Assembly (NCBI GenBank): GCA_902588585.1
Contig: CACIPQ010000004.1
Coordinates: 1-64,000 of the forward strand
DNA length: 64,000 nt
DNA from: an uncultured Pelagibacteraceae bacterium
GTDB lineage: Bacteria > Pseudomonadota > Alphaproteobacteria > Pelagibacterales > Pelagibacteraceae
Direction: 5' to 3'
Below the pieces are notes generated by a model. It did no database searches, had not been told where the DNA came from, and saw only the letters and a program-made list of their open reading frames with translations. A program made the translations under genes and the position numbers. Positions within the stretch are counted from its first letter, which is position 1. The number at the start of each line of letters is the position of its first letter. Shown here one piece after another: positions 1 to 64,000 of this stretch.

Positions 1-174
1 AGCAGAGAATTAATAAACGCATTAATAGCACTAGGATTTGGAGCTTCTTTAATATCTATTTTTGCTAGATTAGGTGGTGGAATTTTTACTAAAGGTGCTG
101 ATGTAGGAGCAGATTTAGTCGGAAAAGTTGAAGCCGGAATACCAGAAGATGATCCAAGAAATCCGGCGGTTTAA
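1..174 (+). pseudogene. hppA: Membrane-bound proton-translocating pyrophosphatase, truncated fragment
   Basis: The first 57 codons in frame 1 encode an internal piece of an H+-translocating pyrophosphatase, recognisable from [20 protein letters not shown] followed by [11 protein letters not shown], the conserved segment that binds Mg-pyrophosphate in this polytopic inner-membrane enzyme. The N-terminal part lies left of the window. In intact family members DDPRNPA continues directly into IADNVGDNVGDCAGMAADL and about 450 further residues. Here PAV is followed at once by TAA, and no frame downstream carries the missing part. The catalytic core is therefore incomplete and this copy cannot be functional. 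The identity is firm; whether the break is a real genomic rearrangement or an assembly chimera cannot be decided from the sequence. Confidence 0.85.
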
Positions 175-1349
175 CACTTTATATTAAAGGTCATAGAATA
201 AAATTAATTTTTTTAGATAAGTTAATATTAGTTTTTTTTTCATTTATCATTTTTACAGGAACCTGGAACACTATAGAATCTTATTATTTTATAAATATAG
301 AAAATCATGACTTTTCGATAATAATTAAAAGTATTCTTTTTTTAAGATATTTAATTCTTTATTTTGCAATTAGATTATTTTTAGAAAAAGATTTAATAAA
401 TTTTAAAATTATATTTTTCGTCTATGCAGCTTTATCTTCGTTTGTAATTCTTGATATTATAATTCAATTTTATTTAGGAAAAAATATATTTGGTCTTACT
501 AGCCCATTTGTACATAAGCGAACTGGAATTTTTTATACTGAAGCAATAGCTGGTGGTTTTATACAAAAATTTTCATTATTTTTATTTTTTACTTTCGCCG
601 TCTATTCAAAAATTAAAAATATTAAAATAAAAATATCATTACTTACGTTATTTTTGTTTCTTGCTGTTTTGTCAATTATTTTTTCTGGAAACAGAATGCC
701 ACTAATTCTTTTTTTACTAGGAATATTTTTAATTTTTATTCAAAACAAAAGTTTAAAAAAATATTTTCTTTACATTGCCATTTCAACCATTTTATTATTC
801 ATCGTATCGATAAGTTCCAGCTCACATTTAAAAAATTATTATTTAAAATTCTATGATTCTTCTAAAGAAATATTTTCTTTGTATACATATCGAATTACGG
901 GTGTTGGTAATGATTTAAATTTTAAAGATAGACCTGTTTATGTACATGAATTCGATTCTGGGATAGGTACTTGGAAATTAAATAAATTTATTGGAGGGGG
1001 CCTTAAAGCTTTTAGATACAATTGTCCTAAAAGACAAATAAAATCAATCAATGAAAGAACAACATGTAATATACATCCTCATAACTATTATTTGGAAATT
1101 TTAGCTGACCTAGGTATTGTTGGAATTCTTTTATTCATATTAATTATATTTTTAACATATAAACAAACATATAAATTTCTTAATAATGAAAAAATCAAAT
1201 ACACAATATCGCCTTTTTTTTATATTTTTCTTCTAGAAATTTTTCCCATAAGGTCATCAGGAAGTTTCTTCACTACCAATAATGCTATATTCTTTTTTTT
1301 AGCATTGTCGGTAATAATAGGTTTGTCTGAGAAAATTAAAGAAAGATAA
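174..1349 (+). pseudogene. O-antigen ligase/polymerase family membrane protein, start codon missing
   Basis: The ORF track begins at a TTG at 654, but the same frame is open from 153 and clearly codes for membrane protein upstream: KLILVFFSFIIFTGTW, then RTGIFYTEAIAGGF, then SGNRMPLILF and HPHNYYLEILADLGIVG. The last two are hallmarks of the Wzy_C/O-antigen ligase family, inner-membrane enzymes that polymerise or ligate surface polysaccharide in the periplasm. I read every codon from 153 to 653 and found no ATG, GTG, TTG or CTG. About 390 codons fits the normal family length, so only the extreme N-terminus and start appear lost, at the point where hppA also breaks. The interval given starts at the junction. 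Expression would need a start supplied by other DNA or use of the internal TTG. Confidence 0.7.
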
Positions 1350-1377
1350 ATATTGAAAAGTGCAATGATTTTATTTT

Positions 1378-1452
1378 TGGCGGTCCCACGGGGAATCGAA
1401 CCCCGATTAGGTGATTGAAAACCACCTGTCCTAACCGTTAGACGATGGGACC
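1378..1452 (-). tRNA. tRNA-Glu (UUC)
   Basis: The minus strand reads a complete cloverleaf: acceptor GGTCCCA/TGGGACC, D-arm TCTAACGGTTAGGA, anticodon loop TTTTCAA with anticodon TTC, T-arm CGGGGTTCGATTCCCCG, discriminator G and an encoded CCA at 1378-1380. It is 75 nt long with CCA. Its 5' end overlaps the last 22 bases of recJ on the same strand, so it is probably cut out of the recJ operon transcript by RNase P. Confidence 0.95.
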
Positions 1453-3215
1453 GAATTATTGATTGTCTTATTAACAGAAATATCATCGATAATAAACTCT
1501 ACATTTTTCTGACCTTTCCATTCATTAAGAGTTAATTTTCCAAAAATATTAATTTTTTTTCGTTTATTTGATAACAAATAGGTTTCAAGATCAGTTTTTA
1601 CAGCATTAAATGTCATGCTTTTAATAACCGATCCATCTGGAGCAGATAATAAAGCTTTTATATGTCTTTCTCCGACAATAAACGATTTCAAGAGTTCTAA
1701 ATTTTCAATAACAAATCTTGGTTCAGGATTTCCAGATCCAAATGGAGAAAGTGAGTTAATTTGATAAAAAAACTCTTCATTTAATGCAGAGGGTGAAATT
1801 TTAGCATCAAAAAAGAGAACGTTGTTTTTTGTTAATTTTTTTTTGATTTTGGAAAATTTATTGTTAATAAAAATTTTAAATTCTTCAATTTTATTTTCAT
1901 CAATAGTAAAACCACCTGCCATTTTATGACCGCCTCCTTTTTTCAAAATATTATTTTGAACAGCGTTTATGATGATAGTGCCTATATCAAAACCTAAAAT
2001 GGATCTTGCAGAAGCTCTTCCAAGACCTTTTTCGACAGAAATAATAACGGTTGGCTTATTATATTTATCTTTTAATCTTGCTGCAATAATTCCAATAATT
2101 CCCCCATGCCAATTATGACCAGAGAGAACTATAACAGATTCATTTTGGTCTATTGTAATATTGTTTTCAATATTTTTTAACATATCAGATTCTATTAATT
2201 TTCTTTCTTTATTAAATCCTTCAAGTTCGCTGGCAATTTTAAAAACCTCTTTTGAGTCTTTACTTAATAATAAATTGGCTCCGTGAGAACATTTTCCAAC
2301 TCTCCCACCAGCATTAATTCTAGGGCCTAAAATATATCCAAGATGATAAGTGGTTAAGTTGCTTTCAATTCCACAGATATTTTTTAGAGTTTTCAATCCA
2401 AGATTAGATTTTTTTTTTAAAATTTCAAGACCTTGACTTACGATTGCTCTATTTAGGCCGGTTAGTGGAACTACATCACAAACTGTACCCAAAGAAACTA
2501 GATCAAGGAAATTTATTAGGTTTGGTTCTCTTTTTTTATTTTTAACAAACCATTTTAACTCTCTTAATTTTTTGTTTAAAGCAACCAAAAACATCAAACA
2601 AACTCCAGCAGCACAAAGATAATTTAAATTTGATTTATCATCGTATCTATTGGGGTTAACTATAGAAAAAGCATTTGGTAATTTTAATTCTGACTGATGA
2701 TGATCTAATACTAATACGTCGGTATTTTTTTTTTGCGAAAAATCAATTGTATCAAAAGACATTGTCCCACAATCAACAGTAAAAATTAATTTTACACCAT
2801 TAGATATAAGTTTATCAAAACCTTGTTTACTTGGTCCGTATCCTTCAGTTTTTCTATCTGGTATATAAATTTCCATTTCATGATTAATTTCATTAAAATA
2901 ATTTCCCAAAATAGCAGTTGAAGTTGCGCCATCAACATCATAATCACCAAATATTCCAATTTTTTCTTTTTTAATAATTGCTTCAATTGTTCTGTTAACA
3001 GCTTTATCCATATCTTTTAAAATAAATGGATTTGGTAGTAAATTTTTTATTTTTGGATTTAAAAATAATTTAACTTCTTCAATTTTAATATTTCTTATTG
3101 CAATTAATCTAGACAAAATTTCACTCAAACTAAAATTATCTTTTAAAAAATTTACAGTTTCTTCACTATAGTTTTTAGATATCCAATCTTTGCCCAAAAC
3201 TGAACTTAAATTCAT
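1431..3215 (-). CDS. recJ: Single-stranded-DNA-specific exonuclease RecJ
   Basis: RecJ is the 5'-3' single-strand exonuclease of the RecF recombination pathway and of mismatch repair. The 594-residue protein has the DHH-family motifs in order: GDYDVDGATS (residues 90-99), TVDCGT, LDHHQSE, GPRINAGGRVG, then the DHHA1 part with NWHGGIIGIIAARL and GGGHKMAGGF, and a C-terminal OB-like region. Length is normal. The start overlaps the glpX stop in an ATGA, so it is translationally coupled. Oddly, no stop codon occurs before the tRNA-Glu gene: the last codons (VPSSNG) and the TAG stop are read from the 5' half of that tRNA, so processing of the tRNA would remove the recJ stop from the mRNA. Confidence 0.95.
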   Translation of the reverse strand: MNLSSVLGKDWISKNYSEETVNFLKDNFSLSEILSRLIAIRNIKIEEVKLFLNPKIKNLLPNPFILKDMDKAVNRTIEAIIKKEKIGIFGDYDVDGATSTAILGNYFNEINHEMEIYIPDRKTEGYGPSKQGFDKLISNGVKLIFTVDCGTMSFDTIDFSQKKNTDVLVLDHHQSELKLPNAFSIVNPNRYDDKSNLNYLCAAGVCLMFLVALNKKLRELKWFVKNKKREPNLINFLDLVSLGTVCDVVPLTGLNRAIVSQGLEILKKKSNLGLKTLKNICGIESNLTTYHLGYILGPRINAGGRVGKCSHGANLLLSKDSKEVFKIASELEGFNKERKLIESDMLKNIENNITIDQNESVIVLSGHNWHGGIIGIIAARLKDKYNKPTVIISVEKGLGRASARSILGFDIGTIIINAVQNNILKKGGGHKMAGGFTIDENKIEEFKIFINNKFSKIKKKLTKNNVLFFDAKISPSALNEEFFYQINSLSPFGSGNPEPRFVIENLELLKSFIVGERHIKALLSAPDGSVIKSMTFNAVKTDLETYLLSNKRKKINIFGKLTLNEWKGQKNVEFIIDDISVNKTINNSVPSSNG

Positions 3216-4153
3216 TTTTTTATTATATTAGTAATTTTTTTAGAAAGTTTTTGACTTTTGTGTAAAATAAATGATGACGCCTCAAATGAATCTCCCTTGT
3301 CTTTCACTCCACTCAACATATCACCGTCGGTTACACCTGTTGCGCAAAATATAACATCTCCTTTTATCATATCTTCTATATTATACTTTTTCTTTAAATC
3401 AGTAATTCCTAATTTTTTTGCCCTGTTGATTTCTTCATTGTCGCTCAGTACAAGTCTAGTTTGCATTTGTCCGCCTAAACAATCTAGTGCCGCTGCGGCT
3501 AAAACTCCTTCGGGACCTCCGCCAATACCTAAATAAATGTCAACAGGAGAGTTTTGATCTACAACCGAAATAACACCAGTAACATCACCGTCTTGTATAA
3601 AATTAATTTTTACATTTAGTTTGTTTAACGATGAAATAATTTTATCGTGTCTCGGTCTCTTCAGAACACATGCGGTAATTTCATCTGGCTCAGTTTTTTT
3701 GGCTTCAGCAAGTAATTTAATATTTTTTTCAACTGAATTATCTAAATCTATAATTCCTTTTGGTAATCCTTTACCAATAGCAATTTTTTCCATGTATGTA
3801 TCTGGGGCTGACAACAGACCGCCTTTTTTTGCGACTGCAAGAACAGCGATAGCATTAGGCAAGTTTTTTGCCGCAAAGTTTGTCCCTTCTAATGGATCAA
3901 CGGCTATTTCTAATTCTTCACCTTTTCCAGTTCCAATTTTTTCACCAATAAATAACATCGGAGCCTCATCCATTTCTCCTTCTCCTATTACAACTTTTCC
4001 TCTCATTTCAATTTTATTGAGCTCAGTTCTCATTTCATCAACAGCGGCTTGATCTGCTGCTATTTTGTCATTTTTTCCTCTGAACTTTGAAGCACCAAAT
4101 GCAGCTCTTTCACAAACTCTAGTAAATCTATTTAACAATTTTGGATCAATCAA
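3212..4153 (-). CDS. glpX: Fructose-1,6-bisphosphatase class II
   Basis: It hydrolyses fructose 1,6-bisphosphate to fructose 6-phosphate in gluconeogenesis. The 313-residue protein shows the GlpX signatures GEGEMDEAPML (metal site), AVDPLEGTNFAAK and GIGGGPEGVLAAAALD, and is slightly shorter than the E. coli enzyme. It starts 2 bases downstream of the hom stop and overlaps recJ by 4, so it is an internal cistron of the argC-recJ operon. Many SAR11 genomes lack classical phosphofructokinase, so a gluconeogenic role is expected; that is inference from the group. Confidence 0.93.
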   Translation of the reverse strand: MIDPKLLNRFTRVCERAAFGASKFRGKNDKIAADQAAVDEMRTELNKIEMRGKVVIGEGEMDEAPMLFIGEKIGTGKGEELEIAVDPLEGTNFAAKNLPNAIAVLAVAKKGGLLSAPDTYMEKIAIGKGLPKGIIDLDNSVEKNIKLLAEAKKTEPDEITACVLKRPRHDKIISSLNKLNVKINFIQDGDVTGVISVVDQNSPVDIYLGIGGGPEGVLAAAALDCLGGQMQTRLVLSDNEEINRAKKLGITDLKKKYNIEDMIKGDVIFCATGVTDGDMLSGVKDKGDSFEASSFILHKSQKLSKKITNIIKK

Positions 4154-4155
4154 TT

Positions 4156-5448
4156 TTAAATCTCTTCTATTCTGATAAATTTAGGATTTTTTAAAATAAA
4201 ATTATTTTTTTTCAATTCATTAATACATTTAACCAGGTTTTTGTTTTTGGCTTTGTGTGAAACTATAACTATAGAAGCAAATTTTTTTCCTCTAAGTGGA
4301 TTTTGAATTAATCTTTTTACAGAAATTTTATTTTTAGACATGATTTTTGTAATGGATGATAAAACACCTTTTTTATCAATAACATCTAATCTGATATATG
4401 AGGAAAACATTTTGTTTGATAGGTCTATAGATGTAATTTTTTTTCTATTTAAGTGAGATACAGCAAAAGGAAATTTTATATTACCTCTAAGAACGGAACA
4501 AATATCAGAAACTAATGCAGAAGTTGTTGGTCCCGGACCAGCGCCTTCCCCTTGGAGAACAAATTTTCCAATAGGTTTCCCTTCAACAATTACAGCATTT
4601 AGTACTCCATTAATATTACTTATTCGAGATTCCTTTTTAATCAAACATGGATGGACACATTGAATCAATTTTCCATTTTCTATTTCGCTTAGACCTAAAT
4701 GTTTAATTTTATAGCCTAAAATTTCTGCATTTTTTATATCTACTTCATCAATGTTATTAATACCCTCTATATTAATATTTGATTTAATAATAAAAGAATT
4801 AAAAGCAAGTGAGGATAAAATTTGAATTTTTGATTTCACATCCTCACCATTGAGATCTGACTTTGGATTTCTTTCAGCATATCCAAGTTTTTTAGCTTTT
4901 TCTAAAACAGATTTAAAATTCATTTTATCCATATTAGAAAGAATGTAGTTTGATGTACCATTTAAAATTCCATATACTTTACTAGCTTTGTTAGCTATTA
5001 AACCCTCTTTAAGAGTTCTAATAATGGGCACACCGCCAGCTACAGCAGCTTCGAATTCTAAATTAACTTTTTTCTTTTCAGCAAGTAATGCTAATTGATC
5101 ACCATACTTTGAAATTAATGCTTTATTTGCCGTAACAACATGCTTCTTATTTTTTAAACAATTAAATACAAGTTTTTTTGCTGCTCCATCAGCACCACCT
5201 ATTAATTCAACTACCAAATCAATATCCTTTAATTTTGAAGCGTGAATAAAGTTTGTTAGCCATTTTTTTTTAGGAATTTTTATTTTTCTTTTTTTATGTA
5301 TAGTTTTAGCAGAAACATATTTCACATCGAAATTCACATTATTTTTTTTAATTATAGTTTTTTTATTTTTAATTAAGTGAAGATATAAATTTAAGCCAAT
5401 ATTGCCTAAACCAACTATTGCTATATTTATTTTCTTATTTTTTTTCAT
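4156..5448 (-). CDS. hom: Homoserine dehydrogenase (with ACT domain)
   Basis: It reduces aspartate semialdehyde to homoserine, the branch point to threonine and methionine. The 430-residue protein has an N-terminal Rossmann motif GLGNIG (about residues 13-18), TANKALIS, the catalytic-domain motif GILNGTSNYIL, the region DLNGEDVKSK carrying the catalytic lysine, and GEGAGPGPTTSALV. A C-terminal ACT domain (about 350-430, starting RLDVIDKKGVLSSI) suggests threonine feedback. It is the monofunctional form without an aspartokinase fusion. It overlaps the upstream lipoprotein gene by 4 bases. Confidence 0.95.
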   Translation of the reverse strand: MKKNKKINIAIVGLGNIGLNLYLHLIKNKKTIIKKNNVNFDVKYVSAKTIHKKRKIKIPKKKWLTNFIHASKLKDIDLVVELIGGADGAAKKLVFNCLKNKKHVVTANKALISKYGDQLALLAEKKKVNLEFEAAVAGGVPIIRTLKEGLIANKASKVYGILNGTSNYILSNMDKMNFKSVLEKAKKLGYAERNPKSDLNGEDVKSKIQILSSLAFNSFIIKSNINIEGINNIDEVDIKNAEILGYKIKHLGLSEIENGKLIQCVHPCLIKKESRISNINGVLNAVIVEGKPIGKFVLQGEGAGPGPTTSALVSDICSVLRGNIKFPFAVSHLNRKKITSIDLSNKMFSSYIRLDVIDKKGVLSSITKIMSKNKISVKRLIQNPLRGKKFASIVIVSHKAKNKNLVKCINELKKNNFILKNPKFIRIEEI

Positions 5449-5936
5449 TGTTGTTCTGTAATATCTGGATATTTTTTGTCTTTGCCCATATCAAAAATTA
5501 TTTTTGAAACTTTATCTATATCACATTCATCAAGATTTTTACAAAGTCTAACAAGTGTAATTTCTGGACGCTTTTTAATTTTACGTTTTTTACTTGCAAT
5601 TTTTTTAACTTTATTTTCATTTTTTATATCTATTTTTTTTGCCTTATCTCTTTTTTTTAATTTTTTTTTAATAATATTCTCTTTATCAGTTAAGGAAACG
5701 TATTTCTCTTTCTCTTCTTTAGACATATTTAACTGAACTAAATCAAAATCTTTCTCACGTTTTTTGTTTGAAGTTACCGTAAATACCTCTATTGATATAT
5801 TATTATCAAAATAGTTTTTTATCTCTTTTTTATTTGCACAAGGATGATCTCCACAAATATATATTTTCTTTGTATTTTCAGAATTAAATGTAGAACAGCT
5901 AAAAATAAATACAAACAAAGGTAAAAAATACTTCAT
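5445..5936 (-). CDS. Putative lipoprotein, lysine-rich
   Basis: I do not recognise a functional family. The 163-residue product begins with a hydrophobic signal ending in FIFSC (residues 10-14), a plausible lipobox, so it is probably exported and lipid-anchored. A short cysteine-containing motif CGDHPCANKKE follows at about residues 29-39, and the rest is extremely Lys/Glu-rich with likely helical or disordered character. It overlaps hom and argC by 4 bases at each end, so it is co-translated with amino-acid biosynthesis genes, which gives no clue to its role. The second cysteine pair could be a disulfide. Confidence 0.7.
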   Translation of the reverse strand: MKYFLPLFVFIFSCSTFNSENTKKIYICGDHPCANKKEIKNYFDNNISIEVFTVTSNKKREKDFDLVQLNMSKEEKEKYVSLTDKENIIKKKLKKRDKAKKIDIKNENKVKKIASKKRKIKKRPEITLVRLCKNLDECDIDKVSKIIFDMGKDKKYPDITEQQ

Positions 5937-6961
5937 TTAATCCCTGTATTTTCTGGAAGATCATAAATTAAATTCATGTTCTGAATGGCTTGTCCAGCAG
6001 CCCCTTTAATTAAATTGTCTATGGCAGATAATATTAATATTCTTTTTTTTTCTTTTAGTGCACAAACCGAAATTTCACAAAAATTTGTATTAAGTACATT
6101 TTCTGTACCAAGATCTTTGTTTAATGGTAAAACTTTTACAAAATAATTATTTTTGTGATATTTTTTTAATTCTTTAAATATTCTGTTAATAGATATACCT
6201 TTTGATGGTTCAATATAAATTGAAGATAACATACCTCTAAAGGTTGGTATTAAATGAGGAACAAAAGTATAATTTATTTTAGTTTTAGATATTTTTGATA
6301 ATTCTTGATCTATTTCACTTGTATGTCTGTGTCTATAAATTCCATATGCATGAATTGCTGAATAAATATTCTTGTGATTAAATTTCTTTTTTAAATTTTT
6401 TCCTGCTCCTGAGTATCCTGATTTAGAATCTATTAAAATATTATATTTTTTAATTAATTTTTTTTTAAAGATCGGTATTAGAGGTATTTGAATTGATGTA
6501 GGGTAACAACCTGGACAAGCTACAATTTTATATTTTTTTATGTCCTTTTTAACAAATTCAGGAATTGAATATATTGATTTGTTTATCAAATTCGGAGCCT
6601 TGTGTTTTTTATTGTAAAATTTTTTATATATAGATTTATTTGATAATCTAAAATCAGCAGAAAGATCAATTATTTTTATATTTTTGTTTTTTAAATTTTT
6701 GGCTAAACTTTGACTTTCGCCCGTTGGTAAAGCAGTAAATAGAACATTTATTTTGTTCCACTCAACTGAATTTAAACTAGATATTCTAGGTAACTTTTTT
6801 TTAATTCTTTTGTCAAAAAATTGGATTTTTTTACCAATTTTTTTTTGTGCACAAAGATACTTGATATTAACTTTTGGATGTCCTGATAACAATTTTATTA
6901 AATCAAGGCCTACGTATCCAGTGGCTCCGGCTACAACGATATTAATTTTTTTTACTGACAT
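5933..6961 (-). CDS. argC: N-acetyl-gamma-glutamyl-phosphate reductase
   Basis: It is the third step of arginine synthesis, the NADPH-dependent reduction of N-acetylglutamyl phosphate to the semialdehyde. The 342-residue protein has the N-terminal nucleotide-binding motif GATGYVGLDLIKLL (about 12-25), the active-site ACPGCYPTS with catalytic Cys152, SGYSGAGK and HRHTSEIDQEL. It lies 42 bases downstream of rpsI on the same strand and overlaps the following lipoprotein gene by 4 bases. Length and motifs are those of the long type-1 ArgC. Confidence 0.95.
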   Translation of the reverse strand: MSVKKINIVVAGATGYVGLDLIKLLSGHPKVNIKYLCAQKKIGKKIQFFDKRIKKKLPRISSLNSVEWNKINVLFTALPTGESQSLAKNLKNKNIKIIDLSADFRLSNKSIYKKFYNKKHKAPNLINKSIYSIPEFVKKDIKKYKIVACPGCYPTSIQIPLIPIFKKKLIKKYNILIDSKSGYSGAGKNLKKKFNHKNIYSAIHAYGIYRHRHTSEIDQELSKISKTKINYTFVPHLIPTFRGMLSSIYIEPSKGISINRIFKELKKYHKNNYFVKVLPLNKDLGTENVLNTNFCEISVCALKEKKRILILSAIDNLIKGAAGQAIQNMNLIYDLPENTGIK

Positions 6962-7003
6962 AATTTGGTTATATCACTTTTGGTATTAATAAAAATAAAT
7001 GAT

Positions 7004-7447
7004 TTATCTTTTAGAAAATTGGAAACTTCTACGTGCTTTTCTGTGACCGTATTTTTTTCTTTCAACTTTTCTAGAATCTCTGGTTGTGAATTTGTTCTTT
7101 TTGAGTGTTTTTTTTAAACTAGAATCTGCTTGTACTAAAGCTCTTGAAAGACCATGTATAACGGCGCCAGCTTGTCCAGAAAGACCGCCTCCTTTAACAT
7201 GACATTTTATATCAAATTGATTAATTACCTTAGTTTCTTCCAGAGGTCTTGTTACTAAAAGTTGGTGCACAGGTCTTTTAAAATATTGATTCATTTCTTT
7301 ACCGTTTACATAAATTTTTCCTGAACCTTTTTTAATCCACACTCTTGCTATTGATTTTTTTCTTCTGCCAGTAGCATATTTACTATCTTTAAAATCAAGT
7401 TTAATTTTTTTTGTTACAGTTTTATTTGCTGAAATTGTTGATTCCAT
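7004..7447 (-). CDS. rpsI: 30S ribosomal protein S9
   Basis: A component of the small subunit head whose C-terminal tail contacts P-site tRNA. The 147-residue protein contains YATGRRKKSIARVW, the VKGGGLSGQAGAVIHG loop and the conserved C-terminal tail KKYGHRKARRSFQFSKR. The N-terminal 15 or so residues are an extension common in alphaproteobacteria. It overlaps rplM by one base, the usual rplM-rpsI pair. Confidence 0.97.
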   Translation of the reverse strand: MESTISANKTVTKKIKLDFKDSKYATGRRKKSIARVWIKKGSGKIYVNGKEMNQYFKRPVHQLLVTRPLEETKVINQFDIKCHVKGGGLSGQAGAVIHGLSRALVQADSSLKKTLKKNKFTTRDSRKVERKKYGHRKARRSFQFSKR

Positions 7448-7908
7448 TAAATTTTAATATAATTTTTTCTATTTAAATCTGAAAATTTAATTTCAGTAGG
7501 ATTTTGAGAAGAATGAGGATGTTCATCGCCATAGTACATCTTAAGTTTTCCTAATTGTTTTTTAGCTAGTGGACCGTCAGGGAGCATCCTTTTAACAGCA
7601 AGTTTTAATATTTCTTGTGATTTATTTCTTTCTTGTAATTTTTGAGGAGATGTTTCTTTTATACCTCCGGGATAACCTGTGTGTCTAAAATATTTCTTAT
7701 TTTCTAATTTTTTTCCAGTAAATTTAATTTTTTCAATATTTGTTACAATAACAAAATCACCATTGTCTTGATTTGGATTGAACTTAGCTTTATTTTTTCC
7801 TCTCAAAACCATTGAAATATATGATGCGAGTCTACCGACCACAAGGTTTTCAGCATTAACCAAATACCAATCATTTTTTATTTCTTTTTTCTTTATAAAA
7901 GGTGTCAT
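7447..7908 (-). CDS. rplM: 50S ribosomal protein L13
   Basis: An early-assembly large-subunit protein. The 153 residues include WYLVNAENLVVGRLAS, VLRGKNKAKFNPNQDNGDFV, HTGYPGGIKE and the C-terminal region HPHSSQNPTEI. It is the first cistron of the rplM-rpsI operon. In E. coli an L13-mRNA interaction autoregulates this operon; I saw no clear structure for that in the short leader (7909-7956). Confidence 0.97.
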   Translation of the reverse strand: MTPFIKKKEIKNDWYLVNAENLVVGRLASYISMVLRGKNKAKFNPNQDNGDFVIVTNIEKIKFTGKKLENKKYFRHTGYPGGIKETSPQKLQERNKSQEILKLAVKRMLPDGPLAKKQLGKLKMYYGDEHPHSSQNPTEIKFSDLNRKNYIKI

Positions 7909-7956
7909 ATGAACTTGGCGATAATTACAAGTTATTATTTACTATGTCAATAAAAA

Positions 7957-8985
7957 CTATTGAATTAAAGATTTATAGTAAAAATTAATTGAGAAAATTA
8001 TTAGAAAAATAGTTGATAATTGATGCATTGAAGCAAAAATAATGTTAACTCCACTTATCAATGTTACGACACCCAAAAATCCTTGTATAAAAACCATAAA
8101 CATTAAAATGAAAGCATAATTATATAAGTGTATTTTACGTTTATATAAAACATAAATTAAAATCATCATTGCGTATAAAGTTATTAGATAAGCTAGATTT
8201 CTATGTATAAATTGAACAAATGATTCTTGATTAAGAAGCTCAAAGAAACCTTTGTGAAAAACAACATCGTCGGGAAAGTAATTTTCATTCATCATTGGCC
8301 ATGTTTGGTAAATCATACCCGCGTCTAATCCTGATGTAAAAGCACCAAAAGTTATCTGTAAAAAAATTAATAAAATAAATATCTTAATATAGGTATTATT
8401 TTTATAGAAATTAAAAAATATTTTATTTTTTGAATTTTTTAAATTTAAAAAATACCAATATGTTGATGAAAATAAAATTAAAGCTAAATTTAAATGAATT
8501 GCTAATCTGAAATGACTAACAGTAATATTTTCAACTAAACCACTTTTAACCATATACCATCCTATGGCACCTTGGATAACTATTAAAAAAAATAATAGAA
8601 AAAGTTTAATATTATATTCTTTTGAAAAAACTTTCTTATAATAAAAAATAACTAAAGGAACTATAAATGCCAAACCTAGTATTCTTCCTAAAATTCTGTG
8701 AATGTATTCCCAATAATAAATAATTTTAAATTCTGACAAGGTAATATCTGGATTGGCTAAATAAAATTGAGGTATCTCTTTATATAAATTAAAAGCTTCC
8801 TTCCAATCTTTATCAGAAAATGGTGGTAATATACCTGATACAACATCCCATCTAGTAATGGACAAGCCGGAGTCTGTTAATCTTGTTAACCCACCAACAA
8901 TAACTATTAAACCTATAAGAATTAATATTGAAATTAACCAATAATAAACCGGATTAAAAAATTCTTTTCTTAACAAAATTTTCAT
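7957..8985 (-). CDS. ctaA: Heme A synthase (CtaA/COX15)
   Basis: It oxidises the heme O methyl group to produce heme A for the aa3-type cytochrome oxidase, in the inner membrane. The 342-residue protein has about eight membrane segments and the four-histidine pattern of the family, in EYIHRILGR, SHFRLAIHLNLAL, QFIHRNLAYL and SMHQLSTIF, plus GGLTRLTDSGLSITRWD near the N-terminus. This is the alphaproteobacterial/mitochondrial type without the cysteine pair of Bacillus CtaA. It stands alone, divergent from the chorismate mutase gene across 42 AT-rich bases that must hold both promoters. Confidence 0.93.
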   Translation of the reverse strand: MKILLRKEFFNPVYYWLISILILIGLIVIVGGLTRLTDSGLSITRWDVVSGILPPFSDKDWKEAFNLYKEIPQFYLANPDITLSEFKIIYYWEYIHRILGRILGLAFIVPLVIFYYKKVFSKEYNIKLFLLFFLIVIQGAIGWYMVKSGLVENITVSHFRLAIHLNLALILFSSTYWYFLNLKNSKNKIFFNFYKNNTYIKIFILLIFLQITFGAFTSGLDAGMIYQTWPMMNENYFPDDVVFHKGFFELLNQESFVQFIHRNLAYLITLYAMMILIYVLYKRKIHLYNYAFILMFMVFIQGFLGVVTLISGVNIIFASMHQLSTIFLIIFSINFYYKSLIQ

Positions 8986-9027
8986 TTTTTTGTTATATAG
9001 TATCTTAAAAAAAAAATAATAGTATTT

Positions 9028-9318
9028 ATGTCGCTGAAGAAAAACAAAGCAATTATAAAGGTAAGGAAAAAATTAGACTCGTTAGATAATAGGCTTCTTA
9101 ATCTTATAAAAATTAGGACAAAATTAGTACATCAAATACTACAAAACAAAACTTCTAAGAAACAAATTGTTGATAATGCCAGAATAAAGGTAATTTTAAG
9201 TAACATCAAAAGAAAATCCTTAAAAAAAAATATTGATCCCATACTAACGAAAAAGATTTGGAAAGAAATGATCAGGGCTTATATTGATTTTGAGTATAGA
9301 AAATTTAAAAAAAAATAA
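9028..9318 (+). CDS. Chorismate mutase (AroQ type)
   Basis: It would isomerise chorismate to prephenate on the way to phenylalanine and tyrosine. The 96-residue all-helical protein fits the AroQ fold: VRKKLDSLDNRLLNLIKIRTKLVHQI carries the spaced Arg/Asp/Leu pattern of helix 1, followed by a basic K-rich loop and a C-terminal helix (IWKEMIRAYIDFE). It is a stand-alone domain, with no prephenate dehydratase or dehydrogenase fusion. It converges on rpmG with only 2 bases between stops. Small size makes the call less than certain, but the spacing of the helix-1 residues is good. Confidence 0.75.
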   Translation: MSLKKNKAIIKVRKKLDSLDNRLLNLIKIRTKLVHQILQNKTSKKQIVDNARIKVILSNIKRKSLKKNIDPILTKKIWKEMIRAYIDFEYRKFKKK

Positions 9319-9320
9319 AA

Positions 9321-9512
9321 TTACTTACTATGTGGAGGAAGTTTTTTTTCAATAAAAAATTCGTGTTTTCTGGTATCAGGATTGTATTTTTTTAATTTTA
9401 ATTTTACTTTTGCTTTTTCACCTTTTGAGGGTTTTTTTACATAATAATTAAATGAGCTGTCCGTTTTTTTTTCCGGAACCAGTCTAACTTTTATTGAACT
9501 TTTCTTTGCCAT
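9321..9512 (-). CDS. rpmG: 50S ribosomal protein L33
   Basis: A 63-residue large-subunit protein, recognised from MAKKSSIKVRLVPE at the N-terminus and LKKYNPDTRKHEFFIEKKL near the C-terminus. It carries none of the four zinc-binding cysteines of C+ L33 forms and is therefore the zinc-free type. It overlaps the MerR-type gene by one base (stop/start TAATG). Confidence 0.88.
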   Translation of the reverse strand: MAKKSSIKVRLVPEKKTDSSFNYYVKKPSKGEKAKVKLKLKKYNPDTRKHEFFIEKKLPPHSK

Positions 9513-9892
9513 TAATTTATTTTTTTAATCTTTTTAATAATATTTTTAATTTTGTCAGCTTTTACTTTAATTGATTTTCCAAAATTTTTCTTATTTACAC
9601 TAGAAAACAAAGTACCGTCAAGTTTTAATGAAGGATCATTTAAGGCTTTTTTTGCTCCATTAATTGTAAAACCTTTAATTTTCAGCAGACTATAAATTAA
9701 TTTTAAATATTCTATGTCTTTTTGAGAATAATATCTTCTGTTACCTAACAAAACTTTCGGTTTAATTTGTTTAAAATGCTTTTCCCAAAATCTTAAAGTA
9801 TGAGTGCCTAGTTTTTTATTTTTTTTATTTATTAAACCAATTTCTTGGGCAACTTCACTAATAGTTTTATAAGCTTCTTTAGTTTTTTGCAT
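9512..9892 (-). CDS. MerR-family transcriptional regulator
   Basis: A 126-residue protein with an N-terminal MerR winged helix-turn-helix: ISEVAQEIGL, THTLRFWEKHFKQIKP and NRRYYSQKDIEYL are the family signatures (residues 8-70). The rest is a short basic tail with no metal-binding cysteines and no effector domain. Its place just downstream of ihfA is the conserved alphaproteobacterial order plsX-(fabH)-ihfA-merR. Its target is unknown. It overlaps ihfA by 14 bases. Confidence 0.88.
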   Translation of the reverse strand: MQKTKEAYKTISEVAQEIGLINKKNKKLGTHTLRFWEKHFKQIKPKVLLGNRRYYSQKDIEYLKLIYSLLKIKGFTINGAKKALNDPSLKLDGTLFSSVNKKNFGKSIKVKADKIKNIIKKIKKIN

Positions 9893-10178
9893 TAATCCTA
9901 TTTTTTACTTGCAAAGATGGTGAAAAAACAACAACCTTTCTTGATTTGATTTGATATTTTATTTTTGTTTTGGGGTTCCTTCCTTCCCTAGATTTTTTGT
10001 TTAAAACTTTAAAGGTTCCAAATCCTGATATTTTTAATTTGCCGTCTTTTTTGAGTCCTTCAATGATAATATCAAAAATTAAATTAAATATTTTTTCTGA
10101 AAAACTAATGGGTAATCCTTGATGATATTTTATATTTTTTAAAATATCATCTTTACTAATGTTCTCTCTTTTCATCAT
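9879..10178 (-). CDS. ihfA: Integration host factor subunit alpha
   Basis: A DNA-bending nucleoid protein that pairs with IhfB. The 99 residues have the HU/IHF fold, with GLKKDGKLKISGFGTFKVLNKK and the DNA-binding arm GRNPKTKIKYQIKSRKVVVF; the Pro in RNPKT intercalates into DNA in the family. It overlaps plsX by 23 bases, the largest same-strand overlap I noticed in the window. The first methionine was kept, though the second (MM) is equally plausible. Confidence 0.92.
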   Translation of the reverse strand: MMKRENISKDDILKNIKYHQGLPISFSEKIFNLIFDIIIEGLKKDGKLKISGFGTFKVLNKKSREGRNPKTKIKYQIKSRKVVVFSPSLQVKNRINAKN

Positions 10179-11211
10179 TAAGTTTTTTTATATGATTTAG
10201 ATTATACTTAATTTTTTTCATCATATCTCCCTTTGCAATTTTATAACATACTTCGATGGAGTAAGAAAAACCTAGCTCATCAGTTGACCCGTGACTTTTT
10301 ACAACTGGACCGTTTAATCCTAAAAAAATTGCACCATTATACTTTCTTGGGTCAAGTTTGGTTTTAAATTCTTTAAGAGCAAAATAAGAAAAAATAGTTG
10401 AGAATTTAGAAATAAAACTACTCGTTAAAGCTTTTTTTAAATTTTCTGTTAAAAAATTAGCTGTGCCCTCAGCTGTTTTTAATGCAATATTACCTGTAAA
10501 ACCATCTGTTACAATAACATTGCTTTTACCTTCTGTGATTTGATTACCTTCAATGTATCCAGAAAATTCAAAATCCCCGAATGAGTCTAGCATTTTTAAT
10601 TTTGAATATGTATTTTTAAGTAAATCAGTTCCTTTGATTTCTTCAGATCCTATGTTCAATAATGCAACTTTTGGTTTTTCCTGTGGATACAAAGATTGAT
10701 AAAGAGCAGAGCCCATTTCTGAAAAATCAACTAAATTTTTTTCACCACATTCAATATTTGCACCTAGGTCCAATACAACATTCATGTTTTTTTTATTAGG
10801 CCAAAGACCTGCCAAAGCGGGTTTATCAACGCCGTCTAATGTTTTAAGTATCATTTTCGACATCACTAATAAGACTCCAGTATTACCTGCAGACAAAGAA
10901 ACATTTGAATCTAAATTTATTTGTGATTCAATTGTTTTCCACATACTAGAATCTTTCCCTTTTTTAATTGCTGAAAGAGCTGGCAACTCATCAGATACAA
11001 CAATTTTCGTATCAATTAATTCATAATTATTTTTTAGGTATTTGAGTTTTTTTAACTCAGAATCAACAATATTTTTATCTCCAAATAAGTAAAAAAAATA
11101 ATCGTCATAATTTCTATTTCTTTTTATAAACAGATCAATTCCCTGCAGAGACTTCTTAGGAGAATTTTCTCCTCCCATTAAATCAATTGAAATTTTAACT
11201 TTATTCGTCAT
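10156..11211 (-). CDS. plsX: Phosphate acyltransferase PlsX
   Basis: It converts acyl-ACP to acyl-phosphate for glycerolipid synthesis. The 351-residue protein begins SIDLMGGENSPKKSLQGI, then has ALSAIKKGKDSSMW, LSAGNTGVLLVMSKM, VLDLGANIEC and VTDGFTGNIALKTAEG, all PlsX signatures, and ends with PVVKSHGSTDELGF. In most alphaproteobacteria fabH sits between plsX and ihfA; here the two overlap directly and fabH is absent from this locus. rpmF is 22 bases upstream. Confidence 0.95.
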   Translation of the reverse strand: MTNKVKISIDLMGGENSPKKSLQGIDLFIKRNRNYDDYFFYLFGDKNIVDSELKKLKYLKNNYELIDTKIVVSDELPALSAIKKGKDSSMWKTIESQINLDSNVSLSAGNTGVLLVMSKMILKTLDGVDKPALAGLWPNKKNMNVVLDLGANIECGEKNLVDFSEMGSALYQSLYPQEKPKVALLNIGSEEIKGTDLLKNTYSKLKMLDSFGDFEFSGYIEGNQITEGKSNVIVTDGFTGNIALKTAEGTANFLTENLKKALTSSFISKFSTIFSYFALKEFKTKLDPRKYNGAIFLGLNGPVVKSHGSTDELGFSYSIEVCYKIAKGDMMKKIKYNLNHIKKLNDEKREH

Positions 11212-11233
11212 TGAAAATTAAAAATAAAATAGA

Positions 11234-11407
11234 TTATTTGTCTAAAACTTTTTTTCCGTTATAGAATCCAGATTTAAGATCGACATGGTGTGACAACCTG
11301 TATTCACCAGTTTTTTTATCTTCTATAACATTCGCACCAATTATCTTATGGTGAGATCTTCTTTTGTTTCTTCTTGACTTTGAAGTTTTTCTTTTTGGTA
11401 CAGCCAT
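11234..11407 (-). CDS. rpmF: 50S ribosomal protein L32
   Basis: This gene is not in the ORF track. Reading the minus strand from ATG at 11407 gives 57 residues starting [20 protein letters not shown] and ending [10 protein letters not shown], then TAA at 11234-11236. The N-terminus is the invariant L32 signature. It lacks the C-terminal zinc cysteines, as is usual in alphaproteobacteria. It lies 3 bases downstream of the CBP3-like gene and 22 upstream of plsX, the classical rpmF-plsX neighbourhood. Confidence 0.95.
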
Positions 11408-11410
11408 TAT

Positions 11411-11914
11411 TTACCTATTTTTAAAATCTATAGATCCATTTAGCATGATATTGATATCTAAATCAAAACAAAAATTTTGAAATTTTGTTAGATATTCAAC
11501 TAATTTAAGCATTTTTTCAGTGTCAAAATTATCATTTGTAAAAAAATATTTTTTTAACACTTTGTTATTTTGATCAAAAAGATCCGCGTCTGTTTTATCT
11601 AAATTAAGCAAAATATCATAAAAAATTTTAGTTAAACTTTTCATTTTCTTATTTACCGCAACATCTCCATATCCCAATTCTCTTATATGGTATTCAATAT
11701 TTAAAAAAATATTATCAAAGATTTCCTGTGTTTTATTTTTGTATTTATTACCTTTTGCAATCTTGATTATTATTGCGAGATGAAAAAAAATTAATAATAT
11801 ACGTGTTTCAAAATCATCAGGAAGTTTAACATTTTGATAAAAAAATTTATTTCGTGATAATTCAATCAATTTGTTATAAAGTTTGTTGTTATGTTTTTTA
11901 TAAAAAGTAAACAT
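11411..11914 (-). CDS. Ubiquinol-cytochrome c chaperone (CBP3) family protein
   Basis: The 167-residue protein matches the CBP3/ubiquinol-cytochrome c chaperone domain: KLIELSRNKFFYQN near the N-terminus, LPDDFETRILLIFFHLAI, then IRELGYGDVAVNKKMKSLTKIFYD. In mitochondria the family assists cytochrome b and bc1 assembly; the bacterial role is inferred. It is cytosolic, with no signal. Alphaproteobacteria often place it beside bamE and a DUF177 gene; here bamE is present and DUF177 is not. Its first 24 bases overlap the start of the divergent bamE gene. Confidence 0.8.
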   Translation of the reverse strand: MFTFYKKHNNKLYNKLIELSRNKFFYQNVKLPDDFETRILLIFFHLAIIIKIAKGNKYKNKTQEIFDNIFLNIEYHIRELGYGDVAVNKKMKSLTKIFYDILLNLDKTDADLFDQNNKVLKKYFFTNDNFDTEKMLKLVEYLTKFQNFCFDLDINIMLNGSIDFKNR

Positions 11915-12370
11915 ATTAATTTTGTAATTATATTACTACTTCTATCTATTTTTTTATCAAATTGCCAAAGGAACAAAGTGATAAAAAGTCATGGGATAAT
12001 GTATCTTGAAAATAGGCAAGAATTATTAAAAGTTAATACTAGCAACAAAAATGATGTTATTAAAAGGCTTGGGCAACCACATTCAAAATCTTTAAAAGAA
12101 AAAAACACTTGGATTTATATTGAGAGAACTAAAACTAAAGGGAAAATATATAAACTTGGTAGAGATGTTTTGGTCAACAACAATGTTTTAGTAGTAAAAT
12201 TTGATAACCGTGGAATTTTACAAGAGAAGCTTTTTTATAACAAAGATAATATGAAAGATTACAAATTTGCAAAAAATGAAACGGCAAATGACATTAAAAG
12301 AGGAACTTTTCTAAATTCGTTTCTTCAAAGTTTAAGACAAAAAATGAGAAGCAACGCTCCAAAAAATTAA
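11891..12370 (+). CDS. bamE: BamE/SmpA/OmlA family outer-membrane lipoprotein
   Basis: A small accessory lipoprotein of the outer-membrane BAM beta-barrel assembly machine. The 159-residue product has a signal peptide ending LLLLSIFLSNC (lipobox Cys about residue 25) and the SmpA/OmlA core: LLKVNTSNKNDVIKRLGQPHSKS, NTWIYIER and VLVVKFDNRGILQE. The C-terminal tail after about residue 115 is basic and poorly conserved. Its start codon lies inside the divergent CBP3-like gene (24-base overlap), so its promoter must be within that coding region. Confidence 0.85.
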   Translation: MFFIKSKHINFVIILLLLSIFLSNCQRNKVIKSHGIMYLENRQELLKVNTSNKNDVIKRLGQPHSKSLKEKNTWIYIERTKTKGKIYKLGRDVLVNNNVLVVKFDNRGILQEKLFYNKDNMKDYKFAKNETANDIKRGTFLNSFLQSLRQKMRSNAPKN

Positions 12371-12384
12371 AATTAATTAAACAG

Positions 12385-13500
12385 TTATTTATATTTATTT
12401 ATATTTTCTTTGTAAAAAGTATCGAAAGTCTCATTTTTAATTGACTCTCGAATTTTGTTCATAAATTCTTGATAAAAGTTTATGTTATGTAGAGAAATAA
12501 TCATCGATGCTAAAATTTCATTGGCGTTAACAAGATGGTTCAAATAACTTTTTGAATACTTGTTTAAATTTCTAAGTTCAGTGTTCATATCCAAAGGAGT
12601 TTTATCATTTTTAAATTTCGAATTTTTTAAATTAAGCTTTCCTTCCCATGTAAAAGCTAAACCAGTTCTTCCAGATCTCGTTGGGATTACACAATCAAAC
12701 ATATCTATTCCAGATTTAACAGCCCCAAGTATATCCGAAGGAGTTCCAACGCCCATCAAATACCTAGGTTTTTTTTCTGGCATTTTTTTTGTTATATCAT
12801 CTAAAACTTTAAACATTTCTTCTTGTTTTTCGCCTACAGCCAAACCGCCTAATGCATAACCGTCAAAATTTATTTCTAATAATTTTTCTAAACTTTCAAT
12901 TCTTAAATCTTTGAACAAACCGCCCTGAACAATTCCAAACAAAGCTTTTTTATCAGCATTATTAAATTCTTTTTTTGATCTTTTTGCCCAATTTGTCGAA
13001 ACATCAATTGCGTTTGCAATTATATTTTTATCATTAGTTAATTTTGGACATTCATCTAAAACCATAAGTATGTCAGAATTTATTATTTTTTGAATTTGTA
13101 TACTTTTTTCAGGAGTTAAAATTATTTTTCTTCCGTCAATATGAGATGAGAAAATTGCACCTTTTTCTTTGTCAATTTTTCTGAATTTAGACAAAGACAT
13201 TATTTGAAAACCACCTGAGTCTGTTAAAATTGGCTTTTCCCAATTCATAAATTTTTGGAGTCCACCAATATCTTTTAATATATCCAAACCAGGTCTCAAA
13301 TATAAATGGTAAGTGTTACCTAGAATAATTTGTGTATTAGTTTTTAAAATATCTTCAACAAATATACTTTTAACGGTTCCTTGAGTTCCTACAGGCATAA
13401 ATGCAGGTGTATCTATTGTTCCGTGAGAAGTTTTTATTCTACCTAATCTTGCTTGATTATTTTTTTTGATTAATTCAAAAAAATCTTTTTTTGAATTCAT
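12385..13500 (-). CDS. tgt: tRNA-guanine(34) transglycosylase, zinc site apparently lost
   Basis: It exchanges G34 for preQ1 in the GUN-anticodon tRNAs for Asp, Asn, His and Tyr. The 371-residue TIM-barrel protein keeps the catalytic residues: Asp94 in TDSGGFQIMS, GGLAVGE (about 218-224) and the nucleophile Asp269 in MFDCVIPTR. The zinc site is unusual. Family members have Cys-x-Cys-x2-Cys before YSRAYL, then His 26 residues later. Here the same positions read Thr307, Leu309 and Leu312, and only His338 remains. Spacing is preserved exactly, so this is substitution rather than deletion. It converges on bamE and is 4 bases downstream of the cyclophilin gene. Confidence 0.93.
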   Translation of the reverse strand: MNSKKDFFELIKKNNQARLGRIKTSHGTIDTPAFMPVGTQGTVKSIFVEDILKTNTQIILGNTYHLYLRPGLDILKDIGGLQKFMNWEKPILTDSGGFQIMSLSKFRKIDKEKGAIFSSHIDGRKIILTPEKSIQIQKIINSDILMVLDECPKLTNDKNIIANAIDVSTNWAKRSKKEFNNADKKALFGIVQGGLFKDLRIESLEKLLEINFDGYALGGLAVGEKQEEMFKVLDDITKKMPEKKPRYLMGVGTPSDILGAVKSGIDMFDCVIPTRSGRTGLAFTWEGKLNLKNSKFKNDKTPLDMNTELRNLNKYSKSYLNHLVNANEILASMIISLHNINFYQEFMNKIRESIKNETFDTFYKENINKYK

Positions 13501-13504
13501 TAAA

Positions 13505-14056
13505 TTATTTTAATTCAGAAAAACTTATTATTTTATCTGGATCTTCTACAGATCCATTTGGTCCATTACCTTTTTTAATTTTGTCTACAAATTCCATTCC
13601 TTTTATTACTTTTCCGAAAACTGTATACTGTCCATCCAAATGAGGTGCTGCATCAAAGCATATAAAGAATTGACTATTTGCACTGTTCGGATCCATTGAT
13701 CGTGCCATAGACAAGGTTCCTTTTTCATGTGGCAAATTATTAAATTCAGCCTTCAAATCAGGTAATGTAGAACCGCCAGTTCCAACTTGTTTGGAATTAA
13801 AATTTTTTGAATTTCCAAATTTAACATCTCCTGTTTGTGCCATAAATCCATCTATAACCCTGTGAAAAACCACCCCATCGTACTCTTTATTTTTCGCAAG
13901 CGTTTTAATTCTGTTTACATGATTAGGAGCAACATCAGGAAATAATTCTATTTCAACATTTCCTGAATCTAATTTTAAAATCATTTTGTTTTCTGCTGAT
14001 ACCTCGGCCATAAAAAATAAAATTGTAATAATATTAACTAAAAAAATCTTTTTCAC
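13505..14056 (-). CDS. Peptidyl-prolyl cis-trans isomerase, cyclophilin type, exported
   Basis: It catalyses proline isomerisation during folding. Residues 1-21 form a signal peptide ending EVSA, so the protein is probably periplasmic. The cyclophilin domain follows: YDGVVFHRVIDGFMAQTGD, a loop with GTGGSTLPDLKAEF, SMARSMDPNSANSQFFIC and LDGQYTVFGKVIKGMEFVD. The active-site Arg (FHRV), Phe and Gln (SQFF) are present. It overlaps coaD by 4 bases. Confidence 0.9.
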   Translation of the reverse strand: MKKIFLVNIITILFFMAEVSAENKMILKLDSGNVEIELFPDVAPNHVNRIKTLAKNKEYDGVVFHRVIDGFMAQTGDVKFGNSKNFNSKQVGTGGSTLPDLKAEFNNLPHEKGTLSMARSMDPNSANSQFFICFDAAPHLDGQYTVFGKVIKGMEFVDKIKKGNGPNGSVEDPDKIISFSELK

Positions 14057-14547
14057 AAAAATTTAGACTTAATTGCTTTAATAACAGATTTTGTAGCAAA
14101 TTTCTTTAAATCCCCCTTAAGTTTGCCTATTTCTTTTATAAATTTTGAAGATATGATTTCATTCTCAATATCAGACATTAAAAAAATAGTCTCTATATTT
14201 TTATCAAGCTTTTTATTCATGCCAGCTAATTGAAATTCATATTCAAAATCAGAAACTGCCCTCAAACCTCTGATAATAATTGATGCTTTATATTTTTTGC
14301 AAAGCTTTACTGTCAAATCATCAAAAGAAATAATTTTTATTTTATTTTTATTCAAACGTAAATCATTAAATAGAGATTTTTTTAATATTTCGATTCTTTC
14401 ATCAATTGTAAATAGGTACTCTTTTTCTATATTATCAGTTATAGCCACTATAAGTTTATCAACAATTTTTAAAGATTTTTTTATAACATCAATATGACCA
14501 AATGTAATTGGATCAAAGGTTCCTGGGTAAATAGCAGTCTTAGGCAT
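14053..14547 (-). CDS. coaD: Phosphopantetheine adenylyltransferase
   Basis: It is the penultimate step of CoA synthesis, ATP + 4'-phosphopantetheine to dephospho-CoA. The 164 residues show YPGTFDPITFGHIDVI with the TxGH nucleotidyltransferase motif (residues 15-18), IIRGLRAVSDFEYEFQLA and ISSKFIKEI, all standard. It is 2 bases downstream of gyrA and overlaps the cyclophilin gene by 4. Confidence 0.96.
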   Translation of the reverse strand: MPKTAIYPGTFDPITFGHIDVIKKSLKIVDKLIVAITDNIEKEYLFTIDERIEILKKSLFNDLRLNKNKIKIISFDDLTVKLCKKYKASIIIRGLRAVSDFEYEFQLAGMNKKLDKNIETIFLMSDIENEIISSKFIKEIGKLKGDLKKFATKSVIKAIKSKFL

Positions 14548-14549
14548 TA

Positions 14550-17120
14550 TTAATCAATATTATCTTCTATCTTTATGGCTGATACAACTTTTTCTTCGCC
14601 GGATAATTTAATAATTCTTACTCCTTGTGTATTTCTACCTGCTATTCTTATTTCTTTTACCTGGCATCTTATAACCCTGCCTTTGTCAGTAGACAATATA
14701 ATTTGATCTTCGTCTGAAACAACCAAGTTAGAGGTAACATTTCCATTTCTTTTTGAATTAACAATTCCAATAATCCCCTTTCCTCCTCTATTAGTGACTC
14801 TAAAATCTAGAAGTGAGCTTCTTTTTCCATATCCATTTTCAGTTATTGACAAAATATATTTATCCAAATTTTGTTTTTTAGAACCATTTTTTTTAGAAAT
14901 ATCTTCTTTATTTTTACTATCAATGACAGACAAAGACATAACAGTATCATTTTCCGGTAAATTTATTCCCCTTATACCTTTTGACGATCTACCTTTAAAT
15001 AATCTTAATTTTTTGGACATGAATCTTATGCATTTTCCAAACTTTGTACCTAAAACTATATCTTGATTTTCTTTACATTTTTCGACACCAATTATTTTAT
15101 CATTTTCATCGAGTTTCATTGCTATCTTTCCGCTTGCATTAACATTTAAAAAATCAACCAAAGAGTTTTTTCTAATTTTTCCTTTTGCAGTAGCAAAAAC
15201 AACAAAAAGATCTTTCCACTCGTTCTCATTTTCAGGTAATAATAAAGTAGAGGTAATAGACTGAGTATTTTTAAGAGGAAGCAAATTAAATAATGATTTT
15301 CCTTTTGAGGAAAGACTTCCTTTTGGTATCTTCCATGCTTTTAATTTATAAGCAAGACCTTGTGTTGAAAAGAATAAAACTTGGCTGTGAGAATTCCCTG
15401 ACAATATTCTAACTACAAAATCTTCTTCTCTGGTTGTAATACCTGTTTTGCCTTTGCCACCTCTTTTTTGCATTTTAACTGACGACAAAGATCCTCTTTT
15501 AATATATCCCTGATTTGTAATATTAATAACAACGGCTTCTTTTTGTATGGTTTCTTCTATATTGTAATTTAAAACAGTGTCGATTATTTTTGTTCTTCTT
15601 TTAACAGAAAATTTAGATTTAATATCTTCAAGTTCTTTTATAATTAAATTAAATAATTCTTTTTTAGATTTAAGAAGTTTATTATAATAAACAATTAAAT
15701 CAGATAACTTTTTTATTTCACTTTCTATCTCATTAATTCCGAAGGCAGTTAACTTTTGTAATCTTAATTCAAGTATTGAATTTACTTGCAATTCACTAAG
15801 TTGATATTTTGAAATATTTTGTTTTTTTTCAATCATTGAAACTAATTTAGAACTTTTTCGTATTGGCCATTTTTTATTTAATAAGTTTTTCTTTGCAGTT
15901 TCTGTGTCTTTTGATCCTTTAATAATTTTTATTACCGAATCAATACTTTCTACCGCTGTAGCTATACCAATTAATATATGTGCTCTTTCTTCTGTTTTTT
16001 TTAAATCAAATTTAATCTTTCTTAAAACAGTTTCTTCTCTAAAAGATACAAATTCAGAGATAAACTCTTTTAAATTTAGTATTTTTGGTTTGCCTTCAAC
16101 TATAGCTAATGTATTAAAACCGAATGAGGACTCTACGCTTGTTAATTTGTAAAGTTGTCTTCTAATAGTTTCTGGTTCAACTCCTCTTCTAAGATCTATT
16201 ACAACTCTTATACCGTCTCTATTAGATTCGTCTCTTATATCGCTGACACCTTCAATTTTTTTTTGTCTAGACAGGTCAGCAATTTTTTCATTTAAAACAG
16301 ATTTGTTTACTTGGTATGGAATTGATTTAATAACTAGTCTTGATTTTCCATTTTTTAAACTTTCTTCTTCAATTTCACCTCTAATTTTAAATGAACCTCT
16401 GCCCTTGTTATAACCTTGCTTAATTATATCTCTTCCAATAATTAAGCCTCCCGTTGGAAAATCAGGGCCAGGTATAAATTTCATTAATTGTGAAATTGTA
16501 ATATTATTATTTTTTATAAAACCAATAGTGCCATCGATTATTTCACCAAGGTTATGAGGAGGAATACTAGTCGCCATTCCAACGGCAATTCCTCCTGCTC
16601 CATTGACAAGAAGATTTGGAAATTGAGAAGGCAAAACAGTTGGTTCTCTTTCAGTTTCATCATAATTATTTCTATAATCAATAGTATTTTTTTCTAATCC
16701 TTCAGTTAAAAATTGTGAAACTTTTGATAATTTTGTTTCTGTATATCTCATAGCGGCCGGAGGGTCTCCGTCTATTGATCCAAAATTACCTTGACCTTCA
16801 ATTAATGGTAAACTCATTGAAAAGTCTTGTACCAGTCTAACTAAAGCATCATAAACTGCTTGGTCTCCATGTGGATGGTATTTACCTATAACATCACCAA
16901 CAATTCTTGCTGATTTTCTAAATGGTTTACTCCAATCATATCCACCTTTGTACATTGCATAAATTATTCTTCTGTGAACAGGTTTCAATCCATCTCTTAC
17001 ATCTGGAAGAGCCCTACTAACAATTACGCTCATCGCATAAGAAAGATAAGAGGAGCTCATCTCCTGATGAACAAAAATTGGCTTATAATTATAATTATTT
17101 TTTACTTCTGACTTTTGCAT
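14550..17120 (-). CDS. gyrA: DNA gyrase subunit A
   Basis: The breakage-reunion subunit of gyrase. The 856-residue protein has the catalytic Tyr126 in [18 protein letters not shown], and a C-terminal six-bladed pinwheel domain that begins with the GyrA box QKRGGKG, which marks it as GyrA rather than ParC. At the quinolone-determining position equivalent to E. coli Ser83 it carries Gln87 (HGDQAVYDA), while Asp91 is kept. The start is 3 bases below the ssb stop. Confidence 0.95.
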
Positions 17121-17123
17121 TAT

Positions 17124-17582
17124 TTAAAATGGAATTTCATCATCAAGATCTGGGTTCTCTTGTGATACCTGGTCGTTTGGTAAAGAACTTTTTGCTTGAG
17201 AAGTTTCATTTGAGTTACTAGAGCTATTTTTTCCTCCTAGCATTGTAAGGGATGAATTATATCCTTGGAGAAGAATTTCTGTTGAATATTTATCTTGTCC
17301 AGATTTTTCATCTTTCCATTTTCTGGTGCTTAACTGACCTTCGATATAAACGTTAGCGCCTTTTTTTAAATACTGTTGTACTATATTCACTAGTCCCTCA
17401 TTGAAGATTACAACTCTATGCCATTCCGTTTTTTCTTTTCTTTCTCCGGTAGACTTGTCTTTCCAGCTCTGACTAGTAGCAATACTTAACCTTGCGACAT
17501 TTTTTCCATTAACCATCTGCTTGATTTCAGGATCCGCTCCCAATCTTCCAATTAATTGAACTTTATTTAAACTACCTGACAT
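17124..17582 (-). CDS. ssb: Single-stranded DNA-binding protein
   Basis: The 152-residue protein has an N-terminal OB fold (LNKVQLIGRLGADPEI, ARLSIATSQSW, TEWHRVVIF, YIEGQLSTRKW), a Ser/Asn-rich flexible linker and the conserved acidic tip DLDDEIPF that recruits repair and replication partners. It is divergent from uvrA, the same arrangement as in E. coli. Confidence 0.96.
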   Translation of the reverse strand: MSGSLNKVQLIGRLGADPEIKQMVNGKNVARLSIATSQSWKDKSTGERKEKTEWHRVVIFNEGLVNIVQQYLKKGANVYIEGQLSTRKWKDEKSGQDKYSTEILLQGYNSSLTMLGGKNSSSNSNETSQAKSSLPNDQVSQENPDLDDEIPF

Positions 17583-17674
17583 AATTTCTTAAGGTTTATT
17601 GTTAGTGAATAAAAGATAATATAGCATATTTATTCTATAAATATAAGGTCAAACTGTTAGAACTGTGTAAAAAT

Positions 17675-20551
17675 ATGTTGAAAAAGATATTGATTAAAGG
17701 GGCTAAAGAGCACAATTTAAAAAATATTTCTTTAGAAATTCCAAAAGAAAAAATGGTTGTTATAACTGGTCTGTCAGGATCTGGAAAATCGTCTCTAGCA
17801 TTCGATACAATCTATGCTGAAGGACAAAGAAGATATGTTGAAAGTCTTTCAGCTTACGCAAGGCAATTTTTAGACAAAATGAAAAAGCCAAATGTTGACT
17901 TAATTGAAGGATTAAGTCCCGCCATATCAATTGAACAAAAAAATGCACCAAAAAATCCAAGATCTACAGTCGCAACAGTTACAGAGATTTATGATTATAT
18001 GAGAGTTCTATTTGCACGTGTCGGAACGCCTTATTCGCCATTTACAGGCAAACCAATAGTTTCTCAGTCAGTAAGTGAAATGGTCGATAAAGTAAAGGCT
18101 TTACCAAAAAATTGTACCATTTTTTTACTCGCTCCTGTCGTAAGAGGAAGAAAAGGTGAATATAAAAAAGATATATTAAATTATAAAAAAAGAGGTTTTC
18201 AGAAAATAAAAGTCGATGGAAAATATTATGATATAAATGATTTTCCCAACTTAAACAAAAAAATCAAACATGATATCTCCATAATTGTTGATAGGGTGGT
18301 TTTGAATTCAAAGTTAGGAAATAGATTAGCAGATAGTATAGAAACGGCATTAAATCTTTCAAACGGCATTTTGATTGCCGAATATGAGAATGAGACTCTA
18401 CCAAAAAAATATAGAAAAAAAGAGAGTGTAACATTTTCCTCAAAATTCTCATGTCCTGAAAGTGGTTTTACTATTGAAGAGATAGAACCAAGACTATTTT
18501 CTTTTAATAGTCCTTTTGGAGCATGTGAAGAGTGTGAGGGTATTGGTCATAATCTTAATATTGATCCAAATTTGGTTGTTACAGATAAAAATAAAAGCCT
18601 TGCGGATGGTGTTATTGAACCTTGGGCTAAATCGACTTCATTATATTATGCACAAACATTAGCATCTATTGCTAAACACTATAAATTTTCTCTAGACACA
18701 AAATGGAAAACACTTCCTAAAAAATACCAAGATATAATACTTTATGGTTCAGATGAAGATGAAATTAAATTTTATTATGATGATGGATACGAAAAATATG
18801 ACACTAAGAAAACTTTTGAAGGTGTTATAAATAATCTTGAAAGAAGATACTTGGAAACAGATAGTGATTGGAAAAGAGAAGAAATAGCTCAATATCAAAG
18901 TGAAAGCAACTGTGAAAAATGTAAAGGTCTAAGATTAAAAGATGAAGCCTTATGTGTAAAGATTAACAAATTGAATATAAGTCAAATTACACAATTTTCT
19001 ATAGATGAATCACAAAAATGGTTTGCAAATCTTGAAAATATTTTAACTTTAAGAGAAAAAAAAATTGCCCAACACATACTAAAAGAAATTAATGAAAGAC
19101 TGAATTTTTTGTTAAATGTAGGTTTAAATTATTTAACTCTTTCTAGAGAATCAGGAACGCTTTCCGGTGGTGAGTCTCAAAGAATAAGATTGGCCTCACA
19201 GATAGGATCAGGTTTAACCGGTGTTCTTTATGTATTAGATGAACCGTCAATTGGCCTTCATCAAAGAGATAATAAAAAACTAATTGCAGCTCTTAAAAAA
19301 TTAAGAGATTTAGGAAATACAGTTATCGTTGTTGAGCATGATGTAGAAACAATGGAAAGTGCTGACCATATAATTGATCTTGGTCCTGAAGCCGGTCTAA
19401 ATGGAGGACATATAACAGCACAAGGAAATTTAAAAGAAATTATTGATAATGAAGAAAGTATAACAGGGAATTATCTTTCTGGAAAAAAATTTATTCCAGT
19501 GCCAAAAAAAAGGAGAACAGCGAGGAATGGAAGATTTTTAGAAATTTTGGGTGCAACAGGAAACAATCTTCAAAATGCTAATCTTAAAATTCCAATAGGA
19601 ACATTTTCATGCGTAACTGGAGTTTCCGGAAGTGGAAAATCAACATTGGTTTTACAAACATTGTTTAATGCTCTTAATTTAACTTTGAATAAAAATAAGT
19701 CGAGAAAACTACCAAAGCCTTTTAAAAATTATAAAGGTACTGAGTTAATTGATAAGGTAATTGATATAGATCAATCTCCAATAGGAAGAACACCAAGATC
19801 AAATCCCGCGACTTATACAGGAGCTTTTGGTCCAATAAGGGATTGGTTTGCAAACCTTCCGGAATCTAAAACCAGAGGTTACAAACCAGGAAGATATTCA
19901 TTCAATGTAAAAGGTGGAAGATGTGAAACCTGTGAAGGGGATGGTGTAATAACATATGAAATGCACTTTTTGCCTGATGTATATATACCCTGCGATGCAT
20001 GCAAAGGATCTAGATATAATAGAGAAACTTTAGAAATCAAATTTAAAAATAAAAATATTGCTGACATTTTAGATATGACTGTAGACGAAGGATGTGTTTT
20101 TTTTGAAAATATTCCAGCAGTACACTCTAAACTTTTAACTTTAAAACATGTTGGTTTGGGTTATATAAAAATAGGACAACAAGCAACGACCTTATCTGGT
20201 GGTGAAGCTCAGAGAATAAAATTAGCTAAAGAACTTTCAAAAAGATCGACAGGAAGGACGCTTTATATTTTAGACGAACCTACTACAGGACTTCACTCTC
20301 ATGATATTAAAAAATTATTAGAGATATTGCAGGCTTTTGTAAATACTGGAAATACTGTAGTTGTAATTGAACATAACTTAGATGTAATCAAAACTGCAGA
20401 TTGGATTATTGATATGGGTCCAGAAGGTGGTTCTGAAGGTGGAAAAATTATTGCTGAAGGATCTCCCGAGAAAGTTGCAGAAATAGACAGTAGTTATACC
20501 GGCAAATTTCTTAAACATTTAATAAATAATAGAATGAAAAAGACTGCATAA
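17675..20551 (+). CDS. uvrA: UvrABC excinuclease subunit A
   Basis: The damage-recognition ATPase of nucleotide excision repair. The 958 residues contain two ABC modules: Walker [13 protein letters not shown] (about 33) and [11 protein letters not shown] (about 650), signatures [12 protein letters not shown] and [12 protein letters not shown], and Walker [12 protein letters not shown] and [11 protein letters not shown]. The C-terminal zinc module is intact (CETCEGDG and CDACKGS). The first zinc finger reads CPESG then CEECEG, so its second ligand is Ser, a variation I recall from other alphaproteobacteria. I found no SOS box in the 92-base ssb-uvrA gap. Confidence 0.96.
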
Positions 20552-20578
20552 AAAAGCTCTTTGTGTTATGATTTAATC

Positions 20579-21181
20579 ATGTTTAACATATTACAGTCTT
20601 TATCTAAAACAGTGCATCTTTCACTAGGTCTTGCTGTTTTATTATTCATAGGATTATTTTTTGCTGGTGGCGACTGGGCTTTCGACAGAATGTTCTGGAG
20701 TTGGCTATTTAGATACTTTCATGTTGTAGCAGGAATAATGTGGATCGGTCTTCTCTGGTATGTAAACTTTGTTCAAATACCAAGCATGCCAAAAATTGCT
20801 GATGAACAAAAACCCGCAATTACTAAAGTAATAGCACCAGCTGTTCTTTTTTGGTTTAGATGGGCGGCCTTTGCAACAATTGTTACAGGATTAATTGTTG
20901 CTTATTTAAATGGCTATGTTCATCAAGCTTTAGCATTAGGTATAGGTAGTGGCGGAGGTAAAAATACTGCAATTGGTATTGGAATGTGGTTAGGTTTAAT
21001 TATGGCCTTTAATGTTTGGTTTATTATTTGGCCAAATCAAAAAAAATTTCTTGGTATAGTTGAGTGCTCTCCAGAAGAAAAACCTATAGCTTTAAAAAAA
21101 TCATTAATAGCATCTAGAATAAATACTTTATTTTCTTTACCAATGTTGCTGTCAATGGTGGTAGCTCAAAATCTCTATTAG
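20579..21181 (+). CDS. PuuD-like urate hydroxylase membrane domain protein
   Basis: The ORF track starts at TTG 20561; ATG at 20579 (MFNILQS) is a better start and gives 200 residues. The protein is hydrophobic, with about five or six segments and conserved stretches such as FAGGDWAFDRMFWSWLFRYFHVVAGIMWIGLLWY, a His pattern fitting a heme-bearing membrane protein. It resembles the membrane domain of PuuD (DUF989), which in characterised cases is fused to a C-terminal cytochrome c and oxidises urate. That cytochrome domain is absent here, so urate oxidation is only a guess. Its stop overlaps the convergent secF stop by 4 bases. Confidence 0.7.
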   Translation: MFNILQSLSKTVHLSLGLAVLLFIGLFFAGGDWAFDRMFWSWLFRYFHVVAGIMWIGLLWYVNFVQIPSMPKIADEQKPAITKVIAPAVLFWFRWAAFATIVTGLIVAYLNGYVHQALALGIGSGGGKNTAIGIGMWLGLIMAFNVWFIIWPNQKKFLGIVECSPEEKPIALKKSLIASRINTLFSLPMLLSMVVAQNLY

Positions 21182-22086
21182 TTTTCTTCCTTTTCTTTTG
21201 CTATAGATTTGTAGCTTACATTTAAATACTTTAATATAGGAACAGCTACAAAAATTGATGAATATGTTCCTATAATAACACCAATTATCATAGCTAAAGA
21301 AAAACCTCTTAAAATTTCCCCACCCAAAATAAAAATTGATATTAAAGCTAAAAGCGTGGTAACTGATGTTATTATTGTTCTTGATAAAGTTTCATTTATA
21401 GAAGTATTTCCAATTTCAGAAATTTTAAGACTTGAAAATTTTGAAAGGTTTTCTCGTACACGGTCATATATAACAACTGTATCATTCATAGAATAACCAA
21501 CAATGGTTAGAACAGCAGCTACTATTGAAAGATTAACTTCTAAAGAAAGAAGCGAAAAAATTCCTATCGTAATTAAAACATCATGAAAAATTGCAATAAT
21601 AGAACCAAGGCTAAATTGCCATTCAAATCTAACCCATATATAAAATAACATTGCTCCTAATGCTAATGATATAGCTAATAAGCCTGAATTTAAAAGTTCT
21701 GCACTGACTTTTGGACCAACTTCTTCAACTCTTCTAAAATTAATGTCTGAGCCAAGTTTTTTTCTAACATTTTCCTTAATTATTTTAATACTATTTTCTT
21801 TGGAAAAATCTTTCTTTTCAAATTTAATTAGATAATCACCTTTTTTTCCAAATTCCTTAACATTTAAATCTCCTAAGTTCATATCGGAGAAGGAAGAACG
21901 AACATCATTAATTTTTACAATATTTGAATCAATTCTCAACTCAATTAAAGTTCCTCCTTTAAAATCAATACCAAAATTTAAGCCTTTTAGAAAAATCAAA
22001 ATCAAACTTACTAAAACAAAAATTAAAGAAAAAATATTGGCTACTTTAAATTTGGATATAAAATTGTATTTGTAAGTTTTTTTCAT
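21178..22086 (-). CDS. secF: Protein translocase subunit SecF
   Basis: It partners SecD to use proton-motive force for late stages of Sec export. The 302-residue protein has one N-terminal membrane segment, the motif GIDFKGGTLIELR, a periplasmic domain, then five segments including VGYSMNDTVVIYDRVREN, the SecF signature. It overlaps secD by 4 bases. Confidence 0.96.
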   Translation of the reverse strand: MKKTYKYNFISKFKVANIFSLIFVLVSLILIFLKGLNFGIDFKGGTLIELRIDSNIVKINDVRSSFSDMNLGDLNVKEFGKKGDYLIKFEKKDFSKENSIKIIKENVRKKLGSDINFRRVEEVGPKVSAELLNSGLLAISLALGAMLFYIWVRFEWQFSLGSIIAIFHDVLITIGIFSLLSLEVNLSIVAAVLTIVGYSMNDTVVIYDRVRENLSKFSSLKISEIGNTSINETLSRTIITSVTTLLALISIFILGGEILRGFSLAMIIGVIIGTYSSIFVAVPILKYLNVSYKSIAKEKEEN

Positions 22087-23639
22087 ACTAAAATTTTATT
22101 TTCTCTATTTTTAAAAACTACTATTGAAGTCAAATGTCTAGAAATAAAATATGCAGAAAATAATGTGGTAATTAATCCTACTGATAAAGTAACAGCAAAA
22201 CCTTTTACGGGGCCAGATCCAAATATAAATAAAATTATTGCTGCAATTAATGTGGTTATATTTGCATCTAAAATAGTAATAATGGAACGTTTAAATCCTA
22301 AATCAAACGCCTGTATATTATTAGAACCGCCTTTATAAATTTCTTCTTTAATTCTTTCAAATATTAAAACATTTGCATCAACTGCCATACCAACAGTTAA
22401 AATAATGCCGGCTATACCAGGAAGTGTTAAAGTTGCTTCTATTATTGTAAGAAAACCAAGAAGCATTAATAAGTTTGATATTAAAGCAAAATTAGCAATT
22501 ACTCCGAAGAGTCTATACTTAAACAACATAAAGAATATAACCAAAATAAAACCTACGAATAGTGAAACGACTCCTGCTTCAATTGAATCTTGTCCCAGGT
22601 CGGGCCCTACTGTTCTTTCTTCAACGACAGATAAAGGTGCTGGTAATGCACCTGAACGTAACAACAAAGCTAAATCTGTAGCCCCTTGAAAAGTAAAGTT
22701 TCCAGAAATCGTTCCTTGTCCTCCAGTAATAGAATCTCTTATAACCGGAGCACTAATCGCTTTATTATCTAAAATAATGGCTATTCTTTTACCTATATTT
22801 TTACTTGTAGCTTGACCAAATCTTTGTGATCCTAATCTATTAAGAGTAAAAGCTACTATAGGTTCTTGATTAATATTATCAAATCTAGGCTTTGCATCTA
22901 TTAAATTGTCTCCAGTTAGCAAAATTCTTTTACTAACCATTATTTTTTCCTGTGTATCTTCGAGAATAAAAGTTTCATTACCAAATTCACTTGAATCACT
23001 GGTAACCATCCTAAAAGTTAATTGAGCCGTTTTTCCTAATAATTCTTTTATTCTTTCTGGTTCTTTAACGCCAGGTAATTCAACTAAAATTCTATTACTG
23101 CCTCTTTTTAAAATTGAAGATTCTTTAGTTCCAGTTTCATCAATTCTTCTTCTAACAATTTCGATAGACTGTTCAACAGCCGTTGTATTTAAATTAATAA
23201 TTCCATTTTTAGATAAACTAATAACAATTTTATTGTTGAGAAGTTCATAATCTAATTCGAACGATCTGTATTTATCAAGATAAGTGTTTATTTTGTTATC
23301 TTTTGTACTTGTAAAGACCTTTTCAAATTTTTTTGTATTGTTTTCAGAGATCTCAAAACTTATATCTTTCTCATTAATTTTAAAGTTTTCAAAATTAATT
23401 TTATTTTCAATAAGCTTTTTTTTTAGAGGTATTACTTTTGCTTGCAGATGCCTTTTTTGTAATGGAGAACTATCAACTTCAAGAAGTAAATATGAACCAC
23501 CTTGTAGGTCCAAACCAAGATTAATTTTTTTTTTAAAAAAATAATCTTCTGATTGAATAAAATTTGATATGCAAAAAATGCTTACAGAAAGAAAGATTAA
23601 ATAAATTAATAGAATTTTTATCTTTGAAAAATTTAACAC
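22083..23639 (-). CDS. secD: Protein translocase subunit SecD
   Basis: It is the large partner of SecF. The 518-residue protein has an N-terminal segment, GLDLQGGSYLLLEVD, a periplasmic region with RRRIDETGTKESSI and LPGVKEPERIKELLGKTAQL, then the membrane domain with AGIILTVGMAVDANVLIFERIKEE. It is compact, as in other alphaproteobacteria. It forms the operon yajC-secD-secF. Confidence 0.96.
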   Translation of the reverse strand: MLNFSKIKILLIYLIFLSVSIFCISNFIQSEDYFFKKKINLGLDLQGGSYLLLEVDSSPLQKRHLQAKVIPLKKKLIENKINFENFKINEKDISFEISENNTKKFEKVFTSTKDNKINTYLDKYRSFELDYELLNNKIVISLSKNGIINLNTTAVEQSIEIVRRRIDETGTKESSILKRGSNRILVELPGVKEPERIKELLGKTAQLTFRMVTSDSSEFGNETFILEDTQEKIMVSKRILLTGDNLIDAKPRFDNINQEPIVAFTLNRLGSQRFGQATSKNIGKRIAIILDNKAISAPVIRDSITGGQGTISGNFTFQGATDLALLLRSGALPAPLSVVEERTVGPDLGQDSIEAGVVSLFVGFILVIFFMLFKYRLFGVIANFALISNLLMLLGFLTIIEATLTLPGIAGIILTVGMAVDANVLIFERIKEEIYKGGSNNIQAFDLGFKRSIITILDANITTLIAAIILFIFGSGPVKGFAVTLSVGLITTLFSAYFISRHLTSIVVFKNRENKILV

Positions 23640-23646
23640 AAAAAGA

Positions 23647-23928
23647 CTATTTTTTTGTTTCTTTTTTTAAGTGACCTTGAATTGTATTTTTAATCACCTG
23701 AACTTTTACTCCATCTGAAATACTTAATTCAATCCTATCGTCTTCAAACACTCTGTCTACAGTGCCTATAATACCGCCCGATGTAATTACTTCGTCGCCT
23801 CTTTTTAGAGTTTGTGTCATAACCTTATGTTCTTTTACTCTTTTTTGCTGCGGTCTAATTAAAAAGAAGTAAAAAATTACGAAAATTAAAATTAATGGAA
23901 TAAATTGTGCAAATCCTGAAGTGCTCAT
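23647..23928 (-). CDS. yajC: Preprotein translocase subunit YajC
   Basis: A 93-residue single-span accessory subunit of the SecDF complex: N-terminal segment FIPLILIFVIFYFFLIRPQQKR, then LKRGDEVITSGGIIGTVDRV, the YajC signature. It is 7 bases upstream of secD and begins the yajC-secDF unit. Confidence 0.95.
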   Translation of the reverse strand: MSTSGFAQFIPLILIFVIFYFFLIRPQQKRVKEHKVMTQTLKRGDEVITSGGIIGTVDRVFEDDRIELSISDGVKVQVIKNTIQGHLKKETKK

Positions 23929-23986
23929 AATGTAGAAATAAATATATTAATAATTTTATTTAAACAACTAATTTTTGCATAAATAG

Positions 23987-25234
23987 TTAAATTTTCTCTA
24001 AATTGTTCATGTAAGGTCTTAGTACCTTGGGTATTACAATGCTTCCATCAGAGTTTTGATAATTTTCCATAATGGCAATCAAAGTTCTTCCAATAGCTAA
24101 ACCTGAACCATTTAATGTGCCTAAAAAATCAGATTGTTTATCATTTTTGTATTTTGCTTTCATTCTTCTAGATTGAAATTGTCCGCAAGAAGAACAGCTT
24201 GATATCTCTCTGTATTTATTTTCTGAAGGTATCCATACTTCAAGATCTATAGTTTTTTCAGCACTAAAACCCATATCTCCAGTTGAAAGTATAACGCTTC
24301 TATAAGGAAGCTTTAATTCTTTTAATATATGCTCGGCACAAGATGTCATTCTTTTTAGTTCTTCATTGCATTTTTTTGGTTCAACAATGCTAACTAATTC
24401 AACTTTATAAAATTGGTGCTGCCTAAGCATTCCCTTAGTGTCTTTACCATAACTACCAGCTTCTTTTCTAAAGCAAGATGTTGATGCAACCAATCTTAAT
24501 GGCAACTCTTCTTTCGTTAAGGACTTTTCTCTCACCATATTTGTTAAAATTACTTCAGCAGTAGGAATTAAAAATTTTCTTGTTTTTTCTTCATCTAATT
24601 TTATTTCAAATTGATCACTTTCAAATTTTGGTAACTGTCCAGTTCCAAACATTGTTTCCTCCAAAGCTAGAAGTGGTGGTGATATTTCTTGATAACCAAA
24701 TTTTATTGTATGAGTATCTAGCATAAAATCAGATATAGCTCTTTCTAATCTAGCTAAATTTCCTTTTAAAAAAACAAATCTTGAGCCCGATGTTTTTGTC
24801 GCAGTATCAAAATCCATCAAATTCATTTTTTTTCCTATTTCGTAATGGGATTTAGGCTCAAATTTAAACTTAGGTACCTCACCTACTTTGGTTAATTCTT
24901 TATTTGATTTTTCATCCTTTCCTGTGGGAACGTCATCTAATGCTATGTTAGGTAAAAAATTTAAAATTTTGCTTATTTTTTTTTTTAATTCTTCTTGGTT
25001 TTCTTCTAACAATTTAATTTCTTTAGAAATTTCTTTTGATTTATTAAATTGAGTTTGATCTTTTTTTTTGGATATAGTTTTTCTTTCTTGTTCAAATTTT
25101 TCTTTTTTTTGTATTATCTCACGATTTTTTTTGTCTAATTCTAATAAATCATTAAGATCCACTTTAAGATTCCTATCATCAAGCTTCTTCTTATAAAGGT
25201 CTGGGTTTTCTCTGATAGATTTAATATTATGCAT
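23987..25234 (-). CDS. serS: Serine-tRNA ligase
   Basis: A class II synthetase that charges tRNA-Ser. The 415 residues comprise an N-terminal coiled-coil arm (about 1-105, Lys/Glu-rich) and a catalytic domain with motif 2 (FRKEAGSYGKDTKGMLRQHQF), an ISSCSSCGQFQSRR segment and motif 3 GSGLAIGRTLIAIMENYQ. It overlaps tatC by 8 bases. Confidence 0.97.
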   Translation of the reverse strand: MHNIKSIRENPDLYKKKLDDRNLKVDLNDLLELDKKNREIIQKKEKFEQERKTISKKKDQTQFNKSKEISKEIKLLEENQEELKKKISKILNFLPNIALDDVPTGKDEKSNKELTKVGEVPKFKFEPKSHYEIGKKMNLMDFDTATKTSGSRFVFLKGNLARLERAISDFMLDTHTIKFGYQEISPPLLALEETMFGTGQLPKFESDQFEIKLDEEKTRKFLIPTAEVILTNMVREKSLTKEELPLRLVASTSCFRKEAGSYGKDTKGMLRQHQFYKVELVSIVEPKKCNEELKRMTSCAEHILKELKLPYRSVILSTGDMGFSAEKTIDLEVWIPSENKYREISSCSSCGQFQSRRMKAKYKNDKQSDFLGTLNGSGLAIGRTLIAIMENYQNSDGSIVIPKVLRPYMNNLEKI

Positions 25235-25988
25235 TATCTTTTTTTTCCGTTATTTTTACAGATAATATAGATAATTCATACAGTATCAATAAAGGTATTG
25301 CCAAACCAATTTGTGTTACGGGATCTGGGGGTGTTAATATTGCTGCAGCAGCAAAAATTATTACAATAAAATATCTTCTTCTATCTTTTAAATATTTAGA
25401 ATCAATGGCTCCTACTCTGGCGAGCAAATTTAATAGTACTGGTAATTGAAAACTTAAACCAAAAGCAAAAATTAATCTCATAATTAAAGAAAGATATTCA
25501 TTTACTTTCGCTTCAAGCTGGATTGGTAAAGTATTCAATTGACCTGAGGTTTCGAATGATAAAAAAAACTTAATAGCTAAAGGCATAACTAAATAATAAA
25601 CAAGCATTCCGCCTAACAAAAATAATATTGGTGTTGCTATTAAGTAAGGAAGTAAAGCTTTTTTTTCGTTTTTGTACAATCCCGGGGCTACAAATTTCCA
25701 TATTTGAGTTAAAATAATTGGGCTACCTAAAAAAATTGCCGCAAAAAAAGCAAGTTTTAAATAAGTAATAAATGTTTCATGAAGCGCCGTAAAAATCAAT
25801 CTTCTGTCAACACCATCATTTTTTACAGCTTGGGCATATGGCTCAACTAAAAAATTATAAATAGTTTCAGCAAAAATATATCCGATTATAAAAATAATAA
25901 ATACAAAAGCTAATGATTTAATTAATCTAGATCTTAACTCAACAAGATGACTAGTAAAAGAATTTTGATCTGTTTTTTTTTCAATCAT
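25227..25988 (-). CDS. tatC: Sec-independent protein translocase TatC
   Basis: The twin-arginine signal receptor. It is a 253-residue six-span protein with the cytoplasmic N-terminal motif FTSHLVELRSRL, then YIFAETIYNFLVEPY, FVAPGLYKNEKKALLPY and AAAAILTPPDPVTQ. It overlaps tatB by 8 bases; tatA, tatB and tatC are in the usual order. Confidence 0.97.
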   Translation of the reverse strand: MIEKKTDQNSFTSHLVELRSRLIKSLAFVFIIFIIGYIFAETIYNFLVEPYAQAVKNDGVDRRLIFTALHETFITYLKLAFFAAIFLGSPIILTQIWKFVAPGLYKNEKKALLPYLIATPILFLLGGMLVYYLVMPLAIKFFLSFETSGQLNTLPIQLEAKVNEYLSLIMRLIFAFGLSFQLPVLLNLLARVGAIDSKYLKDRRRYFIVIIFAAAAILTPPDPVTQIGLAIPLLILYELSILSVKITEKKDNA

Positions 25989-26208
25989 CTATTTTTTTAT
26001 CATTATTTTTTTTAGAATATTTTTCTTCAACTGACGATTCTGCCTCGATGGACTCGTTAACTTTTTGCTGAATATCTGAAAAATATCTTTTTGTTGAGCC
26101 AATCCAACTTCCGATTTTTTTTAAAACTATAGGAAAATCCTTTGGGCCTATAACTAATATTGCCACTAAAACAATAATTAGTAATTCAAACCATCCAATT
26201 TGTGGCAT
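25981..26208 (-). CDS. tatB: Twin-arginine translocase subunit TatB
   Basis: 75 residues: one N-terminal membrane segment (WFELLIIVLVAILVIGP) with the conserved Gly-Pro hinge, an amphipathic helix (KDFPIVLKKIGSWIGSTKRY) and an acidic tail. The Glu-8 in FELL and the IGPKD hinge favour TatB over TatA. It lies 6 bases downstream of tatA. Confidence 0.9.
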   Translation of the reverse strand: MPQIGWFELLIIVLVAILVIGPKDFPIVLKKIGSWIGSTKRYFSDIQQKVNESIEAESSVEEKYSKKNNDKKIDD

Positions 26209-26214
26209 TGGTAA

Positions 26215-26412
26215 TTATTTGTTTTGAGAATCTGTGTCTTCGTCTTTTTTATTGTCTAATGTTGATTGATCATTATCTTCTGAAGACATCCCTTTTTTGA
26301 AACTTTTAATTCCTTTTGCAACATCTCCCATTAAACTAGAAATTTTGCCTCTTCCAAAGAGTAAAACAACAAGAACAACTACTATCGCTATTTGCCAAAA
26401 ACTTATACCCAT
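26215..26412 (-). CDS. tatA: Twin-arginine translocase subunit TatA
   Basis: 65 residues: short N-terminal membrane helix ([19 protein letters not shown]) with the FG hinge, the amphipathic helix [18 protein letters not shown] and a polar tail rich in Asp/Lys. This is a pore-forming TatA pattern. It precedes tatB in the same operon. Confidence 0.93.
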
Positions 26413-26452
26413 GTGAACATCCTATACAATAATAACAATTAAATAAATATAT

Positions 26453-27139
26453 TTATTCTTCTGTTTTTGATGATTGTTTTAACGCTTCGTCAACGTCAGA
26501 ATAAATATTGTCCTTTTTTCCTTGAGATTGTTCCTTAAAAAATTTTCCTGTACCAAAAATTGAGGAATCCACAGATCCAGATTCAATTAACCCAGCAGAC
26601 GATAGTTCATCTACGGTTGGTAAATCTGATAATTTTTTTATGTTAAAATGACTTAAAAAATTTTCAGTAGTAACATACTGTATGGGTTTGCCAGGAACAT
26701 CTTTACGACCAGCTGGTCTAACCCAATCAAGTTCCAATAAAACTTCTAAAGTATTTGTGGCAAATGCAACACCTCTTATGTCCTCGATCTCAGATCTTGT
26801 GACTGGTTGATGATAAACAATAATTGAGAGTGTTTCTATTGTTGCTTTTGATAATTTTTTTTGTTGAGATTTTTGCAAAGACATAAGTTTAGATAAGTCA
26901 ATCGCAGTTCTGAAAACCCATTTATTTGAAATACAAACAAGATTAATGCCTCTTTCGGAATATTCTTCCTGCAGATTCTCTAAAATTTTTTTTATATTTG
27001 TGGTTGTTCCAACTCTTTTTTCAATTGTTTCAATATCTATGGGTTCTTCAGCTGCGAAAATTATTGCTTCTATTTCTCTTTCTAACTTAGATTTTTTTTT
27101 AGGAAAGCTTATTATGTTATTATCTTTATTTTTTTTCAT
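26453..27139 (-). CDS. scpB: Chromosome segregation/condensation protein ScpB
   Basis: The kleisin-associated subunit of the SMC-ScpAB condensin. The 228 residues hold two winged-helix domains, with LEREIEAIIFAAEEPI, LSKATIETLSIIVYHQPVTRSEIEDIRGV and DWVRPAGRKDVPGKPIQYVTTENFLSHF. The C-terminus is polar and variable. It follows scpA by 7 bases. Confidence 0.95.
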   Translation of the reverse strand: MKKNKDNNIISFPKKKSKLEREIEAIIFAAEEPIDIETIEKRVGTTTNIKKILENLQEEYSERGINLVCISNKWVFRTAIDLSKLMSLQKSQQKKLSKATIETLSIIVYHQPVTRSEIEDIRGVAFATNTLEVLLELDWVRPAGRKDVPGKPIQYVTTENFLSHFNIKKLSDLPTVDELSSAGLIESGSVDSSIFGTGKFFKEQSQGKKDNIYSDVDEALKQSSKTEE

Positions 27140-27146
27140 AAATTTT

Positions 27147-27914
27147 TTACTTATTTTTTAGTCTTAAAGGAATGTGAGCTGCCCTTCTAATAAAAATATC
27201 ATCAAATAAATTATCCTGCATTATATTAATCAAACCATCTTTGGTTAATTCTAGACTAGCAGAAAAAATTGAGGCTAATCCACTTCTTTTAGATTTTATT
27301 GATTTATTAAAAGTGTTGGGAATTAATTCATTTATTTTTTTCCAATCATCAATGAGTTGTATATTTTCTTTAATTTGTTTTATACCTTCTTGAGTAGTCA
27401 TAACTGGTAATTTTGGAATATTAATTTTTTGAAAAATAAATTGTGTTTTTACAGTAGAATATCCTTTTAACAACTCGTAAAGGGTAACTTTATAAACTGG
27501 ATTCTTTATTGATCTAATGCCACCTTTTGTTCCTCTATAAAAAATATCCCTTCCAATTCTTTTTCTCTTTAATAATTCATCAGACAATAATCTAATAAGC
27601 TCAAGTTTTTTTAGTTGAAGTTTTAATTTTTCAGCAATCTCAGATGCTTTAAAACTATCCTCTTCGTCTTCTGGTAAAAGCAACTTAGATTTTAAGTATG
27701 TTAACCATGTGGCCATTAATAAATATTCAAAAGCTATATCTAAATTTTTGTCTTTAAAATTTTTAATAAATTCTGAAAATTCATCAGCTAGCTTGGTTAT
27801 AGAGATTTTTGTTAAATCAACTTTTTGTGCCTTTGCTAATTCAAGCAAAGTGTCAAGTGGTCCTGAATAGTTTGGAATATCGATAGATATTGAATTATTT
27901 AATTGTGATTCCAT
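27147..27914 (-). CDS. scpA: Segregation and condensation protein ScpA
   Basis: The kleisin subunit that bridges SMC heads. The 255 residues begin with YSGPLDTLLELAKAQKVDLTKISI (N-terminal SMC-neck helix region), followed by ATWLTYLKSKLLLPEDEED, and end with a winged-helix part. It lies 9 bases downstream of nagZ, the common alphaproteobacterial nagZ-scpA-scpB order. Confidence 0.95.
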   Translation of the reverse strand: MESQLNNSISIDIPNYSGPLDTLLELAKAQKVDLTKISITKLADEFSEFIKNFKDKNLDIAFEYLLMATWLTYLKSKLLLPEDEEDSFKASEIAEKLKLQLKKLELIRLLSDELLKRKRIGRDIFYRGTKGGIRSIKNPVYKVTLYELLKGYSTVKTQFIFQKINIPKLPVMTTQEGIKQIKENIQLIDDWKKINELIPNTFNKSIKSKRSGLASIFSASLELTKDGLINIMQDNLFDDIFIRRAAHIPLRLKNK

Positions 27915-27923
27915 TTAACAATC

Positions 27924-28877
27924 TTATCTCAAAAATTGATAAAATTGGTGTGTTTTCTTTTGAGTAAATTTGTCTATTCCTTCTAAATTTTTTAGTAACC
28001 TTCTAGACTCTTGTATTTTTCCGTTACAATACAAGACTAAATTGCATCCTGAATTAAGTGCCTCTTTGGCATTTAATACTAAATCTTTGCTTAAAGCCTT
28101 CATTGAAATATCATCAGAAATTATTAGTCCTTTAAAATTTAGTTTTTTTCTTATTATTTGTTTTATTATTTTTTTTGAATGTGTTGCTGGAAAATTTGCG
28201 TCAATTTTTTTATATAACACATGTGCTGTCATCAAAAAATGGCAATTTAAATTTCTAAATAGTAAAAAATCTGTTGAATAAAGATGCTTTAATTCTTTTC
28301 GAACTACAGGTAATTTTTTATGACTATCTGAGTTTGCGCAGCCATGTCCTGGTGCATGTTTAGCAACTGCAGCAATTTTTTTTTCTTTTAAAAATGAAAT
28401 ACAAAGTTTTCCCAATGATTTTATTGTATTTATATTTGCAGAATAACTTCTTTCTTTTATAATTTGATGAGTAGAATTTTGTAACAAGTCCATAACGGGA
28501 ATCGTATTAACATTAATTCCAGACTCATTTAATATGTTGCAAATAGTTTCTAAATAATACCTGTAAAATAATAATCCTTTTTTTTTATTAATTTCATAAA
28601 GATTTCCAAAAAAATATTGTGAAAACTCCCTGGTATTAAATAAATTAGAAAGTCTTGAAACCTTTCCTCCTTCCTCGTCTATTAAGATTGGATAGAATCT
28701 ATCGTTAAAACATTTTCTTATTTGTTTTGTAAGTTTTTTTGTTTGTTGAAAAGAAAAAATATTTCTTTTAAATAAAATAACACCCCAAGGCTTTTCTTTT
28801 TTAAGTAATTGAACTTCTTGCTTTGTCAACTTATAGCCCGCTATACTTATTATTGCTGGTTTTCTATTTATTACCAT
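27924..28877 (-). CDS. nagZ: Beta-N-acetylhexosaminidase (GH3), peptidoglycan recycling
   Basis: It removes N-acetylglucosamine from muropeptides recycled into the cytosol. The 317-residue GH3 protein has LIDEEGGKVSRL (substrate Arg region), AKHAPGHGCANSDSHKKLP with the NagZ-specific His/Asp pair, TAHVLYKK and the nucleophile loop IISDDISMKAL. There is no signal peptide. It overlaps the upstream small membrane protein gene by 14 bases. Confidence 0.92.
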   Translation of the reverse strand: MVINRKPAIISIAGYKLTKQEVQLLKKEKPWGVILFKRNIFSFQQTKKLTKQIRKCFNDRFYPILIDEEGGKVSRLSNLFNTREFSQYFFGNLYEINKKKGLLFYRYYLETICNILNESGINVNTIPVMDLLQNSTHQIIKERSYSANINTIKSLGKLCISFLKEKKIAAVAKHAPGHGCANSDSHKKLPVVRKELKHLYSTDFLLFRNLNCHFLMTAHVLYKKIDANFPATHSKKIIKQIIRKKLNFKGLIISDDISMKALSKDLVLNAKEALNSGCNLVLYCNGKIQESRRLLKNLEGIDKFTQKKTHQFYQFLR

Positions 28878-29130
28878 TTAATAATTTCCAGAAATACCTT
28901 TTTTTGGTTTTTTTTTCTTCTGAATTTTCATAATTATAATCAATAACATTATTTGTATCGTTTTCTAAAAATGGCAAATTTGATATTTTTTTATAAACAT
29001 TATCAGGATAATCAGATCTATTTTTTAAAATTTTATTTTTATTACCTGTCGAAAAATAAACAATAAAAACAAAAAGTAAAAAAAATAATATAAGCAAGAA
29101 ATTTGTTACTTTTAATACTCCTTTTGGCAT
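28864..29130 (-). CDS. Small single-span membrane protein in the position of a SPOR-domain protein
   Basis: An 88-residue product with one strongly hydrophobic segment near the N-terminus (NFLLILFFLLFVFIVYF) and a short polar tail. I recognise no domain. Alphaproteobacteria commonly carry a longer SPOR-domain membrane protein between argS and nagZ, in the order argS-SPOR-nagZ-scpA-scpB-tatABC. This ORF occupies that slot and has a similar N-terminal anchor but no SPOR domain, so it may be a shortened descendant. It starts at the last base of argS. Confidence 0.6.
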   Translation of the reverse strand: MPKGVLKVTNFLLILFFLLFVFIVYFSTGNKNKILKNRSDYPDNVYKKISNLPFLENDTNNVIDYNYENSEEKKTKKRYFWKLLNGNK

Positions 29131-30857
29131 TACATTTTTTTAGGTAATGAAACTCCCAAAATATGCATTCCATTTCCTAATACTATAGAAATTAATTGAA
29201 AAATTTTAAAGGACAAAGGGTTATTGATTTTTCCGTCTTTTATAAATCTGAAACTAGAATCTTCGTTTCCTTTGCTCCAGTAAGAATGAAACAAAGTAGA
29301 AACTTCGTAAAGATAAAAAGCAATTCTGTGTGGCTCAAATTTTTTTGAAGCTAAATCAACAATTTTAGGCCACTCTATAATCTTTCTTAAAAGTTTATAT
29401 TCAAAAGAATTAATTTTAAAATTTTTTAAATTTAAATTTATTTTTTTATTTGGGCTAGCTTTTAGCGATCTAAACAAAGAATTAATCCTTGCGTTACAAT
29501 ATTGAACATAAAAAACTGGATTCTCTTTATTTTTTTCTAAAACTTTATTGAAATCAAATTCTAACTCCATATCGCTGCTTCTATTTAGCATCATAAATCT
29601 AATTGCATCTTTTTCCACTTCTTTTAACAAATTGCTAAGTGCAATAAAGTCTCCGGACCGTTTTGACATCTTAAATGGTTCTCCATCTTTTAAAAATTTG
29701 ACAAGTTGAGAAACTTTACAGATTAATTTTACTTTATTATTTGATAAAGCTCTAACTGCTGCAGATATTCTTTTTATATAACCAATGTGATCAGCTCCAA
29801 GAATATTAACCAGGTAATCGTATTTTTTTGACACTTTTGTTGAATGATAACCAACGTCATTTGCAAAATATGTCCATGAACCATCGTCTTTTTGCAACGC
29901 TCTATCTGAATCATCGCCAAACAAAGAAGATTTAAAAATTAATCTTTTAGTCCTTTTCCAATTAGAAGCATCTTCACCTTTTGGGGGTTCCAGAAAACCG
30001 TCTACGACATAACCATTTTTTTTTAATTTATCAATGCTTTTAGAAACTAATTTGTTTTCAACCAATTTTGTTTCGGAAAAAAAGTGATCGTGCTTAACTC
30101 CTAAAGATTTAAGATCAGATTTTATTGAATCAAGAGAATATTTCAAAGATTCTTTTTTAAGAGTTTTATAGTTTTTTTCTAAACTATTTAAATTAATATT
30201 TTTATTATTTTTTAGGATTTTTTGAGCAATATCTTTAATATATTCACCCACGTAAAGGTTTTCTTTGTTTTCTGGAAACTTTTCCTTATATTTTATTTCT
30301 CTTAATCTAAGAAAAATAGATCTTGTAAAATTATCGACCTGACTTCCATAATCATTAATATAAAATTCTTTCGTAACTTTGTTTCCGCTGAACTTTAATA
30401 AATTGGATAAAACATCACCGAATACAGCTCCCCTACAATGACCTACGTGCATTGGTCCTGTTGGATTAGCAGAAACAAACTCTATATTGTACTTTTTTCT
30501 TTGATTGGTTGACCCAAAATTTCTTTTATTTTTATAGATAGAATTAATAATTTTTATCCAAGCTTTGTTGTTTAATTTAAAATTCAAAAAACCGGGGCCA
30601 GCGATATCAATATCAGTAAAGTCTTTTAATTCTTTAAGGAAAATTTTTTTTAATTTTTCAGCGGTATTTCTTGGATTCTCTCTTGTTAATTTTGCTACAA
30701 TCATAGCAACATTAGATGATAAATCGAAATCAAATTTTTCCGGGGGATTCTCAACTACAACTTGTTTTAAATCATCAGCAGATTTAAGATTAAAATCTTT
30801 TTTATGTTTAATTATTTTTTTTTTTATTTCTTCTAAATAAATATTAAATAAATTCAT
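29130..30857 (-). CDS. argS: Arginine-tRNA ligase
   Basis: A class I synthetase. The 575 residues have the N-terminal additional domain (about 1-110), the HIGH-type motif SANPTGPMHVGHCRGAVFGD, VNILGADHIGY, KMSKRSGDF (KMSKS loop) and an anticodon-binding DALR domain at the C-terminus. It overlaps dgt by 4 bases. Confidence 0.97.
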   Translation of the reverse strand: MNLFNIYLEEIKKKIIKHKKDFNLKSADDLKQVVVENPPEKFDFDLSSNVAMIVAKLTRENPRNTAEKLKKIFLKELKDFTDIDIAGPGFLNFKLNNKAWIKIINSIYKNKRNFGSTNQRKKYNIEFVSANPTGPMHVGHCRGAVFGDVLSNLLKFSGNKVTKEFYINDYGSQVDNFTRSIFLRLREIKYKEKFPENKENLYVGEYIKDIAQKILKNNKNINLNSLEKNYKTLKKESLKYSLDSIKSDLKSLGVKHDHFFSETKLVENKLVSKSIDKLKKNGYVVDGFLEPPKGEDASNWKRTKRLIFKSSLFGDDSDRALQKDDGSWTYFANDVGYHSTKVSKKYDYLVNILGADHIGYIKRISAAVRALSNNKVKLICKVSQLVKFLKDGEPFKMSKRSGDFIALSNLLKEVEKDAIRFMMLNRSSDMELEFDFNKVLEKNKENPVFYVQYCNARINSLFRSLKASPNKKINLNLKNFKINSFEYKLLRKIIEWPKIVDLASKKFEPHRIAFYLYEVSTLFHSYWSKGNEDSSFRFIKDGKINNPLSFKIFQLISIVLGNGMHILGVSLPKKM

Positions 30858-32011
30858 TTTATTAAATTATATAAATTTGTTGCATATCTATCTGTCATTC
30901 CTGCAATAAAATCACAAACTGACCTTTCTTTTGAAAAGTTACGCAAAGAACTTCTTTTAATAAACTTAGTAGGATTTTTTTTTATTTTTAAAAATAAAGC
31001 TTTAACTATATTTTGGCCTTGCTTAGTTTTTTTTAAAACACTTTTATGATTATACATTCGTGTTTTTAAAAAAGATTTTATAGATAAATCAAAATTAATC
31101 ATTTTTTCTGAAAAATTAACCAAATGAATTTTTGTTTTATAGACATCATTAATATTTTTAAGCTTTGCATATTTAAGGTTTTTTGTTGTATTGATAATAA
31201 TATCTTTTACCATTTCGTTGATTATATCTCTAACAATTTGTCTTAGTACCAGTTCCTTATCTTTAGTTTTAAGTTTCTTTTTGTGTCTGTAAATTATATC
31301 AGAAATCACAGGTATTTTATCCAGATCCTCTATTTGAAATAACAAAGCTTTTAAACCATCTTCAAGATCATGACTATTATAAGCAATATCATCAGAGATA
31401 GCTGATATTTGTGATTCTACTGACGGACTTCTTTTAAAATTTATTTTTTTTTTAAAAATATTTTTGCCTAAAATAAGATCGTATTTTGATTTATCAAAAA
31501 CAGGACCGTTGTGTTTTACTAAACCATCTAATGTTTCGATAGATAAATTTAGACCTGAAAAGTTATAATACTTATTTTCTAATAAAGTTAAAATTCTTAG
31601 AGTTTGAATATTATGATCAAATCCTCCAAAATCATCCATGCATTCATTTAAGGCTTCTTCTCCCGCGTGTCCAAATGGTGGATGTCCTAAATCGTGTGCC
31701 AAACTAAGTGTCTCACAAAGATCCTCATTTAATTTAAAAATTTTTCCAAGTGTTCTAGCGATTTGTGAAACTTCAAGAGAATGTGTTATTCTTGTTCTGT
31801 AATGATCCCCTGTTGTATTAACAAAAACTTGGGTTTTATGTTTCAATCTTCTAAAAGCCGTAGAATGTATTACTCTATCTCTGTCCCTTTGATAAGGTGA
31901 TCTAAGTAAACTGGATTTCTCACTATAAATCCTACCAATGGATTTGATTGGTGTGGCAAATTTAGAATATTCACTTTTTTGCATAAGATGTGATAAAAAT
32001 GTATAATACAT
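30854..32011 (-). CDS. dgt: dGTP triphosphohydrolase-like HD protein
   Basis: It hydrolyses dNTPs to nucleoside and triphosphate. The 385-residue protein has the HD-domain pattern FRRLKHKTQVF, DHYRTRITHSLEVSQIA, LAHDLGHPPFGHAGEEAL and ISAISDDIAYNSHDLEDG, all dGTPase signatures. The track start at 32011 leaves only 12 bases to the divergent erpA start. The next methionine, at 31984 (MQKSEYSKF, 376 aa), is more likely, because a good erpA promoter lies between the two. Confidence 0.88.
   Translation of the reverse strand: MYYTFLSHLMQKSEYSKFATPIKSIGRIYSEKSSLLRSPYQRDRDRVIHSTAFRRLKHKTQVFVNTTGDHYRTRITHSLEVSQIARTLGKIFKLNEDLCETLSLAHDLGHPPFGHAGEEALNECMDDFGGFDHNIQTLRILTLLENKYYNFSGLNLSIETLDGLVKHNGPVFDKSKYDLILGKNIFKKKINFKRSPSVESQISAISDDIAYNSHDLEDGLKALLFQIEDLDKIPVISDIIYRHKKKLKTKDKELVLRQIVRDIINEMVKDIIINTTKNLKYAKLKNINDVYKTKIHLVNFSEKMINFDLSIKSFLKTRMYNHKSVLKKTKQGQNIVKALFLKIKKNPTKFIKRSSLRNFSKERSVCDFIAGMTDRYATNLYNLIK
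31979..32007 (+). promoter_or_regulatory. Sigma-70-like promoter of erpA
   Basis: TTGCAT at 31979-31984, a 17-base spacer, and a perfect TATAAT at 32002-32007. Transcription would begin near 32014, about 10 bases before the erpA ATG, so the leader is extremely short. The -35 box coincides with the likely dgt start codon on the other strand. Basis: motif match only. Confidence 0.6.
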
Positions 32012-32023
32012 TATTTATTAAAT

Positions 32024-32341
32024 ATGACTAACAAAATTGAATTTACAGAATCAGCTAGGGATGAAATTAAAAGAATTCTTATGGAAAAGAGTTCAAAAAT
32101 GTATTTTAGAATTTCAGTTCAAGGGGGCGGATGTTCAGGTTTTAAATACAAATTCTCTTTTGACGATAAAATTACTGGTGATGATAGTTTTTTTGATAAA
32201 GCAGTTATTGACAAAAGTTCTTTAAAAATTATTGATGGTTCAATTGTTGATTTCAAAAAAGAATTAATTGGAAACTCATTCGTAATAAATAATCCACAAG
32301 CAAGCTCTTCTTGCGGTTGTGGACTTTCTTTTTCTGTTTAA
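32024..32341 (+). CDS. erpA: Iron-sulfur cluster insertion protein (ErpA/A-type carrier)
   Basis: An A-type carrier that delivers Fe-S clusters to apoproteins. The 105 residues contain the three conserved cysteines in QGGGCSGFKYKF and SSSCGCGLSF (near the C-terminus). It could equally be called IscA/SufA-type. It abuts xth with no gap (stop at 32341, ATG at 32342). Confidence 0.88.
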   Translation: MTNKIEFTESARDEIKRILMEKSSKMYFRISVQGGGCSGFKYKFSFDDKITGDDSFFDKAVIDKSSLKIIDGSIVDFKKELIGNSFVINNPQASSSCGCGLSFSV

Positions 32342-33118
32342 ATGAAGATCGTTTCTTGGAATGTAAATTCCGTAAGGGCAAGAATTCAAAATATTCTTAA
32401 TTACATCAAACAATCTTCTCCCGATATATTAATGCTTCAAGAAATAAAAACAGAAAATAAAAATTTTCCAGTTAGTGATTTTAAAAATATTGGATACGAA
32501 TCCCATATATTTGGTCAAAAAAGTTATAATGGGGTAGCTTTTTTATCTAAGATAAAATTTAACAAAATTTCTACGGGATTCATTAATGATAAGTTAAATC
32601 AATCGAGAATAATTGCGGGTGACATAAAAAACAAATCAGATCTAATTAAATTGATTAATATTTATGTACCAAACGGCAATCCTATTGATACCGAAAAATA
32701 TGATTATAAAAAAATTTGGCTTAAGTTGTTTGTGCTTGAAGTAAAAAAAACATTGTTAAAAAACAAAAACATTATTATTGCTGGTGATTTTAACATTCTT
32801 CCTGAAGAGATAGATAGTCATGACCACACAAAATATGAAAATGATGCTTTATTTAAGTTAGAGATCAGAAAAAAATTTCGTGAATTAGTTAATTTAGGTT
32901 TTGTCGATGTATATCGACATTTAAATAAAGATAAACAAGAATATACTTTTTGGGATTATACAGCTGGGTCTTGGCAAAAAAATAATGGTTTACGAATTGA
33001 CCATTTTTTAGTTTCTAACAATATTTTAAATAATGTAAAAAATATAATTATTAACAAAAAACCAAGGTCAAAAATAAAGCCTTCAGATCATACGCCAATA
33101 GAGTTAGAAATTAGTTAA
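32342..33118 (+). CDS. xth: Exodeoxyribonuclease III (AP endonuclease)
   Basis: A base-excision repair enzyme. The 258-residue EEP-fold protein shows MKIVSWNVNSVRARI, MLQEIKTE (metal Glu), NGVAFLSK, IAGDFNILPEEID, LRIDHFLVS and SDHTPIELEI with the catalytic His. It overlaps the convergent manC by 8 bases. Confidence 0.94.
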   Translation: MKIVSWNVNSVRARIQNILNYIKQSSPDILMLQEIKTENKNFPVSDFKNIGYESHIFGQKSYNGVAFLSKIKFNKISTGFINDKLNQSRIIAGDIKNKSDLIKLINIYVPNGNPIDTEKYDYKKIWLKLFVLEVKKTLLKNKNIIIAGDFNILPEEIDSHDHTKYENDALFKLEIRKKFRELVNLGFVDVYRHLNKDKQEYTFWDYTAGSWQKNNGLRIDHFLVSNNILNNVKNIIINKKPRSKIKPSDHTPIELEIS

Positions 33119-34316
33119 GTCTGCCATAAACATCTTTGTATCTTACTATGTCTGTTTCTTTTAAAATTGGGCCCGTTTGTGCTTCCATGATTTTAACAGG
33201 TTTTTTATATAAATTTTCTATTCTATGAATTGTTCCTACAGGAATGAAAATAGAATCATTTTCTTTTTTAAAAAACTTTTTCTTATTAACTGTAATTCTG
33301 GGTTTACCTTGAGTAACCATCCAATGTTCAGATCTATAATGATGTTTTTGTAAACTAATAGAAGATTTTGAATTAACAACCAATTCTTTTACTAAGAAAT
33401 TTTTTCCCTCAAATAAATTAACATAACGACCCCATGGTCTATAATAAACATTCTTTTTGTTAAAATATTTAGACTTATTTTTATAGTAAATTTTTAAAAT
33501 TTCACGCCAGTTACCAAGGTCAGTCCAAGAAATGGTTAATTTTATACCATTAATATTTTTTGTTTTTTCTAAAATTGCATAATCAAAGGATTTAGCCTTT
33601 GCAGCAAGAAACCATGATTTGTTTAATCGATATATATTCTGTTTAAATTTTCCTTTTAAAACAGATTTAAGACAATTTTTATATATTGCAGGTTGATACT
33701 TTTTAAAATTATTAATTATTGAATCTTTTCTTGCTAAAAACATTCCCGAATTCCAATAACCTTTATTTTTAATAATTTTTTTGGCTTTTGTTTCCGATGG
33801 TTTCTCAATAAATTTACTTACTTTATTTATATTTGTTCCGATACTTTTGGTTAAAAAATATCCATATTCCTTTGATGGTGAGGTTGGTTTTATCCCAAAA
33901 ACAAATATGTTTTGGTTATTTAAATATCTTTTATTTTTTTCAATAGCTTTCTTAAGTTGCTTATCATTATCAATTAAATGATCGGAAGGGAAAAACATTA
34001 TCGGTTGTTTACTTGGTATATTTTTAATCAATGTGGCAGTTAGTATTGCTGGAGCTGTATTCCTTTTGGCAGGTTCAAGTACAATACTATACTTTTTAAT
34101 TTTGAGCTTTTTGAGAAATTTTTTTACCTGTTTTAAATACTTTGAGTTAGTGCTTATAATTGGATAGTCAAATATTTTTCCTTTTATTCTTTCCAATGTC
34201 TTTTCAAACAAGTTCCAACCACCAAAATTAATAAATTGTTTTGCTTGGTTATTTTTTGACTTGGGCCAAAGTCTAGTTCCTTCACCACCACATAAAATGA
34301 CGGGTCTAATTTTCAT
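33111..34316 (-). CDS. manC: Mannose-1-phosphate guanylyltransferase
   Basis: It makes GDP-mannose for surface polysaccharide. The 401-residue protein begins VILCGGEGTRLWPKSKNNQAKQF (nucleotide-binding signature), with FFPSDHLI and KFIEKPSETKAK, and has a C-terminal cupin (RPWGRYVNLFEG, SLQKHHYRSEHWMVTQGKP) as in bifunctional PMI-GMP enzymes. It is shorter than the roughly 470-residue E. coli form. It starts just 1 base below the ilvD stop. Confidence 0.9.
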   Translation of the reverse strand: MKIRPVILCGGEGTRLWPKSKNNQAKQFINFGGWNLFEKTLERIKGKIFDYPIISTNSKYLKQVKKFLKKLKIKKYSIVLEPAKRNTAPAILTATLIKNIPSKQPIMFFPSDHLIDNDKQLKKAIEKNKRYLNNQNIFVFGIKPTSPSKEYGYFLTKSIGTNINKVSKFIEKPSETKAKKIIKNKGYWNSGMFLARKDSIINNFKKYQPAIYKNCLKSVLKGKFKQNIYRLNKSWFLAAKAKSFDYAILEKTKNINGIKLTISWTDLGNWREILKIYYKNKSKYFNKKNVYYRPWGRYVNLFEGKNFLVKELVVNSKSSISLQKHHYRSEHWMVTQGKPRITVNKKKFFKKENDSIFIPVGTIHRIENLYKKPVKIMEAQTGPILKETDIVRYKDVYGRLN

Positions 34317-36035
34317 TTAAATATCAGCGTAACACTTAACTTCTTTTTTTCCACCAGGATGTGTGGAAGCGCCTAAATAAGCAGGCCCAACAGTTTGAGC
34401 ATATTTCCAAAGAGTTCCGTTTCCAAAATTAATTTTTTTTGGTTTCCATTTTTTTCTTCTTTTAAGCAATTCTTTCTTTGATAGATCAACATTAATTGTT
34501 CCTTTTTTTGCGTCTATATGAATTACATCTCCATTTTTTAATAAAGCTATAGGACCTCCTACTGATGCTTCTGGACCAACATGTCCAATACAAAATCCTC
34601 TTGTTGCCCCTGAAAATCTTCCGTCAGTGATCAATGCAACTTTCTCACCTTTGCCTTGTCCATAAATAGCACCTGTGGTTTGTAACATTTCTCTCATCCC
34701 TGGGCCACCTTTTGGACCCTCGTATCTTATAACTATAATATCTCCGTCTTTATATTTTCTTTTTAGTACAGCCTTATATGCTGCTTCTTCAGTATCAAAA
34801 CATCTTGCTCTTCCAGTAAATTGAAGTTTTTTTAATCCAGCAACTTTTACAATAGCGCCTTCAGGAGAAAGATTTCCTTTTAGTCCAACAACTCCACCAT
34901 CATTTGATAAAGGATTATTATATTTTCTCATAACTTTTTGTTTAGAGTCAAATTTAACTTTTTTTAAATTTTCTTTTATAGTTTTACCAGTAACGGTTAA
35001 ACAATTTCCGTGTATAAAACCTCCATCCAACAAAGTTTTTAACAACATTGGAACTCCACCTGCTTTCCACATGTCTTTAGCAACATATCTTCCGCCTGGT
35101 TTTAAATCTGCTAAGTAAGGTGTTCTCTTAAAAATTTTAGCTACATCCATTAGATCAAACTTAATTCCTATTTCATTTGCAAGTGCTGGTAAGTGGAGAG
35201 CTGCATTAGTAGATCCTCCGGTAGCTGCCACAATAGTTGCTGCATTTTCTAATGATTTTTTTGTAACTATATCTCTTGGTCTAATATTTTTTTTCAATAA
35301 ATTCATTACTGCTTTACCGCTTTGCAAAGCATATTTGTCTCTTTGTTCATATGGTGCTGGAGTTCCTGCAGAATAAGGAAGTGCTAATCCAATTGCTTCA
35401 GATACACACGCCATAGTATTTGCGGTAAATTGACCGCCACATGCACCAGCACTAGGACAAGCTTTTAGTTCTAACTTTCTTAAAGCATGTTCAGTCATTT
35501 TACCTGAAGAATGTTTTCCTACCCCTTCAAAAACATCTAAAACTGTCACATCTTTACCGTTAAATCTACCTGGAAGAATTGAACCACCATAAATAAATAC
35601 GCTAGGAACATTTAGTCTAACCATAGCCATCATTAAGCCCGGTAAAGATTTATCACAGCCAGCTACACCGACTAATGCATCATAACAGTGTCCTCTAACG
35701 GTTAATTCTGTTGAGTCAGCAATCACATCTCGTGAGACTAATGACGATTTCATTCCTTCATGTCCCATTGCTATACCATCTGTTACTGTAATTGTGCAAA
35801 ATTCTCTTGGGGTTCCCCCTGAAGATTTAACTCCTTTTTTAACTGACTGAGCTTGTCTCATAAGAGCAATGTTGCATGGGGCAGCTTCATTCCATGTTGA
35901 AACTACTCCTACAAACGGTTTAGCGACATCTTTTTCTGTTAAGTTCATTGCATAATAGAATGATCTTTGTGGAGCTTTATCTGGGCCCAATGATGTATGT
36001 CTACTTGGTAATTTTTTTTTGTTAAAAGTTTTCAT
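34317..36035 (-). CDS. ilvD: Dihydroxy-acid dehydratase
   Basis: It dehydrates dihydroxyisovalerate and dihydroxymethylvalerate in valine/isoleucine synthesis using an Fe-S cluster. The 572 residues have the cluster cysteines in [17 protein letters not shown] and [33 protein letters not shown], and [19 protein letters not shown]. It overlaps valS by 4 bases, a pairing with valine tRNA charging that may be coincidental. Confidence 0.96.
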
Positions 36036-38665
36036 TTAAGGCTTTTAATAGTTAAATTAATTTTGTCTATATCGCTTTTAAGCTCATTATAGGTACTTTT
36101 TTCTTGTTCGACAATATGCTTTGGCGCTCTTTCTACAAAGCTTCTATTATCCAATTTTTTACTTATACTTTCTATTTCTTTAGATAGTTTATTGTATTTC
36201 TTGGTTAGATTATCTTTTATAATATTAAGATCAACACTCTTATCAAAATAAATCTTAAATATCTCTCCAGAAATAACTAGAGTGGCTGACTCATTTATTG
36301 AGTCTTGGGTAAAAATTGAGTTAATTCTTCCAAGTTTTTGTAACATAATTTTGTTATTTAAGAAGAGATTCTGTTTTTTTTTAGTAACATTTTGTACTGA
36401 AATATCAATAAAAGACCCTGGACTTACACTTAATTCATTCTTAAACGCTCTAATTCGAGAAATAACATTTATTACCTGATTTACATCTGTTATTTCTTTG
36501 TTTTTTTCAGTTTTTTTATTTTTAATCCAATTAGCATACATTAAATACTTTTCTTTTTTATTTCCTAGCTTATTTTTTAACCATAATTCTTCAGTAATAA
36601 AAGGAATGAATGGGTGCAAAAGAATTAATATCTCTTTGAAAATAAAGCCCGAAGTAGCTTTTACTTCTTTAATATGTTTTTTGTTGTTGGAAAATAATAT
36701 TGTTTTAGCCAGCTCTAAATACCAATCACAATAACTATTCCAAACAAACTTATAAATAACCCTTGTGGCTTCGTCGAATCTGTAATCTTTGATGTGATTT
36801 TCTGCCAAATTTTTGGTATTTATTAGTTCTGAATATATCCATTTATTAATATTTAAAGAGAGTTTCTTTGGATTAATTTGGTTGTTAAATTTACATTTAT
36901 TTACTCTTAAAAAATTATTAGCATTCCATATTTTTGTGAGAAAATTCCTATAGCCTTTAACTCGTTGTTCAGATAGTTTTACGTCCCTGCCTGGTGAGGC
37001 CATAGATAATAAAGTAAATCTTAAAGCGTCAGCGCTATAAGTTTCTATCAATTCTAGAGGGTCAATAACATTGCCTTTAGATTTTGACATTTTTTGCCCC
37101 TTTTCATCTCTTACAAGTGCATGTACATAAATTTCCTTAAACGGTTCTTTTTTTAAAAATTCCATTCCCAACATCATCATTCTTGCAACCCAAAAAAATA
37201 TAATATCAAAACCTGTTACTAAAACAGATGTGGGATAAAATCTTTTTAAATTATAATTTGAAGTTGGCCATCCTAATGTAGCAAACGGCCAAAGACCAGA
37301 TGAAAACCATGTATCTAAAACATCTGGGTCTCTAATGATTTTAACTTTTTTTTTATAAAATCTTTTTGCATCTGATTGAGCCTTTTTTTCACTTTCAGCT
37401 ACAAAGATTTTTTTATCAGGACCATACCAAGCTGGAATTTGGTGTCCCCACCACAGCTGTCTTGAAATGCACCAAGGCTCAATATTATTCATCCATTGAA
37501 AATAAGTCTTTGACCAATTTTCAGGAAAAAAAGTTGTTGTTTTGTTTTTTACAATTTTTTTTGCATTAACTGATAATTTTTTTGCATCTACAAACCATTG
37601 CTCCGTTAGGTATGGCTCTATAATAGAGTTTGATCTGTCACCATAAGGAACTTTGTTTTTAATATTTTCTTCTTTTATAAGAATTTCTAACTCTAATAAT
37701 TTTTCTATAATTTTTTTTCTTGCTTCAAATCTATCCATACCCACAAAATCTTTTGGGGCATTTTTATTTATTTTTCCGTCTTCAGTAAAAATATTTATTT
37801 TCTCTAAATTATGTCTTTCCCCAATATTGAAGTCGTTAAAGTCATGAGCAGGAGTAATTTTAACTGCTCCCGATCCTTGTTCGGGATCTGCATATTCGTC
37901 TTGAAAAATTTTTAATTTTCTTCCAACGATTGGTAATATAGCAAACTTACCTACAAGATTAATATATCTCTCGTCTTTGGGATTTACTGCAACACCTGTA
38001 TCACCAAGCATAGTTTCTGGTCTTGTTGTAGCTATTGTAATATGGTCGGATGAATTCTCTATTTTATATTTTATATAATAAAGTTTTGAATTTACTTCTT
38101 TTTGGTCAACTTCAAGATCAGAAATTGCTGTCTTTAATACCACGTCCCAATTGACAAGTTTTTTTGATTTATAAATTAATTTTTTTTTATATAAATCTAC
38201 AAATACTTTAATTACAGATTTTGATAAATTTTTATCCATTGTAAAAGCATTTCTAGACCAATCGCATGAACAACCTAATTTTTTAAGTTGATTTATAATT
38301 TTTCCTCCATAGTTCTCTTTCCATTCCCAAACTTTTTTAATAAATTTTTCTCTTCCAATTATGTTTTTATCTATATTTTTCTCTTTAAGATTTTTTTCAA
38401 CTAAAGCTTGGGTGGCTATACCGGCATGGTCTGTTCCTGGTTGCCATAAAGTTTCAAAATTATTCATTCTATGGAATCTAACCAAAACATCTTGTAATGA
38501 ATTATTTAAAGCATGTCCCATATGAAGACTTCCCGTTACGTTTGGTGGAGGAATTACTATGGAAAAGGTTTTTTTATTTTTCCTAGGTTTGAAGAGCTTA
38601 TTTTTCTCCCAATAGGAATAGATCTTATTTTCGACTTCTTTATGATTATATTTACCTAGGCTCAT
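36032..38665 (-). CDS. valS: Valine-tRNA ligase
   Basis: A class I synthetase. The 877 residues have HIGH-type [21 protein letters not shown], the editing domain with [48 protein letters not shown] and a C-terminal coiled coil (about 810-877) typical of ValRS. Upstream, 38666-38738 is an AT-rich gap shared with tRNA-Cys. Confidence 0.97.
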
Positions 38666-38738
38666 ACTTATAAATATTAATAATATTTACAAACTTCTAG
38701 CTTTATTTTTATATATAAACCTATATTAATCTAGATGT

Positions 38739-38812
38739 GGCCACGTGGCGGAATGGTTACGCAGAGGATTGCAAATCCTTTTATCCCAGTTCGATTCTGG
38801 GCGTGGCCTCCA
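38739..38812 (+). tRNA. tRNA-Cys (GCA)
   Basis: Acceptor GGCCACG/CGTGGCC, D-arm GGCGGAATGGTTACGCA, anticodon stem-loop AGGATTGCAAATCCTT with anticodon GCA, T-arm CCCAGTTCGATTCTGGG, and an encoded CCA at 38810-38812. It is 74 nt long. The downstream scaffold gene starts 16 bases later on the same strand. Confidence 0.95.
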
Positions 38813-38828
38813 AAAGAACAAAGCATAA

Positions 38829-39230
38829 ATGATCGATAAAACAATTTTCAAAATGGCATCAAATACTGAAAATTTTGGTTTTCTTGATAATTATACTCAT
38901 GCTTCAAGCTTAAAAAATCCAACATGTGGCGATAACATTAAAATTTATTTATTAATTAAAAATGACAAGATAGTAAAATTTAAATATGAGGGAAATAATT
39001 GTATATACTGCCAGGCTTCTGCCAGTCTGTTGTCCAAAATTACAAAAAATAAACCTATAAAAAAAATTAAGGATTTTATTAAAAAAGCAGAAAATTTTTT
39101 TAATGATAAAAATGCTCTTACTGACGATTATTGGAATATTTTTAAAAAAATAATGAACAAAAAGAATGTTGTAAGAAAGGATTGTTTGTTACTTCCTTTA
39201 AAAACTTTACTAAAAGCACTAAATAATTAG
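38829..39230 (+). CDS. SufU/IscU-type iron-sulfur scaffold-like protein
   Basis: 133 residues with the three cysteines of the IscU/SufU fold: NPTCGDNIKIYLLIKNDKI, YEGNNCIYCQASASLLSKI and VRKDCLLLPLKTLLKAL. It is closer to SufU (Suf-associated, with an insert between the second and third Cys) than to IscU. No suf genes are adjacent; it stands between tRNA-Cys and tRNA-Asn. Function in cluster assembly or sulfur transfer is inferred from the motifs. Confidence 0.78.
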   Translation: MIDKTIFKMASNTENFGFLDNYTHASSLKNPTCGDNIKIYLLIKNDKIVKFKYEGNNCIYCQASASLLSKITKNKPIKKIKDFIKKAENFFNDKNALTDDYWNIFKKIMNKKNVVRKDCLLLPLKTLLKALNN

Positions 39231-39267
39231 TTGTTTTATATTTTTAAAAATGTATGTTGTTTTTTAT

Positions 39268-39343
39268 TCCTCGGTAGCTCAGTTGGTAGAGCAGTTGACT
39301 GTTAATCAATTGGTCGCAGGTTCGAGTCCTGCCCGAGGAGCCA
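39268..39343 (+). tRNA. tRNA-Asn (GUU)
   Basis: Acceptor TCCTCGG/CCGAGGA, D-arm GCTCAGTTGGTAGAGC, anticodon stem-loop TTGACTGTTAATCAA with anticodon GTT, T-arm CGCAGGTTCGAGTCCTGC, discriminator G and an encoded CCA at 39341-39343. It is 76 nt long. The stop of the convergent XRE regulator lies 2 bases beyond. This tRNA is one substrate of the Tgt enzyme in this window. Confidence 0.96.
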
Positions 39344-39344
39344 A

Positions 39345-39716
39345 TTAACCAGTCTCTTTAAGATTTACAGCGTTTCTTAGAATTTGTAATACTTTTGTTT
39401 TTTCTGACTCTGAAAGTTTTGAAAAAGTTTTAACTAAAAAAGAATAATTTAGATCTGAATCTGATGATGAATTTTCTGCTTCTGATTCTCCTTTATAACC
39501 TGAAAAATCTTCATAAAAATACGTAATAGGAACTTTAAGAAAATTTGCAAGCTGCATTAATCTACTAGAACTAACACCGTTAGTTCCTTTTTCATATTTT
39601 TGTATTTGTTGGAAAGTTACGTTGATAGCGTTTGCTACTTTTGTTTGAGTTAAACCAAGAGACAATCTTCTCATTCTTAATCTTTTACCCAGATGAGTGT
39701 TAAAACTGTCTTCCAT
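39345..39716 (-). CDS. XRE-family transcriptional regulator
   Basis: 123 residues. Residues 8-65 form a Cro/CI helix-turn-helix: LGKRLRMRRLSLGLTQTKVANAINVTFQQIQKYEKG. A short Ser/Glu-rich linker and a C-terminal helical piece (VKTFSKLSESEKTKVLQIL) follow. This type is common in alphaproteobacteria. A strong ribosome-binding site (AGGGGG) precedes the ATG. The upstream gap (39717-39875) holds inverted repeats that may include its own operator. Confidence 0.88.
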   Translation of the reverse strand: MEDSFNTHLGKRLRMRRLSLGLTQTKVANAINVTFQQIQKYEKGTNGVSSSRLMQLANFLKVPITYFYEDFSGYKGESEAENSSSDSDLNYSFLVKTFSKLSESEKTKVLQILRNAVNLKETG

Positions 39717-39813
39717 AGTCCCCCTAGTTTCCTCTTGAAAAAAACTAAATTGAACATGAAAAAACCATTTTAGGCAACAGTTAAAATAATTTTTTTTTGG
39801 GTCAAATCGGCCT

Positions 39814-39866
39814 TAAATTAACTAAGAAAATGGTTGACTCAGTAGAGATTTCTTAGGGTTAATTTA
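39814..39866. repeat. Long imperfect inverted repeat between the XRE gene and the split gene
   Basis: Arms TAAATTAA+CTAAGAAA (39814-39829) and TTTCTTAG+GG+TTAATTTA (39849-39866) pair over 16 bases with a two-base bulge around a 19-base loop. It starts 10 bases after the stop of the split gene on the minus strand and lacks a following U-run, so it is not a classical intrinsic terminator. A second pair, AACCATTTT (39763-39771) and AAAATGGTT (39827-39835), overlaps one arm and could form a competing structure. The rest of the 159-base gap is AT-rich and I see nothing else in it. Confidence 0.6.
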
Positions 39867-39875
39867 AATAGTTTA

Positions 39876-40097
39876 TTAAAATATATGTTTTTTTAACCTA
39901 TATTCCCAACGTCCCATTTTTTCATAAGACATCTTTAACCATACTAATGTGTCTGTGTCATACCAGACGTGCAAATTTATTTTCTTTTTTTTTAAGGGTT
40001 TATTGTCATCGGATAAAAAATGTAAATGCAAAGAGTTATACACTTTTTGATTTAATTTAATTTTTTTCTTTCCTAAAAATTTTACTTTTTGTGGCAT
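39876..40097 (-). pseudogene. DUF6134-like protein, 3' part of a split gene
   Basis: 73 residues: MPQKVKFLGKKKIKLN, then NLHVWYDTDTLVWLKMSYEKMGRWEYRL. This is the C-terminal half expected for DUF6134-type exported proteins (a Trp-Tyr-Asp strand, then a WEYRL-like end). Its ATG overlaps the stop of the upstream half as TAATG. Continuing its frame upstream gives Gly-Arg-Val before the Met, so it is most likely the second half of the preceding gene shifted by one base. As an alternative it might be translated separately by stop-start coupling. Confidence 0.6.
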
Positions 40098-40567
40098 TAC
40101 TCTCCCTGATATTGCGCTAATTTGCTTATTTTTTTAATGATTTCGTGATTCCACCAACTACCAATTATTAAAGATGGGTCTGTTTTTCCCTTGAATGAAG
40201 AGCCATCTATTTCAAATGTCTTTTCATTATTATTAAATTTTAAATTTACATATTTTTTCTTGTCATTTTGGGTAGTTTTGGACCTAAATTTTATCAATTG
40301 ACCATTTTTATAGATTTCTTCAGTATTAGTTTGATACTTCATTATATTTAGACCGAGTTTACTAATTTCAAACTGACCTGATGTATTAACATGAAGTAAA
40401 TCACCTTTTTTACTGAAGTTAAATATATGGGATCCTATTAAATTATCATTAAAAAAAAGCTCATATTCTAAATATTTAAGATTTTTATAATGATTAACGT
40501 GACTTGAGACAAAACTATAAGAAAATAGATAAAAACATAGAACTGTTATTATTAAAAATTTTTTCAT
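40097..40567 (-). pseudogene. DUF6134-like exported protein, 5' part of a split gene
   Basis: 156 residues with an N-terminal signal (FLIITVLCFYLFSYSFVSS), then a beta-rich region (YELFFNDNLIGSHIFNFSK, INIMKYQTNTEEIYKNGQLIKF) ending SWWNHEII...AQYQGE and a stop. Together with the 73-residue downstream ORF it would make a normal-looking exported protein of about 230 residues. Adding one G to the GGG run at 40104-40106 restores one frame (Gln-Gly-Arg-Val-Met-Pro). Function unknown. It follows aapP by 20 bases on the same strand, so it may be the last cistron of the aap operon. Confidence 0.6.
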
Positions 40568-40587
40568 TAAGTTCTTTTAAAAAAATT

Positions 40588-41319
40588 TTAAAGAATTTGG
40601 CTCAAGAAAAGTTTTGTTCTTTCGTTTTTAGGATTAGCAAAAAATTCTTTGGTTTTAGCTCTTTCAACAATCATACCCTCATCCATGAAAACTACTTCAT
40701 CTGCAACTTCTTTTGCAAATCCCATTTCATGAGTAACAACAATCATGGTCATTCCACCTTTTGCTAAATTTACCATTGCATCTAAAACTTCTTTGATCAT
40801 TTCAGGATCTAAAGCTGAGGTAGGTTCGTCAAAAAGCATAATTTTTGGCTCCATACATAAAGCTCTAGCAAGAGCTGCTCTTTGTTGTTGTCCACCGGAC
40901 AATTGGCCAGGAAATTTTAAAGCTTGGTCGGAAATTTGAACTTGTTCTAGTTGTTTCATCGCCAATTCTTCTGCTTGTTTCTTTGGAGTTTTCTTTACCC
41001 AGATAGGAGCTAGAGTGCAGTTATCCAAAATTGACAAATGTGGAAATAAATTAAATTGTTGAAAAACCATACCAACTTCTGCTCTTATTTTTTCAATATC
41101 TTTAGTTTTTTCAGATAATTCATTTCCGTCTACAACTATTTTTCCTTTTTGATGTTCTTCAAGTCTGTTTATACATCTTATTAAAGTGGATTTTCCTGAG
41201 CCAGAAGGTCCACATACAACGATTTTTTGTTTTTCCTGAACATCAAGATTTATATCTTTTAAAACCTGAAAGTCCCCAAACCATTTGTTAACTTCTTTCA
41301 TTTCTATAATTGTCGACAT
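40588..41319 (-). CDS. aapP: General L-amino-acid ABC transporter, ATP-binding protein
   Basis: It energises amino-acid import. The 243-residue ATPase has Walker [13 protein letters not shown]-loop [11 protein letters not shown], signature [15 protein letters not shown], Walker [13 protein letters not shown] and H-loop VVTHEMGF, all consensus. It is the last gene of aapJ-aapQ-aapM-aapP, 10 bases downstream of aapM. Confidence 0.95.
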
Positions 41320-41329
41320 AAAAAATTCC

Positions 41330-42574
41330 TTATCTATCTGTTTTGTATTTTCTTTCTAAACTAATACTATATCTGCTCATAGCGTAACATATTATCCAGA
41401 AAACAAAACCCGCAAAAACATAACCTTCAGCAGCAAATCCAAGCCATTTAGGATTTGTTTTCGCCATATCAATCATTCCTATTAATTCAAGAAGTCCTAC
41501 AACTAAAATTAAAGGTGTATCTTTTACTAAAGCCAAAAAGGTATTTGCAATACCTGGGATTACAAGTTTTAAAGCTTGAGGCATTATAATCAAAAGATGC
41601 ATCCTCCAGTATCCCATCCCTAAAGATTTTCCAGCATCATACTGTCCCCTTGGTAAAGCTTGAAGTCCTCCACGCACTACCTCAGCCATATATGCGGACT
41701 CAAAAAGTGTGATTGCTATAATAACTCTTACAAGTTTATCCATGTAAGTGTCCTCAGGTAAAAACATTGGAAACATTACTGATGCCATAAATAAAACTGT
41801 AATTAATGGAACTCCTCTCCAGAATTCTATAAAACCAATTGATGCATATTTTATTACCGGATATGAAGATCTTCTTCCTAGAGCTAAAAATAAACCAACA
41901 GGAAAACAAAAAGTTAAGGCAAATATTGAAATTATAAAAGTAAGAGCTAAGCCGCCCCACGCATTTGTTTCAACCCATTCAAGACCAAAATTGCCTCCTG
42001 AAATTAGAGAGATCATTATAAACGGATAAACAAAAATTAAAAAAATTAGCACATAATTTTTGATTTTTGCTGAAACAAAAAAGGCTAGTCCTACAATTAA
42101 TATTAAACCTATAAATGCAGCATTAATTCTCCAAATTTCATTAATTGGATACAGTCCGTACATCAGTCTTTCAAACCACACGTTTATGAATACCCAACAA
42201 GCACCATCACCAGTGCAATCTTCTTTTTTTGAGCCTATAAAAGTTGCATCAAAAAAAAGCCAATCTAGTATCGGCGGTATAGACTTAATTAAAAGAAAAA
42301 TTGCAAATATTGATAAAATAGCATTAAACCAATTTGAATTAATATTTTTATTTAAAATATCTAGAATCTTGATTCCGCTAAATTCTATTCTAATCAGATG
42401 TAAGCCATAAAAACATAAAACTAAAGGTATAAAAAAACTGATCCAAATTGGAAAAAATTCAAAAATGTTAAAAGTTACATCTGCAATACCTAAAATAAAA
42501 AATGCGGCTCCTAGAGAAACATAGACATGCAAACTTTCTCTATTTGGTTTCAAAAGTGATAAATTTTTAATCAT
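41330..42574 (-). CDS. aapM: General L-amino-acid ABC transporter, permease AapM
   Basis: A 414-residue inner-membrane permease. The N-terminal half has extra segments typical of AapM/YhdY; the C-terminal half holds the HisM/GlnP core with [22 protein letters not shown] and the EAA loop [23 protein letters not shown]. It overlaps aapQ by 4 bases and partners it as a heterodimer. Confidence 0.94.
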
Positions 42575-43767
42575 TTTTCTTTAATTGCTATTTTTTTGTT
42601 ATACCAATTCATGAAGATCGAGATTGCTATGCTTAGTGATAAATACGTAAGCATTGTTATTGAGACTATTTCTATAGCCCTACCCGTTTGCATCATTGCT
42701 GTACCAGCAAAAACTAATACAAGATCGGGATAAGCAATTGCGGCAGCCAATGAAGAATTTTTAGTTAAATTAAGATATTGGTTTGTTGTTGGAGGAATTA
42801 TGATCCTTAATGCTTGGGGCATAATAACCAATTTTAACACCTGGCCTGGTGTTAGACCTATAGATGCTGCAGCTTCTTTTTGACCTTTGCCAACACCCAT
42901 TATTCCAGCTCTAACACATTCTGCTATAAAAGTTGCTGTGTACAATGATAATGCCAGTGCTAAAGCCATTAATTCTGGGATAATATTAATACCGCCTTTA
43001 AAATTAAAGATTGTCTCTGACTGCTGTACAAGTAAAGGAGTCTCTAATTCGACGCTCACTCCACCTAAAAGGCTTGCTACAAGAGGCAAAATTACTAATA
43101 AAGCTATTGAAATAAAAAATACAGGTATTCTTTGTCCTGTCGCTTCTTGTTTTCTTTTTCCATAAATATAAATAAAAACTATCGATACAATAGCTGCAAC
43201 GAAAGAATAAAACACAACAGGAAAATTGGTCCAAACAAATTTTGGAATAAAAAAACCTTTAATAGTTAAAAAAGATACATCAAAAAAAGTGATTGCCTCA
43301 TTAGGTAAAGGTAAAGCTCTTAAAGCAGCAAAATACCAAAAAAATATTTGCAAAAGCAAAGGTATATTTCTGAAAATTTCCACATAGATTTCAGCCAACT
43401 TTGCTATTAAATAATTTGAAGATAATCTAGAAATTCCAACAATAACACCTAATACAGTAGCAAAAAATATACCTACAGCTGAGACTAAAAGAGTGTTTAA
43501 AAGACCAACTAAATAAGCTTTAGCGTAAGAATGAGAGCCATCGTAATCAATTAATGAAAACTGTATATCAAATGAAGATTCTTGACTTAAAAAACCAAAT
43601 CCAAAATCAATTCCTCTGGTATCCATATTGGTTTGAGCATTGAATGTAAAAAATCCAATTATAAAAATTATCGCAAAAAGTGTAACAGCTTGAGGTAGAA
43701 AATTGCTAAGTTTTGGGTTATTATCCAAAAAATTACCAAGACCTAAATTAAAATTTTTAATTTTCAT
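42571..43767 (-). CDS. aapQ: General L-amino-acid ABC transporter, permease AapQ
   Basis: A 398-residue permease with the polar amino-acid core: VEIFRNIPLLLQIFFWYFAALRALP and the EAA loop CVRAGIMGVGKGQKEAAASIGLTPGQ. The long insert between the first and later segments is typical of AapQ. It is separated from aapJ by a strong hairpin with a T-run (43781-43811), so it is probably expressed at a lower level than the binding protein. Confidence 0.94.
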   Translation of the reverse strand: MKIKNFNLGLGNFLDNNPKLSNFLPQAVTLFAIIFIIGFFTFNAQTNMDTRGIDFGFGFLSQESSFDIQFSLIDYDGSHSYAKAYLVGLLNTLLVSAVGIFFATVLGVIVGISRLSSNYLIAKLAEIYVEIFRNIPLLLQIFFWYFAALRALPLPNEAITFFDVSFLTIKGFFIPKFVWTNFPVVFYSFVAAIVSIVFIYIYGKRKQEATGQRIPVFFISIALLVILPLVASLLGGVSVELETPLLVQQSETIFNFKGGINIIPELMALALALSLYTATFIAECVRAGIMGVGKGQKEAAASIGLTPGQVLKLVIMPQALRIIIPPTTNQYLNLTKNSSLAAAIAYPDLVLVFAGTAMMQTGRAIEIVSITMLTYLSLSIAISIFMNWYNKKIAIKEK

Positions 43768-43780
43768 TTGTATTCACAAT

Positions 43781-43811
43781 AAAAAAAAGGGCCAGAAAAA
43801 TCTAGCCCTTT
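43781..43811 (-). terminator. Intrinsic terminator/attenuator between aapJ and aapQ
   Basis: On the minus strand AAAGGGCTAG pairs with CTGGCCCTTT (10 pairs, one G-T wobble) around a 6-base loop, followed by a run of eight T. It lies 26 bases after the aapJ stop and 14 bases before the aapQ start. Partial read-through would give excess binding protein. Confidence 0.8.
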
Positions 43812-43836
43812 CTTTTTAAATAAAAGTTATCCGCAA

Positions 43837-44877
43837 TTATCTAGCTGGCGGAACGTAAAGAATACCACCTTTTGTCCAAAGTTGATTTGGACCTCTGTCA
43901 GGTAATATACCAGTGTCAGCTATATTACGTTTATAGCTTTCACCATAGTTACCGACTTGTTTGATGATTCTTAAGCTCCAGTCATTGTCTAGACCAAACG
44001 CTGCACCAAGTTCACCTTCAGCTCCAACCAATCTTTTGATTGCTGGATTTTCTGAAGATTTCATGCTGTCAGCATTAGCTGAAGTAATTCCATACTCCTC
44101 TGCTTCGATCATAACGTTTAATGACCATCTAACAATATCTTCCCAAACTGAATCCCCTTGTCTTACAACAGGACCTAGTGGTTCTTTTGATATTGTTTCA
44201 GGTAATACTATGTGATCGTCTGGTTTGCTCAACTTAGTTCTTTGAGCAGCTAAACCAGATTTGTCAGTTGTGTATGTATCACATCTTCCTGCATCATATG
44301 CAGCAACAACTTCATCTGCTTTTTCAAAAGCAACAGGCTCATATTTAATTCCTTTAGAATTAAAAAAGTCTCTCATGTTAAGCTCTGTTGTTGTACCAAT
44401 GTTAGTACAAGCAGAGATACCGCTTTTAAATTGACTTGTAGATGTTATGCCAGAACCTTTTCTGACCATAAAACCTTGACCATCATAAAAGTTTACACCA
44501 ACAAAAGTTAAACCAATGTCAGCATCTCGTGATAGTGTCCAAGTAGTATTTCTTGATAAGACATCAATCTCACCAGAAGTTAATGCAGTAAATCTTTCTT
44601 TAGCACTTAAAGGATAGAATTTAACTTTTCCTGAATCTCCAAGTGTAGCAGCCGCAACTGCTCTACATACATCAACGTCAACACCAGACCAATTTCCTGA
44701 CGCATCAGCATTAGAAAATCCTGGTAGACCTTGTGAAACTCCACATCTTACGTAACCCATCTTCTGAGTTTTTTTAAGAGTTTTTGATTTTTTTGCAGCC
44801 ATTGCACCAGTTTCGAAACTTACTAGTAATGCAATTGAAGTCAGCAAATAAACCAAAGTTTTTAATGTTTTTAGCAT
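43837..44877 (-). CDS. aapJ: General L-amino-acid ABC transporter, periplasmic binding protein
   Basis: 346 residues: a signal peptide ending GAMA-A (about residue 27), a Lys-rich stretch, then the AapJ/YhdW binding fold, with YVRCGVSQGLPGFSNADASGNWSGVDVDVCRA, RNTTWTLSRDADIGLTF, GISACTNIGTTTELN and the C-terminal RGPNQLWTKGGILYVPPAR. These are close matches to alphaproteobacterial general amino-acid binding proteins. A strong Shine-Dalgarno (GAAGGGG) precedes ATG by 8 bases, with an 18-base perfect palindrome next to it. Confidence 0.95.
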   Translation of the reverse strand: MLKTLKTLVYLLTSIALLVSFETGAMAAKKSKTLKKTQKMGYVRCGVSQGLPGFSNADASGNWSGVDVDVCRAVAAATLGDSGKVKFYPLSAKERFTALTSGEIDVLSRNTTWTLSRDADIGLTFVGVNFYDGQGFMVRKGSGITSTSQFKSGISACTNIGTTTELNMRDFFNSKGIKYEPVAFEKADEVVAAYDAGRCDTYTTDKSGLAAQRTKLSKPDDHIVLPETISKEPLGPVVRQGDSVWEDIVRWSLNVMIEAEEYGITSANADSMKSSENPAIKRLVGAEGELGAAFGLDNDWSLRIIKQVGNYGESYKRNIADTGILPDRGPNQLWTKGGILYVPPAR

Positions 44878-44893
44878 TATTTATCCCCTTCTT

Positions 44894-44911
44894 TTTATTG
44901 TTAACAATAAA
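44894..44911. promoter_or_regulatory. Perfect 18-base palindrome upstream of aapJ
   Basis: TTTATTGTTAACAATAAA is its own reverse complement and lies 16 bases upstream of the aapJ ATG, just beyond the Shine-Dalgarno. It could be a repressor operator or fold in the leader next to the ribosome-binding site. No known regulator is assigned. Confidence 0.5.
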
Positions 44912-44949
44912 TTACAAGTTATGTAATTTCGAAGTAGTATCTTTTATTA

Positions 44950-44970
44950 AACATCTATGATCAAGATGTT
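44950..44970. promoter_or_regulatory. Inverted repeat in the aapJ upstream region
   Basis: AACATCT and AGATGTT form a perfect 7-base inverted repeat with a 7-base spacer (ATGATCA), 73 bases upstream of the aapJ ATG. Its form suits a dimeric operator. The rest of 44971-45071 is AT-rich with a short CACT...AGTG repeat before a T-run; I found no convincing promoter boxes. Confidence 0.45.
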
Positions 44971-45071
44971 ATGATGTAGAAGCACCAAGTTTGAACAGGC
45001 AATATAACACTTAATATAGTGAGGTTTTTTAAATTAATACAATATTATGATTTGTTCAATTTTTAGGTTAT

Positions 45072-45148
45072 TGGCGCGCCCTGGAGGATTCGAACCTCCG
45101 ACCCTCGGTTTAGAAAACCGATGCTCTATCCAGCTGAGCTAAGGGCGC
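45072..45148 (-). tRNA. tRNA-Arg (UCU)
   Basis: The minus strand gives acceptor GCGCCCT/AGGGCGC, D-arm GCTCAGCTGGATAGAGC, anticodon stem-loop TCGGTTTTCTAAACCGA with anticodon TCT, T-arm CGGAGGTTCGAATCCTCC, discriminator G and an encoded CCA at 45072-45074. It is 77 nt long and sits between fbpC and aapJ on the same strand as both. Confidence 0.96.
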
Positions 45149-45183
45149 AACTAAAAAACTTTTTTAGCACTTTTTTAATAGAA

Positions 45184-46242
45184 TTAAAAGCAAACTAAAT
45201 GATCAACATAAATTGGTGTTTTAATTCCAAACTTATCCTTGATCTTATGTTGATGTTCGTGATGAGAATGAACAAATACTGGTATAGTTTGATTTCCTTT
45301 TGTTTTAAGTGTGTAAATAAAATTTGTTCCTCTAAATTTTCTATCTACTACCTCCAATATCAAATTGCTTTTATCATCATGCTCTAAATCTTCAGGTTGT
45401 ATTAAAAGTTTAACGGATGACCCAATAGATTGCTTTTTAACGAATTTACCTTTTATTGTACCCAATTCATGATTTTTTAAAGTGTCATTTCCTGTAACTT
45501 GAGCATCAATCAAGATTCCTCTATTTAGAAACTTAACAACATCAATGGAATTGGGATAATGATAAATATTATAAGGTATATCAAATTGTTTTAATGACTG
45601 ATCTAGTATAATTCCGCATTTGTCAGCCAAATAAAAAGCTTCGTATGAATCGTGTGTAACTACAATAGTTGTAATATTTAATTCTTTTAAAAGATCTTTT
45701 ATTCTTTTTTGTAATTCATCTTTTAAACTTTGGTCAATATTAGAAAATGGTTCATCCAATAAAAGGAGATCGGGTTTAGACATTAATGATCTAGCTAAAG
45801 AAACTCTTTGTGCTTCACCAGCACTTATTTCATGTGGGTATTTTTCTTTTAAATCCTCCAAGTGCAAAATCTTTATTAGATCATTGTCTGAATAACGAAA
45901 TTTTGAATTTTTATTTCTTTTAGAACCAATGTTTATATTGTCAAGCACATTGTAATGAGGAAATAATGAATTGTCCTGAAAACATAATGCTATATTTCTT
46001 TTTTCAGGTTCTAAATTATAATCTTCTGAAGAAATAGTTTTTCCTTTTAGTTTTATTTTTCCAGTTTGTAAATTTTGAAGACCGGCTATAGTTCTTAGCA
46101 TTGTTGTTTTACCAATTCCAGATGGTCCTAAAAGACAAACAATTTCACCTTCTTTTTTTATTGTTAATGAAACATTATTAACTTTGTTTTTTGTACTAGC
46201 AGCAAAAGTTGCATTATCAATTTCAAGAAAATTTGAGCTCAT
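45184..46242 (-). CDS. fbpC: Ferric iron ABC transporter, ATP-binding protein
   Basis: 352 residues: Walker A GPSGIGKTTMLRTIAG, Q-loop CFQDNSLFPHYNV, a signature reading ISAGEAQRVSLARSL (instead of LSGGQ), Walker B LLLDEPFSNID, H-loop VVTHDSYEA, and a C-terminal TOBE-like regulatory domain (about 240-352). The last cistron of fbpABC, 21 bases downstream of fbpB. Iron specificity follows from the binding protein and the Fur-like site, not from this subunit. Confidence 0.9.
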   Translation of the reverse strand: MSSNFLEIDNATFAASTKNKVNNVSLTIKKEGEIVCLLGPSGIGKTTMLRTIAGLQNLQTGKIKLKGKTISSEDYNLEPEKRNIALCFQDNSLFPHYNVLDNINIGSKRNKNSKFRYSDNDLIKILHLEDLKEKYPHEISAGEAQRVSLARSLMSKPDLLLLDEPFSNIDQSLKDELQKRIKDLLKELNITTIVVTHDSYEAFYLADKCGIILDQSLKQFDIPYNIYHYPNSIDVVKFLNRGILIDAQVTGNDTLKNHELGTIKGKFVKKQSIGSSVKLLIQPEDLEHDDKSNLILEVVDRKFRGTNFIYTLKTKGNQTIPVFVHSHHEHQHKIKDKFGIKTPIYVDHLVCF

Positions 46243-46263
46243 AAGCTTTATTCTAATATAGCT

Positions 46264-47880
46264 TTATTTGTCTGAAAGTATATATCTAGAGGCAAATAAT
46301 ATAAATAGGCTTGCCCACATTATTAAACATAACGAAGGAAATGCAGCTGCTTCTAATAGATCTTGAGCAGCATATGAATATGCTTTTGTTGCAAAGGTTT
46401 CAAAATTAAAAGGACGAAGTATCAATGTAATAGGAAGTTCTTTAATAATTTCTATTGCAATCAAAACACCAACAAGAAAAACACTACTTTTTAGATATGG
46501 CACATGTATCCTTGTAAATGTTTTAAACTTCGAGTACCCAAGTAGATAAGCGCTGTCATCAATTGATTGATTTATTTTTAAGTAGCCAGATCTAATTCCG
46601 TTAAATGACAATGAAAAAAATCTAACAAAGTAAGCAAGAACAAGTCCGATCACTGATCCAATAAATAAAGGCTTGAAGCTAGCAAAACCAAATGCTGAAG
46701 TAAAAGTATCGCTAAGCCAAGATATAAAGGTGATAAAAGCAACAGCTAATATAACTCCCGGTATTGCATATCCTGATATAGAAAAAGCAGATAAATAGTT
46801 TAACAATTTACTTTTAGATACCCTGTTCCCATAATTTGATAAAAAAGAAAATACGATGAGACAAACACTTGATAAAAAAACAAGTAAAAGCGTGTTAAAA
46901 TTAAGTGACCACAAATCAATATCTTGGAAATACTTTGGAAACTTTATTGTCCAATAACTCATTTGAAATACAGGAAACAGAAAACTACAAAAAAACAGCA
47001 TAGAACAAAAAGTAAAAGCTAACGCAGATTTTTTTCCTTTTAATTCAATTTTAGGAATACTTTTAAATCCTCTGGATGGTTGGTGATATTTAGCACTTTT
47101 TCTTGAATAATTTTCAATTATAAACAAAATTAAAATAAAAAATAATAGCATGAATGAAAGCTGATTTGCCGTAGAAAGATCATCAAAGGAAATCCAGGAA
47201 TTATATATTGCCGTTGTTAATGTAGAAATGCTAAAAAAAGATACTGTTCCAAAATCTGACACTGCTTCCATGGCTACTAAAGACAACCCTGCAACAATTG
47301 CTGGCCTTGCAGATGGTAAAATAATTTTAAAAAAACTACGTTTTGTAGAAAAGCCTAAATTTTTTCCAACTTCTATTAAATTATGTGATTGATATAAAAA
47401 AGATGCTCTTGTTAATACATAAACATAACCAAAAAGTGAAAATGATATTGAAAATATTGACCCAATAAGTCCATCAAATTTAGGTATGTATTGATTATAT
47501 TCTGAGTCTCCAAATAAAAAAGTTAATATTGAAAATGCAGTACCATAATTTTCAAAAAAGGCTGTTAACGAATAAGCGTATATATAACCTGGTACAGCAA
47601 AAGATAAAATTAAAGCCCATTTAAAAAAATTTACTCCAGTAAAATTATAGAAAGATACAAAATATGCTGATGTAACACCAAAAATGAAAGTTAAAAATAA
47701 AACACCTACTAAAATAAAAAATGAATTACTGATGTATTCTAGAAGAAATGTATTTTTTAATAACGTTAAATATTCGCTTCTTGTGTCAAAAAAACTAAAA
47801 AAAATTGTGATAATAGGTATAGCTACCAACAAAGGTACTATCAATGAACTAAAATACCAAAAATTTATTCTACTGTTCAA
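46264..47880 (-). CDS. fbpB: Ferric iron ABC transporter, permease (fused two-domain)
   Basis: 538 residues made of two tandem permease halves, each with about six spans and an EAA-type loop (VGKNLGFSTKRSFFKIILPSARP in the first, DSAYLLGYSKFKTFTRIHVPYL in the second), the SfuB/FbpB architecture. The start is TTG at 47880. It is supported by a strong Shine-Dalgarno AGGAGG (plus-strand CCTCCT at 47885-47890) 4 bases upstream, and no ATG sits at a suitable distance. That Shine-Dalgarno is part of an interlocked inverted-repeat element and can be paired with an upstream complement. Confidence 0.92.
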   Translation of the reverse strand: MNSRINFWYFSSLIVPLLVAIPIITIFFSFFDTRSEYLTLLKNTFLLEYISNSFFILVGVLFLTFIFGVTSAYFVSFYNFTGVNFFKWALILSFAVPGYIYAYSLTAFFENYGTAFSILTFLFGDSEYNQYIPKFDGLIGSIFSISFSLFGYVYVLTRASFLYQSHNLIEVGKNLGFSTKRSFFKIILPSARPAIVAGLSLVAMEAVSDFGTVSFFSISTLTTAIYNSWISFDDLSTANQLSFMLLFFILILFIIENYSRKSAKYHQPSRGFKSIPKIELKGKKSALAFTFCSMLFFCSFLFPVFQMSYWTIKFPKYFQDIDLWSLNFNTLLLVFLSSVCLIVFSFLSNYGNRVSKSKLLNYLSAFSISGYAIPGVILAVAFITFISWLSDTFTSAFGFASFKPLFIGSVIGLVLAYFVRFFSLSFNGIRSGYLKINQSIDDSAYLLGYSKFKTFTRIHVPYLKSSVFLVGVLIAIEIIKELPITLILRPFNFETFATKAYSYAAQDLLEAAAFPSLCLIMWASLFILFASRYILSDK

Positions 47881-47884
47881 CTCT

Positions 47885-47926
47885 CCTCCTCTAATTTAGT
47901 CCCCAGAGGAGGCCGGGGACTAAATT
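47885..47926 (-). promoter_or_regulatory. Interlocked inverted repeats overlapping the fbpB ribosome-binding site
   Basis: Transcript order on the minus strand: AATTTAGTCCCC, GG, CCTCCTCT, GGGGACTAAATT, AGAGGAGG, then AGAG and the TTG start. The 12-base arms pair perfectly with each other, and the 8-base CCTCCTCT pairs perfectly with the Shine-Dalgarno AGAGGAGG. The two pairings are interleaved. The 12-bp hairpin holds the anti-Shine-Dalgarno in its loop and leaves the real one exposed, while the alternative 8-bp hairpin buries it. No T-run follows, so it is not a simple terminator. Its GC richness stands out locally. Confidence 0.7.
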
Positions 47927-47937
47927 GTTCTTGTATG

Positions 47938-48954
47938 TTAATTCCAACCAGCTTCGGTCATTATTTTCAATGCCTTAGCTTGAAGTTTACCATACGAAGA
48001 AACTTTTGTTTTAAGATCTTGTTTGAAACCTAAACCAAACTGAGAAATTAATTTATTTGGTTCAACTCCATCAATCATAGAGTATTCAAACGTATTGTTA
48101 ACAATGTGCTTTTGCGCTTCTGGAGTTAATAAAAACTCAAGAAGTTTAATAGCATTAGCTTTGTTTGGAGCATGTTTTAAAATTCCTCCACCGCTAATAT
48201 TCATGTGCGTTCCTCTTCCATCCTGATTAGGAAAGAAAGGTTTCACTTTTTTTGCCGCCGCTTGTTGTTCTGGACCTTTTTTTCCAGATAACATTAAAGC
48301 AATGTAATATGTATTAGCAACAGCCCAATCTGCTTCACCTGCTGCAACTGCTAAAATTTGTGCTCTATCATTTCCTTTTGCTTTTCTTGCAAAGTTAGAT
48401 ACCAAACCTTTTGCCCATGTTTCAGTATTTTTTGCTCCATTATTTTTGATTAAAGAAGCAACTAATGACTGATTATAAACATTGTTAGACTGTCTAATAA
48501 CAACTCTGCCTTTGTATTTAGGATCGGCTAAATCTTCATAAGTCATGTTCCATGAAGGATTTACAGTTTTTGGATTGTAATAAATTACACGAGCTCTTTT
48601 AGCTATACCTGTCCAATATGCACTTCTAAAATTAGCTGGGACAACTTTTTTAATTCCAGCAGAACTTGCTCCTTTTTGAAACATTCCTTGTGATTGAAAA
48701 GCGCCAAGTCTTCCTGCATCAGCAGTAATATAAAGATCACCTTTGCAATCTTTCCCTTCTTCCTTAATTCTTTTTTGTAAGGCTTTGTCTTTTCCAGATA
48801 CAATATTTACTTTAATTCCCGTTTTTGCTGTGAATTTTTTGTAAAGCTGAACATCTGAATCGTAATGTCTTGCGCTAAAAATATTTACTTCCTGCGCCAT
48901 TACAGAGGTAGAAATAAATAATAAGCCCAAAATGCTTAGTACTAGTTTTTTCAT
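47938..48954 (-). CDS. fbpA: Ferric iron ABC transporter, periplasmic binding protein
   Basis: The ORF track starts at 49038, but the upstream 28 codons run over the promoter; the real start is ATG 48954 (MKKLVLSILGLL), preceded by AAGGA, giving 338 residues. Signal peptide to SVMA (about 20), then FutA/FbpA features: FSARHYDSD with the iron-ligand Tyr, YITADAGRLGAFQ, KRARVIYYNPKTV, and the Tyr pair in VANTYYIALMLSG. It binds Fe3+ in the periplasm and delivers it to FbpB. A Fur-like site lies within its promoter. Confidence 0.93.
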   Translation of the reverse strand: MKKLVLSILGLLFISTSVMAQEVNIFSARHYDSDVQLYKKFTAKTGIKVNIVSGKDKALQKRIKEEGKDCKGDLYITADAGRLGAFQSQGMFQKGASSAGIKKVVPANFRSAYWTGIAKRARVIYYNPKTVNPSWNMTYEDLADPKYKGRVVIRQSNNVYNQSLVASLIKNNGAKNTETWAKGLVSNFARKAKGNDRAQILAVAAGEADWAVANTYYIALMLSGKKGPEQQAAAKKVKPFFPNQDGRGTHMNISGGGILKHAPNKANAIKLLEFLLTPEAQKHIVNNTFEYSMIDGVEPNKLISQFGLGFKQDLKTKVSSYGKLQAKALKIMTEAGWN

Positions 48955-48982
48955 ATATTTTCCTTTCTTAAAATTTAATGCA

Positions 48983-49011
48983 CTTATATTGATAATGATT
49001 ATCAATTTCAA
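48983..49011 (-). promoter_or_regulatory. Promoter of fbpABC
   Basis: On the minus strand TTGAAA (49006-49011), a spacer of exactly 17 bases and TATAAG (48983-48988), each 5/6 to the sigma-70 consensus. The start point would be near 48976, about 22 bases before the fbpA ATG. The entire spacer is the Fur-like palindrome. Confidence 0.7.
48988..49006. promoter_or_regulatory. Fur-like operator
   Basis: ATTGATAATGATTATCAAT is a perfect 9-1-9 palindrome and contains TGATAAT-N-ATTATCA, the 7-1-7 core of classical Fur boxes. It fills the -35/-10 spacer of fbpA, an ideal repression site for an iron-bound Fur or related (Mur/Irr-class) regulator. The regulator gene is not in the window. Confidence 0.8.
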
Positions 49012-49050
49012 GTTATTAGTAATGCTTCTCAATTGCAATAATGACGCAGG

Positions 49051-49971
49051 TTATGATTTTAATAAGAAAACAGCGAAGTATTTCTGGTTGTCTAGCCAAT
49101 ATTTTTTAACTTTCCATCCGGCTAAACGAGATAGCTGGCTGAACGATCTAGTTGTAAACTTGTTTGAAATCTCAACTTGTATATTTTCGTTTTTTTTTAA
49201 AAAAAACTTCTTCTTACCTAAAAAAAATGACTGATTGATTTTACTAACTAAAAAACCCTGAATACACTTTAAACGATCATTAAATATTCCTTTATAGTAA
49301 AAATTTTTAATATTTAAACCTGATTTAAAATTTCTGTTAATTATATTAATTAAATTTAAACTAAACTTTGAAGTATAGCCATTTTTATCATTATAAGCAT
49401 TTTCAAGGATTTGTTTATTTTTAATTAAATCAACACCAACAAATAAATAGTTTTTTTTTCCAATACTTTTTCTTATATTTTTTAAAAAGTTAATTTCTTT
49501 TTTATTATGAAAATTTCCAATTGAAGAGCCTAAAAAAAAGTAAATTTTTTTAGTTATTTTAAAATTCGGTATTTTAAATGGTTTTGAATAATCAATTTTA
49601 ATAGGTTTAACTTTAAGATTTGGATATTTTTTTTTTAAATTTGCCACAGATTTTTTTACAAAATCAACAGAAATATCTAGCGGAATATAATATTTAACTT
49701 TTTTATTGAGTAAAATTTTAATTTTATCTGCAGCACCACTACCTATTTCTACGAATGATAAATCTCCACTAAATAAAAAAGGTATTCTTTTAGAAAGTTT
49801 TTTTAATATTTCTTTTTCTTTTCTTGTTGGGTAATACTCTTTCTGTTGAGTAATTTTTTCAAAATATTTACTTCCTAATAAATCATAGTGGAATTTAGAA
49901 GGAATTGTCTTATTTTTTTTTGACAAACCTTCTTTTAATTCTTTTAAAAAGTTTTTTTTATCTTTTTTCAT
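49051..49971 (-). CDS. egtD: L-histidine N-alpha-methyltransferase-like (EgtD family)
   Basis: 306 residues of the Methyltransf_33/EgtD family: FHYDLLGSKYFEKITQQKEYYPTRKEKEIL, VEIGSGAADKIKILL (SAM-binding loop), YIPLDISVDF, FLGSSIGNFHNKKE and a C-terminal region with FTTRSFSQLSRLAGW. Characterised members trimethylate histidine to hercynine, the first step to ergothioneine. No egtB or other ergothioneine gene is in the window, so the product could stay as a betaine. It overlaps the MFS gene by 4 bases and is the last cistron of the proX cluster. Confidence 0.85.
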   Translation of the reverse strand: MKKDKKNFLKELKEGLSKKNKTIPSKFHYDLLGSKYFEKITQQKEYYPTRKEKEILKKLSKRIPFLFSGDLSFVEIGSGAADKIKILLNKKVKYYIPLDISVDFVKKSVANLKKKYPNLKVKPIKIDYSKPFKIPNFKITKKIYFFLGSSIGNFHNKKEINFLKNIRKSIGKKNYLFVGVDLIKNKQILENAYNDKNGYTSKFSLNLINIINRNFKSGLNIKNFYYKGIFNDRLKCIQGFLVSKINQSFFLGKKKFFLKKNENIQVEISNKFTTRSFSQLSRLAGWKVKKYWLDNQKYFAVFLLKS

Positions 49972-51278
49972 TTTTTATCTGTATTAGATAAATCTGCACC
50001 AGTTGTTGGGTCAAGCTCAATACCTAAGGGAGTAATGTCTCTTGGTAATGGCGTAAATGTGGAATCTGGATTGTCCTTATATGTTCTTTTCGTCATTCTA
50101 TAAATTCCAAAAACAATAATTAAAAATAAAAAAATAATAAGATGTAAAAAAAATCCATTTGGCCCAAATTTATACATCAAGGCTGAACAAATAATTGGTC
50201 CTGCCATGGCACCTAAGCCAAAAATTACATTTAAACCTGCTCCAGCAGCTACGAATTTTTCTTTTGAAATATAATCATTCACTAATGCAAGATTTAGTGA
50301 AAATAAAGGAAGTATCATTCCTGACATAAGAGTTATAAATATAAATAATTTCCCTTTATCCATTGTTGTTGAAAAATAATTAAACTTAACCATGTTTTCT
50401 ATAAACAAATTAGCAAAAGAAGCTCCAGAAAAAGCTATAGATAAAAAACAAAAAATTACAGCTAGTATTGCACATAAAATAATTATTATTCTTCTATCGT
50501 TTTTATCTGACAGATAACCAATTGGCCATTGAAAAAAAGCGCCCGCTAAAGTTATTAAAACAAGTAAAATAGAAACTTCAAAAATTGATAAGTTCATTAT
50601 CGTCGCATATACAGCAGATAACGTAAATATTGCAGAGAAAAGAAAACCCGAACAAAACATCGAAAAGCTACCAAAAGGAGAAATTTTAAAAAGTTCCTTT
50701 ACTTTCATTGTTGTAGTTTTTTTAAATTTTGGAGGTTTTTTTTTAGTTAATAAAATTGGTACTAGGGCTATAGAAAATAAAAGAGAAATAAGTATAAAAG
50801 GTTCATATTCTATTGGATTGCTTATATTCAGTAGTAAATTTCCTATTGCAAAACCAAAAAAGGTAATGAACATATAAAGTGAAAGCACTTTACCTCTTGT
50901 TCTGTTATTTGCTCTGTCATTTAACCAGCTTTCAACAATAACAAAAATTCCAATCATGCTAAAACCAGTTAAAAACCTCGCAAATATCCAAACAATTGGG
51001 TCAACAAAAACAATGTGAATTAATGAACTTAATGATGCCATTGAAGCAAATGCAGCAAAAACTCTAATATGTCCTACTCTACTAACGAGTTGTGGAGATA
51101 AATTTGCACCAACAAAGTAACCTACAAAATATCCAGACATTAATAGTCCAGTTGAAAAATAATTAAATTCTTCTAAAACGGCCCGTACCCCTAAAAGATT
51201 ACCTTGAAGACCGTGTGCTGTAATTAAAATAGCAAAACCAGTAAAGAGTGCCCATGAATTTTTTAAAATTTTTCCCAT
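49968..51278 (-). CDS. MFS transporter (YcaD-like)
   Basis: A 436-residue, 12-span major facilitator. It begins WALFTGFAILITAHGLQGNLLGVRAVLE and has FARFLTGFSMIGIFVIVESWLNDRANNRTRGKVLSLYM, the MFS motif-A region typical of the YcaD subgroup, and GAGLNVIFGLGAMAGP in the second half. The substrate is unknown. It lies 49 bases downstream of tmpB and overlaps egtD, so it may export or import a product of this pathway. Confidence 0.85.
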   Translation of the reverse strand: MGKILKNSWALFTGFAILITAHGLQGNLLGVRAVLEEFNYFSTGLLMSGYFVGYFVGANLSPQLVSRVGHIRVFAAFASMASLSSLIHIVFVDPIVWIFARFLTGFSMIGIFVIVESWLNDRANNRTRGKVLSLYMFITFFGFAIGNLLLNISNPIEYEPFILISLLFSIALVPILLTKKKPPKFKKTTTMKVKELFKISPFGSFSMFCSGFLFSAIFTLSAVYATIMNLSIFEVSILLVLITLAGAFFQWPIGYLSDKNDRRIIIILCAILAVIFCFLSIAFSGASFANLFIENMVKFNYFSTTMDKGKLFIFITLMSGMILPLFSLNLALVNDYISKEKFVAAGAGLNVIFGLGAMAGPIICSALMYKFGPNGFFLHLIIFLFLIIVFGIYRMTKRTYKDNPDSTFTPLPRDITPLGIELDPTTGADLSNTDKK

Positions 51279-51327
51279 GATTCAGGCTGTCTTTAAACCT
51301 TATTTATTAAAATTCAACCGATATTTA

Positions 51328-51882
51328 TTAGTTAGAATACGGAGTTCTACTGAATATTTTTTTGACGTATGGTTCAAAATCTTTCAGACTTAAAGATTTA
51401 TAGGTAGGGTCGAAAGACTTTTGATCCCATTTTTCACAAAAATTCATCGTATCCTTGTAGTATTTATGATCTTTAAATTTTTCTCTCTCATTTTTGTTAC
51501 CACCAAAATGATGAGCATAATAATACATTTGAAATATGCCGTGCTTCTCAACTATCCAATGTGTTTTTTCACTAACATATGGTTTTAAAACTGCGGCAGC
51601 ATATTCTGCATGATTTAAAGGAGCAAGCTCATCACCAATATCATGAAGTAATGCTGCTACGATCATTTCATCATCAGCTTTATCATTAAGAGCTCTTGTG
51701 GCGGTTTGTAAAGAGTGTTCTAATCTGGAAATCTGATAACCTTCAAGAGTACTATTTAATGTACTCATAAAATTTAAAATTCTATCAGCTGTACTTTTGA
51801 TAAATTTCTTTTCATGACGATCTAAAAGAAGATAATCTTTCTTTGTCCCCTTTTTCATTTCTTTAAAACTAACTTTGTCCAT
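51328..51882 (-). CDS. tmpB: HD-domain diiron phosphonate oxygenase, TmpB/PhnZ type
   Basis: 184 residues. The metal ligands of the PhnZ-like HD oxygenases are in place: His in GYQISRLEHSLQTATRA, His-Asp in VAALLHDIGDELAPLNH (with a further His), His in VEKHGIFQMYYYAHHFGG and Asp in CEKWDQKSFDP. Long stretches match TmpB, which cleaves 1-hydroxy-2-(trimethylammonio)ethylphosphonate to glycine betaine and phosphate. The pairing with tmpA (14-base overlap) and a betaine transporter supports TmpB over PhnZ; substrate identity is inference. Confidence 0.82.
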   Translation of the reverse strand: MDKVSFKEMKKGTKKDYLLLDRHEKKFIKSTADRILNFMSTLNSTLEGYQISRLEHSLQTATRALNDKADDEMIVAALLHDIGDELAPLNHAEYAAAVLKPYVSEKTHWIVEKHGIFQMYYYAHHFGGNKNEREKFKDHKYYKDTMNFCEKWDQKSFDPTYKSLSLKDFEPYVKKIFSRTPYSN

Positions 51883-52981
51883 AAATATTAAATTTTCTTT
51901 TTAAATATTTCATTTTACTTTCGGCAGAATCATGATCGATATAACATCCTTGTAAATGTCTCTCTCCAATATTCATATTAAATGCAGTTCTTCCATGAAG
52001 TGTTCTGTAATTATCCATTATCAACATATCTCCTGGTTCCAACTTAAATTGAATCATAAATTTTTTTGAATTACATAGTTTTATAAACAGTGCTCTAGCT
52101 TTATAAAATTGATTTAATTGATCTTTTTTAAGTATAGGGACATAATCAAGTCTTGGACTTAATCTAACTCTTTTTAATGAACCGTTTTTATTTAGCTCAA
52201 TAGTTTCTCCCCAATTTTCAAGAATTGTATCTTTACTAACAAACGTAAATCTAATTTTTACAGAAGTAAGTAATTTGAAAAAGTTTTTATGTTTTTTTTT
52301 TAAATATTCAGCAACTGCAAATCCATCTGTAAGTGTTGAATGACCTCCTTCACTATCATTTTTAACACAATGTAATATTTGAATTCCTGGTATTGGTTTT
52401 CTATAAGGGTTGTCTGTATGCGCCGACAATGAGTGAGGTGTATATGCTAAATCACTTGCTTTTCTTACAGACTTAACATCAAATAAAACTCCAAAATTTG
52501 TTGGTCTAACAACTCCAATTAGATTGGCAAATTTTATAATAAAATTCTTTTTAGCTGGAGTGTTTTTTAGTATTGAGAAACCATATTTATAAAATTTTTC
52601 TAAAAAAGAATAACCTTCTCTATTATTAAACATGTCTGTTTTAAATTTAAAAAAAGGTTTGTTTTTAATTCTTGAGTTCCATAAAAATATTTTCTTGTTA
52701 GATATGTTTTTATTTATTTCCTCTAGTAACTCGTCTATATGGTAATGGGATTCAATTCCGTCAGTAAATTCAACATTTAGTAATTTTTTTTTAATTAAGG
52801 CTTTTTTTATTTTCAATTTATGATTTAAATCTGCAGGATCGTATAATCTTTGACCGGTATTTTTATCTAATAACCCTTGATTATTAACTCTTTCTCGTAA
52901 CCAAAGAGGATGTAGCTCTATGTTCTTTTTGTACAGAGAAACAAAAATTTTCTTCTTGTTCTTTGCAACTCCTATCTTCAT
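51869..52981 (-). CDS. tmpA: Fe(II)/2-oxoglutarate phosphonate hydroxylase, TmpA type
   Basis: 370 residues. N-terminal gamma-butyrobetaine-hydroxylase-like domain (HPLWLRERVNNQG, TGQRLYDPADL), here without the zinc cysteines, then a TauD/BBOX jelly roll with the iron triad His188-Thr-Asp190 (SAHTDNPYR) and His329 (RTLHGRTAF), with Arg331 for 2-oxoglutarate. TmpA hydroxylates 2-(trimethylammonio)ethylphosphonate, and TmpB then cleaves it. Gamma-butyrobetaine hydroxylase is the alternative, but the HD partner makes TmpA more likely. Confidence 0.8.
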   Translation of the reverse strand: MKIGVAKNKKKIFVSLYKKNIELHPLWLRERVNNQGLLDKNTGQRLYDPADLNHKLKIKKALIKKKLLNVEFTDGIESHYHIDELLEEINKNISNKKIFLWNSRIKNKPFFKFKTDMFNNREGYSFLEKFYKYGFSILKNTPAKKNFIIKFANLIGVVRPTNFGVLFDVKSVRKASDLAYTPHSLSAHTDNPYRKPIPGIQILHCVKNDSEGGHSTLTDGFAVAEYLKKKHKNFFKLLTSVKIRFTFVSKDTILENWGETIELNKNGSLKRVRLSPRLDYVPILKKDQLNQFYKARALFIKLCNSKKFMIQFKLEPGDMLIMDNYRTLHGRTAFNMNIGERHLQGCYIDHDSAESKMKYLKRKFNIYGQS

Positions 52982-53024
52982 AAAAGAACCATATCCTAGT
53001 TCTATGATTTTGAAAATATTTAGA

Positions 53025-53891
53025 TTATCTGGTCTTGATAGTGTCTTGTGGAACGATTTTCTGTGTAATTCTGTCTAAAACAATGGCTAATATTACAATC
53101 CCTGTTCCACCAATAACAGCTCCGCCAATGTCTAATCTTCCAAGAGCCACATAAACAGTAAGTCCTAAACCTCCAGCACCAATAAGAGCGGCTATAACCA
53201 CCATCGATAGAGCCAACATAAGTGTTTGGTTAACCCCTGCCATAATGGTTTTCATAGCTAAAGGTATTTCAATTCTATGTAATATTTTAAATTTTGTTAG
53301 TCCTAAACTTGCCCCTGCCTCTTTAAATCCTTTTCCTACTTGTCTTATTCCAAGATTAGTAAGACGAACAATCGGTGGCAGAGCAAAAATAATGGTTGCG
53401 ACCACGCCAGGTGTTAACCCTACGCCAAAAAGCATCACAACAGGAATTAGATAAACAAAACTTGGTATGGTTTGCATTATATCCAGGATAGGTCTTAGAA
53501 TAGTTTCAAATAAATTACTTCTAGAGGCAGCAATGCCTACGGGTATACCGATAATCATACAGAATATTACTGCTGTGAAGATCATTGCCAAAGTAGTCAT
53601 GGTTTCTTTCCAAAGATCAACAAGATCTATAGAAATCAAAGCAAGAGCTGCAAAAATTGCAAACTTCAAGCCATTAGTTTTCCACGCGAAAAATGCAAAA
53701 ATTAAAATTACAATTGGAAAAGGAATAAAATTAAAAAGTGAGTCTAAACCGTCAAGAGTAGCATCGATTGGAGCTGCCAGCTTTTTAAAGAGCGGCCGTT
53801 GCATGAACAGCCACTCTTTAATATGTTTTTCAATCCATTCTGCTATCGGAATGTAAACTTCGTAGTCAGATGGTGCAAGTTTTAAGCTCAC
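53025..53891 (-). CDS. proW: Glycine betaine/proline-type ABC transporter, permease
   Basis: A 288-residue ProW-type permease: long N-terminal cytoplasmic region, core segments, and the EAA loop VGKGFKEAGASLGLTKFKILHRIEIPLAMKTIMAGVNQTLMLALSMVVIAALIGAGGLG, strongly ProW-like. It is 18 bases downstream of proX. The cognate ATPase ProV, which normally belongs to this operon, is missing; tmpA follows 43 bases downstream instead. Confidence 0.92.
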   Translation of the reverse strand: MSLKLAPSDYEVYIPIAEWIEKHIKEWLFMQRPLFKKLAAPIDATLDGLDSLFNFIPFPIVILIFAFFAWKTNGLKFAIFAALALISIDLVDLWKETMTTLAMIFTAVIFCMIIGIPVGIAASRSNLFETILRPILDIMQTIPSFVYLIPVVMLFGVGLTPGVVATIIFALPPIVRLTNLGIRQVGKGFKEAGASLGLTKFKILHRIEIPLAMKTIMAGVNQTLMLALSMVVIAALIGAGGLGLTVYVALGRLDIGGAVIGGTGIVILAIVLDRITQKIVPQDTIKTR

Positions 53892-53909
53892 TGAACTTAT
53901 ATTTGCGAC

Positions 53910-54851
53910 CTATTTTAACCAACTATCGAAAGTACTTTGGTTTGCTTTAATCCAAGCAGCAGCATGTTTTTTAATTGCTCTTTCGCTTTTCTCGCCCGCA
54001 TTCATTTTCATGTTTTGAGCAGCAATATCCGCTAGTGGAATAGATGCTTTTTTAAGCATTTTTTTCACATCTGGATTTGCTTTAAGGAAAGCTTTATTTG
54101 CAGCTGGTCGAATATCATCCGCACCAAAACCCATGTTTATTTTAGATTTTGTTGCATTAGCAACCTTAACTTTTTTAGTACCACTGTAAGGAACTTCTAT
54201 CCAAACAACGTCCTGTCCAAGTTTTAAAGCACCAACAGTCCAATTCGGAGTCCATGTGTAAAACAACACAGATTTTCCGTTTTTATATTTAGCAACTACA
54301 TCAGCCATTGAAGCAGAGTAGTCAGCTTTAACTGGATTAATAAAATCACCTAAATTTAGTTCAGCAAAATGTTTTGTAATTTGCTTCTCACAACCCCAAC
54401 CTGGAGGGCAAGCAACCATGTCTGCTTTTCCATCTCCATTAGAGTCGAATTGTTTAGCGTGCGCTTTAATATCCATTACGCTTTTTATACCAAGTTTATC
54501 AGCAGTTTTTTTATCAACTAGATAACCTTGTAAGCCACCTTTTTTCATCACATAACCAACGGCTTCAACTTTGCCTTTTGATTCTTTGATGTATCCGTCG
54601 TGAGTACTAAACCAACCGTTAACCCATAGGTCTAGATCTCCCGCAGCAGCAGCCACGTAAAATACTGAAGGCTTGATAGCTTTAGGTTCACTTACTGTGT
54701 GTCCCATTTTTTCCAAAGCTTGTTTGTAAACTTCAGCTTGGAAATAACCAGTATCCCAGTTTGCTTTTGCCATTTTAATATCTGCAGCAGAAGCAGCGCT
54801 AGTGATAGCGATCGAAGTAAGTAAAGTAGCTATTAACTTAAATAGTCTCAT
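53910..54851 (-). CDS. proX: Glycine betaine/proline-type ABC transporter, periplasmic binding protein
   Basis: 313 residues: signal peptide ending SAASA-A (about 22), then the ProX fold, with KANWDTGYFQAEVYKQ, DLWVNGWFSTHDGYI, DSNGDGKADMVACPPGWGCEK and LFYTWTPNWTVG. Three Trp from these motifs correspond to the aromatic cage that holds a trimethylammonium head group in E. coli ProX. Substrate may be glycine betaine, or the betaine-like phosphonate degraded by the next genes. A strong Shine-Dalgarno (GGGAGGAAG) precedes ATG. Confidence 0.93.
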   Translation of the reverse strand: MRLFKLIATLLTSIAITSAASAADIKMAKANWDTGYFQAEVYKQALEKMGHTVSEPKAIKPSVFYVAAAAGDLDLWVNGWFSTHDGYIKESKGKVEAVGYVMKKGGLQGYLVDKKTADKLGIKSVMDIKAHAKQFDSNGDGKADMVACPPGWGCEKQITKHFAELNLGDFINPVKADYSASMADVVAKYKNGKSVLFYTWTPNWTVGALKLGQDVVWIEVPYSGTKKVKVANATKSKINMGFGADDIRPAANKAFLKANPDVKKMLKKASIPLADIAAQNMKMNAGEKSERAIKKHAAAWIKANQSTFDSWLK

Positions 54852-54934
54852 TCTTCCTCCCTTTGATTAATTATTAATAATAATTGCGAAAAACTAGCAT
54901 GTATAAATTGTTAATGTAACCGGAACACAACTAA

Positions 54935-54956
54935 AAAGTGAATTTTATATCACTTT
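54935..54956. promoter_or_regulatory. Inverted repeat in the proX/selO divergent region
   Basis: AAAGTGA and TCACTTT form a perfect 7-base inverted repeat with an 8-base AT spacer, 84 bases upstream of proX and 39 bases upstream of selO. It may be an operator for either gene. No regulator gene adjoins. Confidence 0.4.
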
Positions 54957-54994
54957 ATTTCAAGAAAAAGGGTATATTTGGTGAAAATTTATAA

Positions 54995-56446
54995 ATGAGA
55001 GATAGAGATATAGATAACAAAATTGGTTGGCATTTCGACAACACTTATGCTCGTTTATCAGAGAAAATTCTAACAAAAATTAAACCAACCTCTGTCAAGA
55101 AGCCAAAATTAATTATAATTAATGAAAAATTGTGTAGAAATTTAGGATTAAATTTTTCGAATATTAATAATGATTTAATCGCTTCAATATTTTCTGGAAA
55201 TCAACTCCCACAAAACTCTGAGTGTATTGCCCAAGCATATGCGGGACATCAATTTGGTCATTTTACAGTCCTTGGTGATGGAAGAGCCATTGTTCTAGGT
55301 GAACACGTAACAAAAGACAACAAGCGATTTGATATTCAATTTAAAGGTTCAGGAAAGACACCTTACTCTAGACAAGGAGATGGTAGAGCTGCACTAGGAC
55401 CCATGCTTAGAGAATATATTATCAGTGAGGCTATGAATGGATTAAAAATACCAACGACTCGAAGTTTAGCGGTTGTTACTACTGGTGAAACTGTAATGAG
55501 AGAAGAATCTTTAAAGGGAGCCATTTTAACTCGTATTGCATCAAGTCATATAAGGGTTGGAACTTTCCAATATGTAAGTTTAAGCGGCGATAAAGACGCT
55601 TTTAATTCACTATTAAATTACACTATTAATAGACATTATCCTGAAGTTAAAAATTCAAATAATCCTGCATTAGAACTATTAAAAATTGTAATCAACAAAC
55701 AAAGTGATCTAGTTACAAATTGGATGCGAGTTGGTTTTATTCATGGAGTAATGAATACTGACAATATGACTGTCTCTGGAGAAAGTATAGATTATGGACC
55801 ATGTGCATTCATGGATAGTTACAATCTTAAAACTGTTTTTAGCTCAATTGATCTTCAAGGTAGATATGCTTATGGAAACCAGCCGCTAATAACTAAATGG
55901 AACTTAGCAAGATTTGCTGAAACGTTGTTACCTTATATTGATAAAAATAAAGATAAAGCTATTAAAATAGCAACCGATACCGTTAATGAGTTTGACTCAA
56001 TTTATGAAAAAAAATGGTTAAACATGATGAAATCAAAATTAGGACTAATAGGCAGTAATGATGAAGATAAAAAAATAATTTCTGATTTTTTAACCTGGAT
56101 GGAAAATAATAAAGCTGATTATACAAATACTTTTTTATTTCTATTAAATGATGATTTTAAAAATAATAAAATTTTCGAAAAAGAAACATTTATTAATTGG
56201 TACAAAAAATGGAGAAAACGTGTAGATGGTAAATCAAAAGACTTGATGAGAGAAACAAATCCAAATTTAATACCAAGAAATTATATTGTAGAAAAAGTTT
56301 TAAAAGCTGCTGAAAATAACGATTTAAATCCTTTTAACAGTTTTTTAGAAATTTTACAAAAACCATACGAAGACCACGTTAATATAAAAGATTATCAAGC
56401 TCCTGCTACTAATACAGACGATTATAAGACTTTTTGTGGAACGTAA
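54995..56446 (+). CDS. selO: SelO/YdiU family protein adenylyltransferase
   Basis: A pseudokinase-fold enzyme that transfers AMP to proteins in redox stress. The 483 residues carry the family landmarks AQAYAGHQFGHFTVLGDGRA, FKGSGKTPYSRQGDGRAALGPMLREYIISEAM and GVMNTDNMTVSGESIDYGPCAFMD with the metal-binding Asp. The extreme C-terminus is TFCGT, with a Cys where many eukaryotic SelO proteins have selenocysteine. It is monocistronic, divergent from proX. Confidence 0.93.
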   Translation: MRDRDIDNKIGWHFDNTYARLSEKILTKIKPTSVKKPKLIIINEKLCRNLGLNFSNINNDLIASIFSGNQLPQNSECIAQAYAGHQFGHFTVLGDGRAIVLGEHVTKDNKRFDIQFKGSGKTPYSRQGDGRAALGPMLREYIISEAMNGLKIPTTRSLAVVTTGETVMREESLKGAILTRIASSHIRVGTFQYVSLSGDKDAFNSLLNYTINRHYPEVKNSNNPALELLKIVINKQSDLVTNWMRVGFIHGVMNTDNMTVSGESIDYGPCAFMDSYNLKTVFSSIDLQGRYAYGNQPLITKWNLARFAETLLPYIDKNKDKAIKIATDTVNEFDSIYEKKWLNMMKSKLGLIGSNDEDKKIISDFLTWMENNKADYTNTFLFLLNDDFKNNKIFEKETFINWYKKWRKRVDGKSKDLMRETNPNLIPRNYIVEKVLKAAENNDLNPFNSFLEILQKPYEDHVNIKDYQAPATNTDDYKTFCGT

Positions 56447-56471
56447 AATTTAAAGAAAAGCAAAGATAATT

Positions 56472-57032
56472 TTATAGTGATAACAAATTATCAAGAACTC
56501 CTGTTTGTTTCCATTTTTTAATCAGTTTTGCAAATGCCATGGTTGTTTTTGGAACAGTTTCATCAAAAATATTTTTATAAGCTGGGCCAACCAAAACTCC
56601 TTCTGATTTATTTTGAGATAAAATTTTTCTCGCTACTAATGTTCTAACTTTTCTTCTTACAGTCTCCTTGGGTAGTGTCGATACTTGGCAAATGCTTGAA
56701 ACTGTTAATTTATTTCGTTGAATTTTTGACATAAGTTCTTTTGCTTTAAAGATTAAAAAGGAATCATCAATGTCTTTTGCTTTAGAAATTTTACTAAACT
56801 CATCAGAAATCTCAGAATATGTCTTGGAATTCTCAGACTGCATTATATAAACCTCGTGGCTCACTACAATTTGTATGATAATGAATGAGTCAAAATCCAT
56901 TTTTAAATCTGACCTTACTCTTCGATAATAATCGATCATAAACATTAAGAACCCATACATTCCAGTACCAAATGATTTTTGTTTTGGCCCAGGATTGTTT
57001 AATTTTTTCTTTATTGAAGTAACATTGTCCAT
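56472..57032 (-). CDS. Putative winged-helix transcriptional regulator
   Basis: 186 residues. I do not recognise the family. The C-terminal half contains a likely winged helix: LTVSSICQVSTLPKETVRRKVRTLVARKILSQNKSEGVLVGP has helix-turn-helix spacing and a beta wing. The N-terminal half is helical and may bind an effector. It starts directly after the BASS transporter stop (no gap), so it probably responds to that transporter's substrate. No signal or membrane segment. Confidence 0.6.
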   Translation of the reverse strand: MDNVTSIKKKLNNPGPKQKSFGTGMYGFLMFMIDYYRRVRSDLKMDFDSFIIIQIVVSHEVYIMQSENSKTYSEISDEFSKISKAKDIDDSFLIFKAKELMSKIQRNKLTVSSICQVSTLPKETVRRKVRTLVARKILSQNKSEGVLVGPAYKNIFDETVPKTTMAFAKLIKKWKQTGVLDNLLSL

Positions 57033-57884
57033 TTATTTTAAATTCCTAACAATAAATACAAAGATTATAGATGTGACAAACATTATAAGAGCGTAAGCAG
57101 CAGTGGGAACAATATATACAATGTCATCGACTAATTGTGTTGCTACAAACACGGCCAAAGTTCCGTTTTGTAAACCGCATTCCAAAGATATACACTTTCT
57201 TTGTGCCATCCCCGATATCAAAAACTTAGCTACATAAAAACCAACTAACATCATTACTACATTTAAAATTAAAGTGATAATACCCGCTCTTGTTATAAAA
57301 CTTACAACCCTATCCCATTCTTCAATCCAAATAGAAAGAAATACGATTACAAATAAAATTATAGATATTCTTTGTATTATTTGTGTTTTTGAACTTATAA
57401 AATTTGATGCAAATTTCCTTATAATCATTCCCAAAACAACCGGAACGGTTACTACTAAGAACATTTTCATGGCTATTCCTACCATTGTGATGTTTTCGTT
57501 AAGACTGTTCTCTACACCTAAAAGATTAGCAGATTGAAATATAATAAACGGCACAGAAATAATACTTATTAAACTTATGATAGCTGTCAGAGATATTGAT
57601 AATGCTACGTCACCATTTGCAAATTTTGTTAATACGTTTGAGGTTACACCTCCAGGAGCTGCTGCTATTATCATAACTCCCAAAGCTAATTCTATTGGCG
57701 GATTGTAAATTTTAATTATTATAAAAGCTATGATTGGAAGCAAAATTAGTTGGCAAAGCGAACCAACAAAAAAATTTTTAGGACTCTTTATTACCCTAGA
57801 AAAATCATCAAAAGATAAACCCAGGCCTAATCCTAACATGATTAGAGCAAGAGCTATAGGTGCTATTGTAGTTACTATTTCCAA
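57033..57884 (-). CDS. BASS-family sodium/organic acid (bile acid:Na+) symporter
   Basis: A 283-residue membrane protein of about nine or ten segments, with the family pattern IMLGLGLGLSFDDFSRV near the N-terminus, IIAAAPGGVTSNVLTKFANGDVALSISLTAI (sodium-site region) and SLECGLQNGTLAVFVA. Bacterial members transport organic acids such as pyruvate or pantoate precursors with Na+; the substrate here is unknown. A strong AGGGGGGAT Shine-Dalgarno precedes the start. It follows gap by 54 bases. Confidence 0.85.
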   Translation of the reverse strand: MEIVTTIAPIALALIMLGLGLGLSFDDFSRVIKSPKNFFVGSLCQLILLPIIAFIIIKIYNPPIELALGVMIIAAAPGGVTSNVLTKFANGDVALSISLTAIISLISIISVPFIIFQSANLLGVENSLNENITMVGIAMKMFLVVTVPVVLGMIIRKFASNFISSKTQIIQRISIILFVIVFLSIWIEEWDRVVSFITRAGIITLILNVVMMLVGFYVAKFLISGMAQRKCISLECGLQNGTLAVFVATQLVDDIVYIVPTAAYALIMFVTSIIFVFIVRNLK

Positions 57885-57938
57885 GATTTATCCCCCCTTT
57901 GACTTTATAAGTAAAACCGAAATGAATTTTTAAGTCAA

Positions 57939-58943
57939 CTAGATAAGTTTAGAAATTTGAATAGAGGTATCACACATCCTGTTGGAAAAACCCCATTCAT
58001 TATCATACCAAGATAAAACTCTGCTAAATTTTCCTTTTATGACTTGAGTTTGTGTAGCATCAAATATAGAGCTGCGTGAATCATGATTGAAATCTTTTGA
58101 TACCAAAGGCTGTCTATTAATTCCAAGAATGCCTTTTAATTCTCCTTGAGCCGCTTTAGTCATAGCGTTATTAATTGAGTCAGCTGTTACATCTTTTTTT
58201 GTTACTAAAGTAAAATCAATCAATGAAACATTTGGTGTTGGAACTCTTATAGCTGTTCCATCTAGTTTACCTTTTAAGCTTGGTAAAACTAAGCTCATAG
58301 CTTTTGCCGCGCCAGTAGAAGTAGGAATCATTGCTCCTTCTGTTGATCTTGCTCTCCTTAGGTCTTTATGAAGAGTGTCTAGAAGTTTTTGATCTCCAGT
58401 ATAGCTATGAATAGTAGTCATGTAACCATATTCAATTCCAAAATTATTTTCTAAAACCATTGCAACAGGAGCTAAACAATTTGTTGTGCACGATCCATTA
58501 GAAATAACATTGTGTTCCTTTTTAAGGTCTTTACTATTAACGCCTTGTACTATGGTAAAATCTACATCTTTAGCAGGAGCAGATACGATTACTTTTTTTG
58601 CTCCAGCTTTTAAATGTTTTCCTGCAGTTTCTTTGTTTAAGAATAATCCTGTACATTCTAAAACAACATCGGCTCCTACTTTTCCCCAAGGTAAATTAGC
58701 GGGGTCTCTTTCTGCAAAAACTTTAATATTTTGATTTAAAATCTTAAACCCATCTTTTGATGTGCTAACATCATGTGGCAAGGTTCCATGGGTACTATCA
58801 TATTTTATTAAATGAGCATTTGTTTCAATTGAACCAAGATCGTTAATGCCAACAACTTGTATTTTGTCTTTGTAATTTTCTAACAAGGCTCTTAGTATGA
58901 GTCTTCCAATTCTACCAAATCCGTTAATTCCAATTTTTACCAT
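57939..58943 (-). CDS. gap: Glyceraldehyde-3-phosphate dehydrogenase, type I
   Basis: 334 residues: N-terminal GINGFGRIGRLILRA, the active-site SNGSCTTNCLAP (Cys about 153), HSYTGDQKLLD, RRARSTEGAMIPTSTGAAKA and WYDNEWGFSNRM. The active-site motif has Gly where most family members have Ala (SNASCTTN). It lies 5 bases downstream of the glycerol-type ABC transporter genes, so it is probably co-transcribed and handles the triose phosphates they feed. Confidence 0.96.
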   Translation of the reverse strand: MVKIGINGFGRIGRLILRALLENYKDKIQVVGINDLGSIETNAHLIKYDSTHGTLPHDVSTSKDGFKILNQNIKVFAERDPANLPWGKVGADVVLECTGLFLNKETAGKHLKAGAKKVIVSAPAKDVDFTIVQGVNSKDLKKEHNVISNGSCTTNCLAPVAMVLENNFGIEYGYMTTIHSYTGDQKLLDTLHKDLRRARSTEGAMIPTSTGAAKAMSLVLPSLKGKLDGTAIRVPTPNVSLIDFTLVTKKDVTADSINNAMTKAAQGELKGILGINRQPLVSKDFNHDSRSSIFDATQTQVIKGKFSRVLSWYDNEWGFSNRMCDTSIQISKLI

Positions 58944-58948
58944 AGGAT

Positions 58949-59302
58949 TTATACGTATTTAAATACAACAATAAAATAAGCAATGCAAATAATTGTGGCT
59001 ATCCACAAGAGACTTCCAACCAGCCCTAGCCATGCTAAATGAATGAATGCGCTTCCAAGTAGTGATACAAATAATCTATCTCCCCTCGTAGTATCCAAAC
59101 CTAAAATACCTCTTCTAGGAGATCCACCAGGAACTTTTTTTTCCCAAAGGAGCATAACTGTTATACATATTGCAATGAATATAAAAAAAGCAGCGGTTTG
59201 CCAAGTCCAAGCCATCCATGAAAAAAAATCAAAATCAAAAAAACCTTTATCTTTTGCTTTTCCAACTTCACCCCATGTAGCTGCGTACAATTTTGTAAAC
59301 AT
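58949..59302 (-). CDS. glpU: Small DUF2160-type membrane protein of the glycerol ABC transporter
   Basis: 117 residues with about three spans: an N-terminal segment after FDFDFFSWMAWTWQTAAFF, the conserved WEKKVPGGSPRRGILGLDTTRGDRLFVSLLGSAFIHLAWLG and a C-terminal segment. DUF2160 proteins accompany rhizobial glpSTPQUV glycerol/glycerol-3-phosphate transporters. Their function is unknown. It overlaps the permease gene by one base. Confidence 0.75.
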   Translation of the reverse strand: MFTKLYAATWGEVGKAKDKGFFDFDFFSWMAWTWQTAAFFIFIAICITVMLLWEKKVPGGSPRRGILGLDTTRGDRLFVSLLGSAFIHLAWLGLVGSLLWIATIICIAYFIVVFKYV

Positions 59303-60102
59303 TAGACTCTCCCCATTGCAAAACCTTTAGCAATATAATTTTTTACAAAATAAATTACAATTGCCCCAGGAATAATTGTTAAAGTACCAGCTGCTGCTAA
59401 TAATCCAAGTTCATAACCTGAAGTACTTGCTGTACGAGTCATTGTTGCTGCTATAGGTTTAGCTGCTGTAGCAGTCAATGTTTTGGCCAATAAAAGTTCC
59501 ACCCAAGAAAACATAAAACAGAAAAACATTGTTATTCCTATTCCTGCAGCAATTGTAGGGACAAAAATTTTAAAAAAGAACCTTCCAAATGAATAACCAT
59601 CTACATAAGCTGTTTCATCTAATTCTTTTGGAACAGCAGACATAAATCCCTCTAATATCCAAACAGCTAATGGAATATTAAATAGACAGTGTGATAGTGC
59701 AACTGCTATGTGTGTATCAAATAAGTTGACAGAGGAATAAAATTGAAAAAATGGTAAAGCAAAAACCGCAGGTGGAGCCATTCTGTTAGTCAATAACCAA
59801 AAGAATAAATGCTTATCTCCTAAAAATTTATAACGAGAAAATGCATAAGCAGCGGGTAAAGCTGCGGCTACAGACAAAATAGTATTAAAAACTGTATATG
59901 TAATTGAGTTAACATATCCCATATACCAAGTGCTATCTGTAAATATTTTTACATAATTTTCAGTAGTAAATTTCTGTGGCCATAATGAATATGTATTTAT
60001 AATTTCAGTTGTTGTTTTAAACGACATATTTATAAGCCAATAAATTGGTAACATTAAAAAAACAATGTACAATGTAGGAATTAACCACTTATATTTTTTC
60101 AT
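59302..60102 (-). CDS. glpQ: Glycerol/glycerol-3-phosphate-type ABC transporter, permease 2
   Basis: A 266-residue MalG-type permease: six spans, with the EAA loop VPKELDETAYVDGYSFGRFFFKIFVPTIAAG and an N-terminal LPIYWLINMSFKT. It overlaps the preceding permease by 4 bases. The name follows the rhizobial glpSTPQUV operon, not the phosphodiesterase GlpQ. Confidence 0.78.
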   Translation of the reverse strand: MKKYKWLIPTLYIVFLMLPIYWLINMSFKTTTEIINTYSLWPQKFTTENYVKIFTDSTWYMGYVNSITYTVFNTILSVAAALPAAYAFSRYKFLGDKHLFFWLLTNRMAPPAVFALPFFQFYSSVNLFDTHIAVALSHCLFNIPLAVWILEGFMSAVPKELDETAYVDGYSFGRFFFKIFVPTIAAGIGITMFFCFMFSWVELLLAKTLTATAAKPIAATMTRTASTSGYELGLLAAAGTLTIIPGAIVIYFVKNYIAKGFAMGRV

Positions 60103-60965
60103 GATCGAGCCTCATTTTTCATCATCAAATTATAAAAAACCCAACATACCAAAAGAACAATAAAGAAATAAATTAATGACATTGCTGCAGCAGGGCCTAA
60201 ATCAAATTGTCCTAAGGCCATTTTTACCAAATCAATTGAAAGGAATGCTGTAGTGTTCCCCGGGCCTCCACCCGTTAAAACAAATGGTTCTGTGTAAATC
60301 ATAAAACTATCCATAAATCTCAAAAGAATAGCCAGTGTTAAAACTTTTTTCATTTTTGGTAATTCTATATATCTAAAAATGGCCCATCTACTTGCTCCAT
60401 CAATTTCTGCTGCTTGATAATAAGCGGGTTGAATTGAATTAAGTCCAGCATAAGATAAGAGCACAACTAATGAAGTCCAATGCCAAACATCCATCAAAAT
60501 TGTTGTAAACCAGGCATCACCAGGTTGCTGTGTAAAATTATAATCGAAACCTATAGCATTGAGTGTGTAACCAAGAAAACCGATATCCGGTAAAGCAAAA
60601 ATATTCCACATTGCTCCAACAACGTTCCATGGAATAAGAAGTGGCATCGACATTAAAATTAAACAAACTGGAACACCCCACCCTTTTTTTGGCATTGTTA
60701 AAGCTATTCCAATACCTAGGGGGATTTGAATTAAAAGTATAATAAAAGTAAATGCTATTTGCCGACCCAAAGCAGCATGAAATCTTTCTGATAATAAGAT
60801 TTGTTTAAACCACCTAGTTCCTTCCCATGCAAATACGTTATTACCAAATGTTTCCTGAAAAGAATAATTTACTACTGTCATTAATGGTATAGCGGCATTA
60901 AATGCTACAAGAACAAATACAGGAATTACAAATAACCAGGCTTTTTGATTTATAGTTTTGTTCAT
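60099..60965 (-). CDS. glpP: Glycerol/glycerol-3-phosphate-type ABC transporter, permease 1
   Basis: A 288-residue MalF/UgpA-type permease: six spans and the EAA loop QPAYYQAAEIDGASRWAIFRYIELPKMKKV; FVLTGGGPGNTTAFLS near the end is typical. It shares one base with the upstream ATPase gene. Confidence 0.8.
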   Translation of the reverse strand: MNKTINQKAWLFVIPVFVLVAFNAAIPLMTVVNYSFQETFGNNVFAWEGTRWFKQILLSERFHAALGRQIAFTFIILLIQIPLGIGIALTMPKKGWGVPVCLILMSMPLLIPWNVVGAMWNIFALPDIGFLGYTLNAIGFDYNFTQQPGDAWFTTILMDVWHWTSLVVLLSYAGLNSIQPAYYQAAEIDGASRWAIFRYIELPKMKKVLTLAILLRFMDSFMIYTEPFVLTGGGPGNTTAFLSIDLVKMALGQFDLGPAAAMSLIYFFIVLLVCWVFYNLMMKNEARS

Positions 60966-62029
60966 TATTCTATTATCCAGTTATCACCATAGATATATGT
61001 AAATTTTTTATTAAAAGTTACATGCGTACTTCCGCTTGGAATTTCAGTTGATGCATTTGATAAAATCTTAATATTTCCACCAGTACATTCAGTGTCAATG
61101 ATTTTATGTCTTCCGGTATTACTTACTCTTTTAATTTTTACCGGAATTCCTTCTTTTGAAAAATTAATAAATTCTGGCCTTATGCCTATTTGAGTTTTGC
61201 TAAAATTTGATTTTTTAATAGCATTATGACTTGAAATTTTTTGACCACCAAAATTAACTTCACCATTTTTTATTTCACACGGAAGAATATTCATTCCTGG
61301 AGAACCAATAAAATGACCTACAAAAGTGTGCTTTGGTTTTTCAAAGAGTTCAACTGGTGTACCCGTTTGTACAATTTGTCCTTCGTGCATAACAACAACT
61401 TGGTCAGCAAAAGTTAAGGCTTCTGTTTGATCGTGTGTTACATAAATCATTGTACGGTTAATTTTTTGGTGTAATTCTTTCAATTTAGATCTTAAAACCC
61501 ATTTTAGGTGCGGATCAATAACAGTTAATGGTTCATCAAACATAATTACGTTTACGTCAGATCTAACAAGTCCTCTACCTAAAGAAATTTTTTGCTTACC
61601 ATCAGCTGTTAAACCTGAAGCTCTATTTTTTAAGGTTGATGTTAATTCTAACATTTCAGCAATTTCTTTAACTTTAGATGCTATCTCTCCATCAGAAAGA
61701 CCTCTGTTTTTTAAGGGAAATGCTAAGTTGTCATAAACAGACATTGTGTCGTAAATTACTGGAAACTGAAATATCTGGGCAATATCTCTTTCAACTGGAT
61801 TAAGTGTTGTTACATCCTTATCATCAAACAAAACATTACCTTTAGTTGGTTTTAATAAACCTGAAACTATATTTAATAGTGTAGTCTTACCACAACCTGA
61901 TGGACCAAGAAGTGCGTATGCTCCGCTATCTTTCCAATCAATACTAATATCTCTGAGAGCCCAGTCTGCATTGTTATTTTGTTTTTCTAAATAACTATGA
62001 CTTAGATTTTTTAATGTAACTTTAGCCAT
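60965..62029 (-). CDS. glpT: Glycerol/glycerol-3-phosphate-type ABC transporter, ATPase 2
   Basis: 354 residues. Walker A GPSGCGKTTLLNIVSG, Q-loop IFQFPVIYDTM, Walker B VIMFDEPLTVIDP and H-loop YVTHDQTEALTFA are consensus, but the signature motif is degenerate (LTADGKQKISLGRGL instead of LSGGQQQR). A C-terminal TOBE domain follows. It probably pairs with the neighbouring ATPase, which has an intact signature. It overlaps that gene by 8 bases. Confidence 0.8.
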   Translation of the reverse strand: MAKVTLKNLSHSYLEKQNNNADWALRDISIDWKDSGAYALLGPSGCGKTTLLNIVSGLLKPTKGNVLFDDKDVTTLNPVERDIAQIFQFPVIYDTMSVYDNLAFPLKNRGLSDGEIASKVKEIAEMLELTSTLKNRASGLTADGKQKISLGRGLVRSDVNVIMFDEPLTVIDPHLKWVLRSKLKELHQKINRTMIYVTHDQTEALTFADQVVVMHEGQIVQTGTPVELFEKPKHTFVGHFIGSPGMNILPCEIKNGEVNFGGQKISSHNAIKKSNFSKTQIGIRPEFINFSKEGIPVKIKRVSNTGRHKIIDTECTGGNIKILSNASTEIPSGSTHVTFNKKFTYIYGDNWIIE

Positions 62030-63086
62030 TGTTTACTAACCTGTTATTTTGATCAAAATATAAAAATTCATCTGTATTCATATAAAGTTTTGTATTTTCA
62101 CCAACATTTTTTTGTTGAATACCGTTAGATAAAGAAACCCAATTTAAATTACCGTTTGTAAAATGTATTAAGCTTTCTGAACCACTTAATTCAGAGATCT
62201 GCACCTTGCCATTTATTTCAACAGAATTATTTCCCTCTTTGTATGTCGTAATATTATGTGGTCTTATACCTATTTTATAAATTCCATCTTTAATTTTAGT
62301 AGATGGTTTCCACTGGACGCTATTGTCTTTTAATTTACAAATGTCTCCGCTTTTTTTAACCTCGGCTATATTCATTGGGGGGTCACTAAAAACTTTAGCA
62401 GATGTAAGATTATCTGGTTTATTATAAACTTCTAATGTTTTTCCGTATTGTATGACTTTTCCCTCTAATAATGTCGCTGTATTTCCCCCAATCATTAAAG
62501 CATCGGAAGGTTCTGTGGTTGCATACACAACTATACAATCTCTATCTTCAAATAATTTTGGTAATTCTTCCCTTAATTCTTCTCTCAATTTAAAATCCAA
62601 ATTTGCTAATGGTTCATCTAATAAAATTAAATCAGAATCTTTAACTAAAGCTCTTGCTAATGCAGTTCTTTGTTGTTGACCTCCTGATAATTCATCAGGT
62701 TTTTTATTCAACATTGCTGATAATTTTAATAGTTCAGCAACTTTTCCAACTCTTTGTTTAATTTCATCCGTTTTAACACCTGTAATCATTAGTGGTGATG
62801 CTATATTTTCAAATACTGTATAATTTGGATAATTAATAAATTGTTGGTAAACCATTGAACAGTTTCTGCTTTGAACTTTCTTTCCTGTTACATTTTTCTG
62901 ATTAAACCAAATTTGACCTGAGGTTGGTTTATCTAAACCGGCCATAATTTGCATCAATGTTGTTTTACCTGCTAATGTAGAACCCAAAAGCACATTTATA
63001 GTATTTTTTTCTAATTTAAGATTAGTAGGATAAATATGAGTGTCTATTCCAATTTTCTTTTCTATATTTTTTAATTCAAGACTCAT
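62022..63086 (-). CDS. glpS: Glycerol/glycerol-3-phosphate-type ABC transporter, ATPase 1
   Basis: The track start at 63122 would put the first 12 codons inside the upstream hairpin; ATG at 63086 (MSLELKNIEKK) is the better start, giving 354 residues. Walker A is unusual (GSTLAGKTTL), the signature [15 protein letters not shown] and Walker B LILLDEPLANLD are intact, but the H-loop reads VYATTEPSDAL with Thr instead of the switch His. C-terminal TOBE domain. It is complementary to the next ATPase. Confidence 0.8.
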   Translation of the reverse strand: MSLELKNIEKKIGIDTHIYPTNLKLEKNTINVLLGSTLAGKTTLMQIMAGLDKPTSGQIWFNQKNVTGKKVQSRNCSMVYQQFINYPNYTVFENIASPLMITGVKTDEIKQRVGKVAELLKLSAMLNKKPDELSGGQQQRTALARALVKDSDLILLDEPLANLDFKLREELREELPKLFEDRDCIVVYATTEPSDALMIGGNTATLLEGKVIQYGKTLEVYNKPDNLTSAKVFSDPPMNIAEVKKSGDICKLKDNSVQWKPSTKIKDGIYKIGIRPHNITTYKEGNNSVEINGKVQISELSGSESLIHFTNGNLNWVSLSNGIQQKNVGENTKLYMNTDEFLYFDQNNRLVNNG

Positions 63087-63104
63087 AAATAAAAATTTAG
63101 TTTT

Positions 63105-63133
63105 AAAAAAAGGGGGCAGCAAGTGCCCCCTTT
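63105..63133 (-). terminator. Intrinsic terminator/attenuator after the binding-protein gene
   Basis: On the minus strand AAAGGGGGCA pairs perfectly with TGCCCCCTTT (10 pairs) around a 5-base loop, followed by a short T-run. It lies about 20 bases after the binding-protein stop and about 20 before the ATPase ATG. As at aapJ/aapQ, it probably trims expression of the downstream subunits. Confidence 0.8.
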
Positions 63134-63153
63134 AAATTTAGATTAACCTCTAT

Positions 63154-64000
63154 CTAATTCCAAGCTCTTGCGTATGGAATAGTTTTTCCTTGAGGTTTCT
63201 CATCACGTTTAGCCTTAGGTGAACCTTTTTTATTCAACCAATAAGAAGCTTCTCTTGGTTTATTAAGTCTTGGTCCACATCCACCGTATGCCTTGCTGGC
63301 TTTGTCAGCAGCTTCCATACGAGACATAACTAAGTCCATCTCTTCTGCAAGACGATCCATAGCTTGTTGTGGAGTAAACGCACCTGAGTTTACATCTCCA
63401 ATTTGTTGCCACCAGATTTGAGCAAGTTTCGGATAGTCCGGAACATTGATACCTGTTGGTGACCAAATATTTCTGTTGTTAGATCTATAGAACTCAACAA
63501 GTCCACCAAGTGCTGGTGCTCTTTCTGTGAAAGATTTGTGGTCTATTGAACTATCTCTAATGATAGTTAAACCAACGTGACTTTTCTTAAGGTCTACAGT
63601 TTTTGATACAACGAATTGAGCGTATAACCATGCAGCTTTTCTATTTTTAACCGGTGTAGACTTAAATAAAGTCCATGATCCAGCATCTTGATATCCAAGC
63701 TTCATGCCTTCTTCCCAATAAGGTCCTTTCGGTGATGGACCCATTCTCCATAACGGCATTCCGTTAGCATCAACAACTTTATTGTTAGGATTTTTTCCTA
63801 CTAAAGAAGCTGTGAACGCTGTGTACCAGAAAATTTGCTGAGCAACGTTTCCAGAAGATAGAGACGGTAGAGACTGATAAAAGTCCATAGCGGCAGCACC
63901 TGGAGGTGCGTAGTTTCTTAACCACTCATCCCATTTTCTGATTGCGTATACAGCAGCAGGACCGTTAGCAGCTCCACCTCTTGTTACAGAAGCTCCAACT
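63154..64000 (-). CDS. glpV: Glycerol/glycerol-3-phosphate-type ABC transporter, binding protein (5' end outside window)
   Basis: The frame is open to the right edge; the track's Met at 63888 is internal, since the upstream codons encode GGAANGPAAVYAIRKWDEW in the same frame. At least 282 C-terminal residues are present. Conserved stretches such as SSGNVAQQIFWYTAF, MGPSPKGPYWEEGMKLGYQDAGSWTLF and the C-terminal YGGCGPRLNKPREASYWL fit the GlpV-type binding protein. The signal peptide lies beyond the window. Confidence 0.8.
   Translation of the reverse strand, partial: VGASVTRGGAANGPAAVYAIRKWDEWLRNYAPPGAAAMDFYQSLPSLSSGNVAQQIFWYTAFTASLVGKNPNNKVVDANGMPLWRMGPSPKGPYWEEGMKLGYQDAGSWTLFKSTPVKNRKAAWLYAQFVVSKTVDLKKSHVGLTIIRDSSIDHKSFTERAPALGGLVEFYRSNNRNIWSPTGINVPDYPKLAQIWWQQIGDVNSGAFTPQQAMDRLAEEMDLVMSRMEAADKASKAYGGCGPRLNKPREASYWLNKKGSPKAKRDEKPQGKTIPYARAWN

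Follow-up and report, generated by a model that had tools for sequence, protein, structure and literature searches.

SAM-V, a simple pseudoknot, typically lies no more than 10 nt from the start codon in SAR11 bacteria (PMC2704228, PMC6061858). Like SAM-V and SAM-II, which occur in SAR11 and its relatives, the element described here is a small RNA by a start codon and a candidate H-type pseudoknot regulating translation. It was found in a stretch of 64,000 nucleotides from an uncultured Pelagibacteraceae bacterium (the window). In contrast to SAM-II and SAM-V, it is placed within an operon, with a transporter gene on either side, and its second helix consists of Shine-Dalgarno (SD)/anti-SD repeats; no Rfam riboswitch matched it at or near the gathering threshold. 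Pairing of an upstream anti-SD with the SD is also found in the aapA3 toxin mRNA of H. pylori, where CUCCU was called a perfect anti-SD and where competing hairpins and the order of transcription decide on SD access (PMC6733600). However, the anti-SD hairpins of aapA3 exist only transiently on the way to a long-range lock, while in the window a stable hairpin of a transporter operon carries the anti-SD as its loop. The malE-malF hairpins occupy the same type of site, a stable hairpin between the genes for an ABC binding protein and its permease. In ABC operons of E. coli it is without exception the binding-protein gene that is stabilised, and stabilisation by a hairpin is common for such segments (PMC5927463). 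Hairpins of the malE-malF type act on 3'-end decay, whereas the hairpin of the window abuts an SD to which its loop is complementary. A CCUCCU mimic of the 16S tail within a structured RNA, bound by bS21, is known from P6 of the OLE RNA, which is, however, a long non-coding RNA for which that study reports no cis-acting control over a start codon (PMC12054373). Finally, potC (RF01751) is a marine candidate cis-regulatory RNA, which in one of the loci compared here (L138:2425-2491) lies immediately upstream of fbpB. It differs from our element in its structure and in its loop UUACCCC, and its covariance model found no match in the window.

The same transporter was investigated in another SAR11 strain, Ca. 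P. ubique HTCC1062. Under iron limitation the mRNAs of sfuC, sfuB and sfuA reached 16x, 10x and 5x, respectively, and the SfuC protein was up 27-fold, while SfuB had not been detected in any mass-spectrometry study to that date (PMC2864753). Published data on Ca. P. ubique had already suggested that iron limitation brings post-transcriptional control into play, with no RNA identified (PMC2864753). In a survey of Ca. P. ubique from 2009, the region singled out was the one upstream of sfuC and not the junction between sfuC and sfuB (PMC2704228).

The operon of the window is encoded on the minus strand (Table 1). An internal ATG from the listing of open reading frames was taken as the start of fbpA, with the protein beginning MKKLVLS; it belongs to the SBP_bac families, and phmmer aligned it with the solved iron-binding proteins 2pt1 (2.8e-95) and 1q35 FbpA (8.8e-56). 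Upstream of fbpA a perfect odd palindrome, TTGATAATGATTATCAA, is present at 48989-49005, which we take to resemble a 6-1-6 Fur box; iron control is probably exerted also at the fbpA promoter via this Fur-box-like sequence. The 57 nt between the fbpA stop and the fbpB start read CATACAAGAAC-AATTTAGTCCCC-GG-CCTCCTCT-GGGGACTAAATT-AGAGGAGG-AGAG, followed by TTG. An earlier note on this DNA had described two perfect, interleaved inverted repeats here, and both the 12-nt repeat B/B' and the 8-nt repeat A/A' were confirmed on the minus strand (47926..47881). Its assignment of A' as the SD of fbpB likewise held; 4 nt (AGAG) separate A' from the TTG. The 16S tail GATCACCTCCTTT was found in 23 of 31 genomes of the genus; it was not found in the window's own genome, where it is probably missing from the draft.

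Table 1. Features of the fbpABC operon and of the fbpA-fbpB intergenic element (positions in the window).
Feature	Position	Strand	Remarks
fbpA (sfuC-type periplasmic Fe(III)-binding protein)	47938..48954	-	operon gene 1; 338 aa
fbpA stop codon	47940-47938	-	TAA
Linker	47927..47937	-	CATACAAGAAC; 11 nt, from fbpA stop to hairpin foot
Arm B	47915..47926	-	AATTTAGTCCCC; 5' hairpin arm, 12 nt; AU-rich foot AAUUUA, GC-rich top GUCCCC
GG plus arm A	47905..47914	-	together CCUCCUCU; GG 47914-47913, arm A (CCTCCTCT) 47912-47905
Arm B'	47893..47904	-	GGGGACTAAATT; 3' hairpin arm, 12 nt
Arm A'	47885..47892	-	AGAGGAGG; 8 nt, SD of fbpB
Extended SD	47883..47892	-	AGAGGAGGAG
Spacer between A' and TTG	47881..47884	-	AGAG
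fbpB start codon	47880-47878	-	TTG
fbpB/sfuB (iron ABC permease)	46264..47880	-	operon gene 2; 538 aa, TTG start
fbpC/sfuA-type (ABC ATPase)	45184..46242	-	operon gene 3

In the predicted fold the pairing of B with B' reaches 14 pairs, as GG also pairs with CU, and a hexaloop CCUCCU remains. This 14-bp hairpin is the best fold (-20.6 kcal/mol), leaves the SD free and directly adjoins it, and the invariant CUCCU of its loop is an anti-SD. The folding z-score was about -2.3, with 3 and 5 of 200 shuffles folding equally well. How far such an architecture exceeds chance was estimated for the window as a whole. Nine inverted repeats with arms of at least 10 nt were present, among which this element had the longest match between loop and flank (8 nt); 0.08 cases with arms of at least 10 and a loop match of at least 8 were expected per Markov-resampled window. 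Taken alone, the site is therefore only moderately improbable, but across relatives, where conservation decides, the element is not due to chance.

fbpB was traced in 60 relatives and 80 named public contigs. The element is carried by 21 species of the window's genus, always in one copy between fbpA and fbpB, with the consensus TTTAGTCCCyGGnCTCCTCyGGGGACTAAATT-(1-2 nt)-AGGAGGAG-(2 nt)-TTG. A pattern search in 397 genomes of the family gave 20 copies, one per genome and all in a single genus; the 21st carrier (L009) was missed by this search as it is without one G of the stem. With a covariance model run over 397 genomes of the order, all strong matches (70-81 bits) were this element. Matches of 22-27 bits appeared in other genera, and the 4 that were inspected resemble ordinary coding sequence containing GGAGGAGAATTG-like or similar strings. 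In the fbpB tree the element-bearing FbpB form one clade with a support of 1.0. The element is absent from 5 further loci of the same genus (L004, L023-L026), and the more distant fbpAB loci are without both pairings. Homologous loci lacking one of the pairings had been named earlier as evidence against a switch; as both pairings are absent together outside the clade, we read this as lineage specificity and not as refutation. Rfam contained no match to the element above threshold, and the weak hits to mir-7957 and to the Na+ riboswitch (13 bits) were attributed to chance. In a pattern search of 31 genomes the combination CTCCTC..GAGGAG (6+6, 4-34 nt apart) occurred at this site in every element-bearing genome and at only 3 other places. 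An SD-like string precedes fbpB in only one of 33 sampled relatives without the element (L127). Since the fbpB of such relatives is nearly always without an SD, the SD and the anti-SD loop probably arose together in a single event.

Changes were mapped onto the fbpB tree of the 21 loci, with 139 fourfold sites of fbpB as reference (mean 3.3 changes, 3.6% unchanged). No change was found in the 6 columns of the loop CTCCTC, in the 8 columns of the SD AGGAGGAG, in GG or in the start codon TTG, which every one of the 21 loci with the element keeps; 7 changes fell in the two stem arms combined. At fourfold sites the window and the other subclade show an identity of only about 0.48, which argues that the element is held by selection, and loop, SD and TTG start were shown by these counts to be under strong purifying selection. 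The loop is not conserved for the sake of the hairpin; its obvious partner is the SD. Twelve distinct element sequences were obtained, and all of them keep both pairings, with a stem of 12-14 bp. The register common to all variants, CUCCUC[C/U]/GGAGGAG (in the window GGAGGAG 47889-47883 with loop 47911-47905), forms 7 bp in 12 of 12. One pair of the window's own A/A' register is lost in L028, and the stem of L014 contains a C-A mismatch. Stem changes are mostly one-sided, with a G-U pair retained on the mRNA strand. Compensatory changes had been proposed earlier as a check on the switch. Among the 12 sequences no stem pair was changed on both sides, and A/A' showed one double change per register, which is not above shuffles; the SD is itself constrained by the 16S rRNA. 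Covariation is thus not usable as proof because conservation is too high, and within the clade the check speaks neither for nor against a switch.

According to the fold predictions the SD is open in the hairpin state with a probability of 0.86-0.99. With B blocked this falls to 0.00, all of the SD being paired with A, which speaks for the proposal that B/B' frees the SD while A/A' hides it. A/A' alone is 2.6-10 kcal/mol weaker than the B/B' hairpin. B' is moreover transcribed before A', and B/B' is complete before A' exists. Being weaker and later in transcription, A/A' alone is not the equal alternative state that the earlier note had seen in it, and it needs B to be blocked. The further claim that the two pairings cannot easily coexist was too strong; they may partly coexist, as the AU-rich lower stem could unzip and act as a linker. 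The result would be an H-type pseudoknot, for which most variants allow an upper stem S1 of 6-8 bp, L1 of 2-3 nt, a loop-SD helix S2 of 7-8 bp and L3 of 6-8 nt. Pseudoknots were scored by our own enumeration with simple loop-length rules of our own. With a generic penalty, whose error is several kcal/mol, the pseudoknot of each of the 12 variants differed from its hairpin by no more than 2 kcal/mol, and under the strict loop rule by no more than about 3 kcal/mol. The open hairpin and the SD-closed pseudoknot are thus of comparable predicted stability.

We infer the following mechanism. The element may be a cis-acting RNA of the fbpABC mRNA that controls the translation of FbpB relative to FbpA by exchange between hairpin and pseudoknot, a proposal to which we give about an even chance of being right. 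The GC-rich upper stem would form first and persist. With the AU-rich foot zipped the SD would stay open and FbpB would be made; upon unzipping of the foot the loop would capture the SD in the H-type pseudoknot and hide it. Given the close predicted energies, the element would set a restrained rate of FbpB initiation, and the balance could be biased by translation, by temperature, or by a protein or small molecule acting on the conserved stem or loop. The weak, invariant TTG and the unusually strong SD fit a design in which access to the SD decides. When a ribosome terminates on fbpA, its footprint should extend some 10 nt beyond the stop codon. Such a ribosome need not open the hairpin, because the linkers measure 11 nt in the window and 14-15 nt in the other subclade. 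In addition, the hairpin may protect the 3' end of the fbpA mRNA, as in malE-malF.

This last function could also be the only one. In that case the hairpin alone would matter, giving more binding protein than permease through differential decay of the malE-malF kind, and the anti-SD loop would be incidental or serve another role. A stable intergenic hairpin marks the 3' end of the binding-protein gene in ABC operons of E. coli (PMC5927463), and the iron-limited mRNA gradient sfuC > sfuB > sfuA of HTCC1062 (PMC2864753) as well as further inverted repeats at the fbpA-fbpB junction of several SAR11 lineages (L023, L025, L107, L094) agree with it; so does the hairpin's predicted stability of -16 to -22 kcal/mol across the 12 variants at a site between binding-protein and permease genes. 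However, a protector needs no invariant CUCCU in its loop, where the six loop columns are unchanged and the neighbouring first loop base (N) changed 3 times. It leaves the strong SD found only at element-bearing loci unexplained, and the stem sequence is conserved, without compensatory change, beyond what protection requires. We therefore regard protection as the sole function as possible but rather unlikely. Conserved stem and pyrimidine loop might instead form a site for a cold-shock protein, for bS21 or for another reader of anti-SD mimics, which on binding would expose or mask the SD. Had the loop been conserved as a protein site, the picture of conservation would be the same as for an anti-SD loop, and here the stem is conserved in sequence as well as in pairing. 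In Ca. P. ubique the levels of CspE and CspL follow iron, and an action on mRNA structure was proposed for them (PMC2864753), and the CCUCCU mimic of OLE RNA binds bS21 (PMC12054373). A single site per genome is, however, unlike the target of a global regulator, and we consider a protein site improbable.

Equally improbable is the version of the earlier note, in which the A/A' and the B/B' hairpin are two exclusive states. Both pairings are conserved, the SD is fully sequestered when B is blocked, and in L014 a longer fold already prefers A/A'. The stability and early completion of B/B' stand against it, and with linkers of 11-15 nt a terminating ribosome should not block B. Of the two-state switch the element itself, both pairings, the loop and the SD are conserved, while the exclusivity and the equal A/A' state did not hold. 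A function at the DNA level, as operator palindrome, intrinsic terminator or mobile repeat, is very improbable, even though a perfect, locally GC-rich inverted repeat stands in an AT-rich genome. After the hairpin come AGAGGAGGAGAG on the mRNA strand and GTTCTTGTATG on the other strand, with no U-run on either, and an intrinsic terminator was rejected. A mobile repeat was dismissed as each genome has one copy and none elsewhere, and a phage origin as viral contigs gave no match. Furthermore, by our reading the one-sided stem changes give G-U on the mRNA strand 6 times versus 2 on the other strand, which is not favoured by a DNA palindrome.

Structured RNAs unrelated to this element were observed at the same junction in other SAR11 lineages. 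Besides the potC of L138, sub-threshold potC relatives occur in L121 and L131 (both 2425-2487), and potC lies further upstream within the fbpA-fbpB interval in L094 (1723-1787), L100 (1719-1783) and L110 (1716-1780). An unnamed covarying RNA was found by pattern search directly before fbpB in at least 13 loci of another SAR11 genus, g4 (L112 (2388-2502), L082, L088, L091, L095, L097, L098, L114, L115, L120, L125, L130 and L132). It consists of the palindrome TTTGACGTCAA followed by a stem TCTCTGGC../..GCCAGAGA, with conserved AAATGC and AAGCCGCTTTA; compensatory changes were seen at 4 base pairs, it is single copy where found, and Rfam gave no match in L112 or L088. In L083, L093, L079 and L081 the last ~75 nt before fbpB contain a hairpin with the loop UUACCC, whose complement GGGUAA is the start of fbpB (ATGGGTAA), possibly a second loop-to-start pairing of independent origin. 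A small apparent open reading frame with a C-x-P-C motif (for example GCAPCLKE or GCSPCMRE) is located between fbpA and fbpB in many relatives (L071, L073, L074, L076, L084, L086, L105 and L128). L107, from an unrelated lineage, has a very strong inverted repeat AATATTAGAGGA..TCCTCTAATAT about 45 nt before fbpB (folding z -4.8). At L138:5185-5270, about 1 kb downstream of the fbpB match, a sub-threshold match to the TPP riboswitch was noted (41 bits, gathering 54).

Overall, the original observation was confirmed and its interpretation as a switch is partly supported, the mechanism being our inference. Judged from sequence comparison, the element is best described as a new genus-restricted case of SD-sequestering cis-regulatory RNAs, and it probably sets the amount of iron permease made. 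A bolder reading, which we consider a long shot, is that the element, about 45 nt long, acts as a miniature sensor RNA of a previously undescribed H-type pseudoknot class. Its near-invariant stem and loop would recognise a metabolite, a metal or a protein that signals the iron status, the anti-SD loop serving as output; if so, translation of the permease would be tuned independently of the binding protein encoded in the same operon. SAR11 bacteria, whose cells rank among the most numerous in the ocean, possess very few regulatory proteins and often face iron limitation. For them the element would be a short, defined RNA at a point where the levels of binding protein and permease must diverge, and the fbpA-fbpB boundary appears as a hot spot at which different SAR11 lineages placed different structured RNAs.
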